A stretch of DNA of 64,000 nucleotides from the NCBI RefSeq assembly GCF_002157625.1, contig NZ_BDMM01000001.1:62001-126000 (forward strand), written 5' to 3'. Positions 1-64,000 of the stretch are shown in pieces; the stretch's first letter is position 1, and each line of letters starts with the position of its first letter. The position numbers and the translations under genes are program-made. The notes under the pieces were generated by a model. That model saw only the letters and a list, made by a program, of their open reading frames with translations. It was not told the DNA's origin and did no database searches. The DNA comes from Brevundimonas sp. SH203 (GTDB taxonomy: Bacteria > Pseudomonadota > Alphaproteobacteria > Caulobacterales > Caulobacteraceae).

Positions 1-1567
1 CTGCGGCGATGTCGGTTTCGGCAAGACCGAGGTGGCGCTGCGGGCCGCCTTCGTCGTGGCCATGACCGGGCAGCAGGTGGCGGTGGTGGCCCCGACGACC
101 CTGTTGGCGCGCCAGCACTACAAGACATTCACCGAACGATTCGCGGGCTGGCCGGTCAAGGTGCGCCAGCTGTCGCGGATGGTGACGGGCAAGGAGGCGA
201 CGGAGACGCGCGCCGGTCTGAAGGACGGCTCTGTCGAGATCGTGGTCGGCACCCATGCGGTTCTGGCCGAACAGGTCGGCTTCCGCGATCTGGGCCTGGT
301 GATCGTGGACGAGGAGCAGCATTTCGGCGTCAAGCACAAGGAGAAGCTGAAGACGCTGCGGGCCGACGTGCATCTGCTGACTCTGACCGCCACGCCGATC
401 CCGCGCACCCTGCAGATGGCCCTGACCGGCATTCGCGAAATGTCGATCATCGCCACGCCGCCGGTCGACCGTCTGGCGGTGCGGACCTATGTGACGCCGT
501 GGGACCCGGTGCTGGTGCGCGAGGCCTTGCTGCGCGAGAAATATCGCGGGGGGCAGGCCTACTATGTCGCGCCGCGCCTGAAGGACCTGCCGGACATCGA
601 GAAGTTCCTGCGCGAGCAGGTCCCGGAGGTGAAGTTCGTCGTCGGCCACGGCCAGATGAGCGCGACCCAGCTGGAGGAGGTGATGAGCGCCTTCTACGAC
701 GGGGAATACGATGTGCTGGTCTCGACCACCATCGTCGAGAGCGGGTTGGATATTCCGACGGCAAACACGCTGGTCGTCCACCGCGCCGACATGTTCGGCC
801 TGGCGCAACTCTACCAGATCCGGGGGCGCGTTGGCCGGTCCAAGGCGCGGGCCTTCGCCTATCTGACCTCCGATCCGATCAAGCCGATGACCCTGTCGGC
901 CGAGCGGCGCCTGCAGGTTCTGCAGTCGCTGGACAATCTGGGGGCCGGTTTCCAGCTGGCCAGCCACGACCTGGATCAGCGGGGCGGCGGCAATCTGCTG
1001 GGCGACGAACAGTCTGGCCACATCCGCGAGGTGGGCGTCGAACTGTATCAGCAGATGCTGGAGGACGCGGTCGCCGAGCTGAAGGAGAAGGGCGAGGGCG
1101 TGGCGGTGGATCGCGGCTGGTCGCCGTCGATCAATGTCGGCGCTTCGGTCCTAATTCCAGAGGATTACGTGCCAGACCTGAACGTGCGTCTGAGCCTTTA
1201 TCGCCGTCTGTCCGACGCCGAGCAGAGCGAGGATCGCGAAGCCCTGGCCGCCGAGTTGATCGACCGTTTCGGGCCGCTGCCGGACGAGGCGCAGCAGCTG
1301 CTGAAGATCGTCGGCATCAAGTCGAACTGCCGCCGCGCCTGTATCGAGAAGATCGACATCGGGCCGCGCGGGGCGGTGCTGACGCTGCGGGACAACAGCT
1401 TCCCCAATCCGGTCGGGTTGGTGGGGCTGATCCAGAAGAACCACGCCTTCTGGAAGATCAGGCCGGATCAGAAGATCGTGGTGTCGGGCGACTGGCCGAC
1501 GGCCGAGGATCGGCTGAAGGTGGCCGAACGGATCACCGCCGATCTGGCGCGGGTGGCGGGGGCGTAA
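1..1567 (+). CDS. mfd: Transcription-repair coupling factor Mfd, C-terminal part (5' end outside window)
   Basis: ATP-dependent translocase that removes RNA polymerase stalled at DNA lesions and recruits the UvrABC excision machinery. The reading frame is open from the first bases of the window and enters at the Walker A loop (GDVGFGKTE), so the UvrB-like N-terminus and RNAP-interaction domain lie upstream. Visible in order: the DEEQ box (VDEEQHFGV), motif III (TATPIPRTLQ), motif VI (QIRGRVGRSKA), and the C-terminal regulatory domain (NVRLSLYRRLS onwards). It ends seven bases before the convergent popA-like gene. The family is not in doubt; only the start is missing. Confidence 0.96.
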   Translation, partial: CGDVGFGKTEVALRAAFVVAMTGQQVAVVAPTTLLARQHYKTFTERFAGWPVKVRQLSRMVTGKEATETRAGLKDGSVEIVVGTHAVLAEQVGFRDLGLVIVDEEQHFGVKHKEKLKTLRADVHLLTLTATPIPRTLQMALTGIREMSIIATPPVDRLAVRTYVTPWDPVLVREALLREKYRGGQAYYVAPRLKDLPDIEKFLREQVPEVKFVVGHGQMSATQLEEVMSAFYDGEYDVLVSTTIVESGLDIPTANTLVVHRADMFGLAQLYQIRGRVGRSKARAFAYLTSDPIKPMTLSAERRLQVLQSLDNLGAGFQLASHDLDQRGGGNLLGDEQSGHIREVGVELYQQMLEDAVAELKEKGEGVAVDRGWSPSINVGASVLIPEDYVPDLNVRLSLYRRLSDAEQSEDREALAAELIDRFGPLPDEAQQLLKIVGIKSNCRRACIEKIDIGPRGAVLTLRDNSFPNPVGLVGLIQKNHAFWKIRPDQKIVVSGDWPTAEDRLKVAERITADLARVAGA

Positions 1568-1574
1568 AGCCTCC

Positions 1575-2882
1575 TCAGCGCGTCTTTTCGTACAGGTCGG
1601 CAGAGGCGCGTTCCAAAAGGACGGCGGCGCTTTCGTCCGGCCGCATCTCGGCAGCGCCCACGTCGAATTCGGCGACGAACGGCGAACGGTCCGGGCCGGC
1701 GTCGAAGGCCGTGCAGCCGATGACGGCAGCGATCCGCTCGGCGGCTAACCGCGCCGGTTCGGCATGGGTGGCGGGCAGGGCCAGGGCGAAGACCTCCTTG
1801 GCCAGCCGCGCCGGCGTATCCTCCACACGGACCAGACGCGAGACCATCGCCCCGATCTGGGGCATGGCGCGGTCCAGCCAGCCGCCCTGGCGCGCCCAGG
1901 TGACGGCCTCGGTCTCTCGCACCCGCAGGACGCAGACCGACAAGGGGCGTTTGCGCGCCCGTGACGCCTCGGCCACGCGCGCCAGATGGCCGGCGAACAG
2001 TTCGGGGGTGAACAGGCCCGTCTCGGGGTCCATCAGCTCCAGACTGCGGACCGAATCCAGCGTCCTTCGGATGCCCAGATGGGTGCGGTGAGCGCCGGCC
2101 AGCGCCAGAATCCGCTCGGCCGTCTCGCCTTCCGGCGTATCGACCGAGGCGACGTCGGCGAAGCCGCGATTGAACAGCTCCGACAGGCTGATCTCGTTCC
2201 TGCCGCGCAGATAGAGCATCAGCGGGATGTGATAGAGGCGGGTGTTGCGCTTCATGCCCGCCGCGATGGACAGGGCCGGGGCGTGATCCTGGGCGCCCCA
2301 CAGGACGGCGGCGTCGAAGGGGCTTTCGTGCAGATAGTCGAAAGCGGTGTAGGGGGTCGGGGCGGCGATCACCTCGACGCCTGCGGCGGTCAGGGCGTTG
2401 GACAGGGCCAGGAAGCGGCGGTCGGCCACCCCGGCGGCCAGAACACGCAACGGGGCGTCGTCATGGGGGCGGGCGTCCAGCGTCACGCCGCGCGTGGCGA
2501 AGGTGGCGACGCGCAGGCGAAACTCTTCCTCGGCGATGGCGGCGCGGCCCAACTGCTCCAGCCGAAGCGCCGCCTGGGCGGGATGGGGCGGCACCGACAT
2601 GGTCATGTCGGCGCCGTCGATGCTGTCGGGTCGGGCGCCGATCACCAGAATGGGCAGGCGGCGGGGTTCGGCGGCGGCGCGCAGGCGAAGGGCGACGTCC
2701 TCGCCCATGCTCTGGATGTCGACGACGGCCGCCTCCAAAGGGAAGTCCTTCAGCGTCATCTCGCCCGAGACGACGTCGCGCGCCGTCACCGTGCGCCACC
2801 CCAAGGCGTCCAGCCCGGCGGCGAGCGGCCCGATCCGGCCGTCGTCGGCCGCCAGGATCAATACGCGCGCGTCGAAAGCCAA
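1575..2882 (-). CDS. popA: PopA-like cell-cycle regulator: two receiver-like domains and a degenerate GGDEF domain
   Basis: 435 residues, with two receiver-like domains (about 1-125 and 145-260) and a C-terminal GGDEF-fold domain. The domain ends in RVED followed by TPARLAKEVF. Aligned on the PleD arrangement, RVED occupies the RxxD inhibitory site that binds c-di-GMP, while AKEVF replaces the GGEEF active site, so cyclase activity is not expected. A c-di-GMP-binding, catalytically dead PleD paralogue is the hallmark of Caulobacter PopA, which recruits RcdA and CtrA to ClpXP at the cell pole. TTG start with GGAG nine bases upstream. Domain reading is solid; PopA orthology is likely but inferred without a search. 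Confidence 0.8.
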   Translation of the reverse strand: MAFDARVLILAADDGRIGPLAAGLDALGWRTVTARDVVSGEMTLKDFPLEAAVVDIQSMGEDVALRLRAAAEPRRLPILVIGARPDSIDGADMTMSVPPHPAQAALRLEQLGRAAIAEEEFRLRVATFATRGVTLDARPHDDAPLRVLAAGVADRRFLALSNALTAAGVEVIAAPTPYTAFDYLHESPFDAAVLWGAQDHAPALSIAAGMKRNTRLYHIPLMLYLRGRNEISLSELFNRGFADVASVDTPEGETAERILALAGAHRTHLGIRRTLDSVRSLELMDPETGLFTPELFAGHLARVAEASRARKRPLSVCVLRVRETEAVTWARQGGWLDRAMPQIGAMVSRLVRVEDTPARLAKEVFALALPATHAEPARLAAERIAAVIGCTAFDAGPDRSPFVAEFDVGAAEMRPDESAAVLLERASADLYEKTR

Positions 2883-3072
2883 GCCGGTCGTCTCCGTAAG
2901 CCGCCGCGCCCCGGTCGGGCGCGACGCGGGCGGACCATACCGACGAGGGTGTTAAGGATGCAATGTCACGACCGGCCTCGTCGCGCCTTCGTCGTGGAAA
3001 GACCGTCCTCACGCGGATGAGACTTTCACCGACGACGGAATCCGCTAGGTTCCGCCGCTTGCAGTAACGGTT

Positions 3073-4023
3073 GTGGGGACCGGCTTGAGCGAACAGCTGA
3101 CACGATCGGTGCTGAAGGCGCCCGGATTCTGGGGCGGACTGGCCGTCAGGGCCTTTACCCGCAGTTGGGGGCGCGACGTCATGCTCTATACGGGCGGGGT
3201 GTCGTTCTTCGCCCTGCTGGCGGTGTTTCCGGCCATCGCCATCCTGATCGGCTTCTACAAGCTGGGTCTGTCGATCAGCGAGGTCAGCGCCCAGGCGGCC
3301 GCGCTGTCGGACCTGTTGCCCAACGCCGCGCAGACCATTTTTCAGGACGAGATCGCCCGGTTGAGCAACGCCTCGGCCCGCACCGTCTCGGCCCAGAGCG
3401 CCTTCGCCCTGTTCGTCGGGGCCTATGCCGCGCATAGGGGATTCAAGGCGTTGTTGGCGGGACTGAACCTGATTCATGACGAGACGGAGCCGCACGGTTT
3501 CTTCAAGTTCAATCTGCTGGCCTTCTTCGTCGCCGTCGTCGCCTTCGCCCTGTTCACCGTGGTTTCGGGCGCGGTGGTGACGGTGCGGATACTGGCCCAT
3601 GCCTCATTCGCCGCCTCGGGGGCGCCGGATCGCGCCATGGCGCCGCTGGATGACTTCCTGCCCGCCATCGGCCTGGCGATCGGCCTGACGCTGCTCTATC
3701 GCTACGCCATGAGCCACCGGACGCCGGTCGCCTGGCTGCCGGCCGCCGTGGGCGGTCTGGTGGCCACGCTGATGTCGGTGGTGTCGTCCTGGCTGTGCGC
3801 CATCTATGTCGAGCAGATCGCGCCGCTGGGGGCCACCTATGGGTCGGTCGGCGCGGTGGTGGTGCTGCTGATCTGGCTGTCGTGGAACGTCAACGCCATC
3901 TTCTATGGCGGCGCCTTCGCCACCGAAATGGAGCTGGCCGCCAAGAAACAGGCGGATCAGGAGGCGGCGCCGGCCAGCGTGGTCAATCTGTCGGAGCGTC
4001 GAGCCAGCCGCCGGTCTCGATAG
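3073..4023 (+). CDS. YihY/BrkB family inner-membrane protein
   Basis: 316-residue polytopic membrane protein with about six hydrophobic segments. It shows the family hallmarks: the N-terminal FxxxVSFFALLAVFPAIA stretch (here GGVSFFALLAVFPAIAI) and the C-terminal GSVGAVVVLLIWLSWNVNAI segment. The family was once called ribonuclease BN by mistake; its molecular function remains unsettled. The cytoplasmic tail is charged and ends in RRASRRSR. GTG start with weak ribosome-binding signal; a TTG four codons later is an alternative. It runs convergently into the TusA-like gene and overlaps its 3' end by about 40 bases. Confidence 0.88.
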   Translation: MGTGLSEQLTRSVLKAPGFWGGLAVRAFTRSWGRDVMLYTGGVSFFALLAVFPAIAILIGFYKLGLSISEVSAQAAALSDLLPNAAQTIFQDEIARLSNASARTVSAQSAFALFVGAYAAHRGFKALLAGLNLIHDETEPHGFFKFNLLAFFVAVVAFALFTVVSGAVVTVRILAHASFAASGAPDRAMAPLDDFLPAIGLAIGLTLLYRYAMSHRTPVAWLPAAVGGLVATLMSVVSSWLCAIYVEQIAPLGATYGSVGAVVVLLIWLSWNVNAIFYGGAFATEMELAAKKQADQEAAPASVVNLSERRASRRSR

Positions 4024-4237
4024 TAAGGCGTAAACCTCCGTCCGCCTCTTCGATGGCGACGACCTTTCCGCCCTTCTGAGACATCATAAAAGGCACGTCG
4101 ATCCGGGCCATCGGATCGGTCGCCAACAGGACGAATCGCGCGCCGGGGACGGCGTCCTGCATCGCCTTCATCAGTCTGAGGCTGGGGACGGGGCAGCGAT
4201 GGCCGCGCGCGTCGACGACGACGGGGGCGTCGCTCAC
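3983..4237 (-). CDS. TusA-like sulfurtransferase family protein
   Basis: 84-residue SirA/TusA/YedF-fold protein. The family signature is near the N-terminus (DARGHRCPVPSLRLMKAM), with the cysteine that carries persulfide sulfur in CPxP, followed by the second conserved stretch (LLATDPMARIDVPFM). Members pass sulfur to tRNA thiolation or molybdenum cofactor pathways; which one applies here cannot be told. GTG start overlaps the stop of the upstream cinA-like gene as GTGA, so the two are very probably cotranscribed. A longer in-frame reading upstream is only a shadow of cinA. Confidence 0.85.
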   Translation of the reverse strand: MSDAPVVVDARGHRCPVPSLRLMKAMQDAVPGARFVLLATDPMARIDVPFMMSQKGGKVVAIEEADGGLRLTIETGGWLDAPTD

Positions 4238-4722
4238 GCCAGTCGGTCCGCCAGCAGTTCCAGCGCCACGCGCACACTGGCCAGGCGCACGGCGTCGCGG
4301 CCGATGCCGCCGAACCGCATCTCGCGGTGGACGACGCCCGATGGACCGCACGCCGCGAAATGAACGAGGCCGACCGGCTTCTCCTTCGATCCGCCGCCTG
4401 GCCCGGCCACGCCAGTGACGGACACCGACACCTGCGCCCGCGAGCGAGCCGCCGCGCCGGTCGCCATGGCCCGGGCCGTCGCTTCGGACACCGCGCCGTG
4501 GTGGATCAAGGTGTCTTCGGGCACGTCCAGCATCTGCATCTTGGCGTCGTTGCTGTAGGTGACGAAGCCGCGATCCAGGACGGCGGACGATCCGGGAACG
4601 GCCGTCAGGGCGGCGGCGACCAGTCCGCCGGTGCAACTTTCGGCCGTCGCCGCCATCAGGCCGCGTTCGGTCGCGATTGCGACGATCTGTTGCGCCAGGC
4701 GCTGGATGTCTTCGGGGAACAT
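4234..4722 (-). CDS. CinA family protein (nicotinamide-nucleotide amidohydrolase, PncC type)
   Basis: 162 residues matching the stand-alone C-terminal domain of CinA, which deamidates nicotinamide mononucleotide to nicotinate mononucleotide in NAD recycling. Family motifs are AESCTGGLVAA near residue 25, FVTYSNDAKMQML, and SVTGVAGPGGG with the glycine-rich loop. Start set at the ATG giving MFPEDIQRLA, because the open frame upstream reads into the divergent gene and shows no family similarity. About 40 bases separate it from the divergent gene at 4763, leaving room for a compact bidirectional promoter. Confidence 0.88.
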   Translation of the reverse strand: MFPEDIQRLAQQIVAIATERGLMAATAESCTGGLVAAALTAVPGSSAVLDRGFVTYSNDAKMQMLDVPEDTLIHHGAVSEATARAMATGAAARSRAQVSVSVTGVAGPGGGSKEKPVGLVHFAACGPSGVVHREMRFGGIGRDAVRLASVRVALELLADRLA

Positions 4723-4762
4723 GGGCTTTCCATAGGCCGCGAACCCCGCTCTAACCAGAGGC

Positions 4763-7048
4763 ATGACCGAGGCTGTCGAACCGTTGCGCCCCGTCGGACG
4801 GGCGGCCGATCCCGTGGCGCCGATCCTGTTCGCCGTGGCCATCTTCACCTCGGCCTGTCTGGTCTTCGTGGTTCAGCCGATGGCGGCCAAGCTGATCCTA
4901 CCGACGCTGGGCGGGTCGCCGTCAGTATGGAACGCCTCGATGGTCTTCTTCCAGACCGCGCTTCTGACGGGATACGCCTACGCTCATCTGTTGCAGCGTC
5001 TGGCGAGCCTGAGGGCGCAGGTGGCGGCGCATCTGGCCTTGCTGGTGCTGGCGGCGCTGTTCCTGCCGCTGAGGATCAGCGGGGTGTTCGGCGATCCCGA
5101 TGGGGCGCAGCCGGCCCTGTGGCTTCTGGCCACCCTGGCGGTGTCGATCGGGGCGCCGTTCGCGGTGCTGTCAGCGACGGCGCCGCTGTTGCAGGCTTGG
5201 TATGCGCGGGTGCGGGCGGATCAGGCGGACGGGGCCAATCCTTACGTTCTCTACGCCGCATCCAACCTGGGCAGCTTCCTGGCGCTCCTGGCCTATCCGG
5301 TCCTGATCGAGCCCCTGGCCAGCCTGTCGGGCCAGCGGCTGGGGTGGAGCCTGGGCTATGGCCTGTTCGTGGCCATGGTGATCGGGCTGGGCCTGCTGGT
5401 CTGGCGTCGGCGCGAGGCCGGGGCCGTCGAACCGGCGCCTTTAGCCGTCAGCGTGCCCATCGCCTGGCGCGAAAAGGGGATGCTTGTGCTGCTGGCCGCC
5501 GCGCCGTCCAGCCTGATGCTGGGGGTGACGGCGCATCTGACGACGGATGTAGCGTCGGCGCCCTTCCTGTGGGTGATCCCGCTGGCCCTGTATCTGCTGA
5601 CCTTCGTGATCGCCTTCCAGACCCGGCCGGCCGTTCCGCCCGTCGTCGCCTTGGTGTTGCAGGGCGCCATGGCGGCGGCGTGCGCGGCCCTGATCGCCTT
5701 TCGCACAGGCGAGTGGCTGCTGGTGTTCACCGTCAATCTGGCGGCCTTCTTTTTCACGGCCCTGATGTGTCATCAGCGGCTGGCGGCCCGGCGTCCGCCG
5801 CCGGATCGGTTGACGGAGTTCTATCTGCTGCTGTCGCTGGGCGGGGTGATCGGCGGGGCCTTCAACGGCCTGATCGCGCCGATGGTGTTCAACATGGTGT
5901 GGGAATATCCGCTGGTCCTGGTCGCGGCGGCCCTGCTGAGGCCGTGGAGCCGGCGCGAGATGCGGCAGTGGGAGATCATCTGCGCCGTCGCCGGGGTGGT
6001 GATCGCCTTCCTGGGCCCCGTGTCGATGGAGGCGGTGCGCTATGCCCCCGATATTCGCGCGGCCGTGCCGGACGCCCAGTTGATCCGCTTCGCCCAGGCC
6101 ATTCTCGGAATCGCGGCCCTGTTCGCCTTTCTGGTGCGGGATCGGGCCGTGCTGTTCGCCCTCGTGCTGGGGGCCATCGTCTGGTCGGGGTATCATCTGG
6201 CCAGGGGCTATGACTGGGCGCTTTCGGAGCGCAGCTTCTTCGGCGTCATGCGGGTGGCGCGGATCGACGATCCGCTGATGGGCGGGCCGGTTCACGTGCT
6301 GATGCACGGCACGACCCTGCATGGCGCCCAGGCGCAGGGCGAGACACGCATCTGCCAGCCGACACTGTATTACGCCACCGCCACGCCGCTGGGTCAGGCG
6401 ATGCTGCAGACCCAGGCTCGTCATCTGGACGGCGCTCGGGTCGGTGTGGTCGGTCAGGGATCGGGCGCCATGGCCGCCTACAAGCGTCAGCAGGATCGGC
6501 TGACCTTCTTCGAAATCGATCCGATGGTGGATCGGCTGTCGCGCGATCCGCGCTGGTTCAGCTTCATCGACCGATGCGCCGACGGGCCGGTGCGGACGGT
6601 GATCGGCGACGCGCGCCTGACGATGGACCGGGAGCCGGCCGGCTCCTATGACCTGCTGATCATCGACGCCTTCTCATCCGACGCGGTGCCGACGCATCTG
6701 CTGACGGTCGAGGCGATCAGAGGCTATCTGCGGCTGCTGTCGCCGGACGGGGTGGTGGTGCTGCACCTGTCCAACCGTAATCTGGAGATCACCCGCCCGG
6801 CCGAGGCGGCGGCGCAGGCGCTGGCGGCGCCGAACCTGCATCAGGTCTATCTGGAGAAGTCCGGGCAGGGCCAGATGGCCGAAGCCTCGACCGAGGCCCT
6901 GCTGATCGGCAAGAGCGAGGCGGCGGTGAAGCCGTATCGCGACGACGGCCGCTGGCGCGTGCTGGATAGGACCGAGGTTCGTCCGTGGACGGACGACTAT
7001 GTCAATCTGTTCGGTTCGCTGGTGCGTCAGATGCGCTATTCGCGCTGA
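4763..7048 (+). CDS. Membrane protein fused to a spermidine synthase-like domain
   Basis: 761 residues. The first half carries many hydrophobic segments, beginning with [20 protein letters not shown] and a [18 protein letters not shown] motif. The second half (from about 490) is a Rossmann-type methyltransferase/spermidine synthase fold, with [19 protein letters not shown] and [18 protein letters not shown]. This architecture is widely annotated as fused MFS/spermidine synthase. The aminopropyl-acceptor residues of true SpeE are not obvious, so polyamine synthesis should not be assumed. Its last 13 bases overlap the convergent ispDF gene. Confidence 0.85.
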
Positions 7049-8199
7049 CGCACTGGCATTTCGACGGCGACGACGGCCTGGGCCGCCAGACCTTCGCCAC
7101 GGCCGGTGAAGCCCAGGCCCTCGGTCGTGGTCGCCTTGACGCTGACGGCGTCCAGCGGAAGGTCCAGCAGGGCGGCGATGCGGTCGCGCATGGCCTGGCG
7201 GTGCGGTTTAACCTTGGGGCGTTCGCAGATCAGGGTGATATCCACATTGACGATCCGCCCCCCGCGCTGGGCCGTCAGTTCGGCGGCGTGGATCAGGAAC
7301 TGATCGGAAGACGCGCCCTTCCATTTCGGATCGGTCGGCGGGAAATGGTCGCCGATGTCGCCGGCCGCGATGGCGCCCAGGATGGCGTCGGTCAGGGCGT
7401 GCAGCCCGGCGTCGGCGTCGGAATGGCCGATCAGCGTCTGATCGTGCGGCACTTCGATCCCGCACAGCCGGACCGGCCCGCCCGGCCCCCAGCGATGGAC
7501 ATCGTAGCCCGATCCGATGCGGGTCTGGTAGCGGGGGGCGTCTTGCGACAGCAGGGCCTCGGCCATGGCGAAATCCTCGGGGAAGGTCAGTTTCAGCAGG
7601 CGGGGATCGCCGGGGACCAGAACCACGCGCCCGCCCGCGCGCTGGACCACCATGGCCTCGTCGGCGGGTGCATCGGGGTCCGGCCAGGCGGCGTAGGCGG
7701 CCTCGATCACGCCGCGTCTGAAGGCCTGAGGAGTCTGGGCGCGCCACAGATCCTCGCGAGTCACCGCCTGGGTCACGGCTCCGTCCTGGGCCTTTCGCAG
7801 GCTGTCGGCGACGGCCAGGGCGGGCAGGGCGCCGTCGGCCGTCTCCAGCGCCATGACCAGACGGCCGATGATTTCGGCGCTCAGCAACGGCCGCGCCGCA
7901 TCATGGATCAGCACGGGTCGATCCGGCGTGCAGGTCAGGGCGGCCAGACCCGCCCGCACCGAATCGGCGCGGTTGTCGCCCCCGGCGACGGCGCGCCAGC
8001 CGGTCAGGCCGTTCAGGGCCATGGCGGCGCGGTCCTCGGCGCCGGGGACCACGACCACGATCAGCTCGGCGGCGCCCGCGTCCCGCATCGCCTCGGCCGA
8101 CCAGCGCAGCACCGGCTTGCCGCCCAGCAGCCGCCACTGTTTGTCGCCGCCTGCGCGCGAGCCGGAGCCGGCCGCCACGATGATGCCCGAAAAAGTCAT
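7036..8199 (-). CDS. ispDF: Bifunctional IspD/IspF enzyme of the MEP isoprenoid pathway
   Basis: Two consecutive-pathway enzymes in one chain of 387 residues. Residues 1-225 are 2-C-methyl-D-erythritol 4-phosphate cytidylyltransferase, with the nucleotide-binding start [17 protein letters not shown] and LIHDAARPL. Residues 230-387 are MEcPP synthase, with the metal-binding [28 protein letters not shown] and [12 protein letters not shown] motifs and [15 protein letters not shown] near the end. Fused IspDF is common in alpha- and epsilonproteobacteria. It is divergent from dusB, a neighbourhood conserved in Caulobacterales. Confidence 0.96.
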
Positions 8200-8276
8200 G
8201 GCGGCCTTGATAGTGCGCGCCGCGACGGGGCGAAACCATCAATCGGCCCCGGTCATGCTTGACGAAGGGGGGCGTG

Positions 8277-9350
8277 ATGCTGCGAAAGGCGCGGATGGCC
8301 AAGACCCTACAGATCGGCGACGTGACCGTGCCCGGCCAGGTGCTGATGGCGCCGATGACGGGCGTGACCGACCTGCCGTTCCGCGTGCTGGCGTCCAGAC
8401 TGGGCGCCGCCTATGTGGCGACCGAGATGGTGGCGGCCAAGGAACTGGCGCGCGCCCGGCCCGATGTGGTGCGTCGCGCGGCGGTAGGAGCGGGTCTGCC
8501 GCTGACGGTGATCCAGCTGGTCGGGCGCGATCCCGAACAGATGGCCGAGGGCGCGCGGATGGCCGAAAAGGCCGGGGCCGACATCGTCGATCTGAATTTC
8601 GGCTGTCCGGCCAAGGAGGTCACGGGTTCGGCGGCGGGGTCGGCCCTGATGCGGACGCCCGATCTGGCGTGTCGGATCATGGAGGCGGTGGTCCAGGCGA
8701 CCGCGCGGCCGGTGACGGTCAAGATGCGGCTAGGATGGGACGACGACAGCAAAAACGCCGCCGACCTGGCCCGACGCGCCGAACAGATCGGGGTCAAGGC
8801 GGTGACGGTTCACGGCCGCACCCGCAAACAGTTCTATACCGGCCATGCCGACTGGGACGCGGTGGGGGAGGTCAAGGCGGCGGTGGCCATTCCCGTCATC
8901 GTCAATGGCGACATCATAACGGCCGAGGCGGCGCGGCAGGCGCTGACGCAGTCGGGCGCGGATGGACTGATGCTGGGGCGGGGCGTCTATGGGCGGCCCT
9001 GGCTGGCGGCGCATCTGGAACGCGCGCTGAGCGACGGCGTCGAGTTGGACGAGCCAGGGCCGGAGGCGCGGTTGGCGATCGTCGTCGAACACCTGTGGGC
9101 GTCCATCGCCTTCTATGGGATGCCTCTGGGCCTGAAGATGTTCCGCAAACATCTGGGCTGGTACATTGAGCAGGCGCCGTGGCCGGCCGATCCGCAACAC
9201 CGCCGCGAGGCCAAGGCGAGAATTTGCCGGTTGGACGATCCGCATGCCGCCGAGGCGGCCATGAGCGCGCTTTGGCGATCGGATTTGCCGCTCATCGACA
9301 AGTCCGTTGTTGAATATGCGCCACAGGTGATGGAGAGTGCTGTGGCATGA
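8277..9350 (+). CDS. dusB: tRNA-dihydrouridine synthase B
   Basis: FMN enzyme that reduces uridines in the tRNA D-loop; historically called NifR3 and typically first in nitrogen-regulation operons. Motifs include LMAPMTGVTDLPFR, the signature DIVDLNFGCPAKEVTGSAAG with its catalytic cysteine, KMRLGWDD, and the C-terminal GADGLMLGRGVYGRPW. The ATG at 8277 is chosen because GAAGGGGGG ends four bases before it; a TTG at 8259 is the longer alternative. The stop overlaps the ntrY start as ATGA, indicating translational coupling. Confidence 0.94.
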   Translation: MLRKARMAKTLQIGDVTVPGQVLMAPMTGVTDLPFRVLASRLGAAYVATEMVAAKELARARPDVVRRAAVGAGLPLTVIQLVGRDPEQMAEGARMAEKAGADIVDLNFGCPAKEVTGSAAGSALMRTPDLACRIMEAVVQATARPVTVKMRLGWDDDSKNAADLARRAEQIGVKAVTVHGRTRKQFYTGHADWDAVGEVKAAVAIPVIVNGDIITAEAARQALTQSGADGLMLGRGVYGRPWLAAHLERALSDGVELDEPGPEARLAIVVEHLWASIAFYGMPLGLKMFRKHLGWYIEQAPWPADPQHRREAKARICRLDDPHAAEAAMSALWRSDLPLIDKSVVEYAPQVMESAVA

Positions 9351-11617
9351 CGGATACGCCTTCAGCGACGACCCCTGCGCCCGGCCGTATGCCGGACGAT
9401 GAGTCGTTCTGGGGGTGGGTCGATACGGAACGGGCGCGGACCGGCTTCGGCGTCGCCTATTTCCTGGCCGTGGCGATCACGGCGGCGGCGATCTGGCTGG
9501 TCGCCGTGGCCCCCGGTTCCGGGGGCGGGGCCGCGCGCGGATCAAGCAGCGAGATCGCCCTGATCGTGCTGATCGCCAATCTGGTGCTGATCGCCGGGCT
9601 GGCCTTCATCGTCGGCCGTCGCGTCCTGGCCCTGGCGCGCAGCAAGGAAGAGGCGGGATCGCGCCTGCATCTGCGGTTCGTGGCCCTGTTCTCGATGGTG
9701 GCGCTGATCCCGTCCGTTCTGATCGCCCTGGTGTTCGGCGTGCTGGTCAACCGGGGCGTGGACCAGTGGTTCAGCGCGAACGTCAGCGCCTCGGTCGACA
9801 ACGGCGCGTCGATCGGCAAGGCCTATATCGCGGATGTCAGCAACGACATGACGCGCGATCTCCGCACCATGGCCAGCGAACTGGGCGGCGCGCGTCAGGT
9901 TTTCGACAATCGGATTCAGTTCACGGACGCGCTGACGCAGATCGCCGAATTCTTCGGCTATCCCGCCGTTTATGTTTTGAACAGCCAGGGCGAAGTCCTG
10001 GCCACCGGCGCGCTGCCCAACGCGCCGCCCTATATATCGCCGCCGCGCTCCGCGCTGGAAATCGCGGGGGAGGGACAGGAAGCGCCGGTCGAGGTCACGG
10101 AAAACCCCGATACCGTCCGGGCCCTTTATCCCTTGCCGGGTTACGGCGACGCCTTCCTGTATGTCGTGCGACCGCTGGCGCCGGGGCTGGTGGCGCAGAT
10201 GCGTTCGGCCGTGCAATCCATCGAAAGCTATCGCGAGGCGCAGGAGAGCCGTGCGCGCATCCAGTCGGCCTTTATCCTCAGCTATGTGGAGACGGCGCTC
10301 CTGGTGCTGGTGGGCGCCGTCTGGCTGGGGATGTCGGCGGCCAGCAGCATTTCCGCCCCCATCGGGCGGCTGGTCAAGGCGGCGGGTCAGATCGCCGGCG
10401 GCGACCTGACCGCGCGGGTGGACAGCGCCGGGGCTCCGGCCGAGATCGCCACCCTGTCGGACGCCTTCAACCGGATGACCGGCGATCTGCAGGATCAGCA
10501 GAGCGCGCTGAAGGCGGCCAGCGACGAGGCCCAGGATCGCAGCCATTTCATCGAAACCGTGCTGTCGGGCGTCAGCGCCGGCGTGATCGGTCTGGACCGA
10601 CGCGGCCGGGTGTCCGCCATCAACGACAGCGCCCTGCAATTGCTGCACATCGAAGAGGCCGAGGTGCTGGGCCACGAATTGGCGGCCGTGTCGCCGGAGT
10701 TGAGCGATCTGGTGCGCCGGGCCGAGGCCCATATCGAGGAAGACATCGACGTCAGCCGCAACGGCGAAACCCGCCGTCTGCGCGTCCGCATCGAGGGCGG
10801 GCAGGGCGGCGAGATGGTCCTGACGTTCGACGACATCACCCGCCTGGTCACGGCCCAGCGCAACGCCGCCTGGCGCGATGTGGCCCGCCGCATCGCCCAT
10901 GAGATCAAGAACCCCCTGACGCCGATCCAGCTGTCGGCCGAGCGGCTGAAACGCAAATATCGGGCGCGGATCGGCGAAGATGTCGAGATTTTCGACCGCT
11001 GCACCGACACCATTATCCGCCAGGTCGGGGACATCGGCCGGATGGTGGACGAATTCTCGTCCTTCGCCCGGATGCCGGCGCCGCGGTTCGCCCCGTCGAA
11101 TCCGTCTGAGATGTTGCGCGAGGCGGTGTTCGCCCAGCGGGTGGCTGCGCCCGACATCGTGGTGGACATCGTCGAACCCCTGCCCGAGGCCGTGCTGGAA
11201 AGCGACGGGCGGATGGTGGGGCAGGCGCTGCTGAATATCCTGAAGAACGCCGGCGAATCCGTCGCGGCCCGCCGGGCGGCGGCGGGAGAGGATGCGGCGT
11301 CCGACGACGCCGGCGTGATCGCCTCCCTGTCCGTCGAAGATGGCCACGCGACCTTCGTCATCGAGGACGACGGCGTGGGCCTGCCGGCGCGCGACCGCGA
11401 TCGATTGACCGAACCCTATGTCACCACGCGCGAGAAGGGCACGGGCCTGGGCCTGGCCATCGTCAAACGCATCTGCGAGGACCACGGCGGCGAGCTGAAG
11501 CTGGCCGACGCCGAACGTCTGCGCGGCGCGCGCGTGTGCATGATCTTCCCACTGAAACCCAACGGCAAGGCCGGCGACGGCGTGGAGCGCAGGCTCCAGA
11601 CCGTCGCCGCCGAATAG
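9347..11617 (+). CDS. ntrY: NtrY membrane sensor histidine kinase
   Basis: 756 residues. N-terminal membrane segments (about 32-55, 65-87, 100-125), a periplasmic region, another membrane segment near 310-330, a HAMP linker, a PAS domain (FIETVLSGVSAGVIGLDRRG), then the kinase core. The phosphoacceptor H-box is RRIAHEIKNPLTPIQ near 512-520; ATP-binding boxes are NILKNAGES, EDDGVGLP and EKGTGLGLAIVKRI. NtrY is the sensor partner of NtrX, linked in alphaproteobacteria to nitrogen metabolism, redox and envelope regulation. It follows dusB directly, with no ntrBC between. Confidence 0.95.
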   Translation: MTDTPSATTPAPGRMPDDESFWGWVDTERARTGFGVAYFLAVAITAAAIWLVAVAPGSGGGAARGSSSEIALIVLIANLVLIAGLAFIVGRRVLALARSKEEAGSRLHLRFVALFSMVALIPSVLIALVFGVLVNRGVDQWFSANVSASVDNGASIGKAYIADVSNDMTRDLRTMASELGGARQVFDNRIQFTDALTQIAEFFGYPAVYVLNSQGEVLATGALPNAPPYISPPRSALEIAGEGQEAPVEVTENPDTVRALYPLPGYGDAFLYVVRPLAPGLVAQMRSAVQSIESYREAQESRARIQSAFILSYVETALLVLVGAVWLGMSAASSISAPIGRLVKAAGQIAGGDLTARVDSAGAPAEIATLSDAFNRMTGDLQDQQSALKAASDEAQDRSHFIETVLSGVSAGVIGLDRRGRVSAINDSALQLLHIEEAEVLGHELAAVSPELSDLVRRAEAHIEEDIDVSRNGETRRLRVRIEGGQGGEMVLTFDDITRLVTAQRNAAWRDVARRIAHEIKNPLTPIQLSAERLKRKYRARIGEDVEIFDRCTDTIIRQVGDIGRMVDEFSSFARMPAPRFAPSNPSEMLREAVFAQRVAAPDIVVDIVEPLPEAVLESDGRMVGQALLNILKNAGESVAARRAAAGEDAASDDAGVIASLSVEDGHATFVIEDDGVGLPARDRDRLTEPYVTTREKGTGLGLAIVKRICEDHGGELKLADAERLRGARVCMIFPLKPNGKAGDGVERRLQTVAAE

Positions 11618-11626
11618 CGAGGCAAG

Positions 11627-13033
11627 ATGCGACCTACCGGTTCCGACATTCTGGTCGTCGACGACGAAGCCGACATCCGCGACCTGGTTTCCGGCCTGCT
11701 GGAGGACGAGGGCCACGCCGTTCGCGTCGCCGCCAACTCCGACGAGGCCCTGGCCGCCATCCGGGCCAGAAAGCCGTCTCTGGCCATCCTGGACATCTGG
11801 ATGCAGGGCGGCGGTCTGGACGGGCTGGAGCTGCTGGAGGTGATCAAGGAGCTGGACCCGGACCTGCCGGTGGTGATGATCTCGGGCCACGGTAATATCG
11901 AGACGGCGGTGACGGCGCTCAAGCGCGGCGCCTATGACTTCATCGAAAAGCCGTTCAAGTCGGACCGGCTGGTGGTCGTGGTCGAACGGGCCATCGAGGC
12001 GGCGACCCTGAGGCGCGAGAACCGTCGCCTGCGCGCCCAGACCATGACGCCGTCGGGCCTGATCGGTCGGTCGCAGGCGGCCCAGGCGCTGCGCGGCACC
12101 ATCGCCAAGGTGGCCCAGGCCAACAGCCGCGTGCTGATTTCCGGCCCCGCCGGGTCGGGCAAGGAACTGGTCGCGCGCCAGATTCACGAAGGCAGCCCGC
12201 GCGCCCGCGCCGAGTTCGTGGCCATATCGGCCGCCGGCATGACGCCGGAAAGGCTGGACGTCGAACTGTTCGGCGAAGAGGGACAGGACGGCCGACCGCG
12301 CAAGATCGGCGTGTTCGAACGCGCCCACAACGGCACGCTTTATCTGGACGAAATCAGCGACATGCCGCGCGAGAGCCAGAGCCGCATCCTGCGCGTCCTG
12401 GTCGATCAGCGGTTCCGCCGCGTCGGCGGCGAACAGGACGTTCAGGTCGATGTGCGGGTTGTGACCTCCACTTCGCGCGACCTGAAAAGCGAGATCGCCG
12501 AGGGGCGCTTCCGCGAGGACCTGTTCCACCGCCTGAACGTGGTGCCGATCCGGGTGCCGGCCCTATCGGAACGGCGCGAGGACATCGCCGAACTGGTCGA
12601 ATATTTCGTGGACACCATCAGCGCGGCCCAGGGCCTGCCCAGGCGGATCGTTGGCGAGGATGCGGTCGCGGTGCTGCAGGTTCACCCCTGGCCCGGCAAT
12701 ATCCGGCAACTGCGCAACAATATCGAACGGCTGCTGATCCTGGCGACCGGCGATCCGGCCGAGACCATCACCGCCGACATGCTGCCGCAGGAGGTGGCGA
12801 CCTCGAACGGCGGGAGCGCGAACCTGGGCGGCGAGCGGACCATCGCCCTGCCGCTGCGCGAGGCGCGAGAGGTGTTCGAGCGTGAATATCTGGCGGCCCA
12901 GATCATGCGTTTCGGCGGCAATATCTCGCGCACCGCCGCCTTCATCGGCATGGAGCGGTCGGCCCTGCACAGAAAGCTGAAGTCGCTGGGCGTCTCGCCC
13001 GCGCGCGGCGGCGAAGAGGATGAAACGGCCTGA
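11627..13033 (+). CDS. ntrX: NtrX response regulator, AAA+ type without the GAFTGA loop
   Basis: 468 residues: receiver domain (1-120; acidic pocket VVDDEAD, phosphoacceptor in ILDIW, later FIEKPF), a central AAA+ domain with Walker A GPAGSGKE and Walker B GTLYLDEI, and a C-terminal Fis-type helix-turn-helix (GGNISRTAAFIGMERSALHRKL). Where sigma-54 activators carry ELFGxxxGAFTGA, this protein reads ELFGEEGQDGRPRKIGVFERA, so the loop that contacts sigma-54 is missing. It may therefore regulate without sigma-54. Start is an ATG preceded by GAGGCAAG, nine bases after ntrY; the 3' end overlaps dat by one base. Confidence 0.95.
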   Translation: MRPTGSDILVVDDEADIRDLVSGLLEDEGHAVRVAANSDEALAAIRARKPSLAILDIWMQGGGLDGLELLEVIKELDPDLPVVMISGHGNIETAVTALKRGAYDFIEKPFKSDRLVVVVERAIEAATLRRENRRLRAQTMTPSGLIGRSQAAQALRGTIAKVAQANSRVLISGPAGSGKELVARQIHEGSPRARAEFVAISAAGMTPERLDVELFGEEGQDGRPRKIGVFERAHNGTLYLDEISDMPRESQSRILRVLVDQRFRRVGGEQDVQVDVRVVTSTSRDLKSEIAEGRFREDLFHRLNVVPIRVPALSERREDIAELVEYFVDTISAAQGLPRRIVGEDAVAVLQVHPWPGNIRQLRNNIERLLILATGDPAETITADMLPQEVATSNGGSANLGGERTIALPLREAREVFEREYLAAQIMRFGGNISRTAAFIGMERSALHRKLKSLGVSPARGGEEDETA

Positions 13034-13893
13034 TGTCGCGCATCGCCTACGTCAACGGCGCCTACAGTCCGCATGGACAGGCCGTGGTGCATGTCGAGGA
13101 TCGCGGCTTCCAGTTCGCCGACGGGGTCTATGAGGTCTGGTCGGTGATGGACGGGCGGCTGGCCGACTTCGACGGCCACATGACGCGGCTGAACCGCAGT
13201 CTGGACGCCCTCGGCATCGAAGTTCCGATGACCTCGGCGGCGCTGGGCGTGGTGTTGCGCGAGACGGTGCGGCGCAACCGCGTGCGCGAGGGCATGGTCT
13301 ATCTGCAGGTCACGCGAGGCACGGCCGCGCGCGACCACGCCTTTCCCGCCGACATCGCGCCCAGTGTGATCGTGACGGCCAAATGTATCGATCCGGCCCG
13401 CGGACGGGCGCTGGCGGCCAGGGGCGTGGCGGGCGTGACCCAGCCCGACATTCGCTGGGGACGATGCGACATCAAGACGGTCGGCCTGCTGCCCAATGTG
13501 CTGGCCAAACAGGGGGCGCGCGAACGCGGCGCTTACGAATGCCTGATGTACGACGACATGGGCCTGGTGACGGAGGGCGCCTCGACCAACGCCTGGATCG
13601 TGGACGAAGAGGGGCGGCTGCGAACGCGCGACACCCAGGCCAACATCCTTCGCGGGATCACGCGCGAAGCGATCCTGAAACTGGTCGCCGCCGAGGGGAT
13701 CGCCCTGGACGAGCGGCCGTTCTCGGTCGAGGACGCCAAACGCGCGCGCGAGGTCTTCGTCACGGCCGCCAGCGCCTTCGTCATGCCTTTGATCTCACTG
13801 GACGGAGTCAGGATCGGCGACGGAAAGCCTGGCCCGGTCGCCACCCGTTTGCGCGAAGTCTATCTTGAACAGGCGCGCAGAGAGGCCATTTAG
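13033..13893 (+). CDS. dat: D-amino-acid transaminase (class IV PLP aminotransferase)
   Basis: 286 residues of the fold-type IV aminotransferase family. The N-terminus shows YVNGAYSPHGQAVVHVEDRGFQF, the PLP lysine sits in RCDIKTVGLLPNVLAKQ, and the phosphate-binding region includes VTEGASTNAWIV. These enzymes interconvert D-amino acids and 2-oxo acids, giving D-alanine and D-glutamate for peptidoglycan; branched-chain or aminodeoxychorismate relatives are alternatives. The start codon overlaps the ntrX stop (TGATG), a gene order shared with other Caulobacterales. Confidence 0.88.
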   Translation: MSRIAYVNGAYSPHGQAVVHVEDRGFQFADGVYEVWSVMDGRLADFDGHMTRLNRSLDALGIEVPMTSAALGVVLRETVRRNRVREGMVYLQVTRGTAARDHAFPADIAPSVIVTAKCIDPARGRALAARGVAGVTQPDIRWGRCDIKTVGLLPNVLAKQGARERGAYECLMYDDMGLVTEGASTNAWIVDEEGRLRTRDTQANILRGITREAILKLVAAEGIALDERPFSVEDAKRAREVFVTAASAFVMPLISLDGVRIGDGKPGPVATRLREVYLEQARREAI

Positions 13894-13996
13894 GCCGTTG
13901 CCCCTGCGGGCGGGCGGCGGCTAAGGTCGCCGTCGGCCGCATCGGCCCCGCGCCGAACCACCGGCGACGAACAACGAAGAACAGGAAAAACCTGCC

Positions 13997-14242
13997 ATGT
14001 CGCAAGACAAACGTCAGAACCTTCAGGACACCTTCCTCAACTCGGTTCGCAAGACCAAGACGCCGCTGACCATCTTCCTGGTCAACGGGGTCAAGTTGCA
14101 GGGCATCGTGACCTGGTTCGACAACTTCTGTGTGCTGCTGCGCCGCGATGGCCAGTCCCAGCTGGTGTACAAGCACGCCATCTCCACCATCATGCCGTCC
14201 GCGCCCGTGCAGCTGTACGAGCCCGACGCCGAAGAAGACTGA
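13997..14242 (+). CDS. hfq: RNA chaperone Hfq
   Basis: 81-residue Sm-like protein that assembles as a hexamer and pairs small RNAs with messages. The Sm1 motif covers [20 protein letters not shown] and [16 protein letters not shown]; the Sm2 motif has the family YKHAIST form. The proximal-face glutamine is in the N-terminal QDTFLN, and the short acidic tail (EPDAEED) resembles alphaproteobacterial homologues. An AGGAAAA-rich leader precedes the ATG. The next gene, hflX, begins on the base after its stop. Confidence 0.98.
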
Positions 14243-15556
14243 TTGACCCAAAAACTGATCGACCACGCCGTCCCTCTGATCCGGGCGGTCGTCATCCATC
14301 CCGACCGACGCTCCGACAGTCCCCGGTTGGCCAGCGAACGGCTTGAGGAGGCCGTGGGTCTGGCCCGCGCGCTGGACCTCGACGTGCGCGCCGAAGAGAT
14401 CGTGCGATTGCGTGGGACCACGCCCGCCACCCTGTTCGGAAGCGGCAAGGTGGAGGAGCTGGCCGCCCTGGTCCGCGCCGCGGATGCGGAGGCGGTCATC
14501 ATCGACGACGCCCTGACCCCCGTGCAGCAGCGCAATCTGGAAAAGGCGTGGGAGGTGAAGGTCATCGACCGCACCGGCCTGATCCTGGAAATCTTCGGCC
14601 GCCGCGCGCGGACCAAGGAAGGGCGGCTGCAGGTCGAACTGGCGCGTCTGGACTATGAACGCTCGCGTCTGGTGCGGACCTGGACCCACCTTGAGCGGCA
14701 ACGCGGCGGCACCGGCTCGACCGGCGGTCCCGGCGAGACCCAGATCGAGTTGGATAGGCGCCTGATCGCCGACCGGATCGTGCGTCTGAAGGCCGAACTG
14801 GAGGAGGTGCGCCGCACGCGCGGCCTGCATCGCAAGCAGCGCCAGAAGGTTCCGTTCCCGACCATCGCCCTGGTCGGCTACACCAATGCGGGCAAGTCGA
14901 CGCTGTTCAACCGGCTGACGGGATCGGAGGTCTTCGCCAAGGATCTGCTGTTCGCGACGCTGGACACGACCCAGCGCACGATCCGCCTGCCGCAGGGACG
15001 GCCAGCCATCGTGGCCGATACCGTCGGTTTCATCTCCGACCTGCCGCACGAACTGGTCGAAAGCTTCCGCGCGACGCTGGAGGAGGTGGGCGAGGCCGAT
15101 CTGATCCTGCACGTCCGCGACATCGCTTCGGCCGACAGCGACGCCCAGGCCAGGGACGTCGAGGCGGTGCTGAAACAGATCGAGACACCCGAGGGCAAGA
15201 CGCGCCGGGTGCTGGAGGTCTGGAACAAGATCGACTTGCTGGACGACGAGGCGCGTGAGGCCGTGATGGGGCAGGCCGAACGTCTGTCGAAGGAAGGCGA
15301 GGCGGTCGCCGTCTCGGCCTGGACGGGCGAGGGGATCGAACCCTTGCGCCAGACCATTGCGGGCCTGATCGACGACGACCCGGAAACCCGGGTGACGTTG
15401 GCGCCGCATCAGGGCGAGGCGCTGGCCTGGCTTTATGAACACGGCCGGGTGAAGGCGCGCGATACGGACGAGCTTGGCCGCACTCATGTCACGGTGCGGT
15501 TGCACCCTGGCGCGCTCGGACGATTCGAGCGTCTGTATCCCGACCTGGACGGCTAA
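14243..15556 (+). CDS. hflX: Ribosome-splitting GTPase HflX
   Basis: 437 residues. An N-terminal HflX domain carries GSGKVEEL and the glycine-rich GGTGSTGGPGETQIE, followed by a coiled linker and a GTPase domain: G1 GYTNAGKST, G2 region ATLDTTQR, G3 DTVGF, G4 NKIDL. HflX rescues stalled ribosomes, especially under heat stress. TTG start directly after the hfq stop implies translational coupling. The hfq-hflX pair is conserved widely in proteobacteria. Confidence 0.95.
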   Translation: MTQKLIDHAVPLIRAVVIHPDRRSDSPRLASERLEEAVGLARALDLDVRAEEIVRLRGTTPATLFGSGKVEELAALVRAADAEAVIIDDALTPVQQRNLEKAWEVKVIDRTGLILEIFGRRARTKEGRLQVELARLDYERSRLVRTWTHLERQRGGTGSTGGPGETQIELDRRLIADRIVRLKAELEEVRRTRGLHRKQRQKVPFPTIALVGYTNAGKSTLFNRLTGSEVFAKDLLFATLDTTQRTIRLPQGRPAIVADTVGFISDLPHELVESFRATLEEVGEADLILHVRDIASADSDAQARDVEAVLKQIETPEGKTRRVLEVWNKIDLLDDEAREAVMGQAERLSKEGEAVAVSAWTGEGIEPLRQTIAGLIDDDPETRVTLAPHQGEALAWLYEHGRVKARDTDELGRTHVTVRLHPGALGRFERLYPDLDG

Positions 15557-15562
15557 GTTTCA

Positions 15563-17200
15563 ATGCATCTGATCGAAACCATACTACTGCTGCTTCTGGC
15601 CGTCGTAGTGTCGGGTTCGATCGCTCGGATCACGCGGATCGCCCTGCCGTTGGTGCAGATCGCGCTGGGGGCCGGGCTGGTGCTGATCACCGGCTCGACG
15701 GTCGATCTGAAGCCGGACATCTTCTTTCTGTTGTTCCTGCCGCCGCTGCTGTTTCTGGACGGCTGGCGCATCCCCAAGGAAGATCTGTTCCGCGACCGGG
15801 CGGTGATCCTGGAACTGGCGCTGGGTCTGGTGCTGTTCACCGTCCTGGGGCTGGGCTTCCTGATGTGGTGGATGATCCCGGAAATGCCGATGCCGGTGGC
15901 CTTCGCCCTGGCGGCCATCCTGTCGCCGACGGACCCCATCGCGGTTCAGGCCATCGCCGCCCGCGCGCCGATTCCCAAGCGGTTGATGCATATTCTGGAG
16001 GGCGAGTCGCTGCTGAACGACGCGACGGGCCTGACCTGTATGCGGATCGCGGTGATTGCGGCGACGACCGGCGCCTTTTCCATCGGCCACGCCGTCGGCG
16101 CCTTCCTGTGGCTGGCCCTGGTCGGGGTGGCGGTGGGCGTGGCCAGCGCCATGGCCATCAGCTACGCCAAGACCATCATCAGCCGACGCTGGGGCGAAGA
16201 TGTCGGCGCGCAGATACTGGTCAGCTTGCTGATCCCGTTCGCCGCCTATCTGATCGCCGAAGAGTTGAAGGCCTCCGGCATTCTGGCCGCCGTGGCCGCC
16301 GGCATCACCATGAGCTTCACCGAGCGGGACGGCATTCCCGGCCAGTCCATGGCCATGACCCGCATTCGGCGCAGCGTGGTGTGGGACACGGTGCAGTTCG
16401 TCGCCAACGGCATCATCTTCGTGATCCTGGGCGAACAGATGCCGTCGATCCTGTCGCGCGCGGCCGAGGTGGTGCGCGGGACCAGCCGACCCGAGGTCTG
16501 GTGGCTGGCGGTCTATGTGTTCGCCATCGTAGGGGCCTTGGCGGCGTTGCGGTTCATCTGGGTGTGGACCTCGCTGAAGCTGACCCTGTATCGGCGACGC
16601 CATCGCCAGCCGCCCGCCCGCGTGGGATTGCGGCTGACGCTGGTGATGTCGCTGGCGGGGGTGCGGGGCGCGATCACCCTGGCGGGCATCCTGACCCTGC
16701 CGTTCGTGCTGGGGGACGGCTCGCCCATGCCGTCGCGGAACCTGGCCATCTTCCTGGCGGCGGCGGTGATTATCGTGTCGCTGCTGGTGGCGACCTTCGC
16801 CCTGCCGCGCCTGCTGAAGGGGGTGGAGCTGCCGCCCGAACCCTCGCATGAGCGCGAGGAGGATCGCGGCCGGGTCGCCGCCGCCTCCGCCGCCCTGCGC
16901 GCCGTGGAAGATGCCTCGCACGCCATGGCCGAGGGCAAGCCCAATCCCGACCTCTATTCCGACGTGGCCAGCCGGATCATGGAACTGTACCGGCACCGCA
17001 TCGAAAGCCGCACCCGCACCGACGAGGACGATGTGGAGGCCGCCCGGCTGAGCGACATGATCGAACGACATCTGCGAATGGCGGGTCTGGCGGCCGAGCG
17101 CGAGGAGCTTGGTCGGCTGGCGCGTCTGCGTCGGCTGGACGAAGAAACGGCCAAGAAGCTGATCCGTGAAGTGGACCTTCAGGAGCTGCGCTATTCCTGA
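15563..17200 (+). CDS. CPA1-family sodium/proton antiporter
   Basis: 545 residues, with about 12 hydrophobic segments in the first 410 and a charged cytoplasmic tail. Family signatures include PDIFFLLFLPPLLFLDGWR, the transport-site region ALAAILSPTDPIAVQ, ILEGESLLNDATGL with the ND pair, and MSLAGVRGAITLA. It exchanges sodium or potassium for protons at the inner membrane; the ion cannot be decided by eye. It begins six bases after hflX, so it may be read from the same transcript. It ends convergently with the HAD gene, seven bases away. Confidence 0.92.
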   Translation: MHLIETILLLLLAVVVSGSIARITRIALPLVQIALGAGLVLITGSTVDLKPDIFFLLFLPPLLFLDGWRIPKEDLFRDRAVILELALGLVLFTVLGLGFLMWWMIPEMPMPVAFALAAILSPTDPIAVQAIAARAPIPKRLMHILEGESLLNDATGLTCMRIAVIAATTGAFSIGHAVGAFLWLALVGVAVGVASAMAISYAKTIISRRWGEDVGAQILVSLLIPFAAYLIAEELKASGILAAVAAGITMSFTERDGIPGQSMAMTRIRRSVVWDTVQFVANGIIFVILGEQMPSILSRAAEVVRGTSRPEVWWLAVYVFAIVGALAALRFIWVWTSLKLTLYRRRHRQPPARVGLRLTLVMSLAGVRGAITLAGILTLPFVLGDGSPMPSRNLAIFLAAAVIIVSLLVATFALPRLLKGVELPPEPSHEREEDRGRVAAASAALRAVEDASHAMAEGKPNPDLYSDVASRIMELYRHRIESRTRTDEDDVEAARLSDMIERHLRMAGLAAEREELGRLARLRRLDEETAKKLIREVDLQELRYS

Positions 17201-17206
17201 AGTGGA

Positions 17207-17863
17207 TCAGCGGTCCATGAAGGCGGCGACTTCGACGTAGTCGCGGGCCAGATGATGGGCCCCGCGCGCAGCCAGACGCTTGGCATGGCCGTCGCGGACA
17301 TGGCCGCCGGCCAGCAGACCCACGACCGTCATGCCCGCCGCCACGCCGGCGGTCACGCCGGCTTCCGAATCCTCGATGACCAGGGCGCGGGCCGGATCGA
17401 CGCCCATGGTGCGGGCGGCGTGCAGGAACAGATCGGGATGCGGCTTGCCGCGCTCGACCGCCAGTCCCGTGAAGATCGATCCGTCGAAATGTTCGGTCAG
17501 GCCGAACAGGTCCAGCCCGACGCCGATCCAGTCCGGGCCGCTGGACGAGGCGATGCAGCGGGCTTCGGGCCGGGCGTGGGCGAAGTCGATCATGCCGGGC
17601 ACGGGCGTCAATTGGTGCGGCGCGCGCTGGCGGCAGGTGGCGAACCAGGTGGTGTGGAAGTCGTCCGGGCAGGCGCGGCCCAGCCTGGCCTCGACCACGG
17701 GGCGGTTGTCGCGCCAGCGCTTGCCCGTATAGGCGGCCAGCACCTCGTCCAGCGTGGTGGGCAGGCCGATGGCGGTCAGCTGCTCGGCCATGACGGTGCT
17801 GTTCAGCACCTCGCTGTCGGCGACGACGCCGTCATAGTCGAAGATGATCAGGTCGTAGGTCAC
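17207..17863 (-). CDS. HAD-superfamily phosphatase/phosphoglucomutase-like protein
   Basis: 218 residues of HAD subfamily IA. Motif I is FDYDGVVADSEV with both nucleophile and acid aspartates, motif II SSSG, motif III lysine in ERGKPHPDLF, motif IV VIEDSEAGV. The short DSEVLN cap entry is typical of sugar-phosphate phosphatases and beta-phosphoglucomutases; the substrate is unknown. GTG start chosen because the longer frame upstream runs into mazG without any HAD similarity. Ten bases separate it from mazG, so it is the last gene of the MFS-mazG-HAD group. Confidence 0.87.
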   Translation of the reverse strand: MTYDLIIFDYDGVVADSEVLNSTVMAEQLTAIGLPTTLDEVLAAYTGKRWRDNRPVVEARLGRACPDDFHTTWFATCRQRAPHQLTPVPGMIDFAHARPEARCIASSSGPDWIGVGLDLFGLTEHFDGSIFTGLAVERGKPHPDLFLHAARTMGVDPARALVIEDSEAGVTAGVAAGMTVVGLLAGGHVRDGHAKRLAARGAHHLARDYVEVAAFMDR

Positions 17864-17873
17864 GCAGAGCCGT

Positions 17874-18668
17874 TCAGCGGGAAAGCGCGGCCTTTTCCGC
17901 GACCTTTGCGGCGTCCCAGAGGCGATCCATCTCCTCCAGCGTCGATTGGTCGGGCGTGCGTCCACCCTTGGCCAGTTCAGCCTCGATGAAGCCGAACCGG
18001 CGCACGAACTTGGCGTTGGCGGCGCGCAGGGCGTCTTCGGGTTCGACGTCCAGTTTGCGGGCCAGGTTGGCGACGACGAACAGAAGGTCGCCCAGCTCCT
18101 CGCGCGCCTTGGCCTGGTCGCCGGCGGCGATTTCGACGCGCAACTCCTCGACCTCTTCCGCCAGTTTGTCGAACACCTCGTCGGTCGAGGGCCAGTCGAA
18201 GCCGACGCGACCGGCGCGTTTGGTCAGTTTGGCGGCGCGGGTCAGGGCGGGCAGGCCGACCGGCACGTCGTCCAGAACGCCGGGCTTCTGACGGTCCTTG
18301 CGCTCGGCCGCCTTGATGACCTCCCAGGCGACGGTCTGTTCCTTCGAAGACCGCTGGGCTTCGTCGCCGAAGACGTGGGGGTGGCGGCGTTCCAGCTTGT
18401 CGGCGATGGCCGTGACCACGTCGTCAAAGGCGAACAGACCCTGTTCCTCGGCCATGCGGGCGTGGAAGACGACCTGGAACAACAGGTCGCCCAGTTCTCC
18501 CTTCAGTTCGATCAGGTCGTTGCGCTCGATAGCGTCGGCGACCTCATAGGCCTCCTCGATCGTATAGGGGGCGATGGTGGCGAAGGTCTGCTCCACGTCC
18601 CACGGGCAGCCGCCGTCCGGGTCGCGCAGCCGCTCCATCACGCCCAGCAGGCGGTCGATCGGCCTCAT
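17874..18668 (-). CDS. mazG: Nucleoside triphosphate pyrophosphohydrolase MazG
   Basis: 264 residues with two MazG repeats. The first has CPWDVEQTF, EEAYEVADAI and GELGDLLFQVVFHA; the second has EEVEELRVEI and EELGDLLFVVANLARKL. The EExxE...ExxD clusters bind magnesium. It hydrolyses noncanonical or surplus NTPs to NMP and pyrophosphate and influences stress responses. The ATG overlaps the stop of the upstream transporter gene as ATGA. Confidence 0.95.
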   Translation of the reverse strand: MRPIDRLLGVMERLRDPDGGCPWDVEQTFATIAPYTIEEAYEVADAIERNDLIELKGELGDLLFQVVFHARMAEEQGLFAFDDVVTAIADKLERRHPHVFGDEAQRSSKEQTVAWEVIKAAERKDRQKPGVLDDVPVGLPALTRAAKLTKRAGRVGFDWPSTDEVFDKLAEEVEELRVEIAAGDQAKAREELGDLLFVVANLARKLDVEPEDALRAANAKFVRRFGFIEAELAKGGRTPDQSTLEEMDRLWDAAKVAEKAALSR

Positions 18669-20050
18669 GCCTTGGCTCCGACCTGGGCCTCGGCGTCGCG
18701 CGCTTCGAGCGCCAGGCGGATTTCGTCGTGTCGTTTCGCGGTCAGCGGATAGTTCCGTAAGACTACGCCCGCCAGGATCAGCAGGACGCCCGGCACGGCG
18801 ATGAACAGGATCTGTAGCGTCAGCAGAGCCGTCTCGCTGTTGCCGGCTGGACCGGGCAGGGCGCGGAAGCCGACGCCTTGCAGGATCAGATAGGGGATCA
18901 GTGCGACGACGTGACCGATCTTGGTGGTGGCCGACAGGATCGAAAGCATCAGGCCGGTGCGGTCCACGCCGGTCTCGAACCGTTCCTCGTCGCCGGCGTC
19001 GGCCATCATGGCGCGGGTCAGGAACAGGCCCGCCGCATAGGGCAGGCCGGCGATGAACATGACCACCGCCGTCAGGACGAAATTGCCGCCCGGAACCAGG
19101 GTCGCGCCGACATAGAGGACGGCGGACACGACGCTGGCCATCGCCAGGCCGCGATCCTTGCCCACGCGCGTCGCGTACCAGGCCCAGAAGGGCGCGCCGC
19201 ACAGGCCGGCGATGAAATAGAACAGCATGAACAGCCCGGCCTGGGTGTGGTCGTAGCCCCGGATCTGGCCGAAGAAGAAGAACAGCAGCGAGCCGGTGAT
19301 GCCCGGCGCCACGCCCAGCAGCAGGTCGGACAGCAGCAGCTTCCTGACCACCGGCTTCCTGAACAGGCCGAGATAGGCGCCCAGGCTGCCATGTGGCTGG
19401 CCGCCGGACGTCACCGGCTCGGGCACGGCGATCATGGCCAGGCCAATGGTGACGGGCAGGGCGATCACGATGGCCCAGCCCATGATCCGCACGCCGTCGG
19501 CGTAGTTCCCGATCCCCGTCTGGACCACCACGGTCGGCAGCACCAGGATCAGCACCACCCCGATGATGTTGAACACCTGCCACCAACCATAGACGCGGCT
19601 GCGCTGGTCATACTGCGGCGCCAGGACGGCGGCCCAGCCGAGCTGGCCCAGGGTGCCGATGGAGAAGCCGAGATAGAGAAACAGCAGCCATCCGAACAGA
19701 TAGACAGGCGGGGCGCCCGGCTGGACCACGACGAACATCATATAGGCGGCCAGCATCAGCATGGGCGTCGACAGCGCCATCCACGGGCGATAGCGGCCAA
19801 ACCGCGTCTTGGTCCGATCCATGCCCCAACCGATGAAGGGGTCGAAGACGATGTCGATCAGCCGCACCGCCATGAAGACGGCGGCCACCACCCCCAGCTC
19901 CAGCCCGACGAAGGTGGCGTAGAACTCGGGCAGGGTGACCGGCAGGGCGACCCCGAACGCGGCCAGCGGCAGACAGGGGCCGGAAAAGGCGGCCAGGACA
20001 GCGTTGGAACGGCGAGGCGTCGTGTGGGCGGACGCGGATCGGGCGGTCAT
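18665..20050 (-). CDS. MFS transporter of the GPH (glycoside-pentoside-hexuronide) type
   Basis: 461 residues with 12 predicted hydrophobic segments. The loop between helices 2 and 3 has the GPH signature RLIDIVFDPFIGWGMDRTKT followed by RFGRYRPW. Family members take up sugars with sodium or protons. The start is the ATG for MTARSASAH; no strong Shine-Dalgarno is visible, and upstream codons look non-coding. It is translationally coupled to mazG. The substrate cannot be inferred from the neighbours. Confidence 0.88.
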   Translation of the reverse strand: MTARSASAHTTPRRSNAVLAAFSGPCLPLAAFGVALPVTLPEFYATFVGLELGVVAAVFMAVRLIDIVFDPFIGWGMDRTKTRFGRYRPWMALSTPMLMLAAYMMFVVVQPGAPPVYLFGWLLFLYLGFSIGTLGQLGWAAVLAPQYDQRSRVYGWWQVFNIIGVVLILVLPTVVVQTGIGNYADGVRIMGWAIVIALPVTIGLAMIAVPEPVTSGGQPHGSLGAYLGLFRKPVVRKLLLSDLLLGVAPGITGSLLFFFFGQIRGYDHTQAGLFMLFYFIAGLCGAPFWAWYATRVGKDRGLAMASVVSAVLYVGATLVPGGNFVLTAVVMFIAGLPYAAGLFLTRAMMADAGDEERFETGVDRTGLMLSILSATTKIGHVVALIPYLILQGVGFRALPGPAGNSETALLTLQILFIAVPGVLLILAGVVLRNYPLTAKRHDEIRLALEARDAEAQVGAKA

Positions 20051-20159
20051 GAAAGAGGGTCCGAAACGGCCCGGATGAGTCGGACCTGCTGCACCATCGC
20101 AGCTTTGGCGCGTCAGCGGTATGGTGGACTTCGTGGCCGGCTTGGGGCTTGCTGCGGTG

Positions 20160-21017
20160 ATGTCGCTTCGCCTGCTCGCCCTGTTCGGTCTGGTCGTGGG
20201 ACTGCTCTTCGCCGGGCAGGCCAGGGCGGCGGGACCATGCCACACCAACGCCGACGTCTGGAGCGCGCAGGGACTGGCCAACGCCGAGGCGGCCTACGCC
20301 ATGCCGTGGACGCCGTTCGGGACGCCCGAATGGGGCTGGCGGCCCTATCTGCCGCTGATCCAACAGGAGCTTCACACGCGCTGCGGCGCTGGCACGCCCA
20401 TCTTCGCCTCGCAGCTGGCGGGGTTTCAGCAGACGCATGGACTGGCGCCGACCGGCCTGTTGGACGCCGCCACCTTTCAGGTGTTTCGGGGCGTGTGGCA
20501 GGAGCGGCGGCCGTTCGTGATGGCGCGTGTCGGCGGCCTGTGCCCCGAGCCGCCGCCGATCAATCAACTGGGCTATCTGGTCGCCGAGGAGGAGCATGCC
20601 GACCGGCTGACGCGGCTGTTGCGGCGCGACGTGCTGGACGCTTATCGCCGTCTGGTCGCCGCCGCCCGGGCCGAGGTTCCAGAGGTCGCGGCCGATCCCG
20701 AACTGTTGCAGATCTTCTCGGGCTTCCGTGACCCGGAGGCGGATGCGGCGCGCTGCGCCCAGCAGGGCAATTGCGATGGCCTGCGTCGCGCCGTCTGTTC
20801 GCCGCACCGGACCGGAACGGCCGTCGATCTCTATGTGGGACAGGCGCCGGGTCTGGGGGTGGATTCAACGACGCCCGCCAGCCGCGAATATATGGCGCGG
20901 ACGGCGACCTATCGTTGGCTGGTCGAGAATGCGGGGCGATTCGGATTCGTGCCCTACATCTATGAACCCTGGCATTGGGAATATGTGCGGCCATGGGACC
21001 CTGCGTTCGCGCCCTGA
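20160..21017 (+). CDS. Exported D-alanyl-D-alanine carboxypeptidase, VanY/M15B type
   Basis: About 285 residues. The chosen ATG gives a clear signal peptide (MSLRLLALFGLVVGLLFAG, then ARA-A), though an ATG at 20121 is in frame. A peptidoglycan-binding-like segment (FQQTHGLAPTGLLDAATF) precedes the M15 peptidase domain: zinc ligands in HRTGTAVDLYVG (HxxGxAxD) and EPWHWEY near the C-terminus. It probably trims D-Ala from peptidoglycan stem peptides in the periplasm. The 3' end overlaps the next gene by 25 bases. Confidence 0.85.
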   Translation: MSLRLLALFGLVVGLLFAGQARAAGPCHTNADVWSAQGLANAEAAYAMPWTPFGTPEWGWRPYLPLIQQELHTRCGAGTPIFASQLAGFQQTHGLAPTGLLDAATFQVFRGVWQERRPFVMARVGGLCPEPPPINQLGYLVAEEEHADRLTRLLRRDVLDAYRRLVAAARAEVPEVAADPELLQIFSGFRDPEADAARCAQQGNCDGLRRAVCSPHRTGTAVDLYVGQAPGLGVDSTTPASREYMARTATYRWLVENAGRFGFVPYIYEPWHWEYVRPWDPAFAP

Positions 21018-21496
21018 CGCCCGCCGAGGCGGCGCTGGCGCGCGAGGCGTTCGGCGCGGCCCTGCGGCTGGACAGGATTCGACTGATCGCCTGGCCGTTT
21101 CGACGCGCTTTCGTGGCCGGTCGCTGGTTCGGGCGCGACTGGATCGTCTGGCCGAGACACAGCCTGGTCACGGATTTCGCCGCCGCATCGGCCCAGGCGC
21201 AGGGTGTGCTGATCCACGAACTGACCCACGTCTGGCAGGCGCAACAGGGCGTCAATCTGCTGTGGGCCAAGCTGAAGGCAGGGGACACGGCGGCCTCCTA
21301 TGCCTATGAGGCGGTTGCGACCTGTCGTTGGGACAGCCTGAACATCGAACAGCAGGCGATGGTGATGGAGCATCGCTTTCATCGCCAGCGTGGGCGCGCC
21401 GCGCCGGGGTCCGCGGCTTTCTACGCGGCCGTCTGCCCGTTCGAGCCGAAATCGGAGCGGGAGACTTGCATCGACACGGAGGACACGCCAAGTTAG
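20993..21496 (+). CDS. Putative HEXXH zinc-peptidase-like protein
   Basis: 167 residues, family not confidently recognised. The zinc-protease signature HELTH is in [15 protein letters not shown] around residue 75, with a possible downstream ligand in YAYEAVA. No signal peptide or membrane segment is evident. Similar short proteins in Caulobacterales are often labelled Vgr-related, which says little about function. The ATG lies inside the end of the VanY-like gene, so the two are coupled and may act on the same envelope substrate; that link is inference. Confidence 0.7.
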
Positions 21497-21549
21497 CAAC
21501 GGTCGTTGTTGCGAATAACGGCCTCAGTCATTCAACGGAGCCTCCCCCG

Positions 21550-22152
21550 ATGCCTAAAGTCTTGGTCCTCTATCATTCGACCTATGGCCACCTGGAAACC
21601 ATGGCCGAAGCCGTCGCCGAGGGCGCGCGCGAGGTCGAGGGCGCGGTGGTCGATATCAAGCGCGTGCCGGAAACCGTGCCGCAAGAGCTGGCCAAGACCT
21701 CGCACTACAAGCTGGACCAGAAGGCCCCGGTCGCCAAGATCGACGACCTGAAGGATTATGACGCCATCATCATCGGCGCGGGCACCCGTTTCGGCTCGGC
21801 CGCGTCGCAGATGCGCGCCTTCCTGGATCAGGCCGGCGGCCTGTGGTTCTCGGGCGCGCTGATCGGCAAGATCGGCGGCGCCTTCACCGCCACGGCGACC
21901 CAGCATGGCGGCCAGGAATCCACCTTCCAGGGCCTGCACAACTTCTTCATGCACCACGGGATGCCGGTGGTCGGTCTGCCCTATTCGTATCAGGCGCAGA
22001 TGACGCTGGACGCGGTTCACGGTGGTTCGCCATACGGCGCTTCGACCATCACCGGCGGGGACGGCTCGCGGATGCCCAGCGAGATCGACCTGGGCGGCGC
22101 CCGCTTTCAGGGCAAGCATATCGCCGAACTGGCCAAGAAGCTGCACGGCTGA
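21550..22152 (+). CDS. wrbA: NAD(P)H:quinone oxidoreductase WrbA
   Basis: 200-residue flavodoxin-like enzyme reducing quinones by two electrons, which avoids semiquinone radicals. The FMN phosphate loop is [32 protein letters not shown] and TATQHGGQE are family-specific WrbA motifs, and the length is standard. A CGGAG box lies about 10 bases before the ATG. The dioxygenase gene follows after four bases, suggesting a small aromatic/quinone-handling operon. Confidence 0.95.
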
Positions 22153-22156
22153 TCCG

Positions 22157-22915
22157 ATGCGCCAGCCCGCCGTCTTCTTCGGTCACGGCTCGCCCATGAA
22201 TGCCTTGGGCGGTCCCTATGGGGCCGCCTGGCGCGACCTGGGTCAGGCCATCGGCAAGCCCAGGGGCGTGGTCATGGTGTCCGCCCACTGGGAGACGCGC
22301 GGGCTGGGCGTCACGGCGCAGGAGAAACCGGAAACGATCCATGATTTCGGCGGCTTCCCGCGCGAACTTCATGAGATGCTGTATCCCGCGCCCGGATCGC
22401 CCGAACTGGCGGCGCGGGTGTCGGAACTGACCGGCGCCGTCCAGACGCCGCAATGGGGTCTGGATCACGGAACCTGGTCGGTGCTGTGTCATGTCTGGCC
22501 TGAGGCGGATGTGCCGGTGGTGCAACTGTCGCTGAACCGCGACCTGACGGCGCGCCAACACTACGACCTGGCCAGGACGCTGACGCCTCTGCGCGACGAG
22601 GGGATCGTCATCGCCGGGTCGGGCGACTTCGTCCATAATCTGCGGACCTGGAAGCGCGAGGGCGGGGCCGAACCCTACGCCTGGGCCACCGGCTTCAACG
22701 AGGCGGTTAAGGCGGCGTTCGAGCGGGGCGACCACGACGCCCTGATCGATTGGGTGGGCCTGGCCGAGGACGCGCAACTGAGCGTGCCGACCGACGAACA
22801 CTATCTGCCGGTCCTCTATGTCGCCGCCCAGCAGCAGCCGGGCGAACCTGTCAGCTTCTTCAACGACAAGATCGACGGCGGCTCGATCTCGATGACGGGC
22901 GTGCGGATCGGCTGA
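22157..22915 (+). CDS. Extradiol ring-opening dioxygenase, class III (DODA/LigB-like)
   Basis: 252 residues of the YgiD/4,5-DOPA dioxygenase family. It opens catechol rings with a mononuclear metal. Family landmarks are FFGHGSPMNAL, SAHWETRG with the metal-site histidine, GLDHGTWSVL and SGDFVHNLR. The natural substrate is unknown; a role beside WrbA in quinone or catechol metabolism is plausible. A hairpin and T-run just after the stop forms a terminator lying inside the end of the convergent ligase gene. Confidence 0.9.
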   Translation: MRQPAVFFGHGSPMNALGGPYGAAWRDLGQAIGKPRGVVMVSAHWETRGLGVTAQEKPETIHDFGGFPRELHEMLYPAPGSPELAARVSELTGAVQTPQWGLDHGTWSVLCHVWPEADVPVVQLSLNRDLTARQHYDLARTLTPLRDEGIVIAGSGDFVHNLRTWKREGGAEPYAWATGFNEAVKAAFERGDHDALIDWVGLAEDAQLSVPTDEHYLPVLYVAAQQQPGEPVSFFNDKIDGGSISMTGVRIG

Positions 22916-22924
22916 GGTCGGCGC

Positions 22925-22948
22925 GGCGGCCGGATCAGGCCGCCTTTT
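22925..22948 (+). terminator. Rho-independent terminator after the dioxygenase gene
   Basis: GGCGGCC, loop GGATCA, GGCCGCC, then TTTT: a perfect 7-bp stem ten bases after the stop at 22915. It overlaps the stop and last codons of the convergent acyl-ligase gene. Confidence 0.7.
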
Positions 22949-24488
22949 CCGCCTCGACCATCTTCTGGATGGCGACATAGTCGGTCTTGCCGGTGCCCAG
23001 GACGGGCACCTCGGAGACCTTGACGATCTTCTTGGGCACGATCAGTTCCGGCGCGCCGTTGTTGCGCGCCCATTCGGCCAGGGGCGCGACCTCGGCGGCG
23101 TCGTGGTCCGTCACCAGCACCAGTTTTTCGCCCTTGCGGCTGTCGGGGATCGAGACGACGGCGTGGCGACGCTCGGGCCAGACCGCGCCGGCGATACCCT
23201 CCACCGCCGTCAGGGAGACCATTTCCCCGCCGATCTTGGCGAAGCGTTTGGCGCGTCCCTTGATGGTGACATAGCCCTCGGCGTCCACATCCACGATGTC
23301 GCCGGTGTCCAGCCAGTCGTCGCCGACGGCTTCCCAGGCCAGCGGCTCGGCCGAGGTGACATAGCCGCTCATGACGTTCGGCCCCTTCAGGAACAGGCGA
23401 CCGCCGCCGTCGATGCCCTCGACAGGCTCCAGCTTCCAGTCGATGCCCGGCAGCATCTGGCCCACCGTGCCCGGCGCATTGCGGTCGGGGTGGTTCACGG
23501 CGATGACGGGCGAGGCCTCGGTCGCGCCATAGCCTTCCAGCAGTTCGACGCCGCCGAACTTGGTGTTGAACAGGGCGCGCGTCTCCTCGCGCACCTTCTC
23601 GGCGCCGGCGACGGCGAACTTCAGCGTGGCGAAGTCGTCCGGCTCGGCCACGCGCGCATACTGGCTCAGGAAGGTGTCGGTCGCGAACAGGATCGAGGCG
23701 TTCACCTGAGGCAGCAGGTCCGTGATCTGTTTGGCGTGCAGCGGCGACGGATATTGGAACGCCTTCAGCCCCTGCAGCAGTGGCAGGATGACCCCGCCGG
23801 TCAGGCCGAAACAGTGGAAGGTCGGCAGGGGGTTGAACATGACCCAAGCGGGGTCGAGATCGATATGGGCCGCGACCTGTCGGGCATTGGCGACCAGATT
23901 CTTCTGGCTCAGCACCACGCCTTTCGGCGTGCCGAAACTGCCCGAGGTGAACAGGACGACGCCCGGTGAATCCGGGTCGGTCTTCACACGAAAGCGCTTG
24001 GGCGCGGCGCCGGCGGCCAGGCCGTACAGCTTGTCGGACAGGCCGATGGTGTTTCGCACGTCGTCCAGCCAGACGACGTCGGCGACCGTCTTCAGCTCGA
24101 CGATCAGGTCGTCCAGCTTGGCCTGATCGATGAACCGCTTGGCGGTCAGCACCTTCTTGACGCCGGAGGCCTTGATGGCCGCCTTCAGATTGGCCTCGCC
24201 GGCGGTGAAGTTCAGCATCACCGGCACACGGCCGTGGGCGTGCAGACCAAAGAAGGTGACGACCACGCCCATTGACGACGGCAGCAGGATCGCGACGCGA
24301 TCCCCCTTCTGCGTCATGTCGGCGATCTTGCGCCCCAGGACGAAGGCCGCGCGAATCAGACCTGTGTAGGTGAGGGGATGCCTGTCCTGATCCTCAAGGA
24401 TTTCCTTGTCGCCGTATTTCGAGCGCGCCTCGATCAAAGCGTCGATGAGCGATACGTCGTAAAGCGAGGGGTCCAGAGCCTGTCGCAA
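22935..24488 (-). CDS. AMP-dependent acyl-CoA/acyl-ACP synthetase
   Basis: 517-residue adenylating enzyme, closest in layout to the Aas C-terminal acyl-ACP synthetase and long-chain acyl-CoA ligases. Motifs: P-loop FTSGSFGTPKGVV, GYGATEASPV, DWLDTGDIVD, and the catalytic lysine region near the C-terminus (GTGKTDYVAI). The P-loop residue usually Glu or Thr is Phe here (TSGSF). Starts at TTG with GGAG six bases upstream. It is divergent from lipA, with 181 bases between. Substrate chain length is not predictable by eye. Confidence 0.88.
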   Translation of the reverse strand: MRQALDPSLYDVSLIDALIEARSKYGDKEILEDQDRHPLTYTGLIRAAFVLGRKIADMTQKGDRVAILLPSSMGVVVTFFGLHAHGRVPVMLNFTAGEANLKAAIKASGVKKVLTAKRFIDQAKLDDLIVELKTVADVVWLDDVRNTIGLSDKLYGLAAGAAPKRFRVKTDPDSPGVVLFTSGSFGTPKGVVLSQKNLVANARQVAAHIDLDPAWVMFNPLPTFHCFGLTGGVILPLLQGLKAFQYPSPLHAKQITDLLPQVNASILFATDTFLSQYARVAEPDDFATLKFAVAGAEKVREETRALFNTKFGGVELLEGYGATEASPVIAVNHPDRNAPGTVGQMLPGIDWKLEPVEGIDGGGRLFLKGPNVMSGYVTSAEPLAWEAVGDDWLDTGDIVDVDAEGYVTIKGRAKRFAKIGGEMVSLTAVEGIAGAVWPERRHAVVSIPDSRKGEKLVLVTDHDAAEVAPLAEWARNNGAPELIVPKKIVKVSEVPVLGTGKTDYVAIQKMVEAEKAA

Positions 24489-24669
24489 GCGCGTCTCCTA
24501 CGGAGAGCCGACGGCCCTCTCTGTTGTTCGGGCATTCGTCATTAATGACGCCGCGTCTTGTTGAAAAGATATGTTACGCGCCGTGAGTTCCAAGCCCAGA
24601 ACACGCCTGCGGCGCATCTGTAACCGGGTTTGGCTTGCCTAATGGGCTTTGAAGTCCGAAATACCCGCC

Positions 24670-25632
24670 ATGGTCACCCTGATCGACACCCTGCAGCGCA
24701 AGCCGTCCGAACTGCGCCATCCCGAAAAGCAGAACCGGCCGGAGTCGGTCGTGCTGAAGAAGCCCGACTGGCTGCGGGTCAAGGCCCCCGGTTCGGGCCA
24801 GTATAACGCCACCAAGGACATCGTCCGCTCCAAGGGGCTGGTGACGGTCTGCGAGGAGGCGGCCTGCCCGAACATCGGCGAGTGCTGGAGCCAGAAGCAC
24901 GCCACACTGATGATCATGGGCGACACCTGCACGCGGGCCTGCGCCTTCTGCAACGTCAAGACGGGCCTGCCCCAGCCGCTGGACCCGGAAGAGCCGGGGA
25001 AGGTCGGTCAGGCCGTGCAGCAGATGGGTCTGAACCACGTCGTCATCACCTCGGTCGACCGCGATGACGTGTCGGACGGCGGCGCGGCCCACTTCGCCGA
25101 GGTGGTGCGCCAGATCCGCCTGCAGGCGCCGAACACCACCATCGAAATCCTGACGCCCGATTTCCTGCGTAAGGACGGCGCGGCCGCCGTGATGATCGAC
25201 GCCAAGCCGGATGTCTTCAATCACAACCTGGAAACCGTGCCGCGCCTGTATCTGAAGATCCGGCCCGGCGCCCGCTACTTCCATTCCCTGCGTCTGTTGC
25301 AGATGGTCAAGGAGCGCGACCCCGAGCAGTTCACCAAGTCCGGCATCATGGTCGGTCTGGGCGAGACCAAGGAAGAGGTCATGCAGGTGATGGACGACAT
25401 GCGGTCCGCCGGCGTCGACTTCATCACCATCGGCCAATATCTGCAGCCGACGCGCAAACACGCCGCCATCGATCGCTTCGTCACGCCTGAAGAGTTCAAG
25501 GCCTATGAGGCGATCGCGCGGGCCAAGGGCTTCCTGATGGTGTCCTCGTCGCCGTTGACGCGCTCGTCGCACCACGCTGGCGACGATTTCGCCCGGCTGA
25601 AGGCGGCGCGCGAGGCGCAGCTGAAGCGCTAA
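24670..25632 (+). CDS. lipA: Lipoyl synthase
   Basis: 320-residue radical-SAM enzyme that inserts two sulfurs into octanoyl groups on E2 and H proteins. The auxiliary cluster cysteines are in [12 protein letters not shown], the SAM cluster in [10 protein letters not shown], and the C-terminal [10 protein letters not shown] corresponds to the conserved RSS serine ligand. The ATG giving [10 protein letters not shown] is preferred; a TTG seven codons earlier is possible. Its product is needed by the lipoyl domains of the pdh cluster about 6.5 kb downstream. The COQ10-like gene follows after seven bases, a frequent alphaproteobacterial pair. Confidence 0.97.
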
Positions 25633-25639
25633 GCCTGGA

Positions 25640-26086
25640 ATGGCGGTCCATCGCGTCACGCGCATACTGCCCTATGCGCCCGAACAGCTTGCCGATCTGG
25701 TCGCCGATGTGCGGGCCTATCCCGACTTTGTGCCGTGGGTCACGTCGATGCGCGTCTGGAACGACCGCGTCGAGGCCGAAGGTGTGACTGTCGTGGATGC
25801 CGAGGCGGGCGTCGGGTTCGCGGTGCTGAAAGAGCGGTTCTCGACCTGGGTTCGGCACGACCGCAATGCGCCCAAGGTCGAGGTCGGCCTGCTGCGCGGG
25901 CCGTTCAAACATCTGAAGAACCGCTGGGAGTTCTTTCCGCATCCCGAAGGGACGCGGCTGGAGTTCATGATCGATTTCGCCTTCAAGTCCAGGATGCTGG
26001 ACCTGATGCTCCAAGCCAACTTCGACCGCGCGGTGGAAAAGCTGATAGGATGCTTTGAAGACGAAGCGGCCCGACGCTTTCGTTGA
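25640..26086 (+). CDS. COQ10/RatA family START-domain protein
   Basis: 148 residues with the SRPBCC/START-like fold. Recognisable features are PYAPEQLADLVADVRAYPDFVPWV near the start and the FKHLKNRWEF stretch in the middle. In alphaproteobacteria such proteins are regarded as ubiquinone-binding COQ10 homologues needed for efficient respiration; in E. coli the relative RatA was described as a ribosome-assembly toxin. The respiratory role is more likely here beside lipA. Confidence 0.88.
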   Translation: MAVHRVTRILPYAPEQLADLVADVRAYPDFVPWVTSMRVWNDRVEAEGVTVVDAEAGVGFAVLKERFSTWVRHDRNAPKVEVGLLRGPFKHLKNRWEFFPHPEGTRLEFMIDFAFKSRMLDLMLQANFDRAVEKLIGCFEDEAARRFR

Positions 26087-26092
26087 GAGCGC

Positions 26093-26428
26093 ATGATGGC
26101 TGATCAGAAGCCCATACTGTATAAACGACGCAGCCGGGTATTGCTGTTGGTCCTCGTCCTTTCGACGGCCGCCTTTGTTTTGGCGTCGCCCATGCTGCTG
26201 ATGTTTGCGGCCATGTCGGGGATGGCGAGCGATTCCTGCGCGCGCTGGCCCGCTTCCCTCTTCATCCTTGCAGGCATTACGTCGCCAATCGCCATCCTTT
26301 GCGTTCTGATCAACGGTTGGAGAGCGTTCATCATCCGCAATGAGCCGCGTGCCTGGTGGGGGTTCGCAATCCTGCCCTTGTGGCCGCTATCCATGTTCAT
26401 TGGTGTGAAAATGGCTGCGTTTTGCTAA
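26093..26428 (+). CDS. Small uncharacterised membrane protein
   Basis: 111 residues with no family recognised. Three hydrophobic segments are visible: about 15-40 (LLLVLVLSTAAFVL), 55-75 (LFILAGITSPIAILCVLI), and 87-108. The N-terminus is basic (YKRRSR), consistent with an inside orientation. It lies six bases after the COQ10-like gene and overlaps the next gene's proposed TTG start by seven bases, so it appears to be an operon member. Confidence 0.6.
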   Translation: MMADQKPILYKRRSRVLLLVLVLSTAAFVLASPMLLMFAAMSGMASDSCARWPASLFILAGITSPIAILCVLINGWRAFIIRNEPRAWWGFAILPLWPLSMFIGVKMAAFC

Positions 26429-27543
26429 CCTCATTCGATTTCGACGCGACCGTCGTGGGCGCCGGGGCCGTCGGCCTGGCCTGCGCGCGGGCGCTGTCGA
26501 AACGGGGTCTGACGGTTCTGGTGCTGGAGAAGGAAGGCCACATCGGCCAGGGCGTCTCCTCGCGCAATTCCGAGGTCGTCCACGGCGGGCTCTATTATCC
26601 GACCGGCTCGCTCAAGGCCCGCTTCTGCGTCGAGGGGCGGCGGGCGCTGTATGATTTCCTGTCCAGTCGCAAGATCGACCATTGGAAGTGCGGCAAGCTG
26701 GTCGTGGCGACCGAAGAGGCCGAGGTCGGGCGGATCGAGGCCATCTTCGAACAGGCCATGGCGAATGGCGTGGAGGGGCTGGCGCACCTGACCGGCGCTC
26801 AGGCGCGGGCGCTGGAGCCGGCCCTGAACGCCCATGCCGCCATCCTGTCGCCCGAGAGCGGCCTGTTCGATAGCCACGGCTATATGCTGGCCTTGCAGGG
26901 CGAGATCGAGGATGCGGGCGGCTCGGTCGTGGTCTCGGCCCCGTTCGAAGGCGCCGAGCCGATGTCGGGCGGCGGTTTTTCCGTTCGTGTGGGCGGGGAG
27001 GGGGCGATGACCGTCTCGAGCCGCCTTCTGGTCACGGCGCCGGGTCTGTCGGCGCAAGGCGTGGCGGCCAGCATCGCGGGCTATCCCTCAACCGACATCC
27101 CGCCAGGCCATTTCGGCAAGGGCGTTTATTTCCGGCTGGTCGGCCCGGCGCCGTTCGACCGCCTTATCTATCCGCCGCCGATCCCCGGCGCTCTGGGCAC
27201 CCATTATCGCAAGGATCTGGGCGGGCAGGGCGTGTTCGGCCCCGATCTGGTTTATGTCGATGTGGAGGACTATTCGGTCGATCCCGCCAAGGCGGAGGAG
27301 TTCGCCCGATACATCCGCCGCTTCTGGCCTGGCCTGCCCGACGGCGCCCTGACGCCCGACTACGCCGGCATTCGACCCAAGCTGCATGGCCCGGGCGAGG
27401 CGCAGCCCGACTTTCAACTGCATGGACGCGAGCATCACGGGATCGACGGCCTGATGGCCCTGTTCGGCATCGAGAGCCCCGGCCTGACCAGTTCCCTGGC
27501 CCTCGGCGAAGCGGTGGCGAACGCCCTGATGGAGACTGAATGA
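26422..27543 (+). CDS. FAD-dependent oxidoreductase, L-2-hydroxyglutarate dehydrogenase-like
   Basis: About 373 residues of the DAO/GlpD superfamily. The dinucleotide fold is [19 protein letters not shown], followed by [20 protein letters not shown], a combination typical of LhgO/L2HGDH flavoproteins, and a C-terminal [15 protein letters not shown] flavin-binding motif. It probably oxidises L-2-hydroxyglutarate or a similar 2-hydroxyacid. The start is uncertain: TTG at 26422 places the FAD motif near residue 10; a GTG at 26356 would overlap the previous gene more. ATGA overlap with the next gene. Confidence 0.85.
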
Positions 27544-28091
27544 CCGAGCGCGAGAAGATGCTGGCGGGCCTGCCCTACGATCCGGGCGACGCCGATCTGC
27601 GGGACGGACGCGCCCGCGCCGTGGGCCTGACGGTCGCCATCAACGCCGAGCCGGATCGGGACCGTCGCAGCGCCCTGGTCAACCAGCTGGTGAACGCGGC
27701 CGACGGCAAGGCGGTGATCATGCCGGGCTTCTTCTGCGACTATGGCGTCAACATCCATCTGGGGGTGCGGGCCTTCGCCAACGCCAACTGCGTGTTCCTG
27801 GACTGCGCCGAGATTCGAATCGGCGACAACTTCCAGGCCGGGCCGGGGGTGCAGCTTCTGACGCCCGAGCATCCGCTGGACGCGGTGGCGCGTCGGGGCG
27901 ATGAGACGGCCCGGCCGATCACCATCGGCGACGACGTATGGATCGGCGGCGGCGCCATCGTTCTGGCGGGCGTCTCCATTGGGGATCGCGCTGTCATCGG
28001 GGCCGGTTCCGTGGTGACGAAGGATGTGCCGCCGGACGTCGTGGTGGTCGGCAATCCGGCGAAGATCGTGCGTCGTCTGACGCCTGCTTAA
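27540..28091 (+). CDS. Sugar O-acetyltransferase (maltose acetyltransferase type)
   Basis: 183 residues. The N-terminal Mac domain reads [20 protein letters not shown]. The left-handed beta-helix hexapeptide domain follows, with the usual [32 protein letters not shown] and [20 protein letters not shown]. It transfers acetyl from acetyl-CoA to a sugar hydroxyl. The length equals E. coli Maa. Coupled to the upstream oxidoreductase by ATGA. Confidence 0.92.
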
Positions 28092-28244
28092 ACGCCTTGA
28101 AATCGTCGCGCGCATCATGCATAAGCCGCGCCTCGCGTGGCGGCTCGGCATCCTTCTGATGAGGGTTGGGGGCCGCCGCTATCGTTTTCGCGCCAGACAG
28201 GCTTCGGCTCTGGGCGGCGCCCGACTTAGAAGATTGAGACGGAC

Positions 28245-28427
28245 ATGGCCGTTCCGAAGCGCAAAGTATCTCCCTCGCGTCGCAACATGCGCCGCGCCCA
28301 CGACGCCCTGACCTCGAACGTGTATGTCGAGGACAAGGACACCGGCGAGCTGAAGCGCCCGCACCACATCGACCTGAAGACCGGCACCTATCGCGGCCGC
28401 CAGGTCATCACGCCCAAGGAAGACTAG
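28245..28427 (+). CDS. rpmF: 50S ribosomal protein L32
   Basis: 60 residues with the L32 signature [20 protein letters not shown] and the alphaproteobacterial C-terminus lacking the zinc-ribbon cysteines. A strong hairpin terminator starts about 45 bases after the stop, so it is probably a single-gene transcript. plsX and fabH, often next to rpmF elsewhere, are not here. Confidence 0.98.
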
Positions 28428-28470
28428 GTCTTTCACGGACGCTCGGCCCGAGGGTCGAACGAGAAATTCC

Positions 28471-28499
28471 ACGGCGCGCGGTGATCCGCGCGCCGTTTT
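28471..28499 (+). terminator. Rho-independent terminator after rpmF
   Basis: CGGCGCGCGG, loop TGAT, CCGCGCGCCG, followed by TTTT. The 10-bp GC stem is perfect and the U-run follows directly. Confidence 0.85.
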
Positions 28500-28539
28500 C
28501 GTGCGTTCCGTGCGGTGAAGTTTCGACTGGAGATTCCGC

Positions 28540-29172
28540 ATGATGATTCGTCTCACCGCCGTCAGCGCCTGCGCGCTTTTGAGTCTCGCCGCCTGCGGGC
28601 GCGATGACCGCCCGGCCGCTCAGGCTCCGACCGATGCGGCCCCCGTCGCGATGACGCCGGCCGAGCAGCCGCCTTCAGCCCCCGCCGCCGATCCCAACAC
28701 CCTAACGTCCGAGGGGCTAGGCGCGGCGCGGATCGGCATGAGCAAGGCCGATCTGATCGCGGCCTGGGGCGAACGGGCGAATCCGAAGTCTGTCGGCGGG
28801 GCCGAACCCGAGGTCTGCGATCAGTTCCATCCCGTTCGGGCGCCCGAAGGCGTCAACGTCATGATCCAGGACGGCAAGCTGACGCGAATCACCCTGATGC
28901 GGGGCGCCAGGATCAAGACGGACCGGGGCTTCGGCCTCGGCGACACGGCCATGGCGATCAAACAGGCCTATGGCGGTTCGATCTTCGTCGAGCCGCATAA
29001 ATATCAGGCCGCCCCGGCTGAAGACCTGTTCGTCTGGGCGCGCGGCGGCTCGACCAACTACGTCGCCGATCCCTCGGCGCGTGGCGTCCGCTACGAGATC
29101 GGGATGGACGGAAAAGTCAGCATGATCCATGCAGGTGATCCGTCGATCCAGCTGGTCGAAGGCTGTTCCTGA
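28540..29172 (+). CDS. Uncharacterised lipoprotein
   Basis: 210 residues. The signal sequence MMIRLTAVSACALLSLAAC ends in a lipobox (LAAC-G), so the mature protein should be lipid-anchored. A proline/alanine-rich linker (about 20-60) is followed by a soluble domain with EGLGAARIGMSKADLIAAWG, resembling repeats found in small alphaproteobacterial envelope proteins. No enzyme motif is visible. GGAG lies about 10 bases upstream of the ATG. It stands alone between the rpmF terminator and eno. Confidence 0.75.
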   Translation: MMIRLTAVSACALLSLAACGRDDRPAAQAPTDAAPVAMTPAEQPPSAPAADPNTLTSEGLGAARIGMSKADLIAAWGERANPKSVGGAEPEVCDQFHPVRAPEGVNVMIQDGKLTRITLMRGARIKTDRGFGLGDTAMAIKQAYGGSIFVEPHKYQAAPAEDLFVWARGGSTNYVADPSARGVRYEIGMDGKVSMIHAGDPSIQLVEGCS

Positions 29173-29184
29173 CGCAACGGCTGA

Positions 29185-30540
<1,356 letters not shown>

Positions 30541-30551
30541 GCATCGGAATT

Positions 30552-30587
30552 GTCGGCGGAGAATCAGCGTTCTTCGCCGACTTTCTT
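30552..30587 (+). terminator. Rho-independent terminator after eno
   Basis: GTCGGCG pairs with CGCCGAC around an inner GAGAA/TTCTT extension; TTTCTT follows the stem. Confidence 0.7.
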
Positions 30588-30666
30588 ACGGTCAAGCTAC
30601 AATTCGTTAGGCATTTTCGGGCACGGTTCGTGAACTGTGTTCTCGCGCTCAGAAGGAGCGTTTTAA

Positions 30667-30978
30667 GTGCCCGAACGGATGAAACCTTACCGCGTGTCCT
30701 GTGCCCTCCTGCTTTTGCTCGCCTATCTCGGCGTGCAGGCTTTGACGGGCGAACGCGGACTGCTGAGCGGCGCCTCGCGCGACGCGCTGCTGGACCAGCG
30801 CGAGACGCAACTCGCACATTTGTCCGAACAGCGGCGCGACCTGGAAACCCGGGTCCGGTATCTGCGCAGCGACAGTCTGTCACGCGACCTGCTGGAGGAG
30901 CGCGCGCGCGCCGTCCTGGGCTTTTCCGACCCGCGCGACTATGTGATCCGCGTATCGGCGCCGGCCGCGCAGGGCTGA
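30667..30978 (+). CDS. FtsB/DivIC-like septum formation protein
   Basis: 103-residue bitopic protein. One N-terminal membrane segment (about 8-26, CALLLLLAYLGVQAL) is followed by a coiled-coil (LDQRETQLAHLSEQRRDLE) and ends near the SDPRDYVIRV stretch common to FtsB homologues. FtsB links FtsL and FtsQ in the divisome. GTG start with AGAAGGAG nine bases upstream; an ATG four codons in is an alternative. Located between eno and pdhA, its standard place in alphaproteobacteria. Confidence 0.87.
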   Translation: MPERMKPYRVSCALLLLLAYLGVQALTGERGLLSGASRDALLDQRETQLAHLSEQRRDLETRVRYLRSDSLSRDLLEERARAVLGFSDPRDYVIRVSAPAAQG

Positions 30979-31113
30979 ACCCGTCCCGGCCACTTGAACT
31001 ATTGTTACAGCCCGGCCCGCCCCCCTTTGCGTTCCGGGAAGGAAGGCTGCTAAAGCCCCCTTCCGTAACGATAAGAAGGCGTCGCTTCTCGGCGCCTAGC
31101 CGGGAGATACCGG

Positions 31114-32142
31114 ATGGCGAAAGCCCCAGCCAAATCCGCTCAGACGACCACGCCTGACAAACTGCCCAACACGCCGACGGCGTCCAAGGAAGACCTGCTT
31201 CGCTTCTATCGCGAGATGGTTCTGATCCGCCGTTTCGAGGAACGTGCGGGCCAACTGTACGGCATGGGTCTGATCGGCGGTTTCTGCCACCTGTACATCG
31301 GCCAGGAAGCCGTGGCGGTGGGCGTTCAGGAGAGCGTCAAACAGGGCCACGACAAGATCATCACCGGCTACCGCGACCACGGCCATATGCTGGCCGCCGG
31401 CATGGACCCGAAAGAGGTCATGGCCGAACTGACCGGCCGCAGCGGCGGCTCGTCCAAGGGCAAGGGCGGCTCGATGCACATGTTCGACGTGCCGACCGGC
31501 TTCTATGGCGGTCACGGCATCGTCGGCGCCCAGGTGGCGCTGGGCACGGGCCTGGCCTTCGCCGGCAAGTATCGCGGCGACGATTCGGTGGCCTTCGTCT
31601 ATTTCGGCGACGGCGCCTCGAACCAGGGGCAGGTGTACGAGAGCTTCAACATGGCCCAGCTGTGGAAGCTGCCGGCCATCTACATCATCGAGAACAACCA
31701 GTACGCGATGGGCACGAGCATCGAACGCTCGTCGTCCACGACCGAACTCTACATGCGCGGCGCCAGCTTCGGCATTCCGGGCGAACAGGTCGACGGCATG
31801 GATGTTCTGGCCGTGCGTGACGCCACCGCCCGCGCCGTGGCCCGCGCCCGCGCCGGCGAAGGCCCCTACATCCTTGAAGTGAAGACCTATCGCTATCGCG
31901 GCCACTCGATGTCCGACCCGGCGAAATACCGCACCAAGGAAGAAGTCGACGAGGTCAAGAAGACCCGCGATCCGATCGATCACCTGAAGATGCTGCTGTC
32001 GGCCGCCAAGGCGACCGAAGAGGAGCTGAAGGTCATCGACAACGAAATCAAGGCGATCGTCGCCGAAGCTGTTCAATTCGCTCAAGAGAGCCCGGAACCC
32101 GATCCGTCCGAGCTCTATACCGACGTTTACGTGGAGGCCTGA
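31114..32142 (+). CDS. pdhA: Pyruvate dehydrogenase E1 component, alpha subunit
   Basis: 342 residues; with PdhB it decarboxylates pyruvate on thiamine diphosphate. The ThDP motif is GDGASNQGQVYESFNMAQLW ending near ENNQYAMG. FYGGHGIVGAQVALGTGLA and the regulatory-loop RYRGHSMSDPAKYR are classic. An alanine/lysine/threonine-rich leader of about 25 residues precedes the domain. GGGAG lies upstream of the ATG. First of the pdhA-pdhB-pdhC-GPx-lpdA run. Confidence 0.97.
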   Translation: MAKAPAKSAQTTTPDKLPNTPTASKEDLLRFYREMVLIRRFEERAGQLYGMGLIGGFCHLYIGQEAVAVGVQESVKQGHDKIITGYRDHGHMLAAGMDPKEVMAELTGRSGGSSKGKGGSMHMFDVPTGFYGGHGIVGAQVALGTGLAFAGKYRGDDSVAFVYFGDGASNQGQVYESFNMAQLWKLPAIYIIENNQYAMGTSIERSSSTTELYMRGASFGIPGEQVDGMDVLAVRDATARAVARARAGEGPYILEVKTYRYRGHSMSDPAKYRTKEEVDEVKKTRDPIDHLKMLLSAAKATEEELKVIDNEIKAIVAEAVQFAQESPEPDPSELYTDVYVEA

Positions 32143-32145
32143 TCC

Positions 32146-33513
32146 GTGACCGACATTCTGATGCCGGCGCTGTCCCCCACGATGGAAGAGGGCACGCTGA
32201 CCAAATGGCACATCAAGGCGGGCGACACCGTGTCGGCCGGCCAGGTGATCGCCGAGATCGAAACCGACAAGGCCACGATGGAAGTCGAGGCCGTGGATGA
32301 AGGCGAAGTGCTGGAAATCCTGGTGCCCGAGGGCTCCGAGAACGTGAAGGTCAACACGCCGATCGCGCGTCTGGCCGGCGAAGACGGCGCCGCAGCGCCC
32401 GCGCCCAAGGCCGCCGAAACCGACGCGCCCAAGGCTGCGGCTGAAGGCAAGACCGGCGATCCCGAAAAGGCCCCGGCCCAGACCGCGACGCCCAAGGGCG
32501 AACTGCGCGACCCGGAAATCCCGTCCGAGGCCAAACTGGTCAAGACGACCGTGCGCGACGCCCTGCGCGACGCCATGGCCGAGGAAATGCGCCGCGACGA
32601 CCGCGTCTTCCTGATCGGCGAGGAAGTCGCCCAGTACCAGGGCGCCTATAAGGTCAGTCGCGAACTGCTGCAGGAATTCGGCGACCAGCGCGTCGTGGAC
32701 ACCCCGATCACCGAGCACGGCTTCGCCGGTCTGGGCGTCGGCGCCGCCATGGCGGGCCTGAAGCCCATCGTCGAGTTCATGACGTTCAACTTCGCCATGC
32801 AGGCGATCGACCACATCATCAACTCAGCGGCCAAGACCCTGTATATGTCGGGCGGTCAGATCCGCGCGGACATCGTCTTCCGCGGCCCCAACGGCGCGGC
32901 CAGCCGCGTCGGCGCCCAGCACAGCCAGGACTATTCGGCCTGGTACGCCCAGGTTCCGGGCCTGAAGGTCATCGCGCCCTATGACGCCGCCGACGCCAAG
33001 GGCCTGCTGAAGGCCGCCATTCGCGATCCGAACCCGGTCGTCTTCCTCGAACACGAAATGCTCTACGGCACCGAATTCGACGTACCGGAAGTCGACGATT
33101 ATGTCCTGCCGATCGGCAAGGCCAAGGTGCGTCGCGAAGGCAAGGACGTCACCATTACGGCCCACGCCCGCATGGTCGGTTTCGCGCTCCAAGCCGCCGA
33201 GAAGCTGGCCGAGGAGGGGATCGAAGCCGAGGTCATCGACCTGCGCACCCTGCGTCCGCTGGACCATGAAACCATCGTCGATAGCGTCAAGAAGACCAAC
33301 CGTCTGGTCTCGGCCGAAGAGGGCTGGGGTCCGATGGGCGTCGGCGCCGAGGTCGTGGCCCGCGTGATCGAACACGCCTTCGACTATCTGGACGCCCCGC
33401 CGCTGCGGGTTCACCAGGAAGACGTGCCGCTGCCCTATGCGGCCAACTTGGAAGTCCTGTCGCTGCCGGGCGTGGACAAGATCGTCGCCGCCGTGAAACA
33501 GGTGATGGCATGA
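32146..33513 (+). CDS. pdhB: Pyruvate dehydrogenase E1 beta subunit with N-terminal lipoyl domain
   Basis: 455 residues. Residues 1-80 form a biotinyl/lipoyl domain ([15 protein letters not shown], with the lipoylated lysine in [12 protein letters not shown]), then an Ala/Pro linker and the E1 beta domain ([50 protein letters not shown]). A lipoyl domain on E1 beta is characteristic of alphaproteobacteria. GTG start three bases after pdhA; ATGA overlap with pdhC. A 50-base stretch is identical with the lipoyl domain of pdhC. Confidence 0.97.
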
Positions 33514-34802
33514 CCGATATCCTGATGCCGGCCCTGTCTCCGACCATGGAGGAGGGCGTTCTGGCCAAGTGGCACGTCAAGGTCGGGGACGTCGTGTCCG
33601 CCGGCGACGTTATCGCCGAGATCGAAACCGACAAGGCCACGATGGAAGTCGAGGCCGTGGACGAGGGCGAAGTCACCGACATTCTGGTCGCCGAGGGCAC
33701 CGAAGGCGTGAAGGTCAACACGCCCATCGCCCGCCTGAAAGACGAAGGCGGCGCCGCTGCACCCAAGCCCGCCGAGGCGCCCGCCGCCAAGTCGAAAGAG
33801 ACCCCCAAGGTCGAGGCTGCGCCTGCGGCTGAGGCTCCGAAGGCCGCTGCCCCTGCGCCCGCCGCGCCGAAAGCCGACAGCGGCGAACGCATCTTCTCTT
33901 CGCCCCTGGCCCGTCGCATCGCCGCCCAGAACGGCGTCGATCTGAAGTCGATCAAGGGCACCGGCCCGCACGGCCGCATCGTCAAGCGTGACGTCGAGGC
34001 TGCCGGCAAGGGTTCGACCCAGCCTGCCGCCGCGTCGTCCGCAACGACGGCGACAAGCCCCGCCGCCGAACCACGCAAGGCGCAGTCTCTGGCGCAGATG
34101 GGCATCCCGGACGGCAGCTACGACCTGATTCCGCTGGACGGCATGAGAAAGGCCGTCGCGCGTCGCATGGTCGACAGCATCCAGAACGTGCCGCACTTCC
34201 CGCTGTTCATCGATGTCGAGATCGATCAGCTGATGGCCGTGCGCGCCAAGGTCAACAAGATGCTGGAGCCGCAGGGGATCAAGGTCTCCGTCAACGACTT
34301 CGTCATCAAGGCGGCGGCCCTGGCCCTGAAGGCGGTGCCGGAAGCGAACGCCTCCTATACGCCCGAAGGCATCGCCATGCACCACAACGCCGACGTCTCC
34401 ATGGCCGTGGCCATCGACGGCGGCCTGATCACGCCGATCATCAAGAAGGCCGAGACCAAGGGTCTGGCGCAGATTGCGACCGAGTCCAAGGACCTGGCCA
34501 AGCGCGCCCGCGACCGCAAGCTGAAGCCGGAAGAGTTCCAGGGCGGCACCTTCTCGGTGTCCAATCTGGGCATGTTCGGCATCAAGCAGTTCACCTCGAT
34601 CATCAATGAGCCGCAGGGCTGCATCATGAGCGTGGGCGCGGGCGAGCAGCGTGCGGTCGTGAAGAACGGCCAGGTGGTTCCGGCCACCGTCATGACCGTG
34701 ACCCTGACCTGCGATCACCGCGTGGTCGACGGCGCGACCGGCGCCCGCTTCCTGCAGGCGTTCAAGCCGCTGATCGAAGATCCCGTGGCGATGCTGGCGT
34801 AA
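33510..34802 (+). CDS. pdhC: Pyruvate dehydrogenase E2 component (dihydrolipoamide acetyltransferase)
   Basis: 430 residues. A single lipoyl domain (1-80, lysine in [10 protein letters not shown]), an Ala/Pro/Lys linker, a peripheral-subunit-binding domain ([20 protein letters not shown], about 130-165) and the catalytic core ending in [16 protein letters not shown] with the active-site histidine of HRVVDG. Forms the complex core and transfers acetyl to CoA. Coupled to pdhB by ATGA. Confidence 0.97.
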
Positions 34803-34817
34803 GGGGAGGGTGAGGTC

Positions 34818-35297
34818 ATGACCTCGGTCTATGACTTCTCCGCCCGCGCTATCGACGGCGCGGACGTCTCGCTGGACCGCTTTCGCGGACAGGCGTTGCT
34901 GATCGTGAATACGGCGTCCAAGTGCGGCTTCACCGGCCAGTACGACGGTCTGGAGAAGCTGCATCGGGATTTCGCCGACGCGCCGTTCGAGGTGCTGGGT
35001 TTTCCCTGCAACCAGTTCGGCAATCAGGAACCGGGCAGGGCGTCGGAAATCGCCGCCTTCTGCGCCACCAGTTTCGACGTGACCTTCCCCCTGTTCGACA
35101 AGGTGGAGGTCAACGGGCCGAACCGGCATCCGCTCTACGCCTGGCTGACCCGGCAGAAGCGCGGCTTCCTGGGCTCCCAGGCCATCAAGTGGAACTTCAC
35201 CAAGTTCCTGACCGACCGCGAGGGCAGGGTGGTCGCCCGCTACGCCCCGCAGACTGAACCCGAGGCCATCAAGGCCGACATCGAGAAGTTGATCTAA
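34818..35297 (+). CDS. Glutathione peroxidase-family thiol peroxidase
   Basis: 159 residues. The peroxidatic cysteine is in NTASKCGFTGQY, followed by the second motif GFPCNQFGNQEPG and WNFTKFL, giving the Cys/Gln/Trp/Asn tetrad. These Cys-type enzymes usually use thioredoxin rather than glutathione. GAGG precedes the ATG. The stop shares a base with the lpdA start (TAATG), so it is embedded in the pdh operon between E2 and E3, an arrangement worth noting. Confidence 0.95.
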   Translation: MTSVYDFSARAIDGADVSLDRFRGQALLIVNTASKCGFTGQYDGLEKLHRDFADAPFEVLGFPCNQFGNQEPGRASEIAAFCATSFDVTFPLFDKVEVNGPNRHPLYAWLTRQKRGFLGSQAIKWNFTKFLTDREGRVVARYAPQTEPEAIKADIEKLI

Positions 35298-36703
35298 TGG
35301 CTGCTGAATTCGATCTCGTCGTCATCGGCTCGGGCCCCGGCGGTTACGTCGCGGCCATTCGCGCCAGCCAGTTGGGCCAGAAGGTCGCCATCGTCGAGCG
35401 CGAGAACCTGGGCGGTATCTGCCTGAACTGGGGCTGCATCCCGACTAAGGCCCTGCTGAAGTCGGGCGAGAAGTTCGAGAGCCTGTCACACCTGAAGGAA
35501 TACGGCCTGTCGGCGTCCGGCGCGTCGTTCGACTTCGACGCCATCATCCAGCGCTCGCGCGGCGTCGCGGCGACGATGAACAAGGGCGTCTCCTTCCTGA
35601 TGAAGAAGAACAAGATCGAGGTGATCGAGGGCACGGCCACGCTGGAGAAGGGGGCGGCCGCGCCCAAGGTCGTCATCGCCCTGAAGGCCGGCGGTTCGCG
35701 CACGGTCGAGGCCAAGTCGGTTATGCTGGCCGTCGGCGCCCGCGCCCGCGCCCTGCCGCAGATCGGGCTGGAAGCCGATGGGGACAAGATCTGGGCCTAT
35801 CGCGACGCCTTGGCGCCCAAGAAGCTGCCCAAGTCGTTCGTCGTCATCGGCTCGGGCGCCATCGGCATTGAGTTCGCCAGCTTCTATCGCGCCCTGGGCG
35901 CCGAGGTGACGGTCGTCGAGGCGGTCGAGCGCATCATGCCTGTGGAGGACGAAGAGGTCTCCAAGGCGGCGCAGAAGTCGTTCGAGAAGCGAGGTATCAA
36001 GTTCAAGGTCGGCGCCAAGGTGACGAAGGTCTCCAAGAGTGCGTCCGGCGTCAAGGTCGATGTCGAGATCGGCGGCAAGGCCGAGACGCTGGAGGCCGAG
36101 GTCTGCATCTCGGCCGTCGGCATCACCGCCAACACCGACGGCATCGGTCTGGAGTCGCTAGGCGTCGAACTGGACCGGGGCCACATCAAGACTGACAGTC
36201 ACTGCCAGACCAATGTGAAGGGTCTATACGCCATCGGCGACTGCGCTGGGGCGCCGTGGCTGGCGCACAAGGCGTCACACGAAGGCATCCATGCCGCCGA
36301 GCACATCGCCGGTTACAAGACGCCGAACGTCCATTCGCCCATCGCCGGCTGCACCTACGCTCAGCCGCAGGTCGCCTCGGTCGGCGTGACCGAACAGGCG
36401 GCCCGCGCCGAAAAGCGCGAGGTCAAGATCGGCCGCTTCCCGTTCCGCGTGAACGGCAAGGCCGTGGCGGCGGGCGAGATCGACGGCTTCGTCAAGGTGA
36501 TCTTTGACGCGGCAACCGGCGCCCTGATCGGCGCCCATATGATGGGCCACGAAGTCACCGAAATGATCCAGGGCTTCGTCACCGCCATCACCATGGAGGC
36601 GACGGAAGAGGACATTCAGGGCATCGTCTATCCGCATCCGACCATGTCCGAAGCCATGCACGAGGCGGCGATGGACGCCTACGGCCGCGTTCTGCACCTT
36701 TAG
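35297..36703 (+). CDS. lpdA: Dihydrolipoyl dehydrogenase (E3)
   Basis: 468-residue flavoprotein that reoxidises dihydrolipoamide with NAD. FAD fold at the start (VIGSGPGGYVAAIRASQLG), redox-active disulfide in GGICLNWGCIPTKALL, NAD fold VIGSGAIGIEFASFYRALG, FAD motif GLYAIGDCAG, and the C-terminal catalytic His-Glu pair in HPTMSEAMHEA. Translationally coupled to the peroxidase gene. It may also serve 2-oxoglutarate dehydrogenase and the glycine system. Confidence 0.97.
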   Translation: MAAEFDLVVIGSGPGGYVAAIRASQLGQKVAIVERENLGGICLNWGCIPTKALLKSGEKFESLSHLKEYGLSASGASFDFDAIIQRSRGVAATMNKGVSFLMKKNKIEVIEGTATLEKGAAAPKVVIALKAGGSRTVEAKSVMLAVGARARALPQIGLEADGDKIWAYRDALAPKKLPKSFVVIGSGAIGIEFASFYRALGAEVTVVEAVERIMPVEDEEVSKAAQKSFEKRGIKFKVGAKVTKVSKSASGVKVDVEIGGKAETLEAEVCISAVGITANTDGIGLESLGVELDRGHIKTDSHCQTNVKGLYAIGDCAGAPWLAHKASHEGIHAAEHIAGYKTPNVHSPIAGCTYAQPQVASVGVTEQAARAEKREVKIGRFPFRVNGKAVAAGEIDGFVKVIFDAATGALIGAHMMGHEVTEMIQGFVTAITMEATEEDIQGIVYPHPTMSEAMHEAAMDAYGRVLHL

Positions 36704-36780
36704 GTCTGGCGGAACGCGGATCGGGCAGGACATCGACGAACGGTCGCGCTAGCCTCGCCGTATAGCGAGGAGGGGCGTCG

Positions 36781-37947
36781 ATGCGATCGTTGTTGAGAAG
36801 TCGGGTGGCGGGCGAACATGCCCGCGTCGGGTTCGTCGAACTGTTCTTCGACCTGGTCTTCGTCTTCGCCATCACCCAGGTCAGCCACGGTCTGCTGGCG
36901 CATCTGACGCCGCTGGGCGCGCTTCAGGCGGCGATGCTTCTGGCGGCGGTCTGGTGGGCGTGGGTCTTCACCTCCTGGGCGACCAACTGGTTGGACCCCG
37001 AGCGCGAGCCGGTGCAGATCGCACTGTTCGTTCTGATGGGGATCGGCCTGGTGATGTCGGCGGCCTTGCCGCACGCCTTTCAGGAAAACGGCCTGGTGTT
37101 CGCCCTGGCCTTCGTCGGGATTCAGGTCGGGCGCACGGCCTTCATGGCCTGGGCGATGCGCGACGATCCCAGCCTGTGGCGGAACGCCCTTCGCATCCTG
37201 ATCTGGCTGGCCGCCTCGGCTGTGCTGTGGATCGCGGGCGGTGTGGCAGAACCGGATCAGCGGCTGTGGTTCTGGCTGGCGGCCCTGGCGGTCGAATATG
37301 CGTCGCCGGCGCTCTATTTCTACGTTCCGGGTCTTGGGCGGTCGCGGACCGACGACTGGACCATCGAGGGCGGGCATATGGCCGAGCGGGTCGGCCTGTT
37401 CGTCATCATCTGCCTGGGCGAGACGCTTCTGGTCTCCGGCGCCACTTTCGGCGGTCTGGACTGGTCGTCGGGTGCGGTGTGGGTGGCCTTCGTCTCGGCG
37501 GTTCTGTCCACGGTCGCCATGTGGCGGCTGTTCTTCAGCCAGGCGCATGAATCCGCGTCGCACGCCATCATGCATTCCGACGATCCGGGGCGGATGGCGC
37601 GGCGGGCCTATACCTATTCGCCGATCCTGGTGATCGCGGGCATCATCGTCGTGGCGGTCAGCGACGAGCTTGTGCTGGCCCATCCCGGCGGCCATGTCGC
37701 GACGGCGACAGCCTTGACCCTGCTGGGCGGCCCGATCCTGTTCCTGTTGGGGACGGCGGTGGCCAGTTGGGCGATCTGGCGGACGGTGGCCTGGACGCGA
37801 CTGGTCGGTTGCGCCGTTTTGGCCATGGGCTGGCTGGTTCTGCCGTGGGTCACGCCGCTGATCCTCAGCATTGCGACGACCGCCGTGCTGATCGCCGTGG
37901 GCCTGTGGGAGACCGTGCGGCTGGGCGACGCCAGGACGCCCGTCTGA
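36781..37947 (+). CDS. Low-temperature requirement protein A (LtrA) family membrane protein
   Basis: 388 residues with about 11-12 hydrophobic segments. The N-terminal ELFFDLVFVFAITQVSH and the middle ERVGLFVIICLGETLLVSG are LtrA-family signatures. The biochemical role is unknown; the name comes from a Listeria cold-growth mutant. GGAGG lies nine bases upstream of the ATG. It ends seven bases from the convergent pcrA gene. Confidence 0.92.
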   Translation: MRSLLRSRVAGEHARVGFVELFFDLVFVFAITQVSHGLLAHLTPLGALQAAMLLAAVWWAWVFTSWATNWLDPEREPVQIALFVLMGIGLVMSAALPHAFQENGLVFALAFVGIQVGRTAFMAWAMRDDPSLWRNALRILIWLAASAVLWIAGGVAEPDQRLWFWLAALAVEYASPALYFYVPGLGRSRTDDWTIEGGHMAERVGLFVIICLGETLLVSGATFGGLDWSSGAVWVAFVSAVLSTVAMWRLFFSQAHESASHAIMHSDDPGRMARRAYTYSPILVIAGIIVVAVSDELVLAHPGGHVATATALTLLGGPILFLLGTAVASWAIWRTVAWTRLVGCAVLAMGWLVLPWVTPLILSIATTAVLIAVGLWETVRLGDARTPV

Positions 37948-37954
37948 CCCGCCG

Positions 37955-40333
37955 TCAGTCCGCCTTTTCCACGAAACTGTCGATCACCCGCTTCTCGCCG
38001 GCCTTTTCGAAGTCGACCAGCAGCTTGTTGCCTTCGACGACCCGAACGGAGCCGTAACCGAACTTCTGGTGAAAGACCCGCTGTCCCTTTTTCCAGCCCG
38101 AACTGGATTTGGGATCGGCGGTGGCGATCAGGCGGCCGTCGCCCTCGATGACCGCTTTCCGGGCGGGGAGGCGAGCCGGCGTCTGGGCGGCGGTGAAGCT
38201 CTGGGCGCGTTTCCAGCCGGGCGAGGAATAGCCGCTGCCGAAGGAGGGGGCGTCGTCCCAGCGGCTCTTGGCCTCCTTCATGCCGGTCGAGGCGCCGTAA
38301 TAGCCGGTGTCGGATTGCGGATCGACGTGGGCGATGGGCAGTTCGTCGACGAAGCGGCTGGGCAGTTGCGAGGTCCAGCGGCCATAGACCAGACGGTTGG
38401 CGACAAACGAAATCCGCGCGTCCTGCTTGGCCCGGGTCACGCCGACGTAGGCCAGGCGGCGTTCCTCCTCCAGACCCTTTTCGCCCTTTTCGTCGATGCT
38501 GCGCTGAGAGGGGAAGACCCCTTCCTCCCAGCCGGGCAGGAAGACCAGCGGGAACTCCAGCCCCTTGGCGCCGTGCAGGGTCATGATCTGCACCGCCCCG
38601 TCGCCGTTTGGGTCGTCGCCCGCGCCGCGGTCCAGGTCCATGACCAGAGAGACGTGTTCCAGATAGGCCTGCAGCGTCTCGAACTGCTGCATCGACTGAA
38701 CCAGTTCCTTCAGGTTCTCCAGCCGGGTCTGGCCGCTGGTCCGGTCGGCCTTCTGCATGTCGGTATAGCCGCTCTCTTCCAGCACGGTCTCCATGACCTG
38801 CCAGTGGGGCGTGGTCTCCGACAGCTGACGCCAGCGGTCGATGTCGCGCACGAAGTTGGACAAGGCCGTGCGGGTGCGGGCCTGAAGCTCGTCGGTGTTG
38901 ATCAGACCGCGCACGGCGGTCAGGGCCGACAGATCGTGCTGGCGGGCCAGTTGCAGAATCTTCTGGACGCTGGTGTCGCCGATGCCGCGCTTGGGGACAT
39001 TGACGATCCGCTCGAACGCCAGATCGTCGTCCTCTGACAGGATCAGCCGCAGATAGGCGTGGGCGTCGCGGATTTCGGCCCGCTCGAAGAAGCGCGGCCC
39101 GCCGATGACCGTATAGGGGATGGCCAGCATGACCAGCCGCTCTTCGAAGGCCCGCATCTGGAACGAGGCGCGCACCAGAATAGCCATGTCCTTGTATTTC
39201 AGGCTAGGTTGGCCGGCATGGGGCCGCCGCGCAGTCTCGATCTCGTCTCCGATCAGACGGGCCTCGGCCTCGCCGTCCCAGACGCCGCGCACCCGAACCT
39301 TATCGCCGCCGTCATCCTCGGTCCACAGGGTCTTGCCCAGCCGATCGCGGTTGGCGGCGATCAGGCCGGACGCGGCCCCCAGTATGTGGCGGGTCGAGCG
39401 ATAGTTCCGCTCCAGCTTGACGATCTTGGCGCCGGGAAAGTCGCGTTCGAAACGCAGGATGTTGTCCACCTCGGCGCCGCGCCAGCCATAGATCGATTGA
39501 TCGTCGTCGCCGACGCAGCAAACATTGCCGGTCGAGGCCGTCAGCAGCCGAAGCCACAGATACTGGGCGACATTGGTGTCCTGATATTCGTCCACCAGAA
39601 TGTAGCGGAAGCGGCGGCGGTATTCCTCGGCCAGGTCCGCGTGCTGCGACAGAATGGTGATGTTGTGCAGCAGAAGATCGCCGAAGTCGCAGGCGTTCAG
39701 CGACCGCAGCCGCGCCTGATAGGCGGCGTAGAGGCCCTGGCCCTTGCCATTGGCGAAGTCCTCGCCGGGCGGCAGTTTTTCGGGCGTCCAGCCCCGGTTC
39801 TTCCAATGGTCGATCAGGCCCGACAGCGATTTCGGCGTCCAGCGTTTGGTGTCGATGTTGGCCGCTTCCAGCAGCTGTTTCAGCACCCGTTCCTGATCGT
39901 CGGTGTCCAGAATGGTGAAGCTGGATTTCAGCCCGACCAGTTCGGCATGGCGACGCAGGATCTGGGCGGCGATGGAGTGGAAGGTGCCCAGCCAGCGCAA
40001 ACCTTCGGCCGACGGGCCGATCAGATGCGTGATCCGCTCGCGCATCTCGCGCGCGGCCTTGTTGGTGAAGGTGACGGCCAGCAGTTCCCACGGCCTGGCC
40101 CGGCCGGTCGCCAGGATATGGGCCAGTCGGGTGGTCAGGACGCGGGTCTTGCCCGTTCCGGCGCCCGCCAGAACCAGAACCGGCCCCTCGGTCGTCTCGA
40201 CCGCCTCGCGCTGTTCGGGATTCAGGCCGGACAGATAGTCGCGGGCCTGCGCCTCCTCGGGCGCGCGAGCGCGGGCCAGGTCGGAAATGCGAGGGGCGGG
40301 AAGATCGGTCACGGGCGAAGAACTATCCGTCAT
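37955..40333 (-). CDS. UvrD/PcrA-type DNA helicase
   Basis: 792-residue superfamily 1A 3'-5' helicase for repair and removal of proteins from DNA. Motifs: Q motif LNPEQREAVE, Walker A AGAGTGKTRV, motif Ia TFTNKAAREMRERI, DEYQDTN (motif II), GDDDQSIYGWRGA (III), NYRST (IV), MTLHGAKGLEFPLVFLPG (V), and VGVTRAKQDARIS (VI). The C-terminus ends in a Tudor-like KVFHQKFGYGSV-type segment (here QRVFHQKFGYGSVRVVEG), as in PcrA. Either name, uvrD or pcrA, would fit. Confidence 0.95.
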   Translation of the reverse strand: MTDSSSPVTDLPAPRISDLARARAPEEAQARDYLSGLNPEQREAVETTEGPVLVLAGAGTGKTRVLTTRLAHILATGRARPWELLAVTFTNKAAREMRERITHLIGPSAEGLRWLGTFHSIAAQILRRHAELVGLKSSFTILDTDDQERVLKQLLEAANIDTKRWTPKSLSGLIDHWKNRGWTPEKLPPGEDFANGKGQGLYAAYQARLRSLNACDFGDLLLHNITILSQHADLAEEYRRRFRYILVDEYQDTNVAQYLWLRLLTASTGNVCCVGDDDQSIYGWRGAEVDNILRFERDFPGAKIVKLERNYRSTRHILGAASGLIAANRDRLGKTLWTEDDGGDKVRVRGVWDGEAEARLIGDEIETARRPHAGQPSLKYKDMAILVRASFQMRAFEERLVMLAIPYTVIGGPRFFERAEIRDAHAYLRLILSEDDDLAFERIVNVPKRGIGDTSVQKILQLARQHDLSALTAVRGLINTDELQARTRTALSNFVRDIDRWRQLSETTPHWQVMETVLEESGYTDMQKADRTSGQTRLENLKELVQSMQQFETLQAYLEHVSLVMDLDRGAGDDPNGDGAVQIMTLHGAKGLEFPLVFLPGWEEGVFPSQRSIDEKGEKGLEEERRLAYVGVTRAKQDARISFVANRLVYGRWTSQLPSRFVDELPIAHVDPQSDTGYYGASTGMKEAKSRWDDAPSFGSGYSSPGWKRAQSFTAAQTPARLPARKAVIEGDGRLIATADPKSSSGWKKGQRVFHQKFGYGSVRVVEGNKLLVDFEKAGEKRVIDSFVEKAD

Positions 40334-40405
40334 TCAGGCTGTCTGGCAGAATCGAAAGCGGAACATAAGGGGACCGCAAGGCAATGTCAGGGCCGCCGTC
40401 GCAAT

Positions 40406-40444
40406 GAAAACAGGGAACCTGCGGGTTCGGCCGCCGGTTCCCTG
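40406..40444 (-). terminator. Probable terminator between the SIMPL gene and the helicase gene
   Basis: On the minus strand CAGGGAACC pairs with GGTTCCCTG (9 bp) and TTTTC follows. It lies about 210 bases beyond the SIMPL stop and about 70 before the helicase start. Confidence 0.5.
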
Positions 40445-40449
40445 TTGCG

Positions 40450-40674
40450 ATGCAACGCGAAGCGAACATCGGCAGGGCGGCCTCCAGCCGTCGGCGCAAA
40501 GGCCGACGACAGGGCTGGATCGCCTTCGCCGCCGGCATGATCGCGATGTTCGGCCTGCTGGCCTTCTGGATCGGGCTGGTTGAAATGGGCGGCGAGCGTA
40601 AGCCGAAGGCCGTTCTCGTCGCCTCCGAACTGCCGGCCGCCTGTCAGGACGCGGCTATTTCAGACTGTAGGTGA
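40450..40674 (+). CDS. Possible small membrane protein (doubtful)
   Basis: A 74-codon frame encoding a basic N-terminus (SRRRKGRRQ) and one clear hydrophobic segment (WIAFAAGMIAMFGLLAFW), ending in a short tail with a Cys pair. Basic-then-hydrophobic layout resembles real single-pass proteins, and it fills an otherwise empty 320-base gap. Against it: no ribosome-binding site, a 20-base overlap with the SIMPL gene end, and location in that gene's 3' region. Kept as a low-confidence candidate. Confidence 0.25.
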   Translation: MQREANIGRAASSRRRKGRRQGWIAFAAGMIAMFGLLAFWIGLVEMGGERKPKAVLVASELPAACQDAAISDCR

Positions 40675-41374
40675 TCGTCGTCACCACGCGGATTTTCTTG
40701 TCGATGGAGGCGGCTTCGTTGTCGCCCGATCCGTCGCGCGGCAGGATTTCGAACGAGCCCTGCGTCGCCTGACGGATTGGCCCCAGCGGCGTGCCGCTGT
40801 CCTTGGCGAACTGTTCGGCGCCGGTGCGGGCGGCGCTGGTGCCCTCGGCGATCATTTGCGGCCGCACGTCGTTCAGCTTGGTGAAGATGTAGGACGGCCC
40901 CTGGAAGTCCTGCAGCACCACGTCCTGGCGAACCAGGTCGTTCAGGGCGCGGGTCGTGGCCTGGACGCGCGCCACGTCGTTCGTTCGCACCACCACCGTC
41001 TGGGCCAGGATGAAACGCGGGCCGCCGTTCTGCGCGGCGTATTCGCGCGAGCGGGTGTCGGCGACCTCCAGCCGGCCCAGTTCGATGGCCGACGCGGGAT
41101 AGCCCTGGGCGGTCAGGAAACGGCGCACCAGGCCCAGGTCGTTGTCGATCTTGCCCTGCACCTCGGACAGGACATCGCCGGATGCGGTGAACCGAAGCGG
41201 CAGGACCGCCAAATCGGCCTTCACGTTCCGCTCGGACAGGCCGCGCACCGTCACGGTGCGGTCGCCGGCGCGCGCATGGATCACGCCCTGACCGATCAGG
41301 GCGCCCGCCCCGATGAAGCCCAGAGCCAGCAATCCGCCGAATAGGGCGGCGGGAACCAGTCGATTGTCGCTCAT
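40655..41374 (-). CDS. SIMPL domain (DUF541) protein
   Basis: 239 residues. An N-terminal membrane anchor or signal (about 8-30, VPAALFGGLLALGFIGAGAL) precedes a SIMPL domain starting VTVRGLSERNVKADLAVLPL, close to the usual xVxGxAxxxVxPDxA pattern. Family members are periplasmic or outer-surface proteins linked to oxidative-stress tolerance; no catalytic role is known. It ends with VVTTITYSLK. It sits 24 bases downstream of the ribbon-helix-helix gene, so both may be on one transcript. Confidence 0.85.
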   Translation of the reverse strand: MSDNRLVPAALFGGLLALGFIGAGALIGQGVIHARAGDRTVTVRGLSERNVKADLAVLPLRFTASGDVLSEVQGKIDNDLGLVRRFLTAQGYPASAIELGRLEVADTRSREYAAQNGGPRFILAQTVVVRTNDVARVQATTRALNDLVRQDVVLQDFQGPSYIFTKLNDVRPQMIAEGTSAARTGAEQFAKDSGTPLGPIRQATQGSFEILPRDGSGDNEAASIDKKIRVVTTITYSLK

Positions 41375-41398
41375 GATCGCATCTCCATAGACCGCAGG

Positions 41399-41623
41399 TT
41401 ACGCCGCCCGGCCGTTGTCCGCCACCCAGTCCAGCGCCAGCAGCCGACAGGCCGAGGCCAGGGGCCGTCGCCCGCGCCCGGCGTCGATCTCGGCCAGAAG
41501 CTGGGCCTTGCTGAGACTGCGGGTCGCCGCGATCCGGTCCAGCACGGCCCAGAACTCGGGCTCCAGCGCCACGGAGGTCGCATGGCCCGCCAGGGCGACG
41601 GAGCGTTTGGACAGGCTGCTCAA
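41399..41623 (-). CDS. Ribbon-helix-helix domain protein
   Basis: 74 residues: KRSVALAGHATSVALEPEFWAVLDRIAA followed by SLSKAQLLAEID fits the RHH_4 type with a short beta-strand and two helices, so DNA binding as a dimer is probable. Family members are common in alphaproteobacteria and mostly unstudied. TTG start overlaps the stop of the YbaY-type gene as TTGA. Targets are unknown; autoregulation is a guess. Confidence 0.8.
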   Translation of the reverse strand: MSSLSKRSVALAGHATSVALEPEFWAVLDRIAATRSLSKAQLLAEIDAGRGRRPLASACRLLALDWVADNGRAA

Positions 41624-42039
41624 CGCGCGGACTTCAGCACGATCTCGGCCGAGGCGGGCGCGCCCTGCGTCAGGACGGCGTGGCGCGTGTCGGTCGTGAA
41701 GACCAGGGCGCCGGCCGGATCGCGAATCTCGGCGCGAACCGCATAGGTGTGTCGCGGATCGATCTGCGACGTCGGGAAGCCCAGCGTGACAGAGTAGGGC
41801 GGCCCGCCGGTCAGCGTCTCTCGCGTTTCGGCCAGAACTTCGGCGGGGGCGTCCGCGCGGCTGACGTCCTCGACCCGCACCGTCAGCACATGGCCGGGCG
41901 GCAGCATGATCCGTTCGCGATACAGGGCGGTGACGTTCACGACGGTCGTGCCCGTCGTCATCGGCAGGGGCGCTTCGCCCGTCGTGGCGCAGGCGGCCAG
42001 AACCAGGGCGGCGGGTAGAACGAAGGCGGCGTTTCGCAT
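41620..42039 (-). CDS. YbaY-family lipoprotein
   Basis: 139 residues. Signal sequence with lipobox MRNAAFVLPAALVLAAC then ATTGE. The mature part contains VNVTALYRERIMLPPGHVLT followed by VRVEDVSRADAPAEVLAE, the glycoprotein/polysaccharide metabolism (YbaY) pattern seen also beside META/HslJ domains. The function is not established. AGGAGATCGCC precedes the ATG, a very good ribosome-binding site that rules out the longer upstream frame. Confidence 0.85.
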   Translation of the reverse strand: MRNAAFVLPAALVLAACATTGEAPLPMTTGTTVVNVTALYRERIMLPPGHVLTVRVEDVSRADAPAEVLAETRETLTGGPPYSVTLGFPTSQIDPRHTYAVRAEIRDPAGALVFTTDTRHAVLTQGAPASAEIVLKSAR

Positions 42040-42145
42040 GGCGATCTCCTGTTTGAAGGCCAGCATGTCACACTCGCGCGCAAGACGTGAGAGGCGGGCG
42101 AGCCGTCGGGGTGATAAGCGGGTCGCGCCTGTCTGGAGATCCCAC

Positions 42146-43030
42146 TTGAGCCGGCCGTTCGCCATCGCCGCCATCGCCGCCTGCGCCCTGATCTGGGGTA
42201 CGACCTGGTATGCGATCACCCTGCAGCTGGGGCCGGTGGATGCGGTCGTCTCCATCGTCTGGCGGTTCGGCCTGGCCGCCGTGGTCCTGTTCGCCTTCTG
42301 CGCCTTGACGCGCCGTCCGCTGCGCCTGACGCGCGAGCAGCATATGGCGGCCATAGGGCAGGGCGCCTTCGTCTTCGCGGTCAGCTATGGCTTTGTCTAT
42401 GCGGCGGAAGAGCAGGCGGCGTCGGCTGTCGTGGCGGTCATCTTCGCCGCCCTGGCCTTCGTCAACCTGATCCTGTTTCGCGTTCTGGCGGGACAGAAGG
42501 CGGCGCCGGCGGCCTGGCTGGGCGCCGTGTTCGGCGTGATGGGGGTCGGCGTCCTGTCCTATGGTCAGATGGCGGCGAGCGGAGCGGGCCTGAACCCCGG
42601 ATTGGGCGTGGCCCTGGCCCTGACTGCGGTGATGGCCTCGGCCCTGGGCAACTGGTTCGCCTGGCGGGCGCAGCAGGCGGGCGCGCCGGTTCTGCCCGCG
42701 ACCGCCTGGGCGATGGCGTATGGGACGGCCATGTTGGCGCTGTATGGCCTTGCGACGGGGGCGACGTGGCGGATCGAGCCGACGCCCGCCTATCTGCTGT
42801 CGCTGCTGCACCTGTCGCTGTTCGGTTCGGTGATCGCCTTCGGCCTGTATTTCACCCTCGCCCGCCAGAGGGGATACGCCTTGGCCAGCTATATCTCGGC
42901 CCTGACGCCGCCGATCGCCATGCTGGTGTCGGTCGTGTTCGAGGGCGCGCGCTTCGGCTGGAGCGCCCTGATCGGTCTGGCCCTGGTGCTGGCGGGCCAG
43001 GTCATGCTGATCCGCGCGCCAAAGCCCTGA
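42146..43030 (+). CDS. EamA/DMT-family transporter
   Basis: 294 residues with ten hydrophobic segments arranged as two EamA repeats; the first starts IAAIAACALIWGTTWYAI, the second around VALALTAVMASALGNWFAW. DMT members export amino acids or metabolites; the substrate is unknown. TTG start is preferred since GGAG lies seven bases upstream; longer upstream frames read antisense through the YbaY gene. Confidence 0.88.
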   Translation: MSRPFAIAAIAACALIWGTTWYAITLQLGPVDAVVSIVWRFGLAAVVLFAFCALTRRPLRLTREQHMAAIGQGAFVFAVSYGFVYAAEEQAASAVVAVIFAALAFVNLILFRVLAGQKAAPAAWLGAVFGVMGVGVLSYGQMAASGAGLNPGLGVALALTAVMASALGNWFAWRAQQAGAPVLPATAWAMAYGTAMLALYGLATGATWRIEPTPAYLLSLLHLSLFGSVIAFGLYFTLARQRGYALASYISALTPPIAMLVSVVFEGARFGWSALIGLALVLAGQVMLIRAPKP

Positions 43031-43045
43031 CGATCAGTCGTCCGA

Positions 43046-43234
43046 TCAGTCATCGCGGGGCGTCTCGCGCTTCTTTCCATCCAGCAGGCGGGCGGCGCGG
43101 GCCTGATCCAGGCTGGCGGCCTGTTTCTCGGCTTTCGTGCGGCCGTGGGCGACGCGATTGGCGGCGGCCTCGGCCTTCCGGTCCGCCTTGGCGCGGGATT
43201 TCCGGGCGCGGTTCAGATTGACGATCTCGCCCAT
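43046..43234 (-). CDS. DUF4169 family small protein
   Basis: 62 residues, highly charged and probably helical. MGEIVNLNRARKSRAKADRK and AAANRVAHGRTKAEK are the DUF4169 signature, widespread in alphaproteobacteria without known function. It begins two bases after the patatin-like gene and should be cotranscribed with it. Confidence 0.85.
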   Translation of the reverse strand: MGEIVNLNRARKSRAKADRKAEAAANRVAHGRTKAEKQAASLDQARAARLLDGKKRETPRDD

Positions 43235-43236
43235 GG

Positions 43237-44505
43237 TCAGGTCTTCGGGGGCGAGGGGGCTTGAGAGGCGGCGGACGGTTCCGGGGCCAGGGCGGCCGGC
43301 ACCTGGGCTTCGTCCACGCGCGTTTGCGGGATGAAGGGCTGGTCCGCCTGCTTCTTGTCCAGCCGGGTCCAGGCGTCCGGGCCGCGACCGCGCTGGCGGC
43401 CCAGTTCGAACATGGCGGACATGGTTTCCTGATCGAACTTCAGGCTGGAGGCCGCCACATTGTCGGGAATGGCCGAAAGCGACATATCCAGGCCGTTCCG
43501 CTGGGCGAAGGCTGTGGTGATGGCCAGGTGGGTGCGCAGCGAGGCCTTGCTCATGCTGTCATAGGTGCGCGCCAGTATGCCTGATAGGCGGCCGGGCGTG
43601 ACGCCGTCGTTGCGACCCGTCTGTCCATTGACGATGACATAGAGGGCGCCGACCCGCCCGGCGTCCCTGGGGCGCGTCCACAGCATCAGATCCTCAGGAA
43701 TGGCCAGGAAGGGCGTGTTGACCCCGCCGTCCACATGCATCTCCAGCACCACCTTGTCGTCCTCCTGAAGTCCGGCGATCAGGACGGGCGGGAAGACGCC
43801 GGGAATGCTGGCCGAGGCGACCAGCACCTCCTTGAACAGTTCGCGCGCATTTTCGTCGCCTTGGGCGGCCAGCAGGCCCATGTCCCAGATGACGGTCTGT
43901 TCGCTGTCCAGGTCCGTGGTGGCGACCAGCAGGCGGCGGCCCTTGGCGTGTTCGCGCGCCACGGCCCGCAGCAGTTCGGGCGTGACATTGTCGTCCACCA
44001 GCTTGCGCAAGACCTGGGAGGAGAAGAGGCTGGGGTTCAGGAAGGCGGCGAAGCTACGCCAGCTCAGGATGTTGCTGGCCCCGCCGCTGGTATAGGCGTG
44101 GCGCAGTTCGTCGTCCCAGTCCGAGCCCAGGAAGGCGAAGGGGGCGGCCAGGGCGCCGGTGCTGACCCCGGTGACGACGTCGAAGGTCGGGCGGTCGCCA
44201 TGCTCGCTCCAGCCTGTCAGCAGCCCCGCTCCATAGGCGCCGTTGGCCCCGCCGCCCGACAGGGCCAGGATGGTGGTGGGATGGTCGGGGCGCAGCCGAC
44301 CGCCGATTTCCTGGGTGAAGGCCTGCAGACGCGACGGGTCGTTGCTGCGAATGCGCGGGTCCTCGGCCTTGACCAATGTGCCTTCGACGATCCTGAGCGG
44401 ACCCGTGGGCCGCTCCAGCGTGCCGCACGCCGTCAGCGCCAAGGCCATGACGACGCCGAAGAGACCCGACCCGATCCGCCGCATTCGCACAGTTCCAGCG
44501 TTCAT
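43237..44505 (-). CDS. Patatin-like phospholipase, lipoprotein
   Basis: 422 residues. The signal ends in a lipobox (ALALTAC-GT), predicting an outer-membrane lipid anchor. The patatin domain has the oxyanion loop SGGGANGAYGAG, nucleophile serine in GVSTG, and the catalytic aspartate in DGGVNTPF; so both dyad residues are present. It probably hydrolyses phospholipids or lysophospholipids in the envelope. A proline-rich tail follows. DUF4169 gene downstream. Confidence 0.92.
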   Translation of the reverse strand: MNAGTVRMRRIGSGLFGVVMALALTACGTLERPTGPLRIVEGTLVKAEDPRIRSNDPSRLQAFTQEIGGRLRPDHPTTILALSGGGANGAYGAGLLTGWSEHGDRPTFDVVTGVSTGALAAPFAFLGSDWDDELRHAYTSGGASNILSWRSFAAFLNPSLFSSQVLRKLVDDNVTPELLRAVAREHAKGRRLLVATTDLDSEQTVIWDMGLLAAQGDENARELFKEVLVASASIPGVFPPVLIAGLQEDDKVVLEMHVDGGVNTPFLAIPEDLMLWTRPRDAGRVGALYVIVNGQTGRNDGVTPGRLSGILARTYDSMSKASLRTHLAITTAFAQRNGLDMSLSAIPDNVAASSLKFDQETMSAMFELGRQRGRGPDAWTRLDKKQADQPFIPQTRVDEAQVPAALAPEPSAASQAPSPPKT

Positions 44506-44637
44506 GAATGCCAGTCACATACAGGGTCGCGCTTCCGGCCGCCAGACGCGCCGCCGATTTGGAAGCGGCGCCGTTTGAAACCCCTGGCGCGGGGTCACGT
44601 TCTCAGCGACAGAAATAACCCCTGTATTGGAGACACC

Positions 44638-44877
44638 ATGATCGACGTTTCACTCATCAAGGAACATCTGGAAGTCGTCGGTTCTGACGGCGGTCACGTG
44701 GGGCGTGTCGACCACGTTCTGGACGACCAGATCGAACTGGTCAAGCTGGACCTCGCCGGCGGGTTCAAACACCATATGATCCCGGTCAGCTGGGTTTCGC
44801 GGGTCGATGACAAGCACGTCCATCTCAGCCTGACGCAGGAAGACGCCAAGGCGCGCTGGTCGGAAAAGCCGCACTGA
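44638..44877 (+). CDS. DUF2171 family protein
   Basis: 79 residues with the pattern IKEHLEVVGSDGGHVGRVD, LVKLDLAGG, HHMIPVSWV: a small PRC-barrel-like fold found in many alphaproteobacteria. Function unknown; some relatives are stress-induced. GGAG sits eight bases before the ATG. Upstream sequence (44506-44637) holds no other gene. A hairpin terminator lies 27 bases after the stop. Confidence 0.85.
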   Translation: MIDVSLIKEHLEVVGSDGGHVGRVDHVLDDQIELVKLDLAGGFKHHMIPVSWVSRVDDKHVHLSLTQEDAKARWSEKPH

Positions 44878-44903
44878 CCCTCAGGCGCACAATTCTGGAT
44901 CAA

Positions 44904-44931
44904 GGCCCCGCTGTCGCAGGCGGGCCCTTTT
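44904..44931 (+). terminator. Rho-independent terminator after the DUF2171 gene
   Basis: GGCCCCGC and GCGGGCC pair with one bulged C, then CTTTT. Confidence 0.6.
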
Positions 44932-44971
44932 CTGTATGTCGTCGGCAAGAACAGCCGCGCTGGAGCCGACC

Positions 44972-45358
44972 TTGATCCGACTGATCCTGAATATCCTGTG
45001 GTTCGTTTTCGGCGGCTGGCTTTCAGGGCTGTTGTGGCTGGCGGGCGGTGCGATACTGGCGCTGACCGTCGTCGGTCTGCCGTGGACCTTCGCGGCGTGG
45101 CGCATCGCCAGCTACTCCTTCTGGCCCTTCGGACGCGAGATCGTCTGGCAGGAGGCGCATCCCGTCGTCGGCTGTCTGGGCGTGGTGCTGAACGTGATCT
45201 GGTTCGTGGTCGCCGGCTGGTACATCGCCCTGTCGCATCTGGTGATCGCGGTGGCGGAGTTCGTCTCCATCATCGGCATCCCCTTCGCCCTGAAGGACCT
45301 GGAACTGGCCAAGCTGGCGCTGGCGCCGGTCGGCCGCACGATCCGCGACAAGCCCTGA
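44972..45358 (+). CDS. YccF domain membrane protein
   Basis: 128 residues with two copies of the YccF repeat: LILNILWFVFGGWLSGLLWL and VVLNVIWFVVAGWYIALSHL, each followed by a loop and GLPW/GIPFALKDLELAKLAL. Four hydrophobic segments. TTG start is preferred, with GGAG six bases upstream; an ATG at 44936 is in frame. Function unknown. A strong bidirectional terminator follows immediately. Confidence 0.82.
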   Translation: MIRLILNILWFVFGGWLSGLLWLAGGAILALTVVGLPWTFAAWRIASYSFWPFGREIVWQEAHPVVGCLGVVLNVIWFVVAGWYIALSHLVIAVAEFVSIIGIPFALKDLELAKLALAPVGRTIRDKP

Positions 45359-45367
45359 GCCAAAGAA

Positions 45368-45401
45368 AAAGCGCCGATGTCGCATCCGACATCGGCGCTT
45401 T
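45368..45401. terminator. Bidirectional terminator between the YccF gene and fumC
   Basis: A perfect 15-bp inverted repeat, AAAGCGCCGATGTCG and CGACATCGGCGCTTT, around loop CATC, with A-run on one side and T-run on the other. It can stop transcription from both convergent genes. Confidence 0.9.
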
Positions 45402-45425
45402 CTGATTTCGTGACCGCCCGGCCGA

Positions 45426-46817
45426 TCAGCCCGGCGAGATCATCTTCTCGGGGCGGACGGCCTCGTCGAACTCGGCGTCGGTCAGATAGCCGCCGCCGAC
45501 CGCTTCCTCGCGCAGGGTGGTGCCGTTCTTGTGCGCGGTCTTGGCGATCTTGGCGCAGATGTCATAGCCCAGCTTGCCGTTCAGCGCCGTGACCAGCATC
45601 AGCGAGTTGTTCAGGCCGCGCGCGATATTGTCCTCGCGCGCCTCGATGCCGACGACGCAGTTGTCGGTGAAGCTGATGGCCGCATCGGCGACCAGACGCA
45701 CCGACTGCAGGAAGTTGTAGGCCATCACCGGATTATAGACGTTTAGTTCGAAGTGGCCCTGCGAACCGGCGAAGGTGATGGCGGCGTTGTTGCCGAACAC
45801 CTGGACGCAGACCTGGGTCAGGGCCTCGCACTGGGTCGGATTGACCTTGCCCGGCATGATGGAGGAGCCCGGCTCGTTCTCCGGCAGGGCCAGTTCGCCC
45901 AGACCCGAACGCGGGCCGGAGCCCAGGAAGCGGATGTCGTTAGCGATCTTGAACAGCGACGCGGCCACCGTGTTGATCGCGCCGTGGCTGAAGACCATGG
46001 CGTCATGGGCGGCCAGGGCCTCGAACTTGTTCGGCGCCGTGGTGAAGGGCAGGCCGGTGATCTCGGCGATCTGGGCCGCGACCTTTTCGGCGAAACCGAC
46101 CGGGGCGTTCAGGCCGGTGCCGACGGCGGTGCCGCCCTGGGCCAGTTCCATCAGCTTGGGCAGGGTCTGTTCGATCCGCTCGATGCCGTTGGCGACCTGC
46201 TGGGCGTAGCCGCCGAACTCCTGGCCCAGGGTCAGAGGCGTGGCGTCTTGGGTGTGGGTGCGGCCGATCTTGATGATGTGGGCCCAAGCCTTGGCCTTGG
46301 CCTCCAGCGCGGCGTGCAGGTGCTTCAGCGCCGGGATCAGGTCGCCCGCCACCTGTTCGGCGCAGGCGACGTGCATGGCCGTGGGATAGGTGTCGTTGGA
46401 CGACTGGCTCATATTGACGTGGTCGTTCGGGTGGACCGGCTTCTTGGAGCCCGTCTCGCCGCCCAGAATCTCGATGGCGCGGTTCGAGATCACCTCATTG
46501 GCGTTCATGTTCGACTGGGTGCCCGAACCCGTCTGCCAGACGACCAGCGGGAAATGGTCGTTCAGCTTGCCTTCGATCACCTCGTTGGCGGCCTTGACGA
46601 TGGCGTCGGCCAGGGCGGGGTCCAGCTTGCCCAGGTCGCGATTGGTCTCGGCGGCGGCGCGCTTGACGATGCCCAGGGCGCGCACGACGGGCAGGGGCTG
46701 TTTCTCCCAACCGATCTTGAAGTTGCCCAACGAACGCTGCGCCTGAGCGCCCCAGTAACGATCGGCGGCGACCTCGATAGGGCCGAAGGTGTCGGTTTCG
46801 ATGCGGACGTTGCTCAT
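45426..46817 (-). CDS. fumC: Fumarate hydratase class II
   Basis: 463 residues; hydrates fumarate to malate in the citric-acid cycle. Signature [17 protein letters not shown], substrate-site motifs [14 protein letters not shown] and [16 protein letters not shown], and [14 protein letters not shown] are present. Oxygen-stable, iron-independent class, full length. The ATG is followed by the family start ([13 protein letters not shown]). Transcribed toward the shared terminator. Confidence 0.98.
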
Positions 46818-46903
46818 GCGCGGAAATCTCGTCTGTCAGGCGTGGCGGTGGGTTGCGCGGGGGTGTAGCACGGCCGTCAGGCAGGGCAAGGCGAGGGAAG
46901 GCC

Positions 46904-47533
46904 ATGAGAGGAACGGCGAGCGCGGCGGCCGTATTGCTGGCGTTGACAGGATGCGCGACCTTGCCCGCAGACCCGCATCGTCCACGGGTCGCTCTGGACA
47001 CCTCAGCGGGCCGTATCGTCTTGGCGGTCGATGCAAAGGCTGCGCCCGTCACCAGTTGCAACTTCATCGGTTACGTCGTGTCCGGCGACTATGACGGGGG
47101 CAGCTTCTTTCGGACGGTCGTGCGTGCGATCAATGTGGCCAACCCCAATCCCATCGACGTGATCCAAGCCGCCACGCCCCGAGGCAGCGACGATGCTTCG
47201 CGCCCGCCTATCGCTCTGGAGCGGACGCGCGATACAGGCCTGCGCCATCACGCCGGAACGGTTTCGATGGCGCGCGACGGGCCGGATACGGCGACCTCCA
47301 GCTTCTTCATCGTCACTGAGGATACGCCCAGTCTGGACTTCGGCGGCGGGCGTAATCCCGATGGTCAGGGGTTCGCCGCCTTCGGCGCCGTGATTCAGGG
47401 ACTGGACGTGACGCGGCGCATTCAGCACATGCGCGCCGGCTCCGACGAACAGCTGATCGCGCCGGTCGCCATCCGTTCGGCGCGATTGCTTGATCCGATA
47501 CCCGGCGCGTGCGCCAAGGCGCGTCAGCCTTGA
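46904..47533 (+). CDS. Cyclophilin-type peptidyl-prolyl isomerase, lipoprotein
   Basis: 209 residues. Signal with lipobox ALTGC-AT; the ATG giving MRGTASAAAV follows GAGGGAAGGCC. The cyclophilin fold starts VALDTSAGRIVLAVDAKAAPV, with NFIGYVVSGDYDGGSFFRTV and later GTVSMARDGPDTATSSFFI and NPDGQGFAAFGAVIQGLDV. The catalytic-arginine region (FFR in place of FHR) and the usual GGDP segment are altered, so activity is uncertain. TTGA overlap with the next gene. Confidence 0.85.
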   Translation: MRGTASAAAVLLALTGCATLPADPHRPRVALDTSAGRIVLAVDAKAAPVTSCNFIGYVVSGDYDGGSFFRTVVRAINVANPNPIDVIQAATPRGSDDASRPPIALERTRDTGLRHHAGTVSMARDGPDTATSSFFIVTEDTPSLDFGGGRNPDGQGFAAFGAVIQGLDVTRRIQHMRAGSDEQLIAPVAIRSARLLDPIPGACAKARQP

Positions 47534-47889
47534 GCGTCGGCTGGATCGGGACCGGCAAGGTCCGGGCGCGCGAGGATGGCGACGCGGTTGAGATTGTCAT
47601 CGACGGCCTGACGACCCAGGCGAAATATTACAAGCCGCTGGTCTATGAGTTCATGCGCAAGGAGTGGCGCGGCGCCCGGCCGTCATGGGGCGACCATGTC
47701 GTGGAAATCCGCATGGAGCATGTCGGCGAGCCGCCGTGGATGGACCTGGACAATCTGGCCAAGGCCCTGCTGGATTCGATCAAGGGCTATCTGTTCCACG
47801 ACGACGCCCAGGTCGCGCGGCTGCTGGTCGAGCGGCACGAGGGCGAAAGAGAGCGGATCGTGATCCGCTCCTATCCCCGTCGTCTCTGA
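47530..47889 (+). CDS. RusA-like Holliday junction resolvase family protein
   Basis: 119 residues. The core motif WMDLDNLAKALLDSIKGYLFHDD matches the RusA pattern DxDNxxKxxxD, with acidic residues that bind magnesium and the lysine in between. RusA enzymes cleave Holliday junctions and are mostly phage-derived, yet here the gene is coupled by TTGA to a cellular cyclophilin gene and no phage genes surround it. Start at TTG 47530 is preferred; GTG at 47509 is in frame. Activity has not been inferred beyond family. Confidence 0.8.
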   Translation: MSVGWIGTGKVRAREDGDAVEIVIDGLTTQAKYYKPLVYEFMRKEWRGARPSWGDHVVEIRMEHVGEPPWMDLDNLAKALLDSIKGYLFHDDAQVARLLVERHEGERERIVIRSYPRRL

Positions 47890-47895
47890 CGCCGC

Positions 47896-48369
47896 CTATT
47901 TCTTGCGGAACTGGTCCAGCGAGACGACCTTGGGGCCGTCCGACACAGGGGACGGGTCGTGGGAGGGGGCGGGCGTTTCCTCGACCGCCTCGACGATCTC
48001 CGGCTCCTCGAACTGCAGCAGGAACTGTACGCTGGGATCATAGAAGCGCGTGACAGCCGAATAGGGGATGACCAGGCTCTTGGGCATGCCGCCGAAGCGC
48101 AGCTTGACCGAGAACCGATCCGCTTCGACGCGCAGGTCTTCATACTGATGCTGCAGCACGACGGTCATCTCGTCGGGGTATTTCGCCAGGATGTCGGGCG
48201 CGACGCTGACGCCCGCGGCGCGGGTCTTGAAGGTGATGTAGAAATGGTGCGCGCCGGGCAGGCCTTCGGCCAGCACCCGTTCCAGCGCCGCGCGCATGAC
48301 CCCGCGAAGGGCCTCGTGCGCCAGCCGCTCGTACTGCATCTCATCGACCGGAGGGGTCTGGTCGCTCAT
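47896..48369 (-). CDS. sspB: ClpXP adaptor SspB (alpha type)
   Basis: 157 residues. It tethers ssrA-tagged proteins to ClpXP. The substrate-binding domain includes HHFYITFKTRAAGVSV and PDEMTVVLQHQYEDL followed by FSVKLRFGGMPKSLVIPYSAV; a flexible acidic/proline linker ends in PKVVSLDQFRKK, the ClpX-binding tail. GAGGTGAC before the ATG fixes the start. It is directly downstream of, and on the same strand as, the tmRNA gene whose tag it should read. Confidence 0.94.
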   Translation of the reverse strand: MSDQTPPVDEMQYERLAHEALRGVMRAALERVLAEGLPGAHHFYITFKTRAAGVSVAPDILAKYPDEMTVVLQHQYEDLRVEADRFSVKLRFGGMPKSLVIPYSAVTRFYDPSVQFLLQFEEPEIVEAVEETPAPSHDPSPVSDGPKVVSLDQFRKK

Positions 48370-48434
48370 CGTCACCTCGCAACAGAGCGCGACTGATAGC
48401 GGCGCCAGGGCGCGGACGATAGATGTCATTACGG

Positions 48435-48766
48435 TAAAGCGCCGGGATTCTGTTGCCAGGCTCCCGACAGGCCCCGCCCAAGGATCTGAACCCCTAGGAC
48501 TTAAGGTTCGAAATCACCCGAACCGCATTACGCGGCGAGAGCGACTTCTCCAGCGAAGTTATCGTTCGCAGTTAGAAAATGGCCCGATACGGTGGGCCAG
48601 GACGAGCGAAAGCAATCCTCTTTACACGTCCGTCGATGCTAGTCGGCCCCATGATGCCTCCGCCGATAACGCGGGGAGAAGATTGGTGGAGCCGCCGGGA
48701 ATCGCACCCGGGTCCGGTCCGCTTATTACAAGCGCGTTTATCGCCATAGTCCGGCCGAAACCGGAC
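48435..48766 (-). ncRNA. ssrA: tmRNA, circularly permuted two-piece form
   Basis: Read on the minus strand. The acceptor piece comes first and ends CGGCTCC-ACCA at 48684; after an intervening segment (48683-48651) the coding piece begins GGGGCCG at 48650. These two ends pair in seven positions, including the G3-U alanine-identity wobble. The T-arm is CGGGTGCGATTCCCG. The tag frame, GCG to TAA at 48571-48530, encodes ANDNFAGEVALAA; with the alanine carried by tmRNA the tag is AANDNFAGEVALAA. The outer 5' end is set by the promoter; the 3' end near 48435 is approximate. Confidence 0.92.
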
Positions 48767-48772
48767 GGTTCG

Positions 48773-48801
48773 AATATAGGGCGGCGGGCGGCGCTTTCCA
48801 A
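48773..48801 (-). promoter_or_regulatory. Promoter of ssrA
   Basis: On the minus strand TTGGAA, a 17-base spacer and TATATT form a sigma-70-type promoter, placing transcription start near 48766, just before the acceptor piece. Confidence 0.65.
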
Positions 48802-48820
48802 GCGCGTTGTCGAAAACGCC

Positions 48821-49693
48821 TCAGACGCGGGACCAGTCGGCGGTCTGGTTTCTGAACCAGGTCAGCTGGCGCTTGGCGTAGTTGCGGGTCGCCTGCTTCA
48901 GGGCCGCGACGGCGGTCGGGCGGTCCGTTTCCCCCGCCAGATGCGCGGCGAGTTCCCGCAGGCCCACGGCCTTCAGGGCGGGAAGCGCGGGGTCGAGGTT
49001 TCGCTGCACCAAGGCCCGAACCTCGGCCAGCACGCCCTGATCCATCATCTGGTCCACGCGCTGGTCGCAGTTGTCATAGAGCCGGGCGCGCTCCGGTTCG
49101 ATCACTAGGCCGGTCCAGTCGCCCGGCGGCAGCAGCGGTCGGGTTTCGGCCTTCCAGGCGCTGAGCGTGCGGCCGGTGGCGGCATGGACGCTCATGGCGC
49201 GCACCAGCCGCTGGCGGTCGCCCTGTTCGATGGCGTGTGATGAGGCCGGGTCGATCTCGGCCAGATGTCGGCGGAAGGCGGCCTCGCCCTCCTGCAGATA
49301 CTCCGCCTCGACAGTATCGCGCACCGACGGCGGCACGGGCGGGATGTCGGCCAGACCCCGTGTCAGAGCCATGAAATAAAGGCCGGTGCCGCCGACCAGG
49401 ATGGCCGGGCGCCCTTCCGTGCGCAGTTCGGACAGCAGGTCGAGGACTGCGCGGCTCCATTTGCCGACGGACCAGGCTTCGGCCGCATCGACCACGCCGT
49501 ACAGCCGATGGTCGGCCATCGCCTCGTCTTCAGGCGACGGCCGGGCGGTCAGGATGCGTAGGTCGGCGTACAGTTGCTGACTGTCGGCGTTGATGATCAC
49601 GGCGCCGGTTTCGTGCGCCATCTTCAAGGCCAGCGCGGACTTGCCGGAGGCGGTGGGACCGGCGAGCAGGGTAACTGGTGGCGGTTTGGACAA
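48821..49693 (-). CDS. miaA: tRNA dimethylallyltransferase
   Basis: 290 residues; prenylates A37 of tRNAs reading UNN codons. P-loop GPTASGKSALAL, then DSQQLYADLRILTA, VGGTGLYFMALTRG, and the C-terminal ATRNYAKRQLTWFR. TTG start at 49693 gives about seven residues before the beta-strand entering the P-loop; ribosome-binding signal is weak, so a nearby start is possible. Divergent from the Mrp gene, 75 bases apart. Confidence 0.94.
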   Translation of the reverse strand: MSKPPPVTLLAGPTASGKSALALKMAHETGAVIINADSQQLYADLRILTARPSPEDEAMADHRLYGVVDAAEAWSVGKWSRAVLDLLSELRTEGRPAILVGGTGLYFMALTRGLADIPPVPPSVRDTVEAEYLQEGEAAFRRHLAEIDPASSHAIEQGDRQRLVRAMSVHAATGRTLSAWKAETRPLLPPGDWTGLVIEPERARLYDNCDQRVDQMMDQGVLAEVRALVQRNLDPALPALKAVGLRELAAHLAGETDRPTAVAALKQATRNYAKRQLTWFRNQTADWSRV

Positions 49694-49768
49694 ATCGAAG
49701 CTCGCGGCAGGGCTGGGACGGCGATAGAACGCGCGCCTTATCGCCTGCAAGTCTTCCGGGAGGCCGCC

Positions 49769-50836
49769 TTGGTCGAACGCACCGCCGTCATCGCCGCGCT
49801 GGACGCCGTCATCGACCCTGTGTCTGGCCAGGGGCTGGTCGCCGCCGGCCTGGTCCAGGGTCTGGTCGTGGCCGAGGACCGCGCGGGGTTCGCGCTGGAA
49901 GTCGACCGTCGCCAGGTCGCCGCCTACGCCCCCGTTCGCGATGCGGCGGAGGCCGCGTTGAAGGCCATTCCCGGCATGGCGCGGGTCTCGGTCATCCTGA
50001 CCGCAGAGGCGGCGTCGGCGCCGGCGCCGCGCACGGCGGGGCTGTCGAAGGCGGCCGTGGATCAGGGACGGCCCAAGGCGCCGGTTCCGACCGACCGCCC
50101 GGCCCATGTGCGCCGGGTGCTGGCGGTCGCCAGCGGCAAGGGCGGGGTCGGAAAGTCGACCGTCGCGGTCAATCTGGCCGTCGCCCTGGCCCGTCGCGGC
50201 CTCTCGGTCGGCGTTCTGGACGCCGATGTCTATGGGCCGTCGCTGCCGACCATGTTGGGCGTCAGCGGCCAGCCGGCCTATGAGGACGGGGCCATCGTCC
50301 CGCATATCGCTCATGGCCTGAAAGCCATGTCTGTCGGGCTGCTGACCCGAATGGACGACGCCATGATCTGGCGCGGGCCGATGGCGTCGCAGGCCATCAC
50401 CCAGATGTTGAGCCAGACGCGCTGGGGGACGGCCGAGGCCCCGCTGGACGTGCTGGTCGTCGATCTGCCTCCCGGCACCGGCGACGTGCAACTGACCCTG
50501 ATCCAGAAGACGCCGCTGGACGGGGCGGTGATCGTCTCCACCCCGCAGGAGGTCGCCCTGGCCGATGCGCGGCGGGCGCATACCCTGTTCCAGAAGGTCG
50601 GCGTGCCGACCCTGGGCCTGATCGAGAATATGAGCGGCGACGTCTTCGGGCGCGGCGGCGGCAAGGCCGAGGCCGAACGACTGTCCGTCGCCTTCCTTGG
50701 CGAGCTGCCGCTGGACCCCGCCTTGCGCGAGGCGGGCGACGCCGGGCGGCCGTTGGCGGCAGCCGATCCGTCGGGCGAGATGGCTAGGCGTTTCGACGCC
50801 ATCGCTGCCGCGACGGCCTCGGCGCTCGGCCTTTAG
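49769..50836 (+). CDS. Mrp/NBP35-family iron-sulfur cluster carrier ATPase
   Basis: 355 residues. Residues 1-75 form a MIP18/DUF59-like domain (ALDAVIDPVSGQGLVAAG), followed by a linker and a P-loop ATPase with the deviant Walker A SGKGGVGKSTVAV, LDADVYGPSLP, and VDLPPGTGDVQLT. Such ApbC/Mrp proteins deliver iron-sulfur clusters. The CxxC found near the C-terminus of many members is not visible here. TTG start with GGGAGG five bases upstream is clearly better than longer upstream frames. Confidence 0.92.
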   Translation: MVERTAVIAALDAVIDPVSGQGLVAAGLVQGLVVAEDRAGFALEVDRRQVAAYAPVRDAAEAALKAIPGMARVSVILTAEAASAPAPRTAGLSKAAVDQGRPKAPVPTDRPAHVRRVLAVASGKGGVGKSTVAVNLAVALARRGLSVGVLDADVYGPSLPTMLGVSGQPAYEDGAIVPHIAHGLKAMSVGLLTRMDDAMIWRGPMASQAITQMLSQTRWGTAEAPLDVLVVDLPPGTGDVQLTLIQKTPLDGAVIVSTPQEVALADARRAHTLFQKVGVPTLGLIENMSGDVFGRGGGKAEAERLSVAFLGELPLDPALREAGDAGRPLAAADPSGEMARRFDAIAAATASALGL

Positions 50837-50914
50837 AAAAATCCGCAACGATGGGGGTTTCAAAAGGCGACCCTGCTGACCACCTTGGGGATCGCCCATC
50901 TCCAAGGATTTCCA

Positions 50915-52012
50915 ATGAGCGTCGACGCCCTGTTCCGTCCCTTCACCGTCAAGGGGCTGACCCTGCCCAACCGCATCGTCATGGCCCCCATGACGCGGTC
51001 CTTCTCGCCGAACGGCGTGCCGACCTCGGATGTCGCCGGCTATTATCGCCGGCGGGCCGAAGGGGGCGTCGGTCTGATCGTGACCGAGGGCACGGTGATC
51101 GAGCGGCCGGCGGCGCGCAACGACGTCAATGTGCCGGTCTTTCACGGCGAGGCCCTGCCGCAATGGAAGACGGTGGTGGACGAGGTCCACGCCGCGGGCG
51201 GCCTGATCGCACCGCAGATCTGGCACGTCGGCTCGGCGCGGGGCCAGGGCGCGGAGTGGGAGCCGCTGGGCAAGGTCGACAGCCCGTCGGGCATGACCGC
51301 GCCGGGCAAGGCCAAATTCGAGCCGATGACCGAAGAGGACGTCGCCGACGTGATCGACGCCTTCGGTCGCTCGGCCCGGGCTGCGCGTGACCTGGGCTTC
51401 GACGCCGTCGAGATCCACGGCGCCCACGGCTATCTGATCGACCAGTTCTTCTGGGGCGGGCTGAATGCGCGCGAAGATCGCTGGGGCGGGGCGACCATCG
51501 CCGACCGCGCCCGGTTCGGCGTCGAGGTCGTCAAGGCCGTGCGCGACGGCGTGGGCGAGGACATTCCCGTCATCCTGCGCCTGTCGCAATGGAAGCAGCA
51601 GGATTACGCCGCCCGCATCGCCGAAACGCCGGACCAGATGTCCGAATGGCTGTCCCCGCTGTCCGAGGCCGGGGTCGATGTCTTCCACTGTTCGCAACGC
51701 CGGTTCTGGGAGCCGGAGTTCGAGGGTTCCGATCTGAACTTCGCCGGCTGGGCCAAGAAACTGACCGGTAAGCCGACCATCACCGTGGGCTCGGTCGGTC
51801 TGGACGGCGAGTTCATCGCGGCCTTCGGCGGCGAGGCGTCCCGGCCCGCATCGCTGGACGGTCTGGTGCGCCGGCTGGAGGCGGAAGAGTTCGATCTGGT
51901 CGCCGTGGGCCGCGCCCTGCTGGCCGATCCGCAATGGGCGGCCAAGGTGCGCGACGGCCGCACCGACGCGCTTCAGAACTTCGAGCGTTCGGCCCTGATG
52001 AGCCTGTCCTGA
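50915..52012 (+). CDS. Old Yellow Enzyme-type NADH:flavin oxidoreductase / alkene reductase
   Basis: 365-residue TIM-barrel FMN enzyme. Motifs: LPNRIVMAPMTRSFSPNGVP at the start, QIWHVGSA, the catalytic HGAHGYLIDQFFWG, NAREDRWGG, and the phosphate-binding VGRALLADPQW. It reduces activated C=C bonds; the physiological substrate is unknown. AAGGA lies seven bases before the ATG. Single gene between mrp and the convergent YbjQ gene. Confidence 0.93.
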   Translation: MSVDALFRPFTVKGLTLPNRIVMAPMTRSFSPNGVPTSDVAGYYRRRAEGGVGLIVTEGTVIERPAARNDVNVPVFHGEALPQWKTVVDEVHAAGGLIAPQIWHVGSARGQGAEWEPLGKVDSPSGMTAPGKAKFEPMTEEDVADVIDAFGRSARAARDLGFDAVEIHGAHGYLIDQFFWGGLNAREDRWGGATIADRARFGVEVVKAVRDGVGEDIPVILRLSQWKQQDYAARIAETPDQMSEWLSPLSEAGVDVFHCSQRRFWEPEFEGSDLNFAGWAKKLTGKPTITVGSVGLDGEFIAAFGGEASRPASLDGLVRRLEAEEFDLVAVGRALLADPQWAAKVRDGRTDALQNFERSALMSLS

Positions 52013-52034
52013 GCCGTCGGCGTCGTCGGGCCGG

Positions 52035-52355
52035 TCAGGCCGGCTCGACGATGACGCCCGTGCCGTAGGCCAGCACCTCGGTCACGCCCGGCATGATCTC
52101 GGTGGCGTCGTAGCGCATGGCCAGGATGGCGTTGGCGCCGTGCGCCTCGGCGTGTTTGACCAGCTCGTCATAGGCTTCCTGCCGACCGGCCTCGGCCAGT
52201 TTGACATAGGCGCCGACGCGGCCGCCCAGCATCGACTGCACCCCGCCGATGGCGTCCGAGATGGCGTTGCGAGAGCGCACCGTCACGCCGCGCACCAGGC
52301 CGATGTGGCGGGTCACGCGAAAGCCGGGCAGGTCGTTGGTCGTGGTCACGTACAT
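52035..52355 (-). CDS. YbjQ/UPF0145 family protein
   Basis: 106 residues. The conserved DUF74 pattern is present: RHIGLVRGVTVRSRNAISD, then HAEAHGANAILAMRYDA and LAYGTGVIVEP. It folds as a pentamer of unknown function in solved relatives. AGGAG precedes the ATG. It follows folA by nine bases on the same strand, so cotranscription is likely. Confidence 0.93.
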   Translation of the reverse strand: MYVTTTNDLPGFRVTRHIGLVRGVTVRSRNAISDAIGGVQSMLGGRVGAYVKLAEAGRQEAYDELVKHAEAHGANAILAMRYDATEIMPGVTEVLAYGTGVIVEPA

Positions 52356-52364
52356 GAGGGTCTC

Positions 52365-52892
52365 CTAGCGACGTTCGAGGACGCGGAAGGTGAAGGCGTG
52401 ATCGTCCTTCTCGCCTGCCGGATGCGATTCCGACGATACCTCGATCCAGGCCGTTTCGTCGAATGCAGGAAAGACGGCGTCGCCTTCGGGGGCGGCGTCG
52501 ACCTCGGTGATGTAGAGGCGTCTGGCGCGGGGCAGGGCGGCCTCGAACAGGGCCGTGCCGCCGATGACGCAGATTTCCTCCACCCCGTCCTCCTCGGCCG
52601 TTTCGCGCCCGATTTCGATGGCCTCGTCCAGGGCGCCGCAGACCAGGGCGCCCTTGGCCATGCCGTCGGCTTCGTAGGACTGGTCGCGGGTCATCACCAG
52701 ATTCAATCGGCCGGGCAGGGGTTTCAGCGGCAGGCTTTCCCAGGTCTTGCGCCCCATCAGACAGGGTTTGCCCACGGTGACGGCCTTGAAACGCTGCAGG
52801 TCGCTACGCAGTCGCCACGGCAGGTCGCCGTCTCGACCGATGACCCCGTTGCGGCCGCGGGCGACGACCAGGGAAATAATGGGCTGGGGCAA
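52365..52892 (-). CDS. folA: Dihydrofolate reductase
   Basis: About 175 residues. NADPH-dependent production of tetrahydrofolate. ISLVVARGRNGVIGRDGDLPWRL shows the substrate loop with the catalytic aspartate equivalent (DLPW followed by RSDLQRF), then MGRKTWESLP and ICVIGGTALFEAAL. Start uncertain: TTG at 52892 gives a conventional N-terminus; an ATG at 52934 would run into the divergent gene's leader. Partner enzyme thyA is 950 bases upstream on the same strand. Confidence 0.9.
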   Translation of the reverse strand: MPQPIISLVVARGRNGVIGRDGDLPWRLRSDLQRFKAVTVGKPCLMGRKTWESLPLKPLPGRLNLVMTRDQSYEADGMAKGALVCGALDEAIEIGRETAEEDGVEEICVIGGTALFEAALPRARRLYITEVDAAPEGDAVFPAFDETAWIEVSSESHPAGEKDDHAFTFRVLERR

Positions 52893-52950
52893 GAACCTTG
52901 ACCGTATTGCTGCGTTGAGGTGGTCTATCCCCATGAACGCGAGACCGAAC

Positions 52951-53538
52951 ATGAGCAAGTATATCCCCTCCATCGTCGTCGGTTTCGTGGTCGGCTTGGT
53001 CGTCAGCTTCGGCGTGGCGTTCCTGTTCTCCGCCCTCGGCGCGGACGTGGGCTATCTGCCGACGCTGGCGGGGGCCTTCTTCGGTCTGTTCACGGCCTAT
53101 ATCATGGCCAATCTGGTCGGGACGAAGCTGGGCAAGACGGCGACGCCGGAGCAGAAGCAGGCGGCGCTTGATTTTCGTCCGCCGTCCGATGATCAGGCCC
53201 TGTTGATCGTCTATCGCGAAGGTTTCGTGGGCAAGGCGGCCGGTCTGGACCTGTCGCTGGACGATCGTTACGTGGCCCAGCTGAAAAGCCCGCGTTTCAC
53301 CGCCCTGTCCATCGCACCCGGCGGCCATCAGCTGGCGATGGCGTTCGGCGGTCTGGCGGGCAAGCAGAACAAGCCGACGTTGGAGGGCTTCATCGCCGCG
53401 CCCGGCGAAACGATAGTCTTCCGGGCCACGATGCAGATGGGCATGACGCAGAACCGCATCGTCGTGGAGCGGATCGCCGCCGACCAGGATCTGGTGCAAC
53501 GGCTGAAGCCCATGATCATGATCGCGCCCGAGGTTTAG
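52951..53538 (+). CDS. Uncharacterised membrane protein
   Basis: 195 residues, no family recognised. Two N-terminal hydrophobic segments (about 5-28, IPSIVVGFVVGLVVSFGVAFLF broken into parts, and 35-58) followed by a soluble domain of about 130 residues (VYREGFVGKAAGLDLSLDDR, then APGGHQLAMAFGG). An ATG six codons earlier is an alternative start. It lies on the opposite strand between folA and the thyA group and overlaps the MazG-like gene end by four bases. Confidence 0.65.
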   Translation: MSKYIPSIVVGFVVGLVVSFGVAFLFSALGADVGYLPTLAGAFFGLFTAYIMANLVGTKLGKTATPEQKQAALDFRPPSDDQALLIVYREGFVGKAAGLDLSLDDRYVAQLKSPRFTALSIAPGGHQLAMAFGGLAGKQNKPTLEGFIAAPGETIVFRATMQMGMTQNRIVVERIAADQDLVQRLKPMIMIAPEV

Positions 53539-53840
53539 GGCGCAGGCCGAGGCTCCAGCCACTTCAGCCATTTGCGCTGCATCGCCCGTTCCAGATCGAC
53601 GCCGGAGCGGGCGCAGTAGATCAACAGCATGCCCAGGACGTCCGCCGCTTCGTCGCCCAAAGCTTGGGCGTCCGGCGTGCCGCGTGCGCGGCCGGTCAGA
53701 CGCAGATGCTCGGCCGTCAGCTCGCCCAGCTCCTCCTGCAGTTTCAGCAGCGCCCAGTCCCGATCCCGGTCGATGTCGTGTTCGGCGGCGTAGATGTCCG
53801 AGATTTTCAGGACATCGGCCTGCAGAGCGTTCAAATCCAT
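53535..53840 (-). CDS. MazG-like nucleotide pyrophosphohydrolase family protein
   Basis: 101 residues of the all-alpha NTP pyrophosphohydrolase fold. LLKLQEELGELTAEHLRLTG and GDEAADVLGMLLIYC give the ExxE...ExxD metal cluster (EELGE, DEAAD). It may sanitise a deoxynucleotide, which would suit its coupling to thyA (TGATG overlap); that role is inferred. Distinct from the two-repeat MazG at 17.9 kb. Confidence 0.85.
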   Translation of the reverse strand: MDLNALQADVLKISDIYAAEHDIDRDRDWALLKLQEELGELTAEHLRLTGRARGTPDAQALGDEAADVLGMLLIYCARSGVDLERAMQRKWLKWLEPRPAP

Positions 53841-54709
53841 CAGACGGCGACATCCGCCTTGATGTGCGGCCAGGCTTCGTAGCCTTCCAGCGTGAAGTCG
53901 CTCAGTTCGAAGGCGAACAGGTCGGTTTTGGGCGCGATCCGCATGGTCGGCAGGGGCAAGGGTTCGCGCGTCAGCTGAAGCTCGGCCTGGTCCAGATGGT
54001 TCAGATACAGATGGGCGTCGCCGAAGGTGTGGACGAAATCGCCCGGCTCCAGTCCCACGACCTGGGCCAGCATCATCGTCAGCAGGGCATAGGAGGCGAT
54101 GTTGAACGGCACGCCCAGGAAGACGTCGGCGCTGCGCTGGTACAGCTGGCAGCTCAGCTTTCCGTCGGCGACGAAGAACTGGAACAGGCAGTGGCAGGGC
54201 GGCAGGGCCATGTCGTCCACGTCGGCCGGGTTCCAGGCGGTGACGATGTGACGGCGGCTGTTGGGATTGGTCTTCAGCCCATGGACCAGTTTCTCGATCT
54301 GGTCGATGACGCGGCCGTCCGGCGCGGTCCACGACCGCCACTGTTTGCCATAGACCGGACCCAGCTCGCCCTCGGCGTCGGCCCATTCGTCCCAGATGCG
54401 GACGCCATTGTCCTTCAGATAGCGGATATTGGTCTCGCCGCGCAGGAACCACAGCAGTTCGACGATGATGGAGCGCAGATGCAGTTTCTTGGTCGTCAGG
54501 ACCGGAAAACCTCTGGACAGGTCGAACCGCATCTGACGCCCGAACACGCCCAGGGTGCCGGTGCCGGTGCGGTCGTCGCGTCGCACGCCGTTGTCCAGGA
54601 TGTCACGCAGCAGATGCAGATACTGGCGTTCGGGATGATCGGCCGGCGCGGCGGCGAGGCTGGCCTGAACGTCGGCCTGAAGCGTGGCAGGGATCATCTG
54701 GACGGTCAT
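53840..54709 (-). CDS. thyA: Thymidylate synthase
   Basis: 289 residues; methylates dUMP with methylenetetrahydrofolate, yielding dihydrofolate that FolA recycles. Signature around the nucleophile: [31 protein letters not shown] and [17 protein letters not shown] are also standard. [20 protein letters not shown] is the phosphate-binding arginine region. The start gives [11 protein letters not shown], longer than E. coli ThyA by about 20 residues. Confidence 0.97.
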
Positions 54710-55286
54710 GGGTTCAAGGTGACTCAGAAACGCTGATTCGGAACCTGCAAACGGGCGGCGTTCGGCGGGCGTCCACAGGAATCGAATCGGTCGGACGTGC
54801 GTGATCGGCCTCGCGCTTTCGCAGCGAAGTTGGAGGGCTGGGCGGAGCGCCGGGCCTTCGCCCGGAGTTGATTTGTTGTATTACCGTTTCGACGAAGGTG
54901 TTGACGCTCCGCGCGGAAGGTTGGCCTGCAAGCTCGGGGCGTCGAGCGGTGGCGGTCTTATCGCCTAACCCCATAAGCCTGCGACGGGTCGGCAGGGTCT
55001 GCGAAACCCCGTCCCGAGTGCGATCGAGTATCCCCCTCGACCCTCCGACGGCGCACCGTGTGTCGCCGCCGGCGCGATGGAGTTTCACCACCGCTCCCGT
55101 TCCCTCCTCTCTCGCCGCCGCAAGGTCGCAGGCCAGGCGAGCCCTCCATGCGACGAGACGGGTTTAGAATACGCCCGTTTCGGAGGGGGGGATGGGAGAT
55201 GAGGGACATAATTCGGCAAGCGGTTGGATTCGCTGGGAATGAACCAGCCGCATTGCGATGGTTGGGGCCGACCGCCGCCCACGGTC
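54710..55286. other. Gene-poor stretch upstream of thyA
   Basis: No frame here looks like a known protein. The minus strand is open from 55091 to 54714, but the translation is Arg/Pro-rich and shows no domain. The part around 54890-54960 reads as a normal-looking peptide ([17 protein letters not shown]) and could be a gene remnant or small gene. No tRNA or recognised RNA motif was found. Confidence 0.5.
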
Positions 55287-55392
55287 GTCATCCTCGGCCT
55301 TGTGCCGAGGATCCATACGCTCGGTGTTTCCAGATCGGGGCGCGGCGGCGGCTGCCGGGATTATGGATCCTCGGCACAAGGCCGAGGATGAC
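55287..55392. repeat. Intergenic inverted repeat with 30-bp arms
   Basis: The left arm, 55287-55316, is repeated as an exact reverse complement at 55363-55392, with a 46-base spacer. Each arm begins or ends with GTCATCCTCGG and contains its own small hairpin (CCTCGGC...GCCGAGG). This is the form of a dispersed palindromic element; copies elsewhere in the genome cannot be seen here. Confidence 0.75.
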
Positions 55393-55419
55393 GAAATGTA
55401 GTGGTGGGGGCGTCCGTCT

Positions 55420-55440
55420 CCTCCCCATTTTATGGGGAGG
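55420..55440. repeat. Short palindromic element next to the DUF924 gene
   Basis: CCTCCCCAT, loop TTT, ATGGGGAGG: a perfect 9-bp hairpin followed by GTGGCTCGGAG. It lies 36 bases beyond the DUF924 stop. No T-run, so a repeat element is more likely than a terminator. Confidence 0.55.
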
Positions 55441-55475
55441 TGGCTCGGAGTGCAGCGGAGAGCTGGAAGGGGGGC

Positions 55476-56018
55476 TCAGCCGCCGAAACCGCCGTCGTCG
55501 AGGAAGGCCTGTTCTTCCGGCGTCGTCTGGCGGCCCAGGGCGGCGTTGCGATGGGGGAAGCGGCCGAAGCGGACGATGATGTCGCGATGCAGTTCGCCCC
55601 ATTTCTCCAGATCATCGTCGCCGGCGATCAGGGCCATGTAGCGGTCCTGGTCCTCGATCCGCTCGGAATGTTCGAAGGGCAGCAGCAGGAAGTTCTTCAG
55701 CGCCGGCTCGACCTGAAGATGCAGGTCGCGCGCCACCGCCTGATTGGCGAACATCAGGGCCAGAGGGTCGGTGGCGAACTGGTGCGCCGTGCCGCGAAAA
55801 CTGTTGCGGGGATATTGGTCCAGCAGAATCAGCAGGGCCAGGGCGCCCTCGGCCGTCTGCATCCAGTCGTCCAGTTCCCGGCGCGCCGCCGCCCAGTGAA
55901 CGGCGCGGCCGCGATCGCGAAACTCGGCGTCGAAGGCGGCGTCCTTGGCGAACCACTTTTGGGGGCCGGCCTCTTTCCAGAAGGCGACGACGGAGGAGGG
56001 GGTTATGAAGACGGTCAT
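55476..56018 (-). CDS. DUF924 family protein
   Basis: 180 residues, alpha-helical, TPR-like. SSVVAFWKEAGPQKWFAKD, LALLILLDQYPRNSFRGTA and FLLLPFEHSERIEDQ are the DUF924 signature. Widespread in proteobacteria; function unknown. The ATG giving MTVFITPSS is preferred over one six codons upstream. Confidence 0.92.
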   Translation of the reverse strand: MTVFITPSSVVAFWKEAGPQKWFAKDAAFDAEFRDRGRAVHWAAARRELDDWMQTAEGALALLILLDQYPRNSFRGTAHQFATDPLALMFANQAVARDLHLQVEPALKNFLLLPFEHSERIEDQDRYMALIAGDDDLEKWGELHRDIIVRFGRFPHRNAALGRQTTPEEQAFLDDGGFGG

Positions 56019-56124
56019 GGGACCGACCTTATCCAATCTCTCGCGCGTCTTCCATGACCGGCACAGCCGTTACGGCGGATGAAATCGCCGCCGTCGCGTC
56101 GTCTGTGTCTTGAAAGAGAGAAGA

Positions 56125-56201
56125 TGGTCGGAGTGAGAGGATTCGAACCTCCGACCCCTGCGTCCCGAACGCAGTGCTCTACCAGGCTGAGCCACACTCC
56201 G
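56125..56201 (-). tRNA. tRNA-Pro (anticodon CGG)
   Basis: 77 bases with the CCA end encoded. Acceptor stem CGGAGTG/CACTCCG, D-arm GCTCAGCCTGGTAGAGC, anticodon stem CTGCG/CGCAG around loop TTCGGGA, T-arm with GGTTCGAATCC. Confidence 0.97.
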
Positions 56202-56329
56202 ACCGTGGGGGCGGGCCGCAAGGCGTCGCCCCGAAGTGAGGACGCGGCTTATAGCCATGGCTTCGACAGGCCGCAAGCACCCATTTCGACCTTCTTCGCC
56301 CGCACCGAAAATAGTCCTGAAAGAGGGTG

Positions 56330-56358
56330 TTGCATCCCAAATCGGTTTGGCCTATCTG
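56330..56358 (+). promoter_or_regulatory. Possible promoter of tRNA-Gln
   Basis: TTGCAT and TATCTG are separated by 17 bases, 43 bases before the tRNA. Match is moderate. Confidence 0.3.
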
Positions 56359-56401
56359 ACCGCCTCCGCCGCACAGAGCGCTGCGGAAACGCCGGTCCTG
56401 C

Positions 56402-56475
56402 TGGGGAATGGTGTAATGGTAACACTACGGTTTTTGGTACCGTCATTCTAGGTTCGAGTCCTAGTTCCCCAGCCA
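56402..56475 (+). tRNA. tRNA-Gln (anticodon TTG), integration target
   Basis: 74 bases. Acceptor stem TGGGGAA/TTCCCCA, anticodon arm ACGGT-TTTTGGT-ACCGT, T-loop GGTTCGAGTCC, and encoded CCA. The integrase gene reads antisense into its 3' part, so this is the attachment site of the element to its right. Confidence 0.96.
56448..56475. mobile_element. Probable left attachment site (attL) in tRNA-Gln
   Basis: The 3' T-arm and acceptor end of the tRNA, shared with the last codons of the integrase gene. The matching attR must lie beyond the right edge, so exact limits are unknown. Confidence 0.55.
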
Positions 56476-57689
56476 TCCGCCCTCACTGCATTCGAGCCGA
56501 TTTCGGCCCCGTTCGAGGGCTTTCGAGTGCTGAGTTTTACACCGGGTTTTACAGTTGCCTGTCTGTTCCGGGCCTCCTCAAGGCGCGCGATCATCCCCAA
56601 ACCGATAGCTTCACCGGTCACATAACGGCGCGCGATCTCCTTCACCCGATTGAGCTCCCAGCCGAGGATGGTGGCGACATCATCGAGTGGCAGACCGGCG
56701 CGAATGAAGTTGGTGGCCGCCGTCCCACGTAGGTCATGAAAGCGGAGACCTTCAAGGCCGGCGCTGGTCTTGCCGGATTTCTTCGCCGCCGCGTCCGCTT
56801 CGAGGCGAGCACGCCCTACGCCGCTGTCCAAACCATTGCCGGGCGGCGTCCAGGGCGTGCCGTCCGAGGATTTGAGGACAGTGGGGCATTCGCCTTTATC
56901 TAAGCCGTCCAGCACCGCCCTGACGTCCTCGGTGATCGGAATGACGACCGTCTTCCGACCTCTGCTCTTTCCCGTTTGCCAAATGATCGCGTGCTCCTTC
57001 ACGGCGGACCAGGGCAGGGCGATCAGGTCGTTCTTGCGCAAGCCTGTAGCGGCTGCGAGGCGGATCGCCGCCGCTACGGGCGGGTCGGCCTGATCCAGCA
57101 CGGCCTCCAGATGGCGGGGCTCCCAGATGATATCCGCTCTGTTCACCTCGTAGAGGCGAGGGAAGTTCACCACCGGATTGCTCGCCAACTTGCCACGATT
57201 GACGGCCCAGTTCAGCACGAGGGACAGGGCGCCGAGAAGTTCGTTCGCAGTCTTGGGCGTCGCGGCGCGCTGATCGCGCCAGTCCAGAAGAAAAGCGCGC
57301 GCCTTGGTCGAAGTCAGGGCCGTCAGCGTCATTTCCCCGAGTTCGGTGCGGACGCGATCCAGCAGCTTGCGCCGATCCAGCTTGGTGCGCGGCGCCAGCG
57401 ATTGATCCGCTCCCATGATCTCAAGATATTGGGTGATGAGGCCGAAGAGCGTGAGGTGATCCACCGGACGTGACCGGGCGGTCTTCCCATATCGATTGTA
57501 AGCGTCGATCGCCGCTGGGGCTTGGCGCGCGACCAGCTGCGCCAGGGCGCGCGGGTTCGAGGCTTTTGCGGCCATGATCTGGGGGCCGCCACGCCAGGCG
57601 TACCAATATTCGAAGACGCGGTGCGCCTTCTTCCGTTTGACCCTATGTAGGCCGGGCAGGACGTGTGTGATTTGAAATGAATCGGGCAA
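56448..57689 (-). CDS. Site-specific tyrosine recombinase (integrase)
   Basis: About 413 residues. Core-binding domain around 75-175 (LFGLITQYLEIMGADQ), catalytic domain with Arg in ATGLRKNDLIALPW, the beta-hairpin lysine region GKSRGRKTVVIP, HDLRGTAATNFI (HxxR), ILGWELN with Trp in place of the second His, and the tyrosine in ARRYVTGEA. All catalytic positions are present. The final codons, GWGTRTRT, are antisense to the tRNA-Gln 3' end. Start is inferred: TTG at 57689, overlapping the end of the excisionase-like gene. Confidence 0.9.
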   Translation of the reverse strand: MPDSFQITHVLPGLHRVKRKKAHRVFEYWYAWRGGPQIMAAKASNPRALAQLVARQAPAAIDAYNRYGKTARSRPVDHLTLFGLITQYLEIMGADQSLAPRTKLDRRKLLDRVRTELGEMTLTALTSTKARAFLLDWRDQRAATPKTANELLGALSLVLNWAVNRGKLASNPVVNFPRLYEVNRADIIWEPRHLEAVLDQADPPVAAAIRLAAATGLRKNDLIALPWSAVKEHAIIWQTGKSRGRKTVVIPITEDVRAVLDGLDKGECPTVLKSSDGTPWTPPGNGLDSGVGRARLEADAAAKKSGKTSAGLEGLRFHDLRGTAATNFIRAGLPLDDVATILGWELNRVKEIARRYVTGEAIGLGMIARLEEARNRQATVKPGVKLSTRKPSNGAEIGSNAVRADGWGTRTRT

Positions 57690-57891
57690 GTTCGACGTCC
57701 GCCGTGTCCATGGAATGAGACGGTGCGGTCTCCAGGCCAGCCAGTTGATCGAGATGCGCGTCGAGGGCCTTGCGGTCATACCGATGCCGCGTCCCGAGTA
57801 CGACGCGCCCAAGACTAAGCTTGCGCACGGTTGTCGCGGGCACGCGAAGATAGGCGGCGGCTTCTTGCTCGGTCAGAAGGCGCGGTTCCAT
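57643..57891 (-). CDS. AlpA/excisionase-like helix-turn-helix protein
   Basis: 82 residues. The MerR-like excisionase pattern is clear at the N-terminus: LLTEQEAAAYLRVPATTVRKL followed by a wing (GTRHRYDRKALDAHLDQL). Such proteins assist excision or activate the integrase. The acidic tail overlaps the integrase's proposed start by 47 bases, so coupling is likely. Confidence 0.75.
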   Translation of the reverse strand: MEPRLLTEQEAAAYLRVPATTVRKLSLGRVVLGTRHRYDRKALDAHLDQLAGLETAPSHSMDTADVELARFISNHTRPARPT

Positions 57892-58190
57892 ATGCGCTAC
57901 GGCTCCTCAATCGAAAGCAATTCTGGGTATCGCGTCTCTAGAGACGCGCCGAAGGCCTTCGGACCCTAAAACGGAATCGAAGCTCAAGACGGCTTATGAG
58001 GCTACCCGTAGACAGGCGGACGAGAATCTGCGGCCATGATCGACTGAAACCGAACATGGGCTTCAGTCCGAGGCGGAATTGGATGGAGCCGATAATCGCG
58101 GGGGTGAGACTTCGAAGAAGGAGACGTCGATTTTTGAACTGAGCGGCGCCAGACAATATTGAATTAGGCACTGCCGCCAGAAAGCATTCC
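57892..58190. other. Intergenic region between integration module and restriction locus
   Basis: About 300 bases with no convincing gene. It looks less GC-biased than the backbone. It must hold the promoters of the divergent excisionase-like and EVE-HNH genes, but no clear -35/-10 pair was identified. Confidence 0.45.
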
Positions 58191-60497
58191 ATGCAGAATG
58201 ATCCGTCGATGGAGAGGGTGCTCCGTATCCTCAGCAACACATCCTCTTTGAAGGATGTCGCCCAGCTTCAAACCAACGCCGCCAACGCCGGCCGCCTGTC
58301 GCCGACTCTGCAGGCCGCGCTCGATGAGCGCGCTGCTGAGTTGGGCTTGGTCTATCTGCGCGAGAAATCCGGCCGCAACTTGGATGGGCTTAGCCCTGCC
58401 GAAGAACGCATCACCCGGGCGGTGTCCGCCTACGTCGGTATCAAGGTGCGTGACGGATCGAACGCCAATCGCACCATCAAAGCGATCCGTGACCATGGTC
58501 TTCTGGAGGCCGCCGAGATCGCGGTCACCAACGCGAAGCCGACGGCTGGATTCCAGACGCTCAACGACGCAGGCCTGGCGGAACTCTCCTACGAACAGAT
58601 CATCGTGGACCATCCCGAGGAGTTTTCGGCCCGGGCGCTGTGGTTCGCCCGGCGAACCTTGGGATTGGACAACGAAACGGCCAAGCCGCCCGCGCGCGGC
58701 TCCACGCCGATCCAGGAGCAGACGGACCAACTTCTCGCCTGGCTTAAAGCCAGGAGGACGCCCGACCGCCGAATTCCGTCCTTCACCAATGCGGAGGCTT
58801 CCGCAGGATTGGGCTGGGATGATCTGCAGATCTTCGGGCGCGCTTACGGCAATCTCCAATCACGGTTGGATTTCGCCTGCTACCGGTGTGGTCTGCCGCC
58901 TCTTGGACTGACCGCGGAGCGGCCGTTCGACCGTGCGTGGTCCCAGGAAGGGCGGACCTGGGCCTTTCCTGTCTCCACGATGCAACTCGCAGCCCAGACG
59001 CGTCCCTGGACTGATCAAGATTTTCGGGCCATCGGCGCTGAAGCGCGCGCGCTCCCGGGTCAGGCCCATGTGGTCTGGCGACGGGAGCTTGCTGAATCTG
59101 AAACCCGCTTTCGCGCCTGGGCGGAAGGGGTGATGTCTTGGCAGGGCGTCGGGCCGCAGGAGGAGACAGACGCGGTCGAGCCTACGGGCCGGAATCCGGC
59201 TTGGACCCGGGATGAGTTGATCCTAGCGCTGGACCTCTATTGAACGCTCAAAGGCGCCGCCTTTGGCAAAAGCGACGATCGAATTCTGGAACTGTCCTCG
59301 GTCCTCTCGGCCTTGGCGACGACGCGAGGCGTGTCCGGGGAGGCGGACTTCCGCAACGCAAACGGCGTCTACATGAAGCTGATGAACTTCAGGGCGTCAG
59401 ACCCCGAGTACGCCGCCGAGGGCAAGGCCGGGCTGAGCCGAGGCAATCAGCTGGAATCAGTGATCTGGAGCGAGTTTTTCGGCGATCGTCAGAAGCTTCA
59501 AGCGGCCGCTGAAGCCATTCGAGAGTCCATCCAAACGCCGCTGCCCGAGGCTGGGGCCGCCCCTTATTGGGTGTTCGTTTGCAATCCGAAACGGTGGGCC
59601 ATCGATCGATTCTTGGAGCAGGGCGAAGCTCGTGACACTTGGGGCGTCCGGCCGTCGGACCGAATGCGCTTCGCTCCAGGGCAACTCGGCGTCGTGCGCG
59701 TCGGCGTAGACCGAGGCACCTCGGCGGAACGAGAGGGGCGGCCGGCGTTGGAGGCGGGAATCTACGCCCTCGTCGAGATCGAGAGCGAGGCGTTCGAAGG
59801 CTCGGGCGCCTCTGACGCCTTTTGGGCGGAAGGCGGGGGAAGAGCGTCGGGTTGGCCGACGGTGAAAGTCCGCTATCTCCAGACCTTCAGCGACCGGCCC
59901 TTGACCATCACGCGCTTGCGCGAAGAGGCGCCGGCTTTGTCGCCCTTGCTGCTCAATGGCTTTCAAGCGGCTTCATTTCCAATCCCCGAACCCGACTTTC
60001 GGCGACTGCTCGACCTATTGGGGACGTCAGCGGAGACGGTGGTCGGCGAGATAGCCGTAACAGACACGCTCGAAGCCTTGGCCAGGCTTGAAGAGAAATT
60101 CCGTGACGCCTGTCCTGAGGTCAAGGAGCGCGTGAGCCGGAGCATCGAACGTGGCCCGGTGGGCGCTTTGGTTAAGAAGCTCAACGGCTACAAATGTCAG
60201 ATTTGCCAAGTGCTGGGACGCGATCCGATCAGCTTCTTGAAGCCGTCGGGGGAGCCCTATGTGGAAGCACACCATGTGATGCCCGTGTCGGCCGGCCAAG
60301 CCGGCTCGCTCGGGGCGTCGAACATTCTGACGGCGTGCGCCACGCACCATCGTCAGCTTCACTACGGCCAGGCATCGGTTTCGATCACCGCGACAGCCTT
60401 TGACGTCACCCTGGATGGGAAGACTGTTCGGGTCGGTCGGCCGATCCTGGACGGACCTGGTAAATCGCCGACGGCGCAGAAAATGCCCGTGGCCTGA
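58191..60497 (+). pseudogene. Interrupted EVE-HNH endonuclease gene (in-frame TGA at 59241-59243)
   Basis: One continuous frame of 769 codons apart from a TGA at codon 351. Upstream part: an uncharacterised domain (about 1-180, LSPAEERITRAVSAYVGIKV), a linker, then RNPAWTRDELILALDLY just before the stop. After it the same frame continues TLKGAAFGKSDDRILELSS and through the motif FRNANGVYMKLMNFR, i.e. the standard N-terminal module of HNH restriction proteins is cut in two. An EVE domain (WVFVCNPKRWAIDRF to GIYALVEIE) and a C-terminal HNH nuclease (CQIC, YVEAHHVMPVS, NILTACATHHRQLHYG) follow. Intact relatives are predicted modified-DNA-dependent nucleases. Confidence 0.75.
59313..60497 (+). 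CDS. EVE-HNH portion as it could be translated alone
   Basis: 394 codons from the first ATG after the internal stop. It keeps the whole EVE domain (about 90-230) and the HNH domain (about 290-385) but lacks the WTRDELILALDLY end of the N-terminal module. No ribosome-binding site is seen before the ATG. If translated it might bind modified DNA and cleave; more likely it is a dead fragment of the gene described above. Confidence 0.5.
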   Translation: MATTRGVSGEADFRNANGVYMKLMNFRASDPEYAAEGKAGLSRGNQLESVIWSEFFGDRQKLQAAAEAIRESIQTPLPEAGAAPYWVFVCNPKRWAIDRFLEQGEARDTWGVRPSDRMRFAPGQLGVVRVGVDRGTSAEREGRPALEAGIYALVEIESEAFEGSGASDAFWAEGGGRASGWPTVKVRYLQTFSDRPLTITRLREEAPALSPLLLNGFQAASFPIPEPDFRRLLDLLGTSAETVVGEIAVTDTLEALARLEEKFRDACPEVKERVSRSIERGPVGALVKKLNGYKCQICQVLGRDPISFLKPSGEPYVEAHHVMPVSAGQAGSLGASNILTACATHHRQLHYGQASVSITATAFDVTLDGKTVRVGRPILDGPGKSPTAQKMPVA

Positions 60498-60540
60498 GGC
60501 CCTTGCCTGCGACGTAGCGCCGTCCCTTGGGACAGGTCGA

Positions 60541-61929
60541 TCAGTCTTCCTCGTCAGGGGCGATCGGCTGATTGCGTTTTTCGGCCATGACCCTAGCGGC
60601 GTTCTTTTGAACGAAGGCGTGCAAACTCGCCGGTCCGGTCTGAAGATAGGCTTTCACGGCCGCGCCATTGACCAGGACGAATTGCAGGTGGGTGTCGGCC
60701 GTGATCTCTCGGGCGTAATTCACGGCCTCACGGGAGAAGTCACCGGGGGTGACCACCATGACCACGTGAGACTTGGCGTAGATCGCCAGGCCGACCTCCT
60801 TGGCGACGTCGCTGAGGCTGACGCGGCTCTTCACGCATTTGCACTGGATGTTCCAGCGCGAGAAGAGGAGTTGCTTGCCTTCCGCGGTCAGGTCGACCTC
60901 GGCATAGGCCGTGTCCCGGCTCCGCTGGCGGAACGAGCGCGGATCAAGCCCCAGATCGATCAGCATGCGAAGCGCCAGGAGCTCCAACCCCAAGCCGCGA
61001 TCGTTTGGCGATGCGCTGTTCAGCAGCCGCTGGATCTCGGGGCGCGGCAGATCGATCTTCTCGCGCAGATCGGCCGGCACGACCGCATCGAAATCCGGGA
61101 CGATCGCGCTGAAGGGGATGTCGAGGAGTTTGGCGGCGGCCGACACCTGGCCGCTTTTCGCGCCCCGCCCCTCCGAGCGAGCGCCCAGGCTCAACCACCC
61201 GCCGGCTTCGAGCGGCCGCAGGACCTTCTTGCTCAGTTGGTCCTCATCGAACTGATGCGGATAATCCCTCAGGCATTCGTCGCTCACGACCTTCGCCGCG
61301 ATGGATTTCGTCGGCTCCACCTCGATCAGACGACGCAGGACCTGAAGAAAGATTTGTTGCTCCAAGGGAAGGGCGCTCAGCTCCGCCCGTTCACTGGCCG
61401 AAATGCCGAGCACCCGTTTCATCGCCTCATCGATCGGCGCCAGGTTCTCGCTCTTGTCGAGAAGACCGGCTTCGGCGAACCAGTTGGCGAGGGTCGTGTG
61501 GTCCGTCGTCGCGCGCGAGAGGCGTTCGATGCCCAAGAACTCGAGCTCGCGCTTGAGGCTGTCCTTGCCGGCGTGCTCTCCGCGTACGTTCAGGGATCGG
61601 GCCGCCTCGATCACCGACATTCCATTGCGGGTTTCGACCACATGGACGGCCAGTCTCTCGGCGCCTTCACGGGGTGTCAGCGCGGAGGCGATGAACTCGC
61701 CCGCCTCGGTTAGGGTCATCGACGGGCGATCGATCAGGCCCAAGGTGTTCAGCGTGGCGGTGACGTTCGTGCGGGCCCGCTTGTTATCCGCGCCGCCGAA
61801 GAAGGCATCCGCCCAGGCTTTGACCACGGCGTCGAAATCGGGAGCATATTGCTTGAACAGCAGCAGCGGTTTGCGAACATCGCCGATGATCTTGGGCGAA
61901 AAGTCATTGAATGACGGAAGCCGCTTCAT
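60541..61929 (-). CDS. Restriction endonuclease with winged-helix N-terminus and Mrr-like nuclease domain
   Basis: 462 residues. The first 280 contain at least two winged-helix-like segments (RTNVTATLNTLGLIDR; DQLSKKVLRPLEAGGWLSL), probably for DNA recognition. The C-terminal third has a PD-(D/E)xK core of Mrr type: LGLELLALRMLIDLGL, AEVDLTAEG, IQCKCVKS (QxK), and AKSHVVMVVTPGDFS. The ATG overlaps the stop of the upstream methyltransferase as ATGA, so it is the nuclease of that system. The exact recognition sequence is unknown. Confidence 0.8.
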   Translation of the reverse strand: MKRLPSFNDFSPKIIGDVRKPLLLFKQYAPDFDAVVKAWADAFFGGADNKRARTNVTATLNTLGLIDRPSMTLTEAGEFIASALTPREGAERLAVHVVETRNGMSVIEAARSLNVRGEHAGKDSLKRELEFLGIERLSRATTDHTTLANWFAEAGLLDKSENLAPIDEAMKRVLGISASERAELSALPLEQQIFLQVLRRLIEVEPTKSIAAKVVSDECLRDYPHQFDEDQLSKKVLRPLEAGGWLSLGARSEGRGAKSGQVSAAAKLLDIPFSAIVPDFDAVVPADLREKIDLPRPEIQRLLNSASPNDRGLGLELLALRMLIDLGLDPRSFRQRSRDTAYAEVDLTAEGKQLLFSRWNIQCKCVKSRVSLSDVAKEVGLAIYAKSHVVMVVTPGDFSREAVNYAREITADTHLQFVLVNGAAVKAYLQTGPASLHAFVQKNAARVMAEKRNQPIAPDEED

Positions 61930-62993
61930 GCCGCCGCCTCCAATCGGCCGCCCAAATGATCCGCAAGCTGGCGACCGACGGCCTCAGCCAGCCGAGGAGG
62001 CACAGCATTGCCGATCTGACGCCACTGCTGTTCGAGCGTGCCCGTCAGGGTGAAGGCGTCCGGAAAGGTCTGCAGGCGTTTGATCTCTTCGATGCGCAAG
62101 ATGCGATTGCGCCAGTGGAAGGGGCCCATGTTGTTGGAGCGTCGCGCCTGGATGGTCCACGACGGCAGATCGGGGCTCAGCTTCAACAAGAACGACCAGT
62201 AGCGGCCGCGCCATTTGAACACGGGATGGGGGTGGCCGCGCTTTTCGGTGAAGAAGAGGTAGTTGTCGCCTGGCGGCACCTGCTTCAGCAGGTCGTGGTG
62301 ACGTCCGCCGGCGAAATGCCCCTTGTCGCAGGCCGCTTCATCCGTATCCAAATCCGCAAGAACGTCGCCCGCCGTGCGCCAGGCCGGCAGGTCCACGCCA
62401 TCTTGGGCATGGGTGGGCTCGGGCAGATCGATCCGGCCCTCCAGCGATCCGACGACGAAACAGCGCTCGCGGATCTGAGGCACGCCGAAGTCCGCGGCGT
62501 TCAGCACGCCACAAGTGACCTTGTAGCCGAGCTTTTCGGCGCGCGTGACGATTGTCTCCAGCGCGTCCCGGTGAACCTTGTAGGCGAGCCCCTTGACGTT
62601 CTCCAAGATGAACGTCCGTGGGCGAAACCATTCCAGGACCTTCAGGTAGCCGTTGATCGTCTCCCAGCCATTCGGATCGTCCAATGCCCGCGGCATGTTC
62701 TGGCGATAGAAGCGGCTTTTGGAGAACGGGGGGCAGGGGGGACCGCCCGCCACCAGGTCCAGGTCGTCGGCGTCCGGTCCGAGTTGCTCGCGCAAACCCT
62801 GGCGGGTCAGGGCGCCGATCCGCTCGACGATGAAAGGGGTCTTGCCGAAATTGGCGGCGTAGGTGGATGCGCACAATCGCTCGGCGTCCGTCGCCAAGCG
62901 GGTCTGGAAGCCTGCCTGCTCCAACCCCAGATCGAGTCCGCCGCAGCCGGTGAATAGGCTGACCGCTTTATAGGGGCGCGTGATCCCGTTCAT
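61926..62993 (-). CDS. DNA cytosine-C5 methyltransferase (inner copy)
   Basis: 355 residues with complete C5-methyltransferase motifs: I SLFTGCGGLDLGLEQAGF, IV GGPPCPPFSKS with the catalytic cysteine, VI LENVKGL, VIII PQIRERCFVVG, a target-recognition region (about 225-300), and IX-X LQTFPDAF and QIGNAVPP. The ATG of MNGITRPYK overlaps the stop of the outer methyltransferase as ATGA. The recognition region resembles that of its neighbour, including the shared GPFHW. Confidence 0.93.
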   Translation of the reverse strand: MNGITRPYKAVSLFTGCGGLDLGLEQAGFQTRLATDAERLCASTYAANFGKTPFIVERIGALTRQGLREQLGPDADDLDLVAGGPPCPPFSKSRFYRQNMPRALDDPNGWETINGYLKVLEWFRPRTFILENVKGLAYKVHRDALETIVTRAEKLGYKVTCGVLNAADFGVPQIRERCFVVGSLEGRIDLPEPTHAQDGVDLPAWRTAGDVLADLDTDEAACDKGHFAGGRHHDLLKQVPPGDNYLFFTEKRGHPHPVFKWRGRYWSFLLKLSPDLPSWTIQARRSNNMGPFHWRNRILRIEEIKRLQTFPDAFTLTGTLEQQWRQIGNAVPPRLAEAVGRQLADHLGGRLEAAA

Positions 62994-64000
62994 GCGACCG
63001 TCTTCGCCACCGCGCGCACCATCACCTCCGCAAGGGGCGGAGGAACGGCGTTGCCGACCTGGCGAACGCGGTCCCGCCGAGACCCCGCCCATTCATACCC
63101 GCGAGGAAAGCCCTGCAAAGCCGCCATCTCTACGGTGCGAAGTCGACGGCTGGTCCAATGGAAGGGGCCCGTCCAGGGGCCAGGGGAAGCCGCCAGGGTC
63201 CAAGAGGGCCGCTCCGGCGCGAGCTTGAGCAGGAAGTTCCAAAAGCGGGTTTCGGTCACGAAGCTCGGCTCGGGATGTCCGGCCCAGGCGGTATGGGCCT
63301 TGTAGTTGCTTCCCGGCGGCACCGTCCGGAGATGCTCGGCCCAACGGCCGGAGATCACTTCTTCAGGTTCGAAGAAGCGGTCATCATCGAAATCTTCAAG
63401 CGCTTCACCCGCCGTGAGCGCGGGCTTCAGGTCTATTCTCGGGTCAGCCCTGACGGCGTGGGTCGGAGCCGGCGCAGTCGGCTTGGATTTACGCGATCCC
63501 AATAGGAAGACGCGCTCACGCGTCTGCGCCACGCCATACTCGGCGGCGTTTGCGGTGACCTCGGTCACCTCATAACCCGCCTTGAGCGCCGCGCTGCGAA
63601 AACCTTCGAGGACCGGTCGGTTGCGAGGGTGCTTGATCGAGGGGACGTTCTCGAACACGAAGCCATCGGCGTTGGCCTCGAAGATCAGGCGCCAGAACTC
63701 CTCGACCAGGGTACGACGATCGTCCGGGCGAGGCTCGGTCGGCGCAGGCGGCCTGGCCATCTGTTCGCCCGCCGCGCGGGCCCTGCGGTAACGCGACTCT
63801 TCGCCTTCTTCGACCCAGTAGGCGGCCTTGGAAAAAGGCTGGCACGGGGCGCCGCCGACCACGATCAGCGGATCGCCGGGCCGCAAATTCGCTGCCTGAC
63901 GCAAGTCATCTCCCGTGAGATCCGCGACATCCGCTTTAAGCACCGCGCCGTGGTATTTCGGATTGCGGCGCATCGTGTCGCAAGCGACGCCGTCGAGTTC
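62990..64000 (-). CDS. DNA cytosine-C5 methyltransferase (outer copy, 5' end outside window)
   Basis: The frame is open to the right edge, beginning with ELDGVACDTMRRNPKYHG, so motif I lies outside. Present: IV GGAPCQPFSKA with the catalytic cysteine, VI FENVPSI, VIII AQTRERVFLLG, target-recognition region, IX-X LQGFPRGYEW and QVGNAVPP. Between IV and VI is a charged insertion (VEEGEESRYRRARAAGEQ). It is paralogous with the inner copy and translated just before it. Confidence 0.92.
   Translation of the reverse strand, partial: ELDGVACDTMRRNPKYHGAVLKADVADLTGDDLRQAANLRPGDPLIVVGGAPCQPFSKAAYWVEEGEESRYRRARAAGEQMARPPAPTEPRPDDRRTLVEEFWRLIFEANADGFVFENVPSIKHPRNRPVLEGFRSAALKAGYEVTEVTANAAEYGVAQTRERVFLLGSRKSKPTAPAPTHAVRADPRIDLKPALTAGEALEDFDDDRFFEPEEVISGRWAEHLRTVPPGSNYKAHTAWAGHPEPSFVTETRFWNFLLKLAPERPSWTLAASPGPWTGPFHWTSRRLRTVEMAALQGFPRGYEWAGSRRDRVRQVGNAVPPPLAEVMVRAVAKTVA

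Follow-up and report, generated by a model that had tools for sequence, protein, structure and literature searches.

The window, which is the whole stretch of 64,000 nucleotides of Brevundimonas sp. SH203 that was analysed, carries a gene for a putative restriction endonuclease that is split by one in-frame TGA and lies near two cytosine methyltransferase genes. This locus raises the question of whether the nuclease has been lost, and whether the methyltransferases have anything to do with the loss. The findings in this work favour, with a probability of about 0.73, the recent interruption of a gene that encoded a large modification-dependent (type IV) restriction endonuclease of the EVE-HNH kind and is carried on a ~34-kb tRNA-Gln element that is losing genes.

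The split frame and the domains it encodes

The frame at 58191-60497 (plus strand) has 768 codons and a single internal stop, the TGA at 59241-59243 (codon 351). Both sides of the TGA share one frame, and the reading frame itself thus confirms what the sequence-only reading had claimed. The number of stops expected from base composition in these 768 codons is 21.8 and the probability of one stop or fewer is 6e-9, therefore the frame is a gene. The first possible ATG is located at 58191. The second ATG (58209) aligns with the starts of relatives and may be the translation start, judging from the alignment.

The 5' part of the gene (58209-59243, plus strand; 350 codons when counted from 58191) covers a helical N-terminal region and the beginning of a helical module, as delimited from the ORF list, the alignment and the model of an intact relative. 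The 3' part (59244-60497, plus strand) consists of the remaining module, an EVE domain, a linker, an HNH domain and the stop. The domain order is therefore helical N-terminal region, helical module, EVE and EcoKMcrA-like HNH. About 330 residues lie upstream of the helical module, and the sole Pfam match there is under its cut-off. The helical module (59202-59540, plus strand, approximate borders) is common to other HNH proteins according to the alignment, tblastn and the PADLOC HNH models, and the TGA lies inside it. The EVE domain (59565-60014, plus strand) was identified by Pfam PF01878 (E 5.1e-8; 33.5 bits against a cut-off of 23) at residues 108-257 of the 3' part and by the fold match of the intact relative. 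The HNH nuclease core (60195-60377, plus strand) is on the same chain as the EVE domain and C-terminal to it. It was identified by EcoKMcrA (PDB 6ghc, E 1e-6) and the PADLOC model mREase_IV (3.2e-8); the Pfam matches HNH_2 (16.3 bits) and HNH (16 bits) on the 3' part are both under their cut-offs. No NCBIfam model scored above cut-off for the two parts of the split gene or for two intact relatives. An N-terminal HNH module had been thought to straddle the TGA. A module does straddle it, but this module is helical and the HNH domain itself is C-terminal.

The structure model of the intact relative L009 (mean pLDDT 71, pTM 0.39, 7 sequences) is helical to about residue 443, followed by an EVE fold and then the HNH part. 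The EVE fold was matched by Foldseek (6.6e-4) and has Z scores of 11-13 to EVE and THYN1 structures. The EVE-HNH endonuclease VcaM4I (PDB 6yex) aligned to residues 453-750 of the model with a Z score of 11.4 over 214 residues and an rmsd of 12.3 Å, therefore the two structures place their domains differently relative to each other, or the model is poor in this respect. No match was found in the viral fold library at E <= 0.001. No sequence match to VcaM4I by which its pocket residues could be mapped was found at E <= 10. The EVE match (E 5e-8), the EcoKMcrA HNH match (E 1e-6) and the alignment of the L009 model with VcaM4I over both domains together support the EVE-HNH, type IV-like identity that had been proposed.

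By analogy with VcaM4I, the EVE domain of the intact enzyme would bind modified cytosine and a dimeric HNH would cut, and the enzyme is predicted to cleave only modified DNA. In the L009 model the TGA maps near residue 350, at the end of helix 339-351, which is predicted to be the first of the module. Since the TGA is upstream of EVE and HNH, termination there removes both. Translation would stop past the helical N-terminal region and no nuclease would be made.

Intact relatives and the age of the stop

One genome per each of 84,980 species was searched by a pattern-based scan, which was not exhaustive, and 39 loci were obtained. A single uninterrupted frame through the stop position is found in seven of these loci (L002, L004-L007, L009 and L003), although the N-terminal region of L003 is shortened. 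In the family of the window, the 3' part was matched in 7/390 genomes and the full length over both parts in 2/390, namely the window's own genome and G150. The latter belongs to the same genus, and its copy, which is intact, has identities of 60% and 64% in the two parts. A TGA was also counted within the matches of G076 and G164, where it may be the normal stop codon of the gene. Larger carrier searches of 195, 111 and 397 genomes matched 5, 3 and 3 genomes (2, 2 and 3 of them at full length or nearly so) and contributed only G467, and the IMG/VR search (9 loci) contributed contig L070. Neither the C part nor the G150 protein was covered to 80% by any plasmid record, and a distant DNA search of plasmid records with 7.7 kb covered 6% at most.

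Nine relatives (G150, L002, L004, L005, L006, L007, L009, G467 and L070) have the full-length uninterrupted reading frame of a VcaM4I-type enzyme, which the window's copy lacks owing to the TGA at 59241. The intact relatives align across the position of the TGA. Alignment with intact homologues had been suggested as a check on the codon that the TGA replaced, and the residue at this column is Leu in five, Phe in two and Met in one of the eight aligned relatives (L003 included), with Cys or Sec in none of the eight.

The interrupted copy departs from the invariant columns of its relatives at 4/71 positions in the N part and 6/118 in the C part. Intact L009 has equal counts, and those of the remaining intact copies range from 1 to 5 (N) and from 2 to 5 (C), with the distant L007 (34/102 and 21/133) as the exception. 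The sequences thus suggest no clear relaxation of the interrupted copy. Since its divergence does not exceed that of an intact copy, either the stop arose recently, or it is an artefact, or selection still acts on the protein. The missing decay at invariant columns is therefore not peculiar to a recent break, as it is also expected if the protein is still made or if the TGA is a sequence error.

The intact relatives, at ~760 residues, represent a larger EVE-HNH architecture that merits tests with phages whose DNA is modified. The frame of one of them (L005, 8942-11776) continues intact for ~180 codons past the HNH end with no stop, and the other relatives are without that sequence.

The helical module was found without EVE by tblastn in 34 further fetched loci, four of which also have the N-terminal region. 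Six of the 34 were translated, and all six are HNH proteins with no match to the EVE part. L071 is an EVE-HNH protein with a different N-terminus, L008 is a short EVE-HNH protein, and L010 has neither module nor EVE. These EVE-less and rearranged relatives indicate that the family is modular and the EVE domain optional. L012, L013, L015 and L018 consist of the N-terminal region and helical module with a different HNH end and no match to the EVE part; the sensor may have been swapped within the nuclease family, as far as their sequences suggest. A relative without the EVE part on Sinorhizobium meliloti plasmid pAK76 (L068, 4957-6881) is split into two overlapping ORFs.

A decaying integrative element

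The split gene and the restriction-modification cassette M1-M2-R are located on an integrative element of ~34 kb at tRNA-Gln with a repeat at both ends. The integration site is tRNA-Gln (ttg) at 56402-56475 (plus strand; ARAGORN). The left attachment repeat of 34 + 16 bases is at 56432-56481 (plus strand; exact-match scan). The right copy, which is one base shorter, is at 90419-90467 counted from the window start, ~34 kb rightward and outside the window, and the recurring right-hand repeat is the 3' part of tRNA-Gln. The tyrosine recombinase (integrase) of the element is at 56448-57812 (minus strand; Pfam Phage_integrase 2.3e-13). A small HTH_17 ORF at 57643-57891 (minus strand; Pfam 5.1e-6, 27.1 bits against a cut-off of 27) overlaps the 5' end of the integrase ORF and is a putative excisionase-like gene. 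The integrase beside tRNA-Gln and the direct repeats that flank the element characterise it as tRNA-targeted.

The part of the element outside the window contains Nmad2, MazG_C, HMUDK_hel, DCD, RepB/ParB, ArdC, HEPN/nucleotidyltransferase and Fic genes. Nmad2, MazG/MazG_C, HMUDK_hel and dCTP-deaminase-like genes form a cluster at L049 10918-14729 (64918-68729 from the window start). This set suggests nucleotide or DNA base modification, and no PADLOC model matched these genes at E <= 0.001.

Two other genes of the element are broken. A serine recombinase gene (L049, 15882-17451) is frameshifted, with the Resolvase domain in one frame and the Recombinase domain in the other. A MazG_C-like gene (L050, 7157-8326), which shares 28% identity with the nearby intact gene of this kind, is interrupted by one TAG at position 81,700 relative to the window start.

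The element thus bears three lesions, namely a TGA (EVE-HNH), a TAG (MazG_C-like) and a frameshift (serine recombinase). General decay of the element is the simplest cause of the TGA, and an absence of selection on a mobile element would be the likeliest reason for the interruption.

The same lesions bear on whether the TGA is a sequencing or assembly error in a gene that is really intact, which we consider the least probable of the alternatives. The assembly is a draft of 16 contigs and the split gene has no clear decay elsewhere, as such an error would have it. However, substitution errors are uncommon in well-covered draft assemblies, which would count against an error if this draft is one of them. 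The three broken genes are also clustered on one element, and the stops flagged outside the element looked like ordinary gene junctions by eye. The coding-potential scan of 110 kb that flagged them has limited sensitivity, as its thresholds missed 59241 and it is blind to frameshifts.

The lesions also bear on whether the split gene still works, either by low-level read-through of the TGA or by a downstream restart that gives a short EVE-HNH protein, and this too is improbable. The absence of clear relaxation at invariant columns is consistent with a working gene. The TGA at 59241 is followed by A, a context in which termination at TGA is comparatively leaky in E. coli. Short EVE-HNH proteins do exist; since VcaM4I has 309 residues and L008 is short, a downstream start could still yield an active EVE-HNH core, which counts against a complete break. 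However, the remaining lesions, a TAG and a frameshift, have nothing specific to TGA, and therefore the three lesions together argue against TGA-specific recoding. No suppressor tRNA was found on the element and its right flank.

Recoding of the UGA at 59241, including as selenocysteine, was considered and rejected as unlikely. The search for tRNA-Sec gave 11 matches, two of which were checked, and ARAGORN identifies the only one above the cut-off (49.2 bits against 47) as tRNA-Ser (tga). In the initial pass, 150 of 755 candidates were scored. The stop column of the relatives is also not Cys.

A downstream restart was likewise rejected for want of a good start. The downstream start sites are weak, with no strong ribosome-binding site at the seven in-frame starts tested up to 59613 (best -6.0, whereas a value of -8.0 is reached by 5% of random sites). 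A ribosome-binding site is also missing at the 58191 start, therefore its absence downstream is weak evidence.

Methyltransferases, conflict and known systems

The nearest neighbour of the split gene is R, a restriction endonuclease gene with an Mrr_cat domain (60541-61929, minus strand; Pfam 3.5e-8), and 43 bp separate the ends of the two genes. R is 72-73% identical in G083 and G348. It is followed by M2, a C5 cytosine methyltransferase gene (61926-62993, minus strand; Pfam 3.1e-53) whose longest ORF starts at 63092 and whose start was placed at 62993, the probable one judging from relatives. M1, also a C5 cytosine methyltransferase gene (minus strand), extends from 62990 to 64000 and past the window edge to 64153; its in-window part matched Pfam at 2e-34 and the complete ORF in L049 has 387 aa. 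M1, M2 and R overlap by ~4 bases, and the cassette is uninterrupted and convergent with the split gene. The two C5 methyltransferases noted in the sequence-only reading are indeed present, but they are not 0.5 kb away, as M2 ends at 61926 (1.4 kb) and M1 at 62990 (2.5 kb), with R intervening. The cassette contains PF00145 twice and Mrr_cat, and the same order is found in G083 and G348 at 72-81% identity. M1-M2-R is thus a predicted Type II R-M system, in which R and M would act on the same sequence. Among plasmid records, M2 has far relatives only (<60% identical).

A different reason for the loss would be a conflict in which the intact nuclease cuts host DNA methylated by M1 and M2, and the cassette is kept only with a broken nuclease. 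We consider this unlikely, although it ranks first among the alternatives. The EVE domain is of the type that binds 5mC and 5hmC in VcaM4I, as the relevant passages of PMC7897488 describe. The same passages report that 5hmC DNA is cut faster than 5mC DNA, therefore attack on 5mC host DNA is not to be presumed. The cassette R is found in 3/390 genomes of the family (the window's own, G083 and G348), the full-length nuclease in 2/390 and both in 1/390. The sole genome found with nuclease and cassette therefore carries a broken copy, and G083 and G348 have the cassette with no match to the EVE-HNH nuclease at E <= 1e-20. No genome with both an intact copy and M1-M2-R was found. However, the rarity of nuclease and cassette alone predicts zero overlap; the window's own genome is counted in both the 3/390 and the 2/390.

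C5 methyltransferases were counted by PF00145 at E <= 1e-10, with weaker matches uncounted. The 3.1-Mb genome of the window has six C5 methyltransferase genes (7 matches, two of which are M1 pieces). With this model, 48 sampled genomes of the family had between 0 and 4 matches each, and 47 of the 48 have at least one; four genomes with partial matches were deliberately included in the 48.

Against the six genes in the window's genome, none is found in 7/9 genomes with an unsplit copy (eight at full length and L003), which would fit the conflict. However, G150, the congener, and G394 each have an intact copy together with one C5 methyltransferase. Coexistence of an intact copy with both methyltransferases had been named as evidence against a conflict; an intact copy with a C5 methyltransferase pair (E <= 1e-10) occurs in 0/9 genomes with an unsplit copy, and no overlap was expected given the rarity.

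Carriers of the Rhizobiales type have a C5 methyltransferase in 1/8 genomes, compared with 29/75 in a background of two genera that does not match all carriers, and this deficit is not significant (one-sided p 0.14). The background comprises 15/39 in the genus of G394 (L006, Bradyrhizobium) and 14/36 in the genus of G390 (L002, Methylobacterium), with genomes drawn at even steps, genus inferred and matched genomes avoided. An anti-association of carriers with C5 methyltransferases, which first appeared as 6/8 carriers with none, was rejected as it failed against this background.

The findings also do not bear out the suggestion that the nuclease was lost as the price for retaining both methyltransferases. 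The same island has two other broken genes without such a motive. McrBC genes are often linked to methyltransferases, and the authors of PMC2614495, in its passages on this linkage, expect those methyltransferases not to make McrBC targets. General decay of the element is preferred as the cause, and relief from cutting M1/M2-methylated DNA may have helped the loss of the nuclease.

It is doubtful that the element has been caught resolving an internal epigenetic conflict, in which a 5mC-attacking EVE-HNH nuclease beside the 5mC-making M1-M2-R was disarmed by one nonsense mutation and the element persisted on that account. If so, mobile elements can harbour defence genes that are hostile to one another and inactivate one of them by point mutation, and genes like the split one would mark past conflicts that are searchable genome-wide. 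Otherwise, the split gene is a type IV gene broken recently, and it illustrates that the linkage of a modification-dependent nuclease and methyltransferases is by itself no evidence of conflict.

Both methyltransferases of LlaJI are C5 enzymes. The LlaJI R-M system, as outlined in parts of PMC12707154 and PMC8989522, is similar to M1-M2-R in that two methyltransferases and a restriction function belong to one system. However, LlaJI uses McrBC-like subunits, whereas M1-M2-R has a single Mrr_cat protein. The PcaRCI/PcaRCII pair is similar to the window's genome in that a mobile C5-methyltransferase R-M system and a methylation-dependent HNH nuclease occur in one genome. It also provides a precedent for conflict, as M.PcaRCI silences the HNH enzyme PcaRCII by promoter methylation according to the sections of PMC8989522 on this pair. 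The window's nuclease is instead interrupted, with conflict only a candidate cause; if that cause were true, the nonsense mutation of the element would be the mutational counterpart of the methylation-silenced PcaRCII.

EcoKMcrA is similar to the split gene in its HNH core (E 1e-6, profile 5e-8), and the match is confined to this core. VcaM4I, as described in the corresponding parts of PMC7897488, has the same arrangement of an EVE sensor followed by an HNH nuclease. It differs in having only 309 residues, whereas the family of the split gene adds ~330 N-terminal residues and the helical module, and the window's copy is interrupted. Overall, the locus is best read as a recent interruption in a gene for an enzyme of a known type, sited on a mobile element that is itself decaying.
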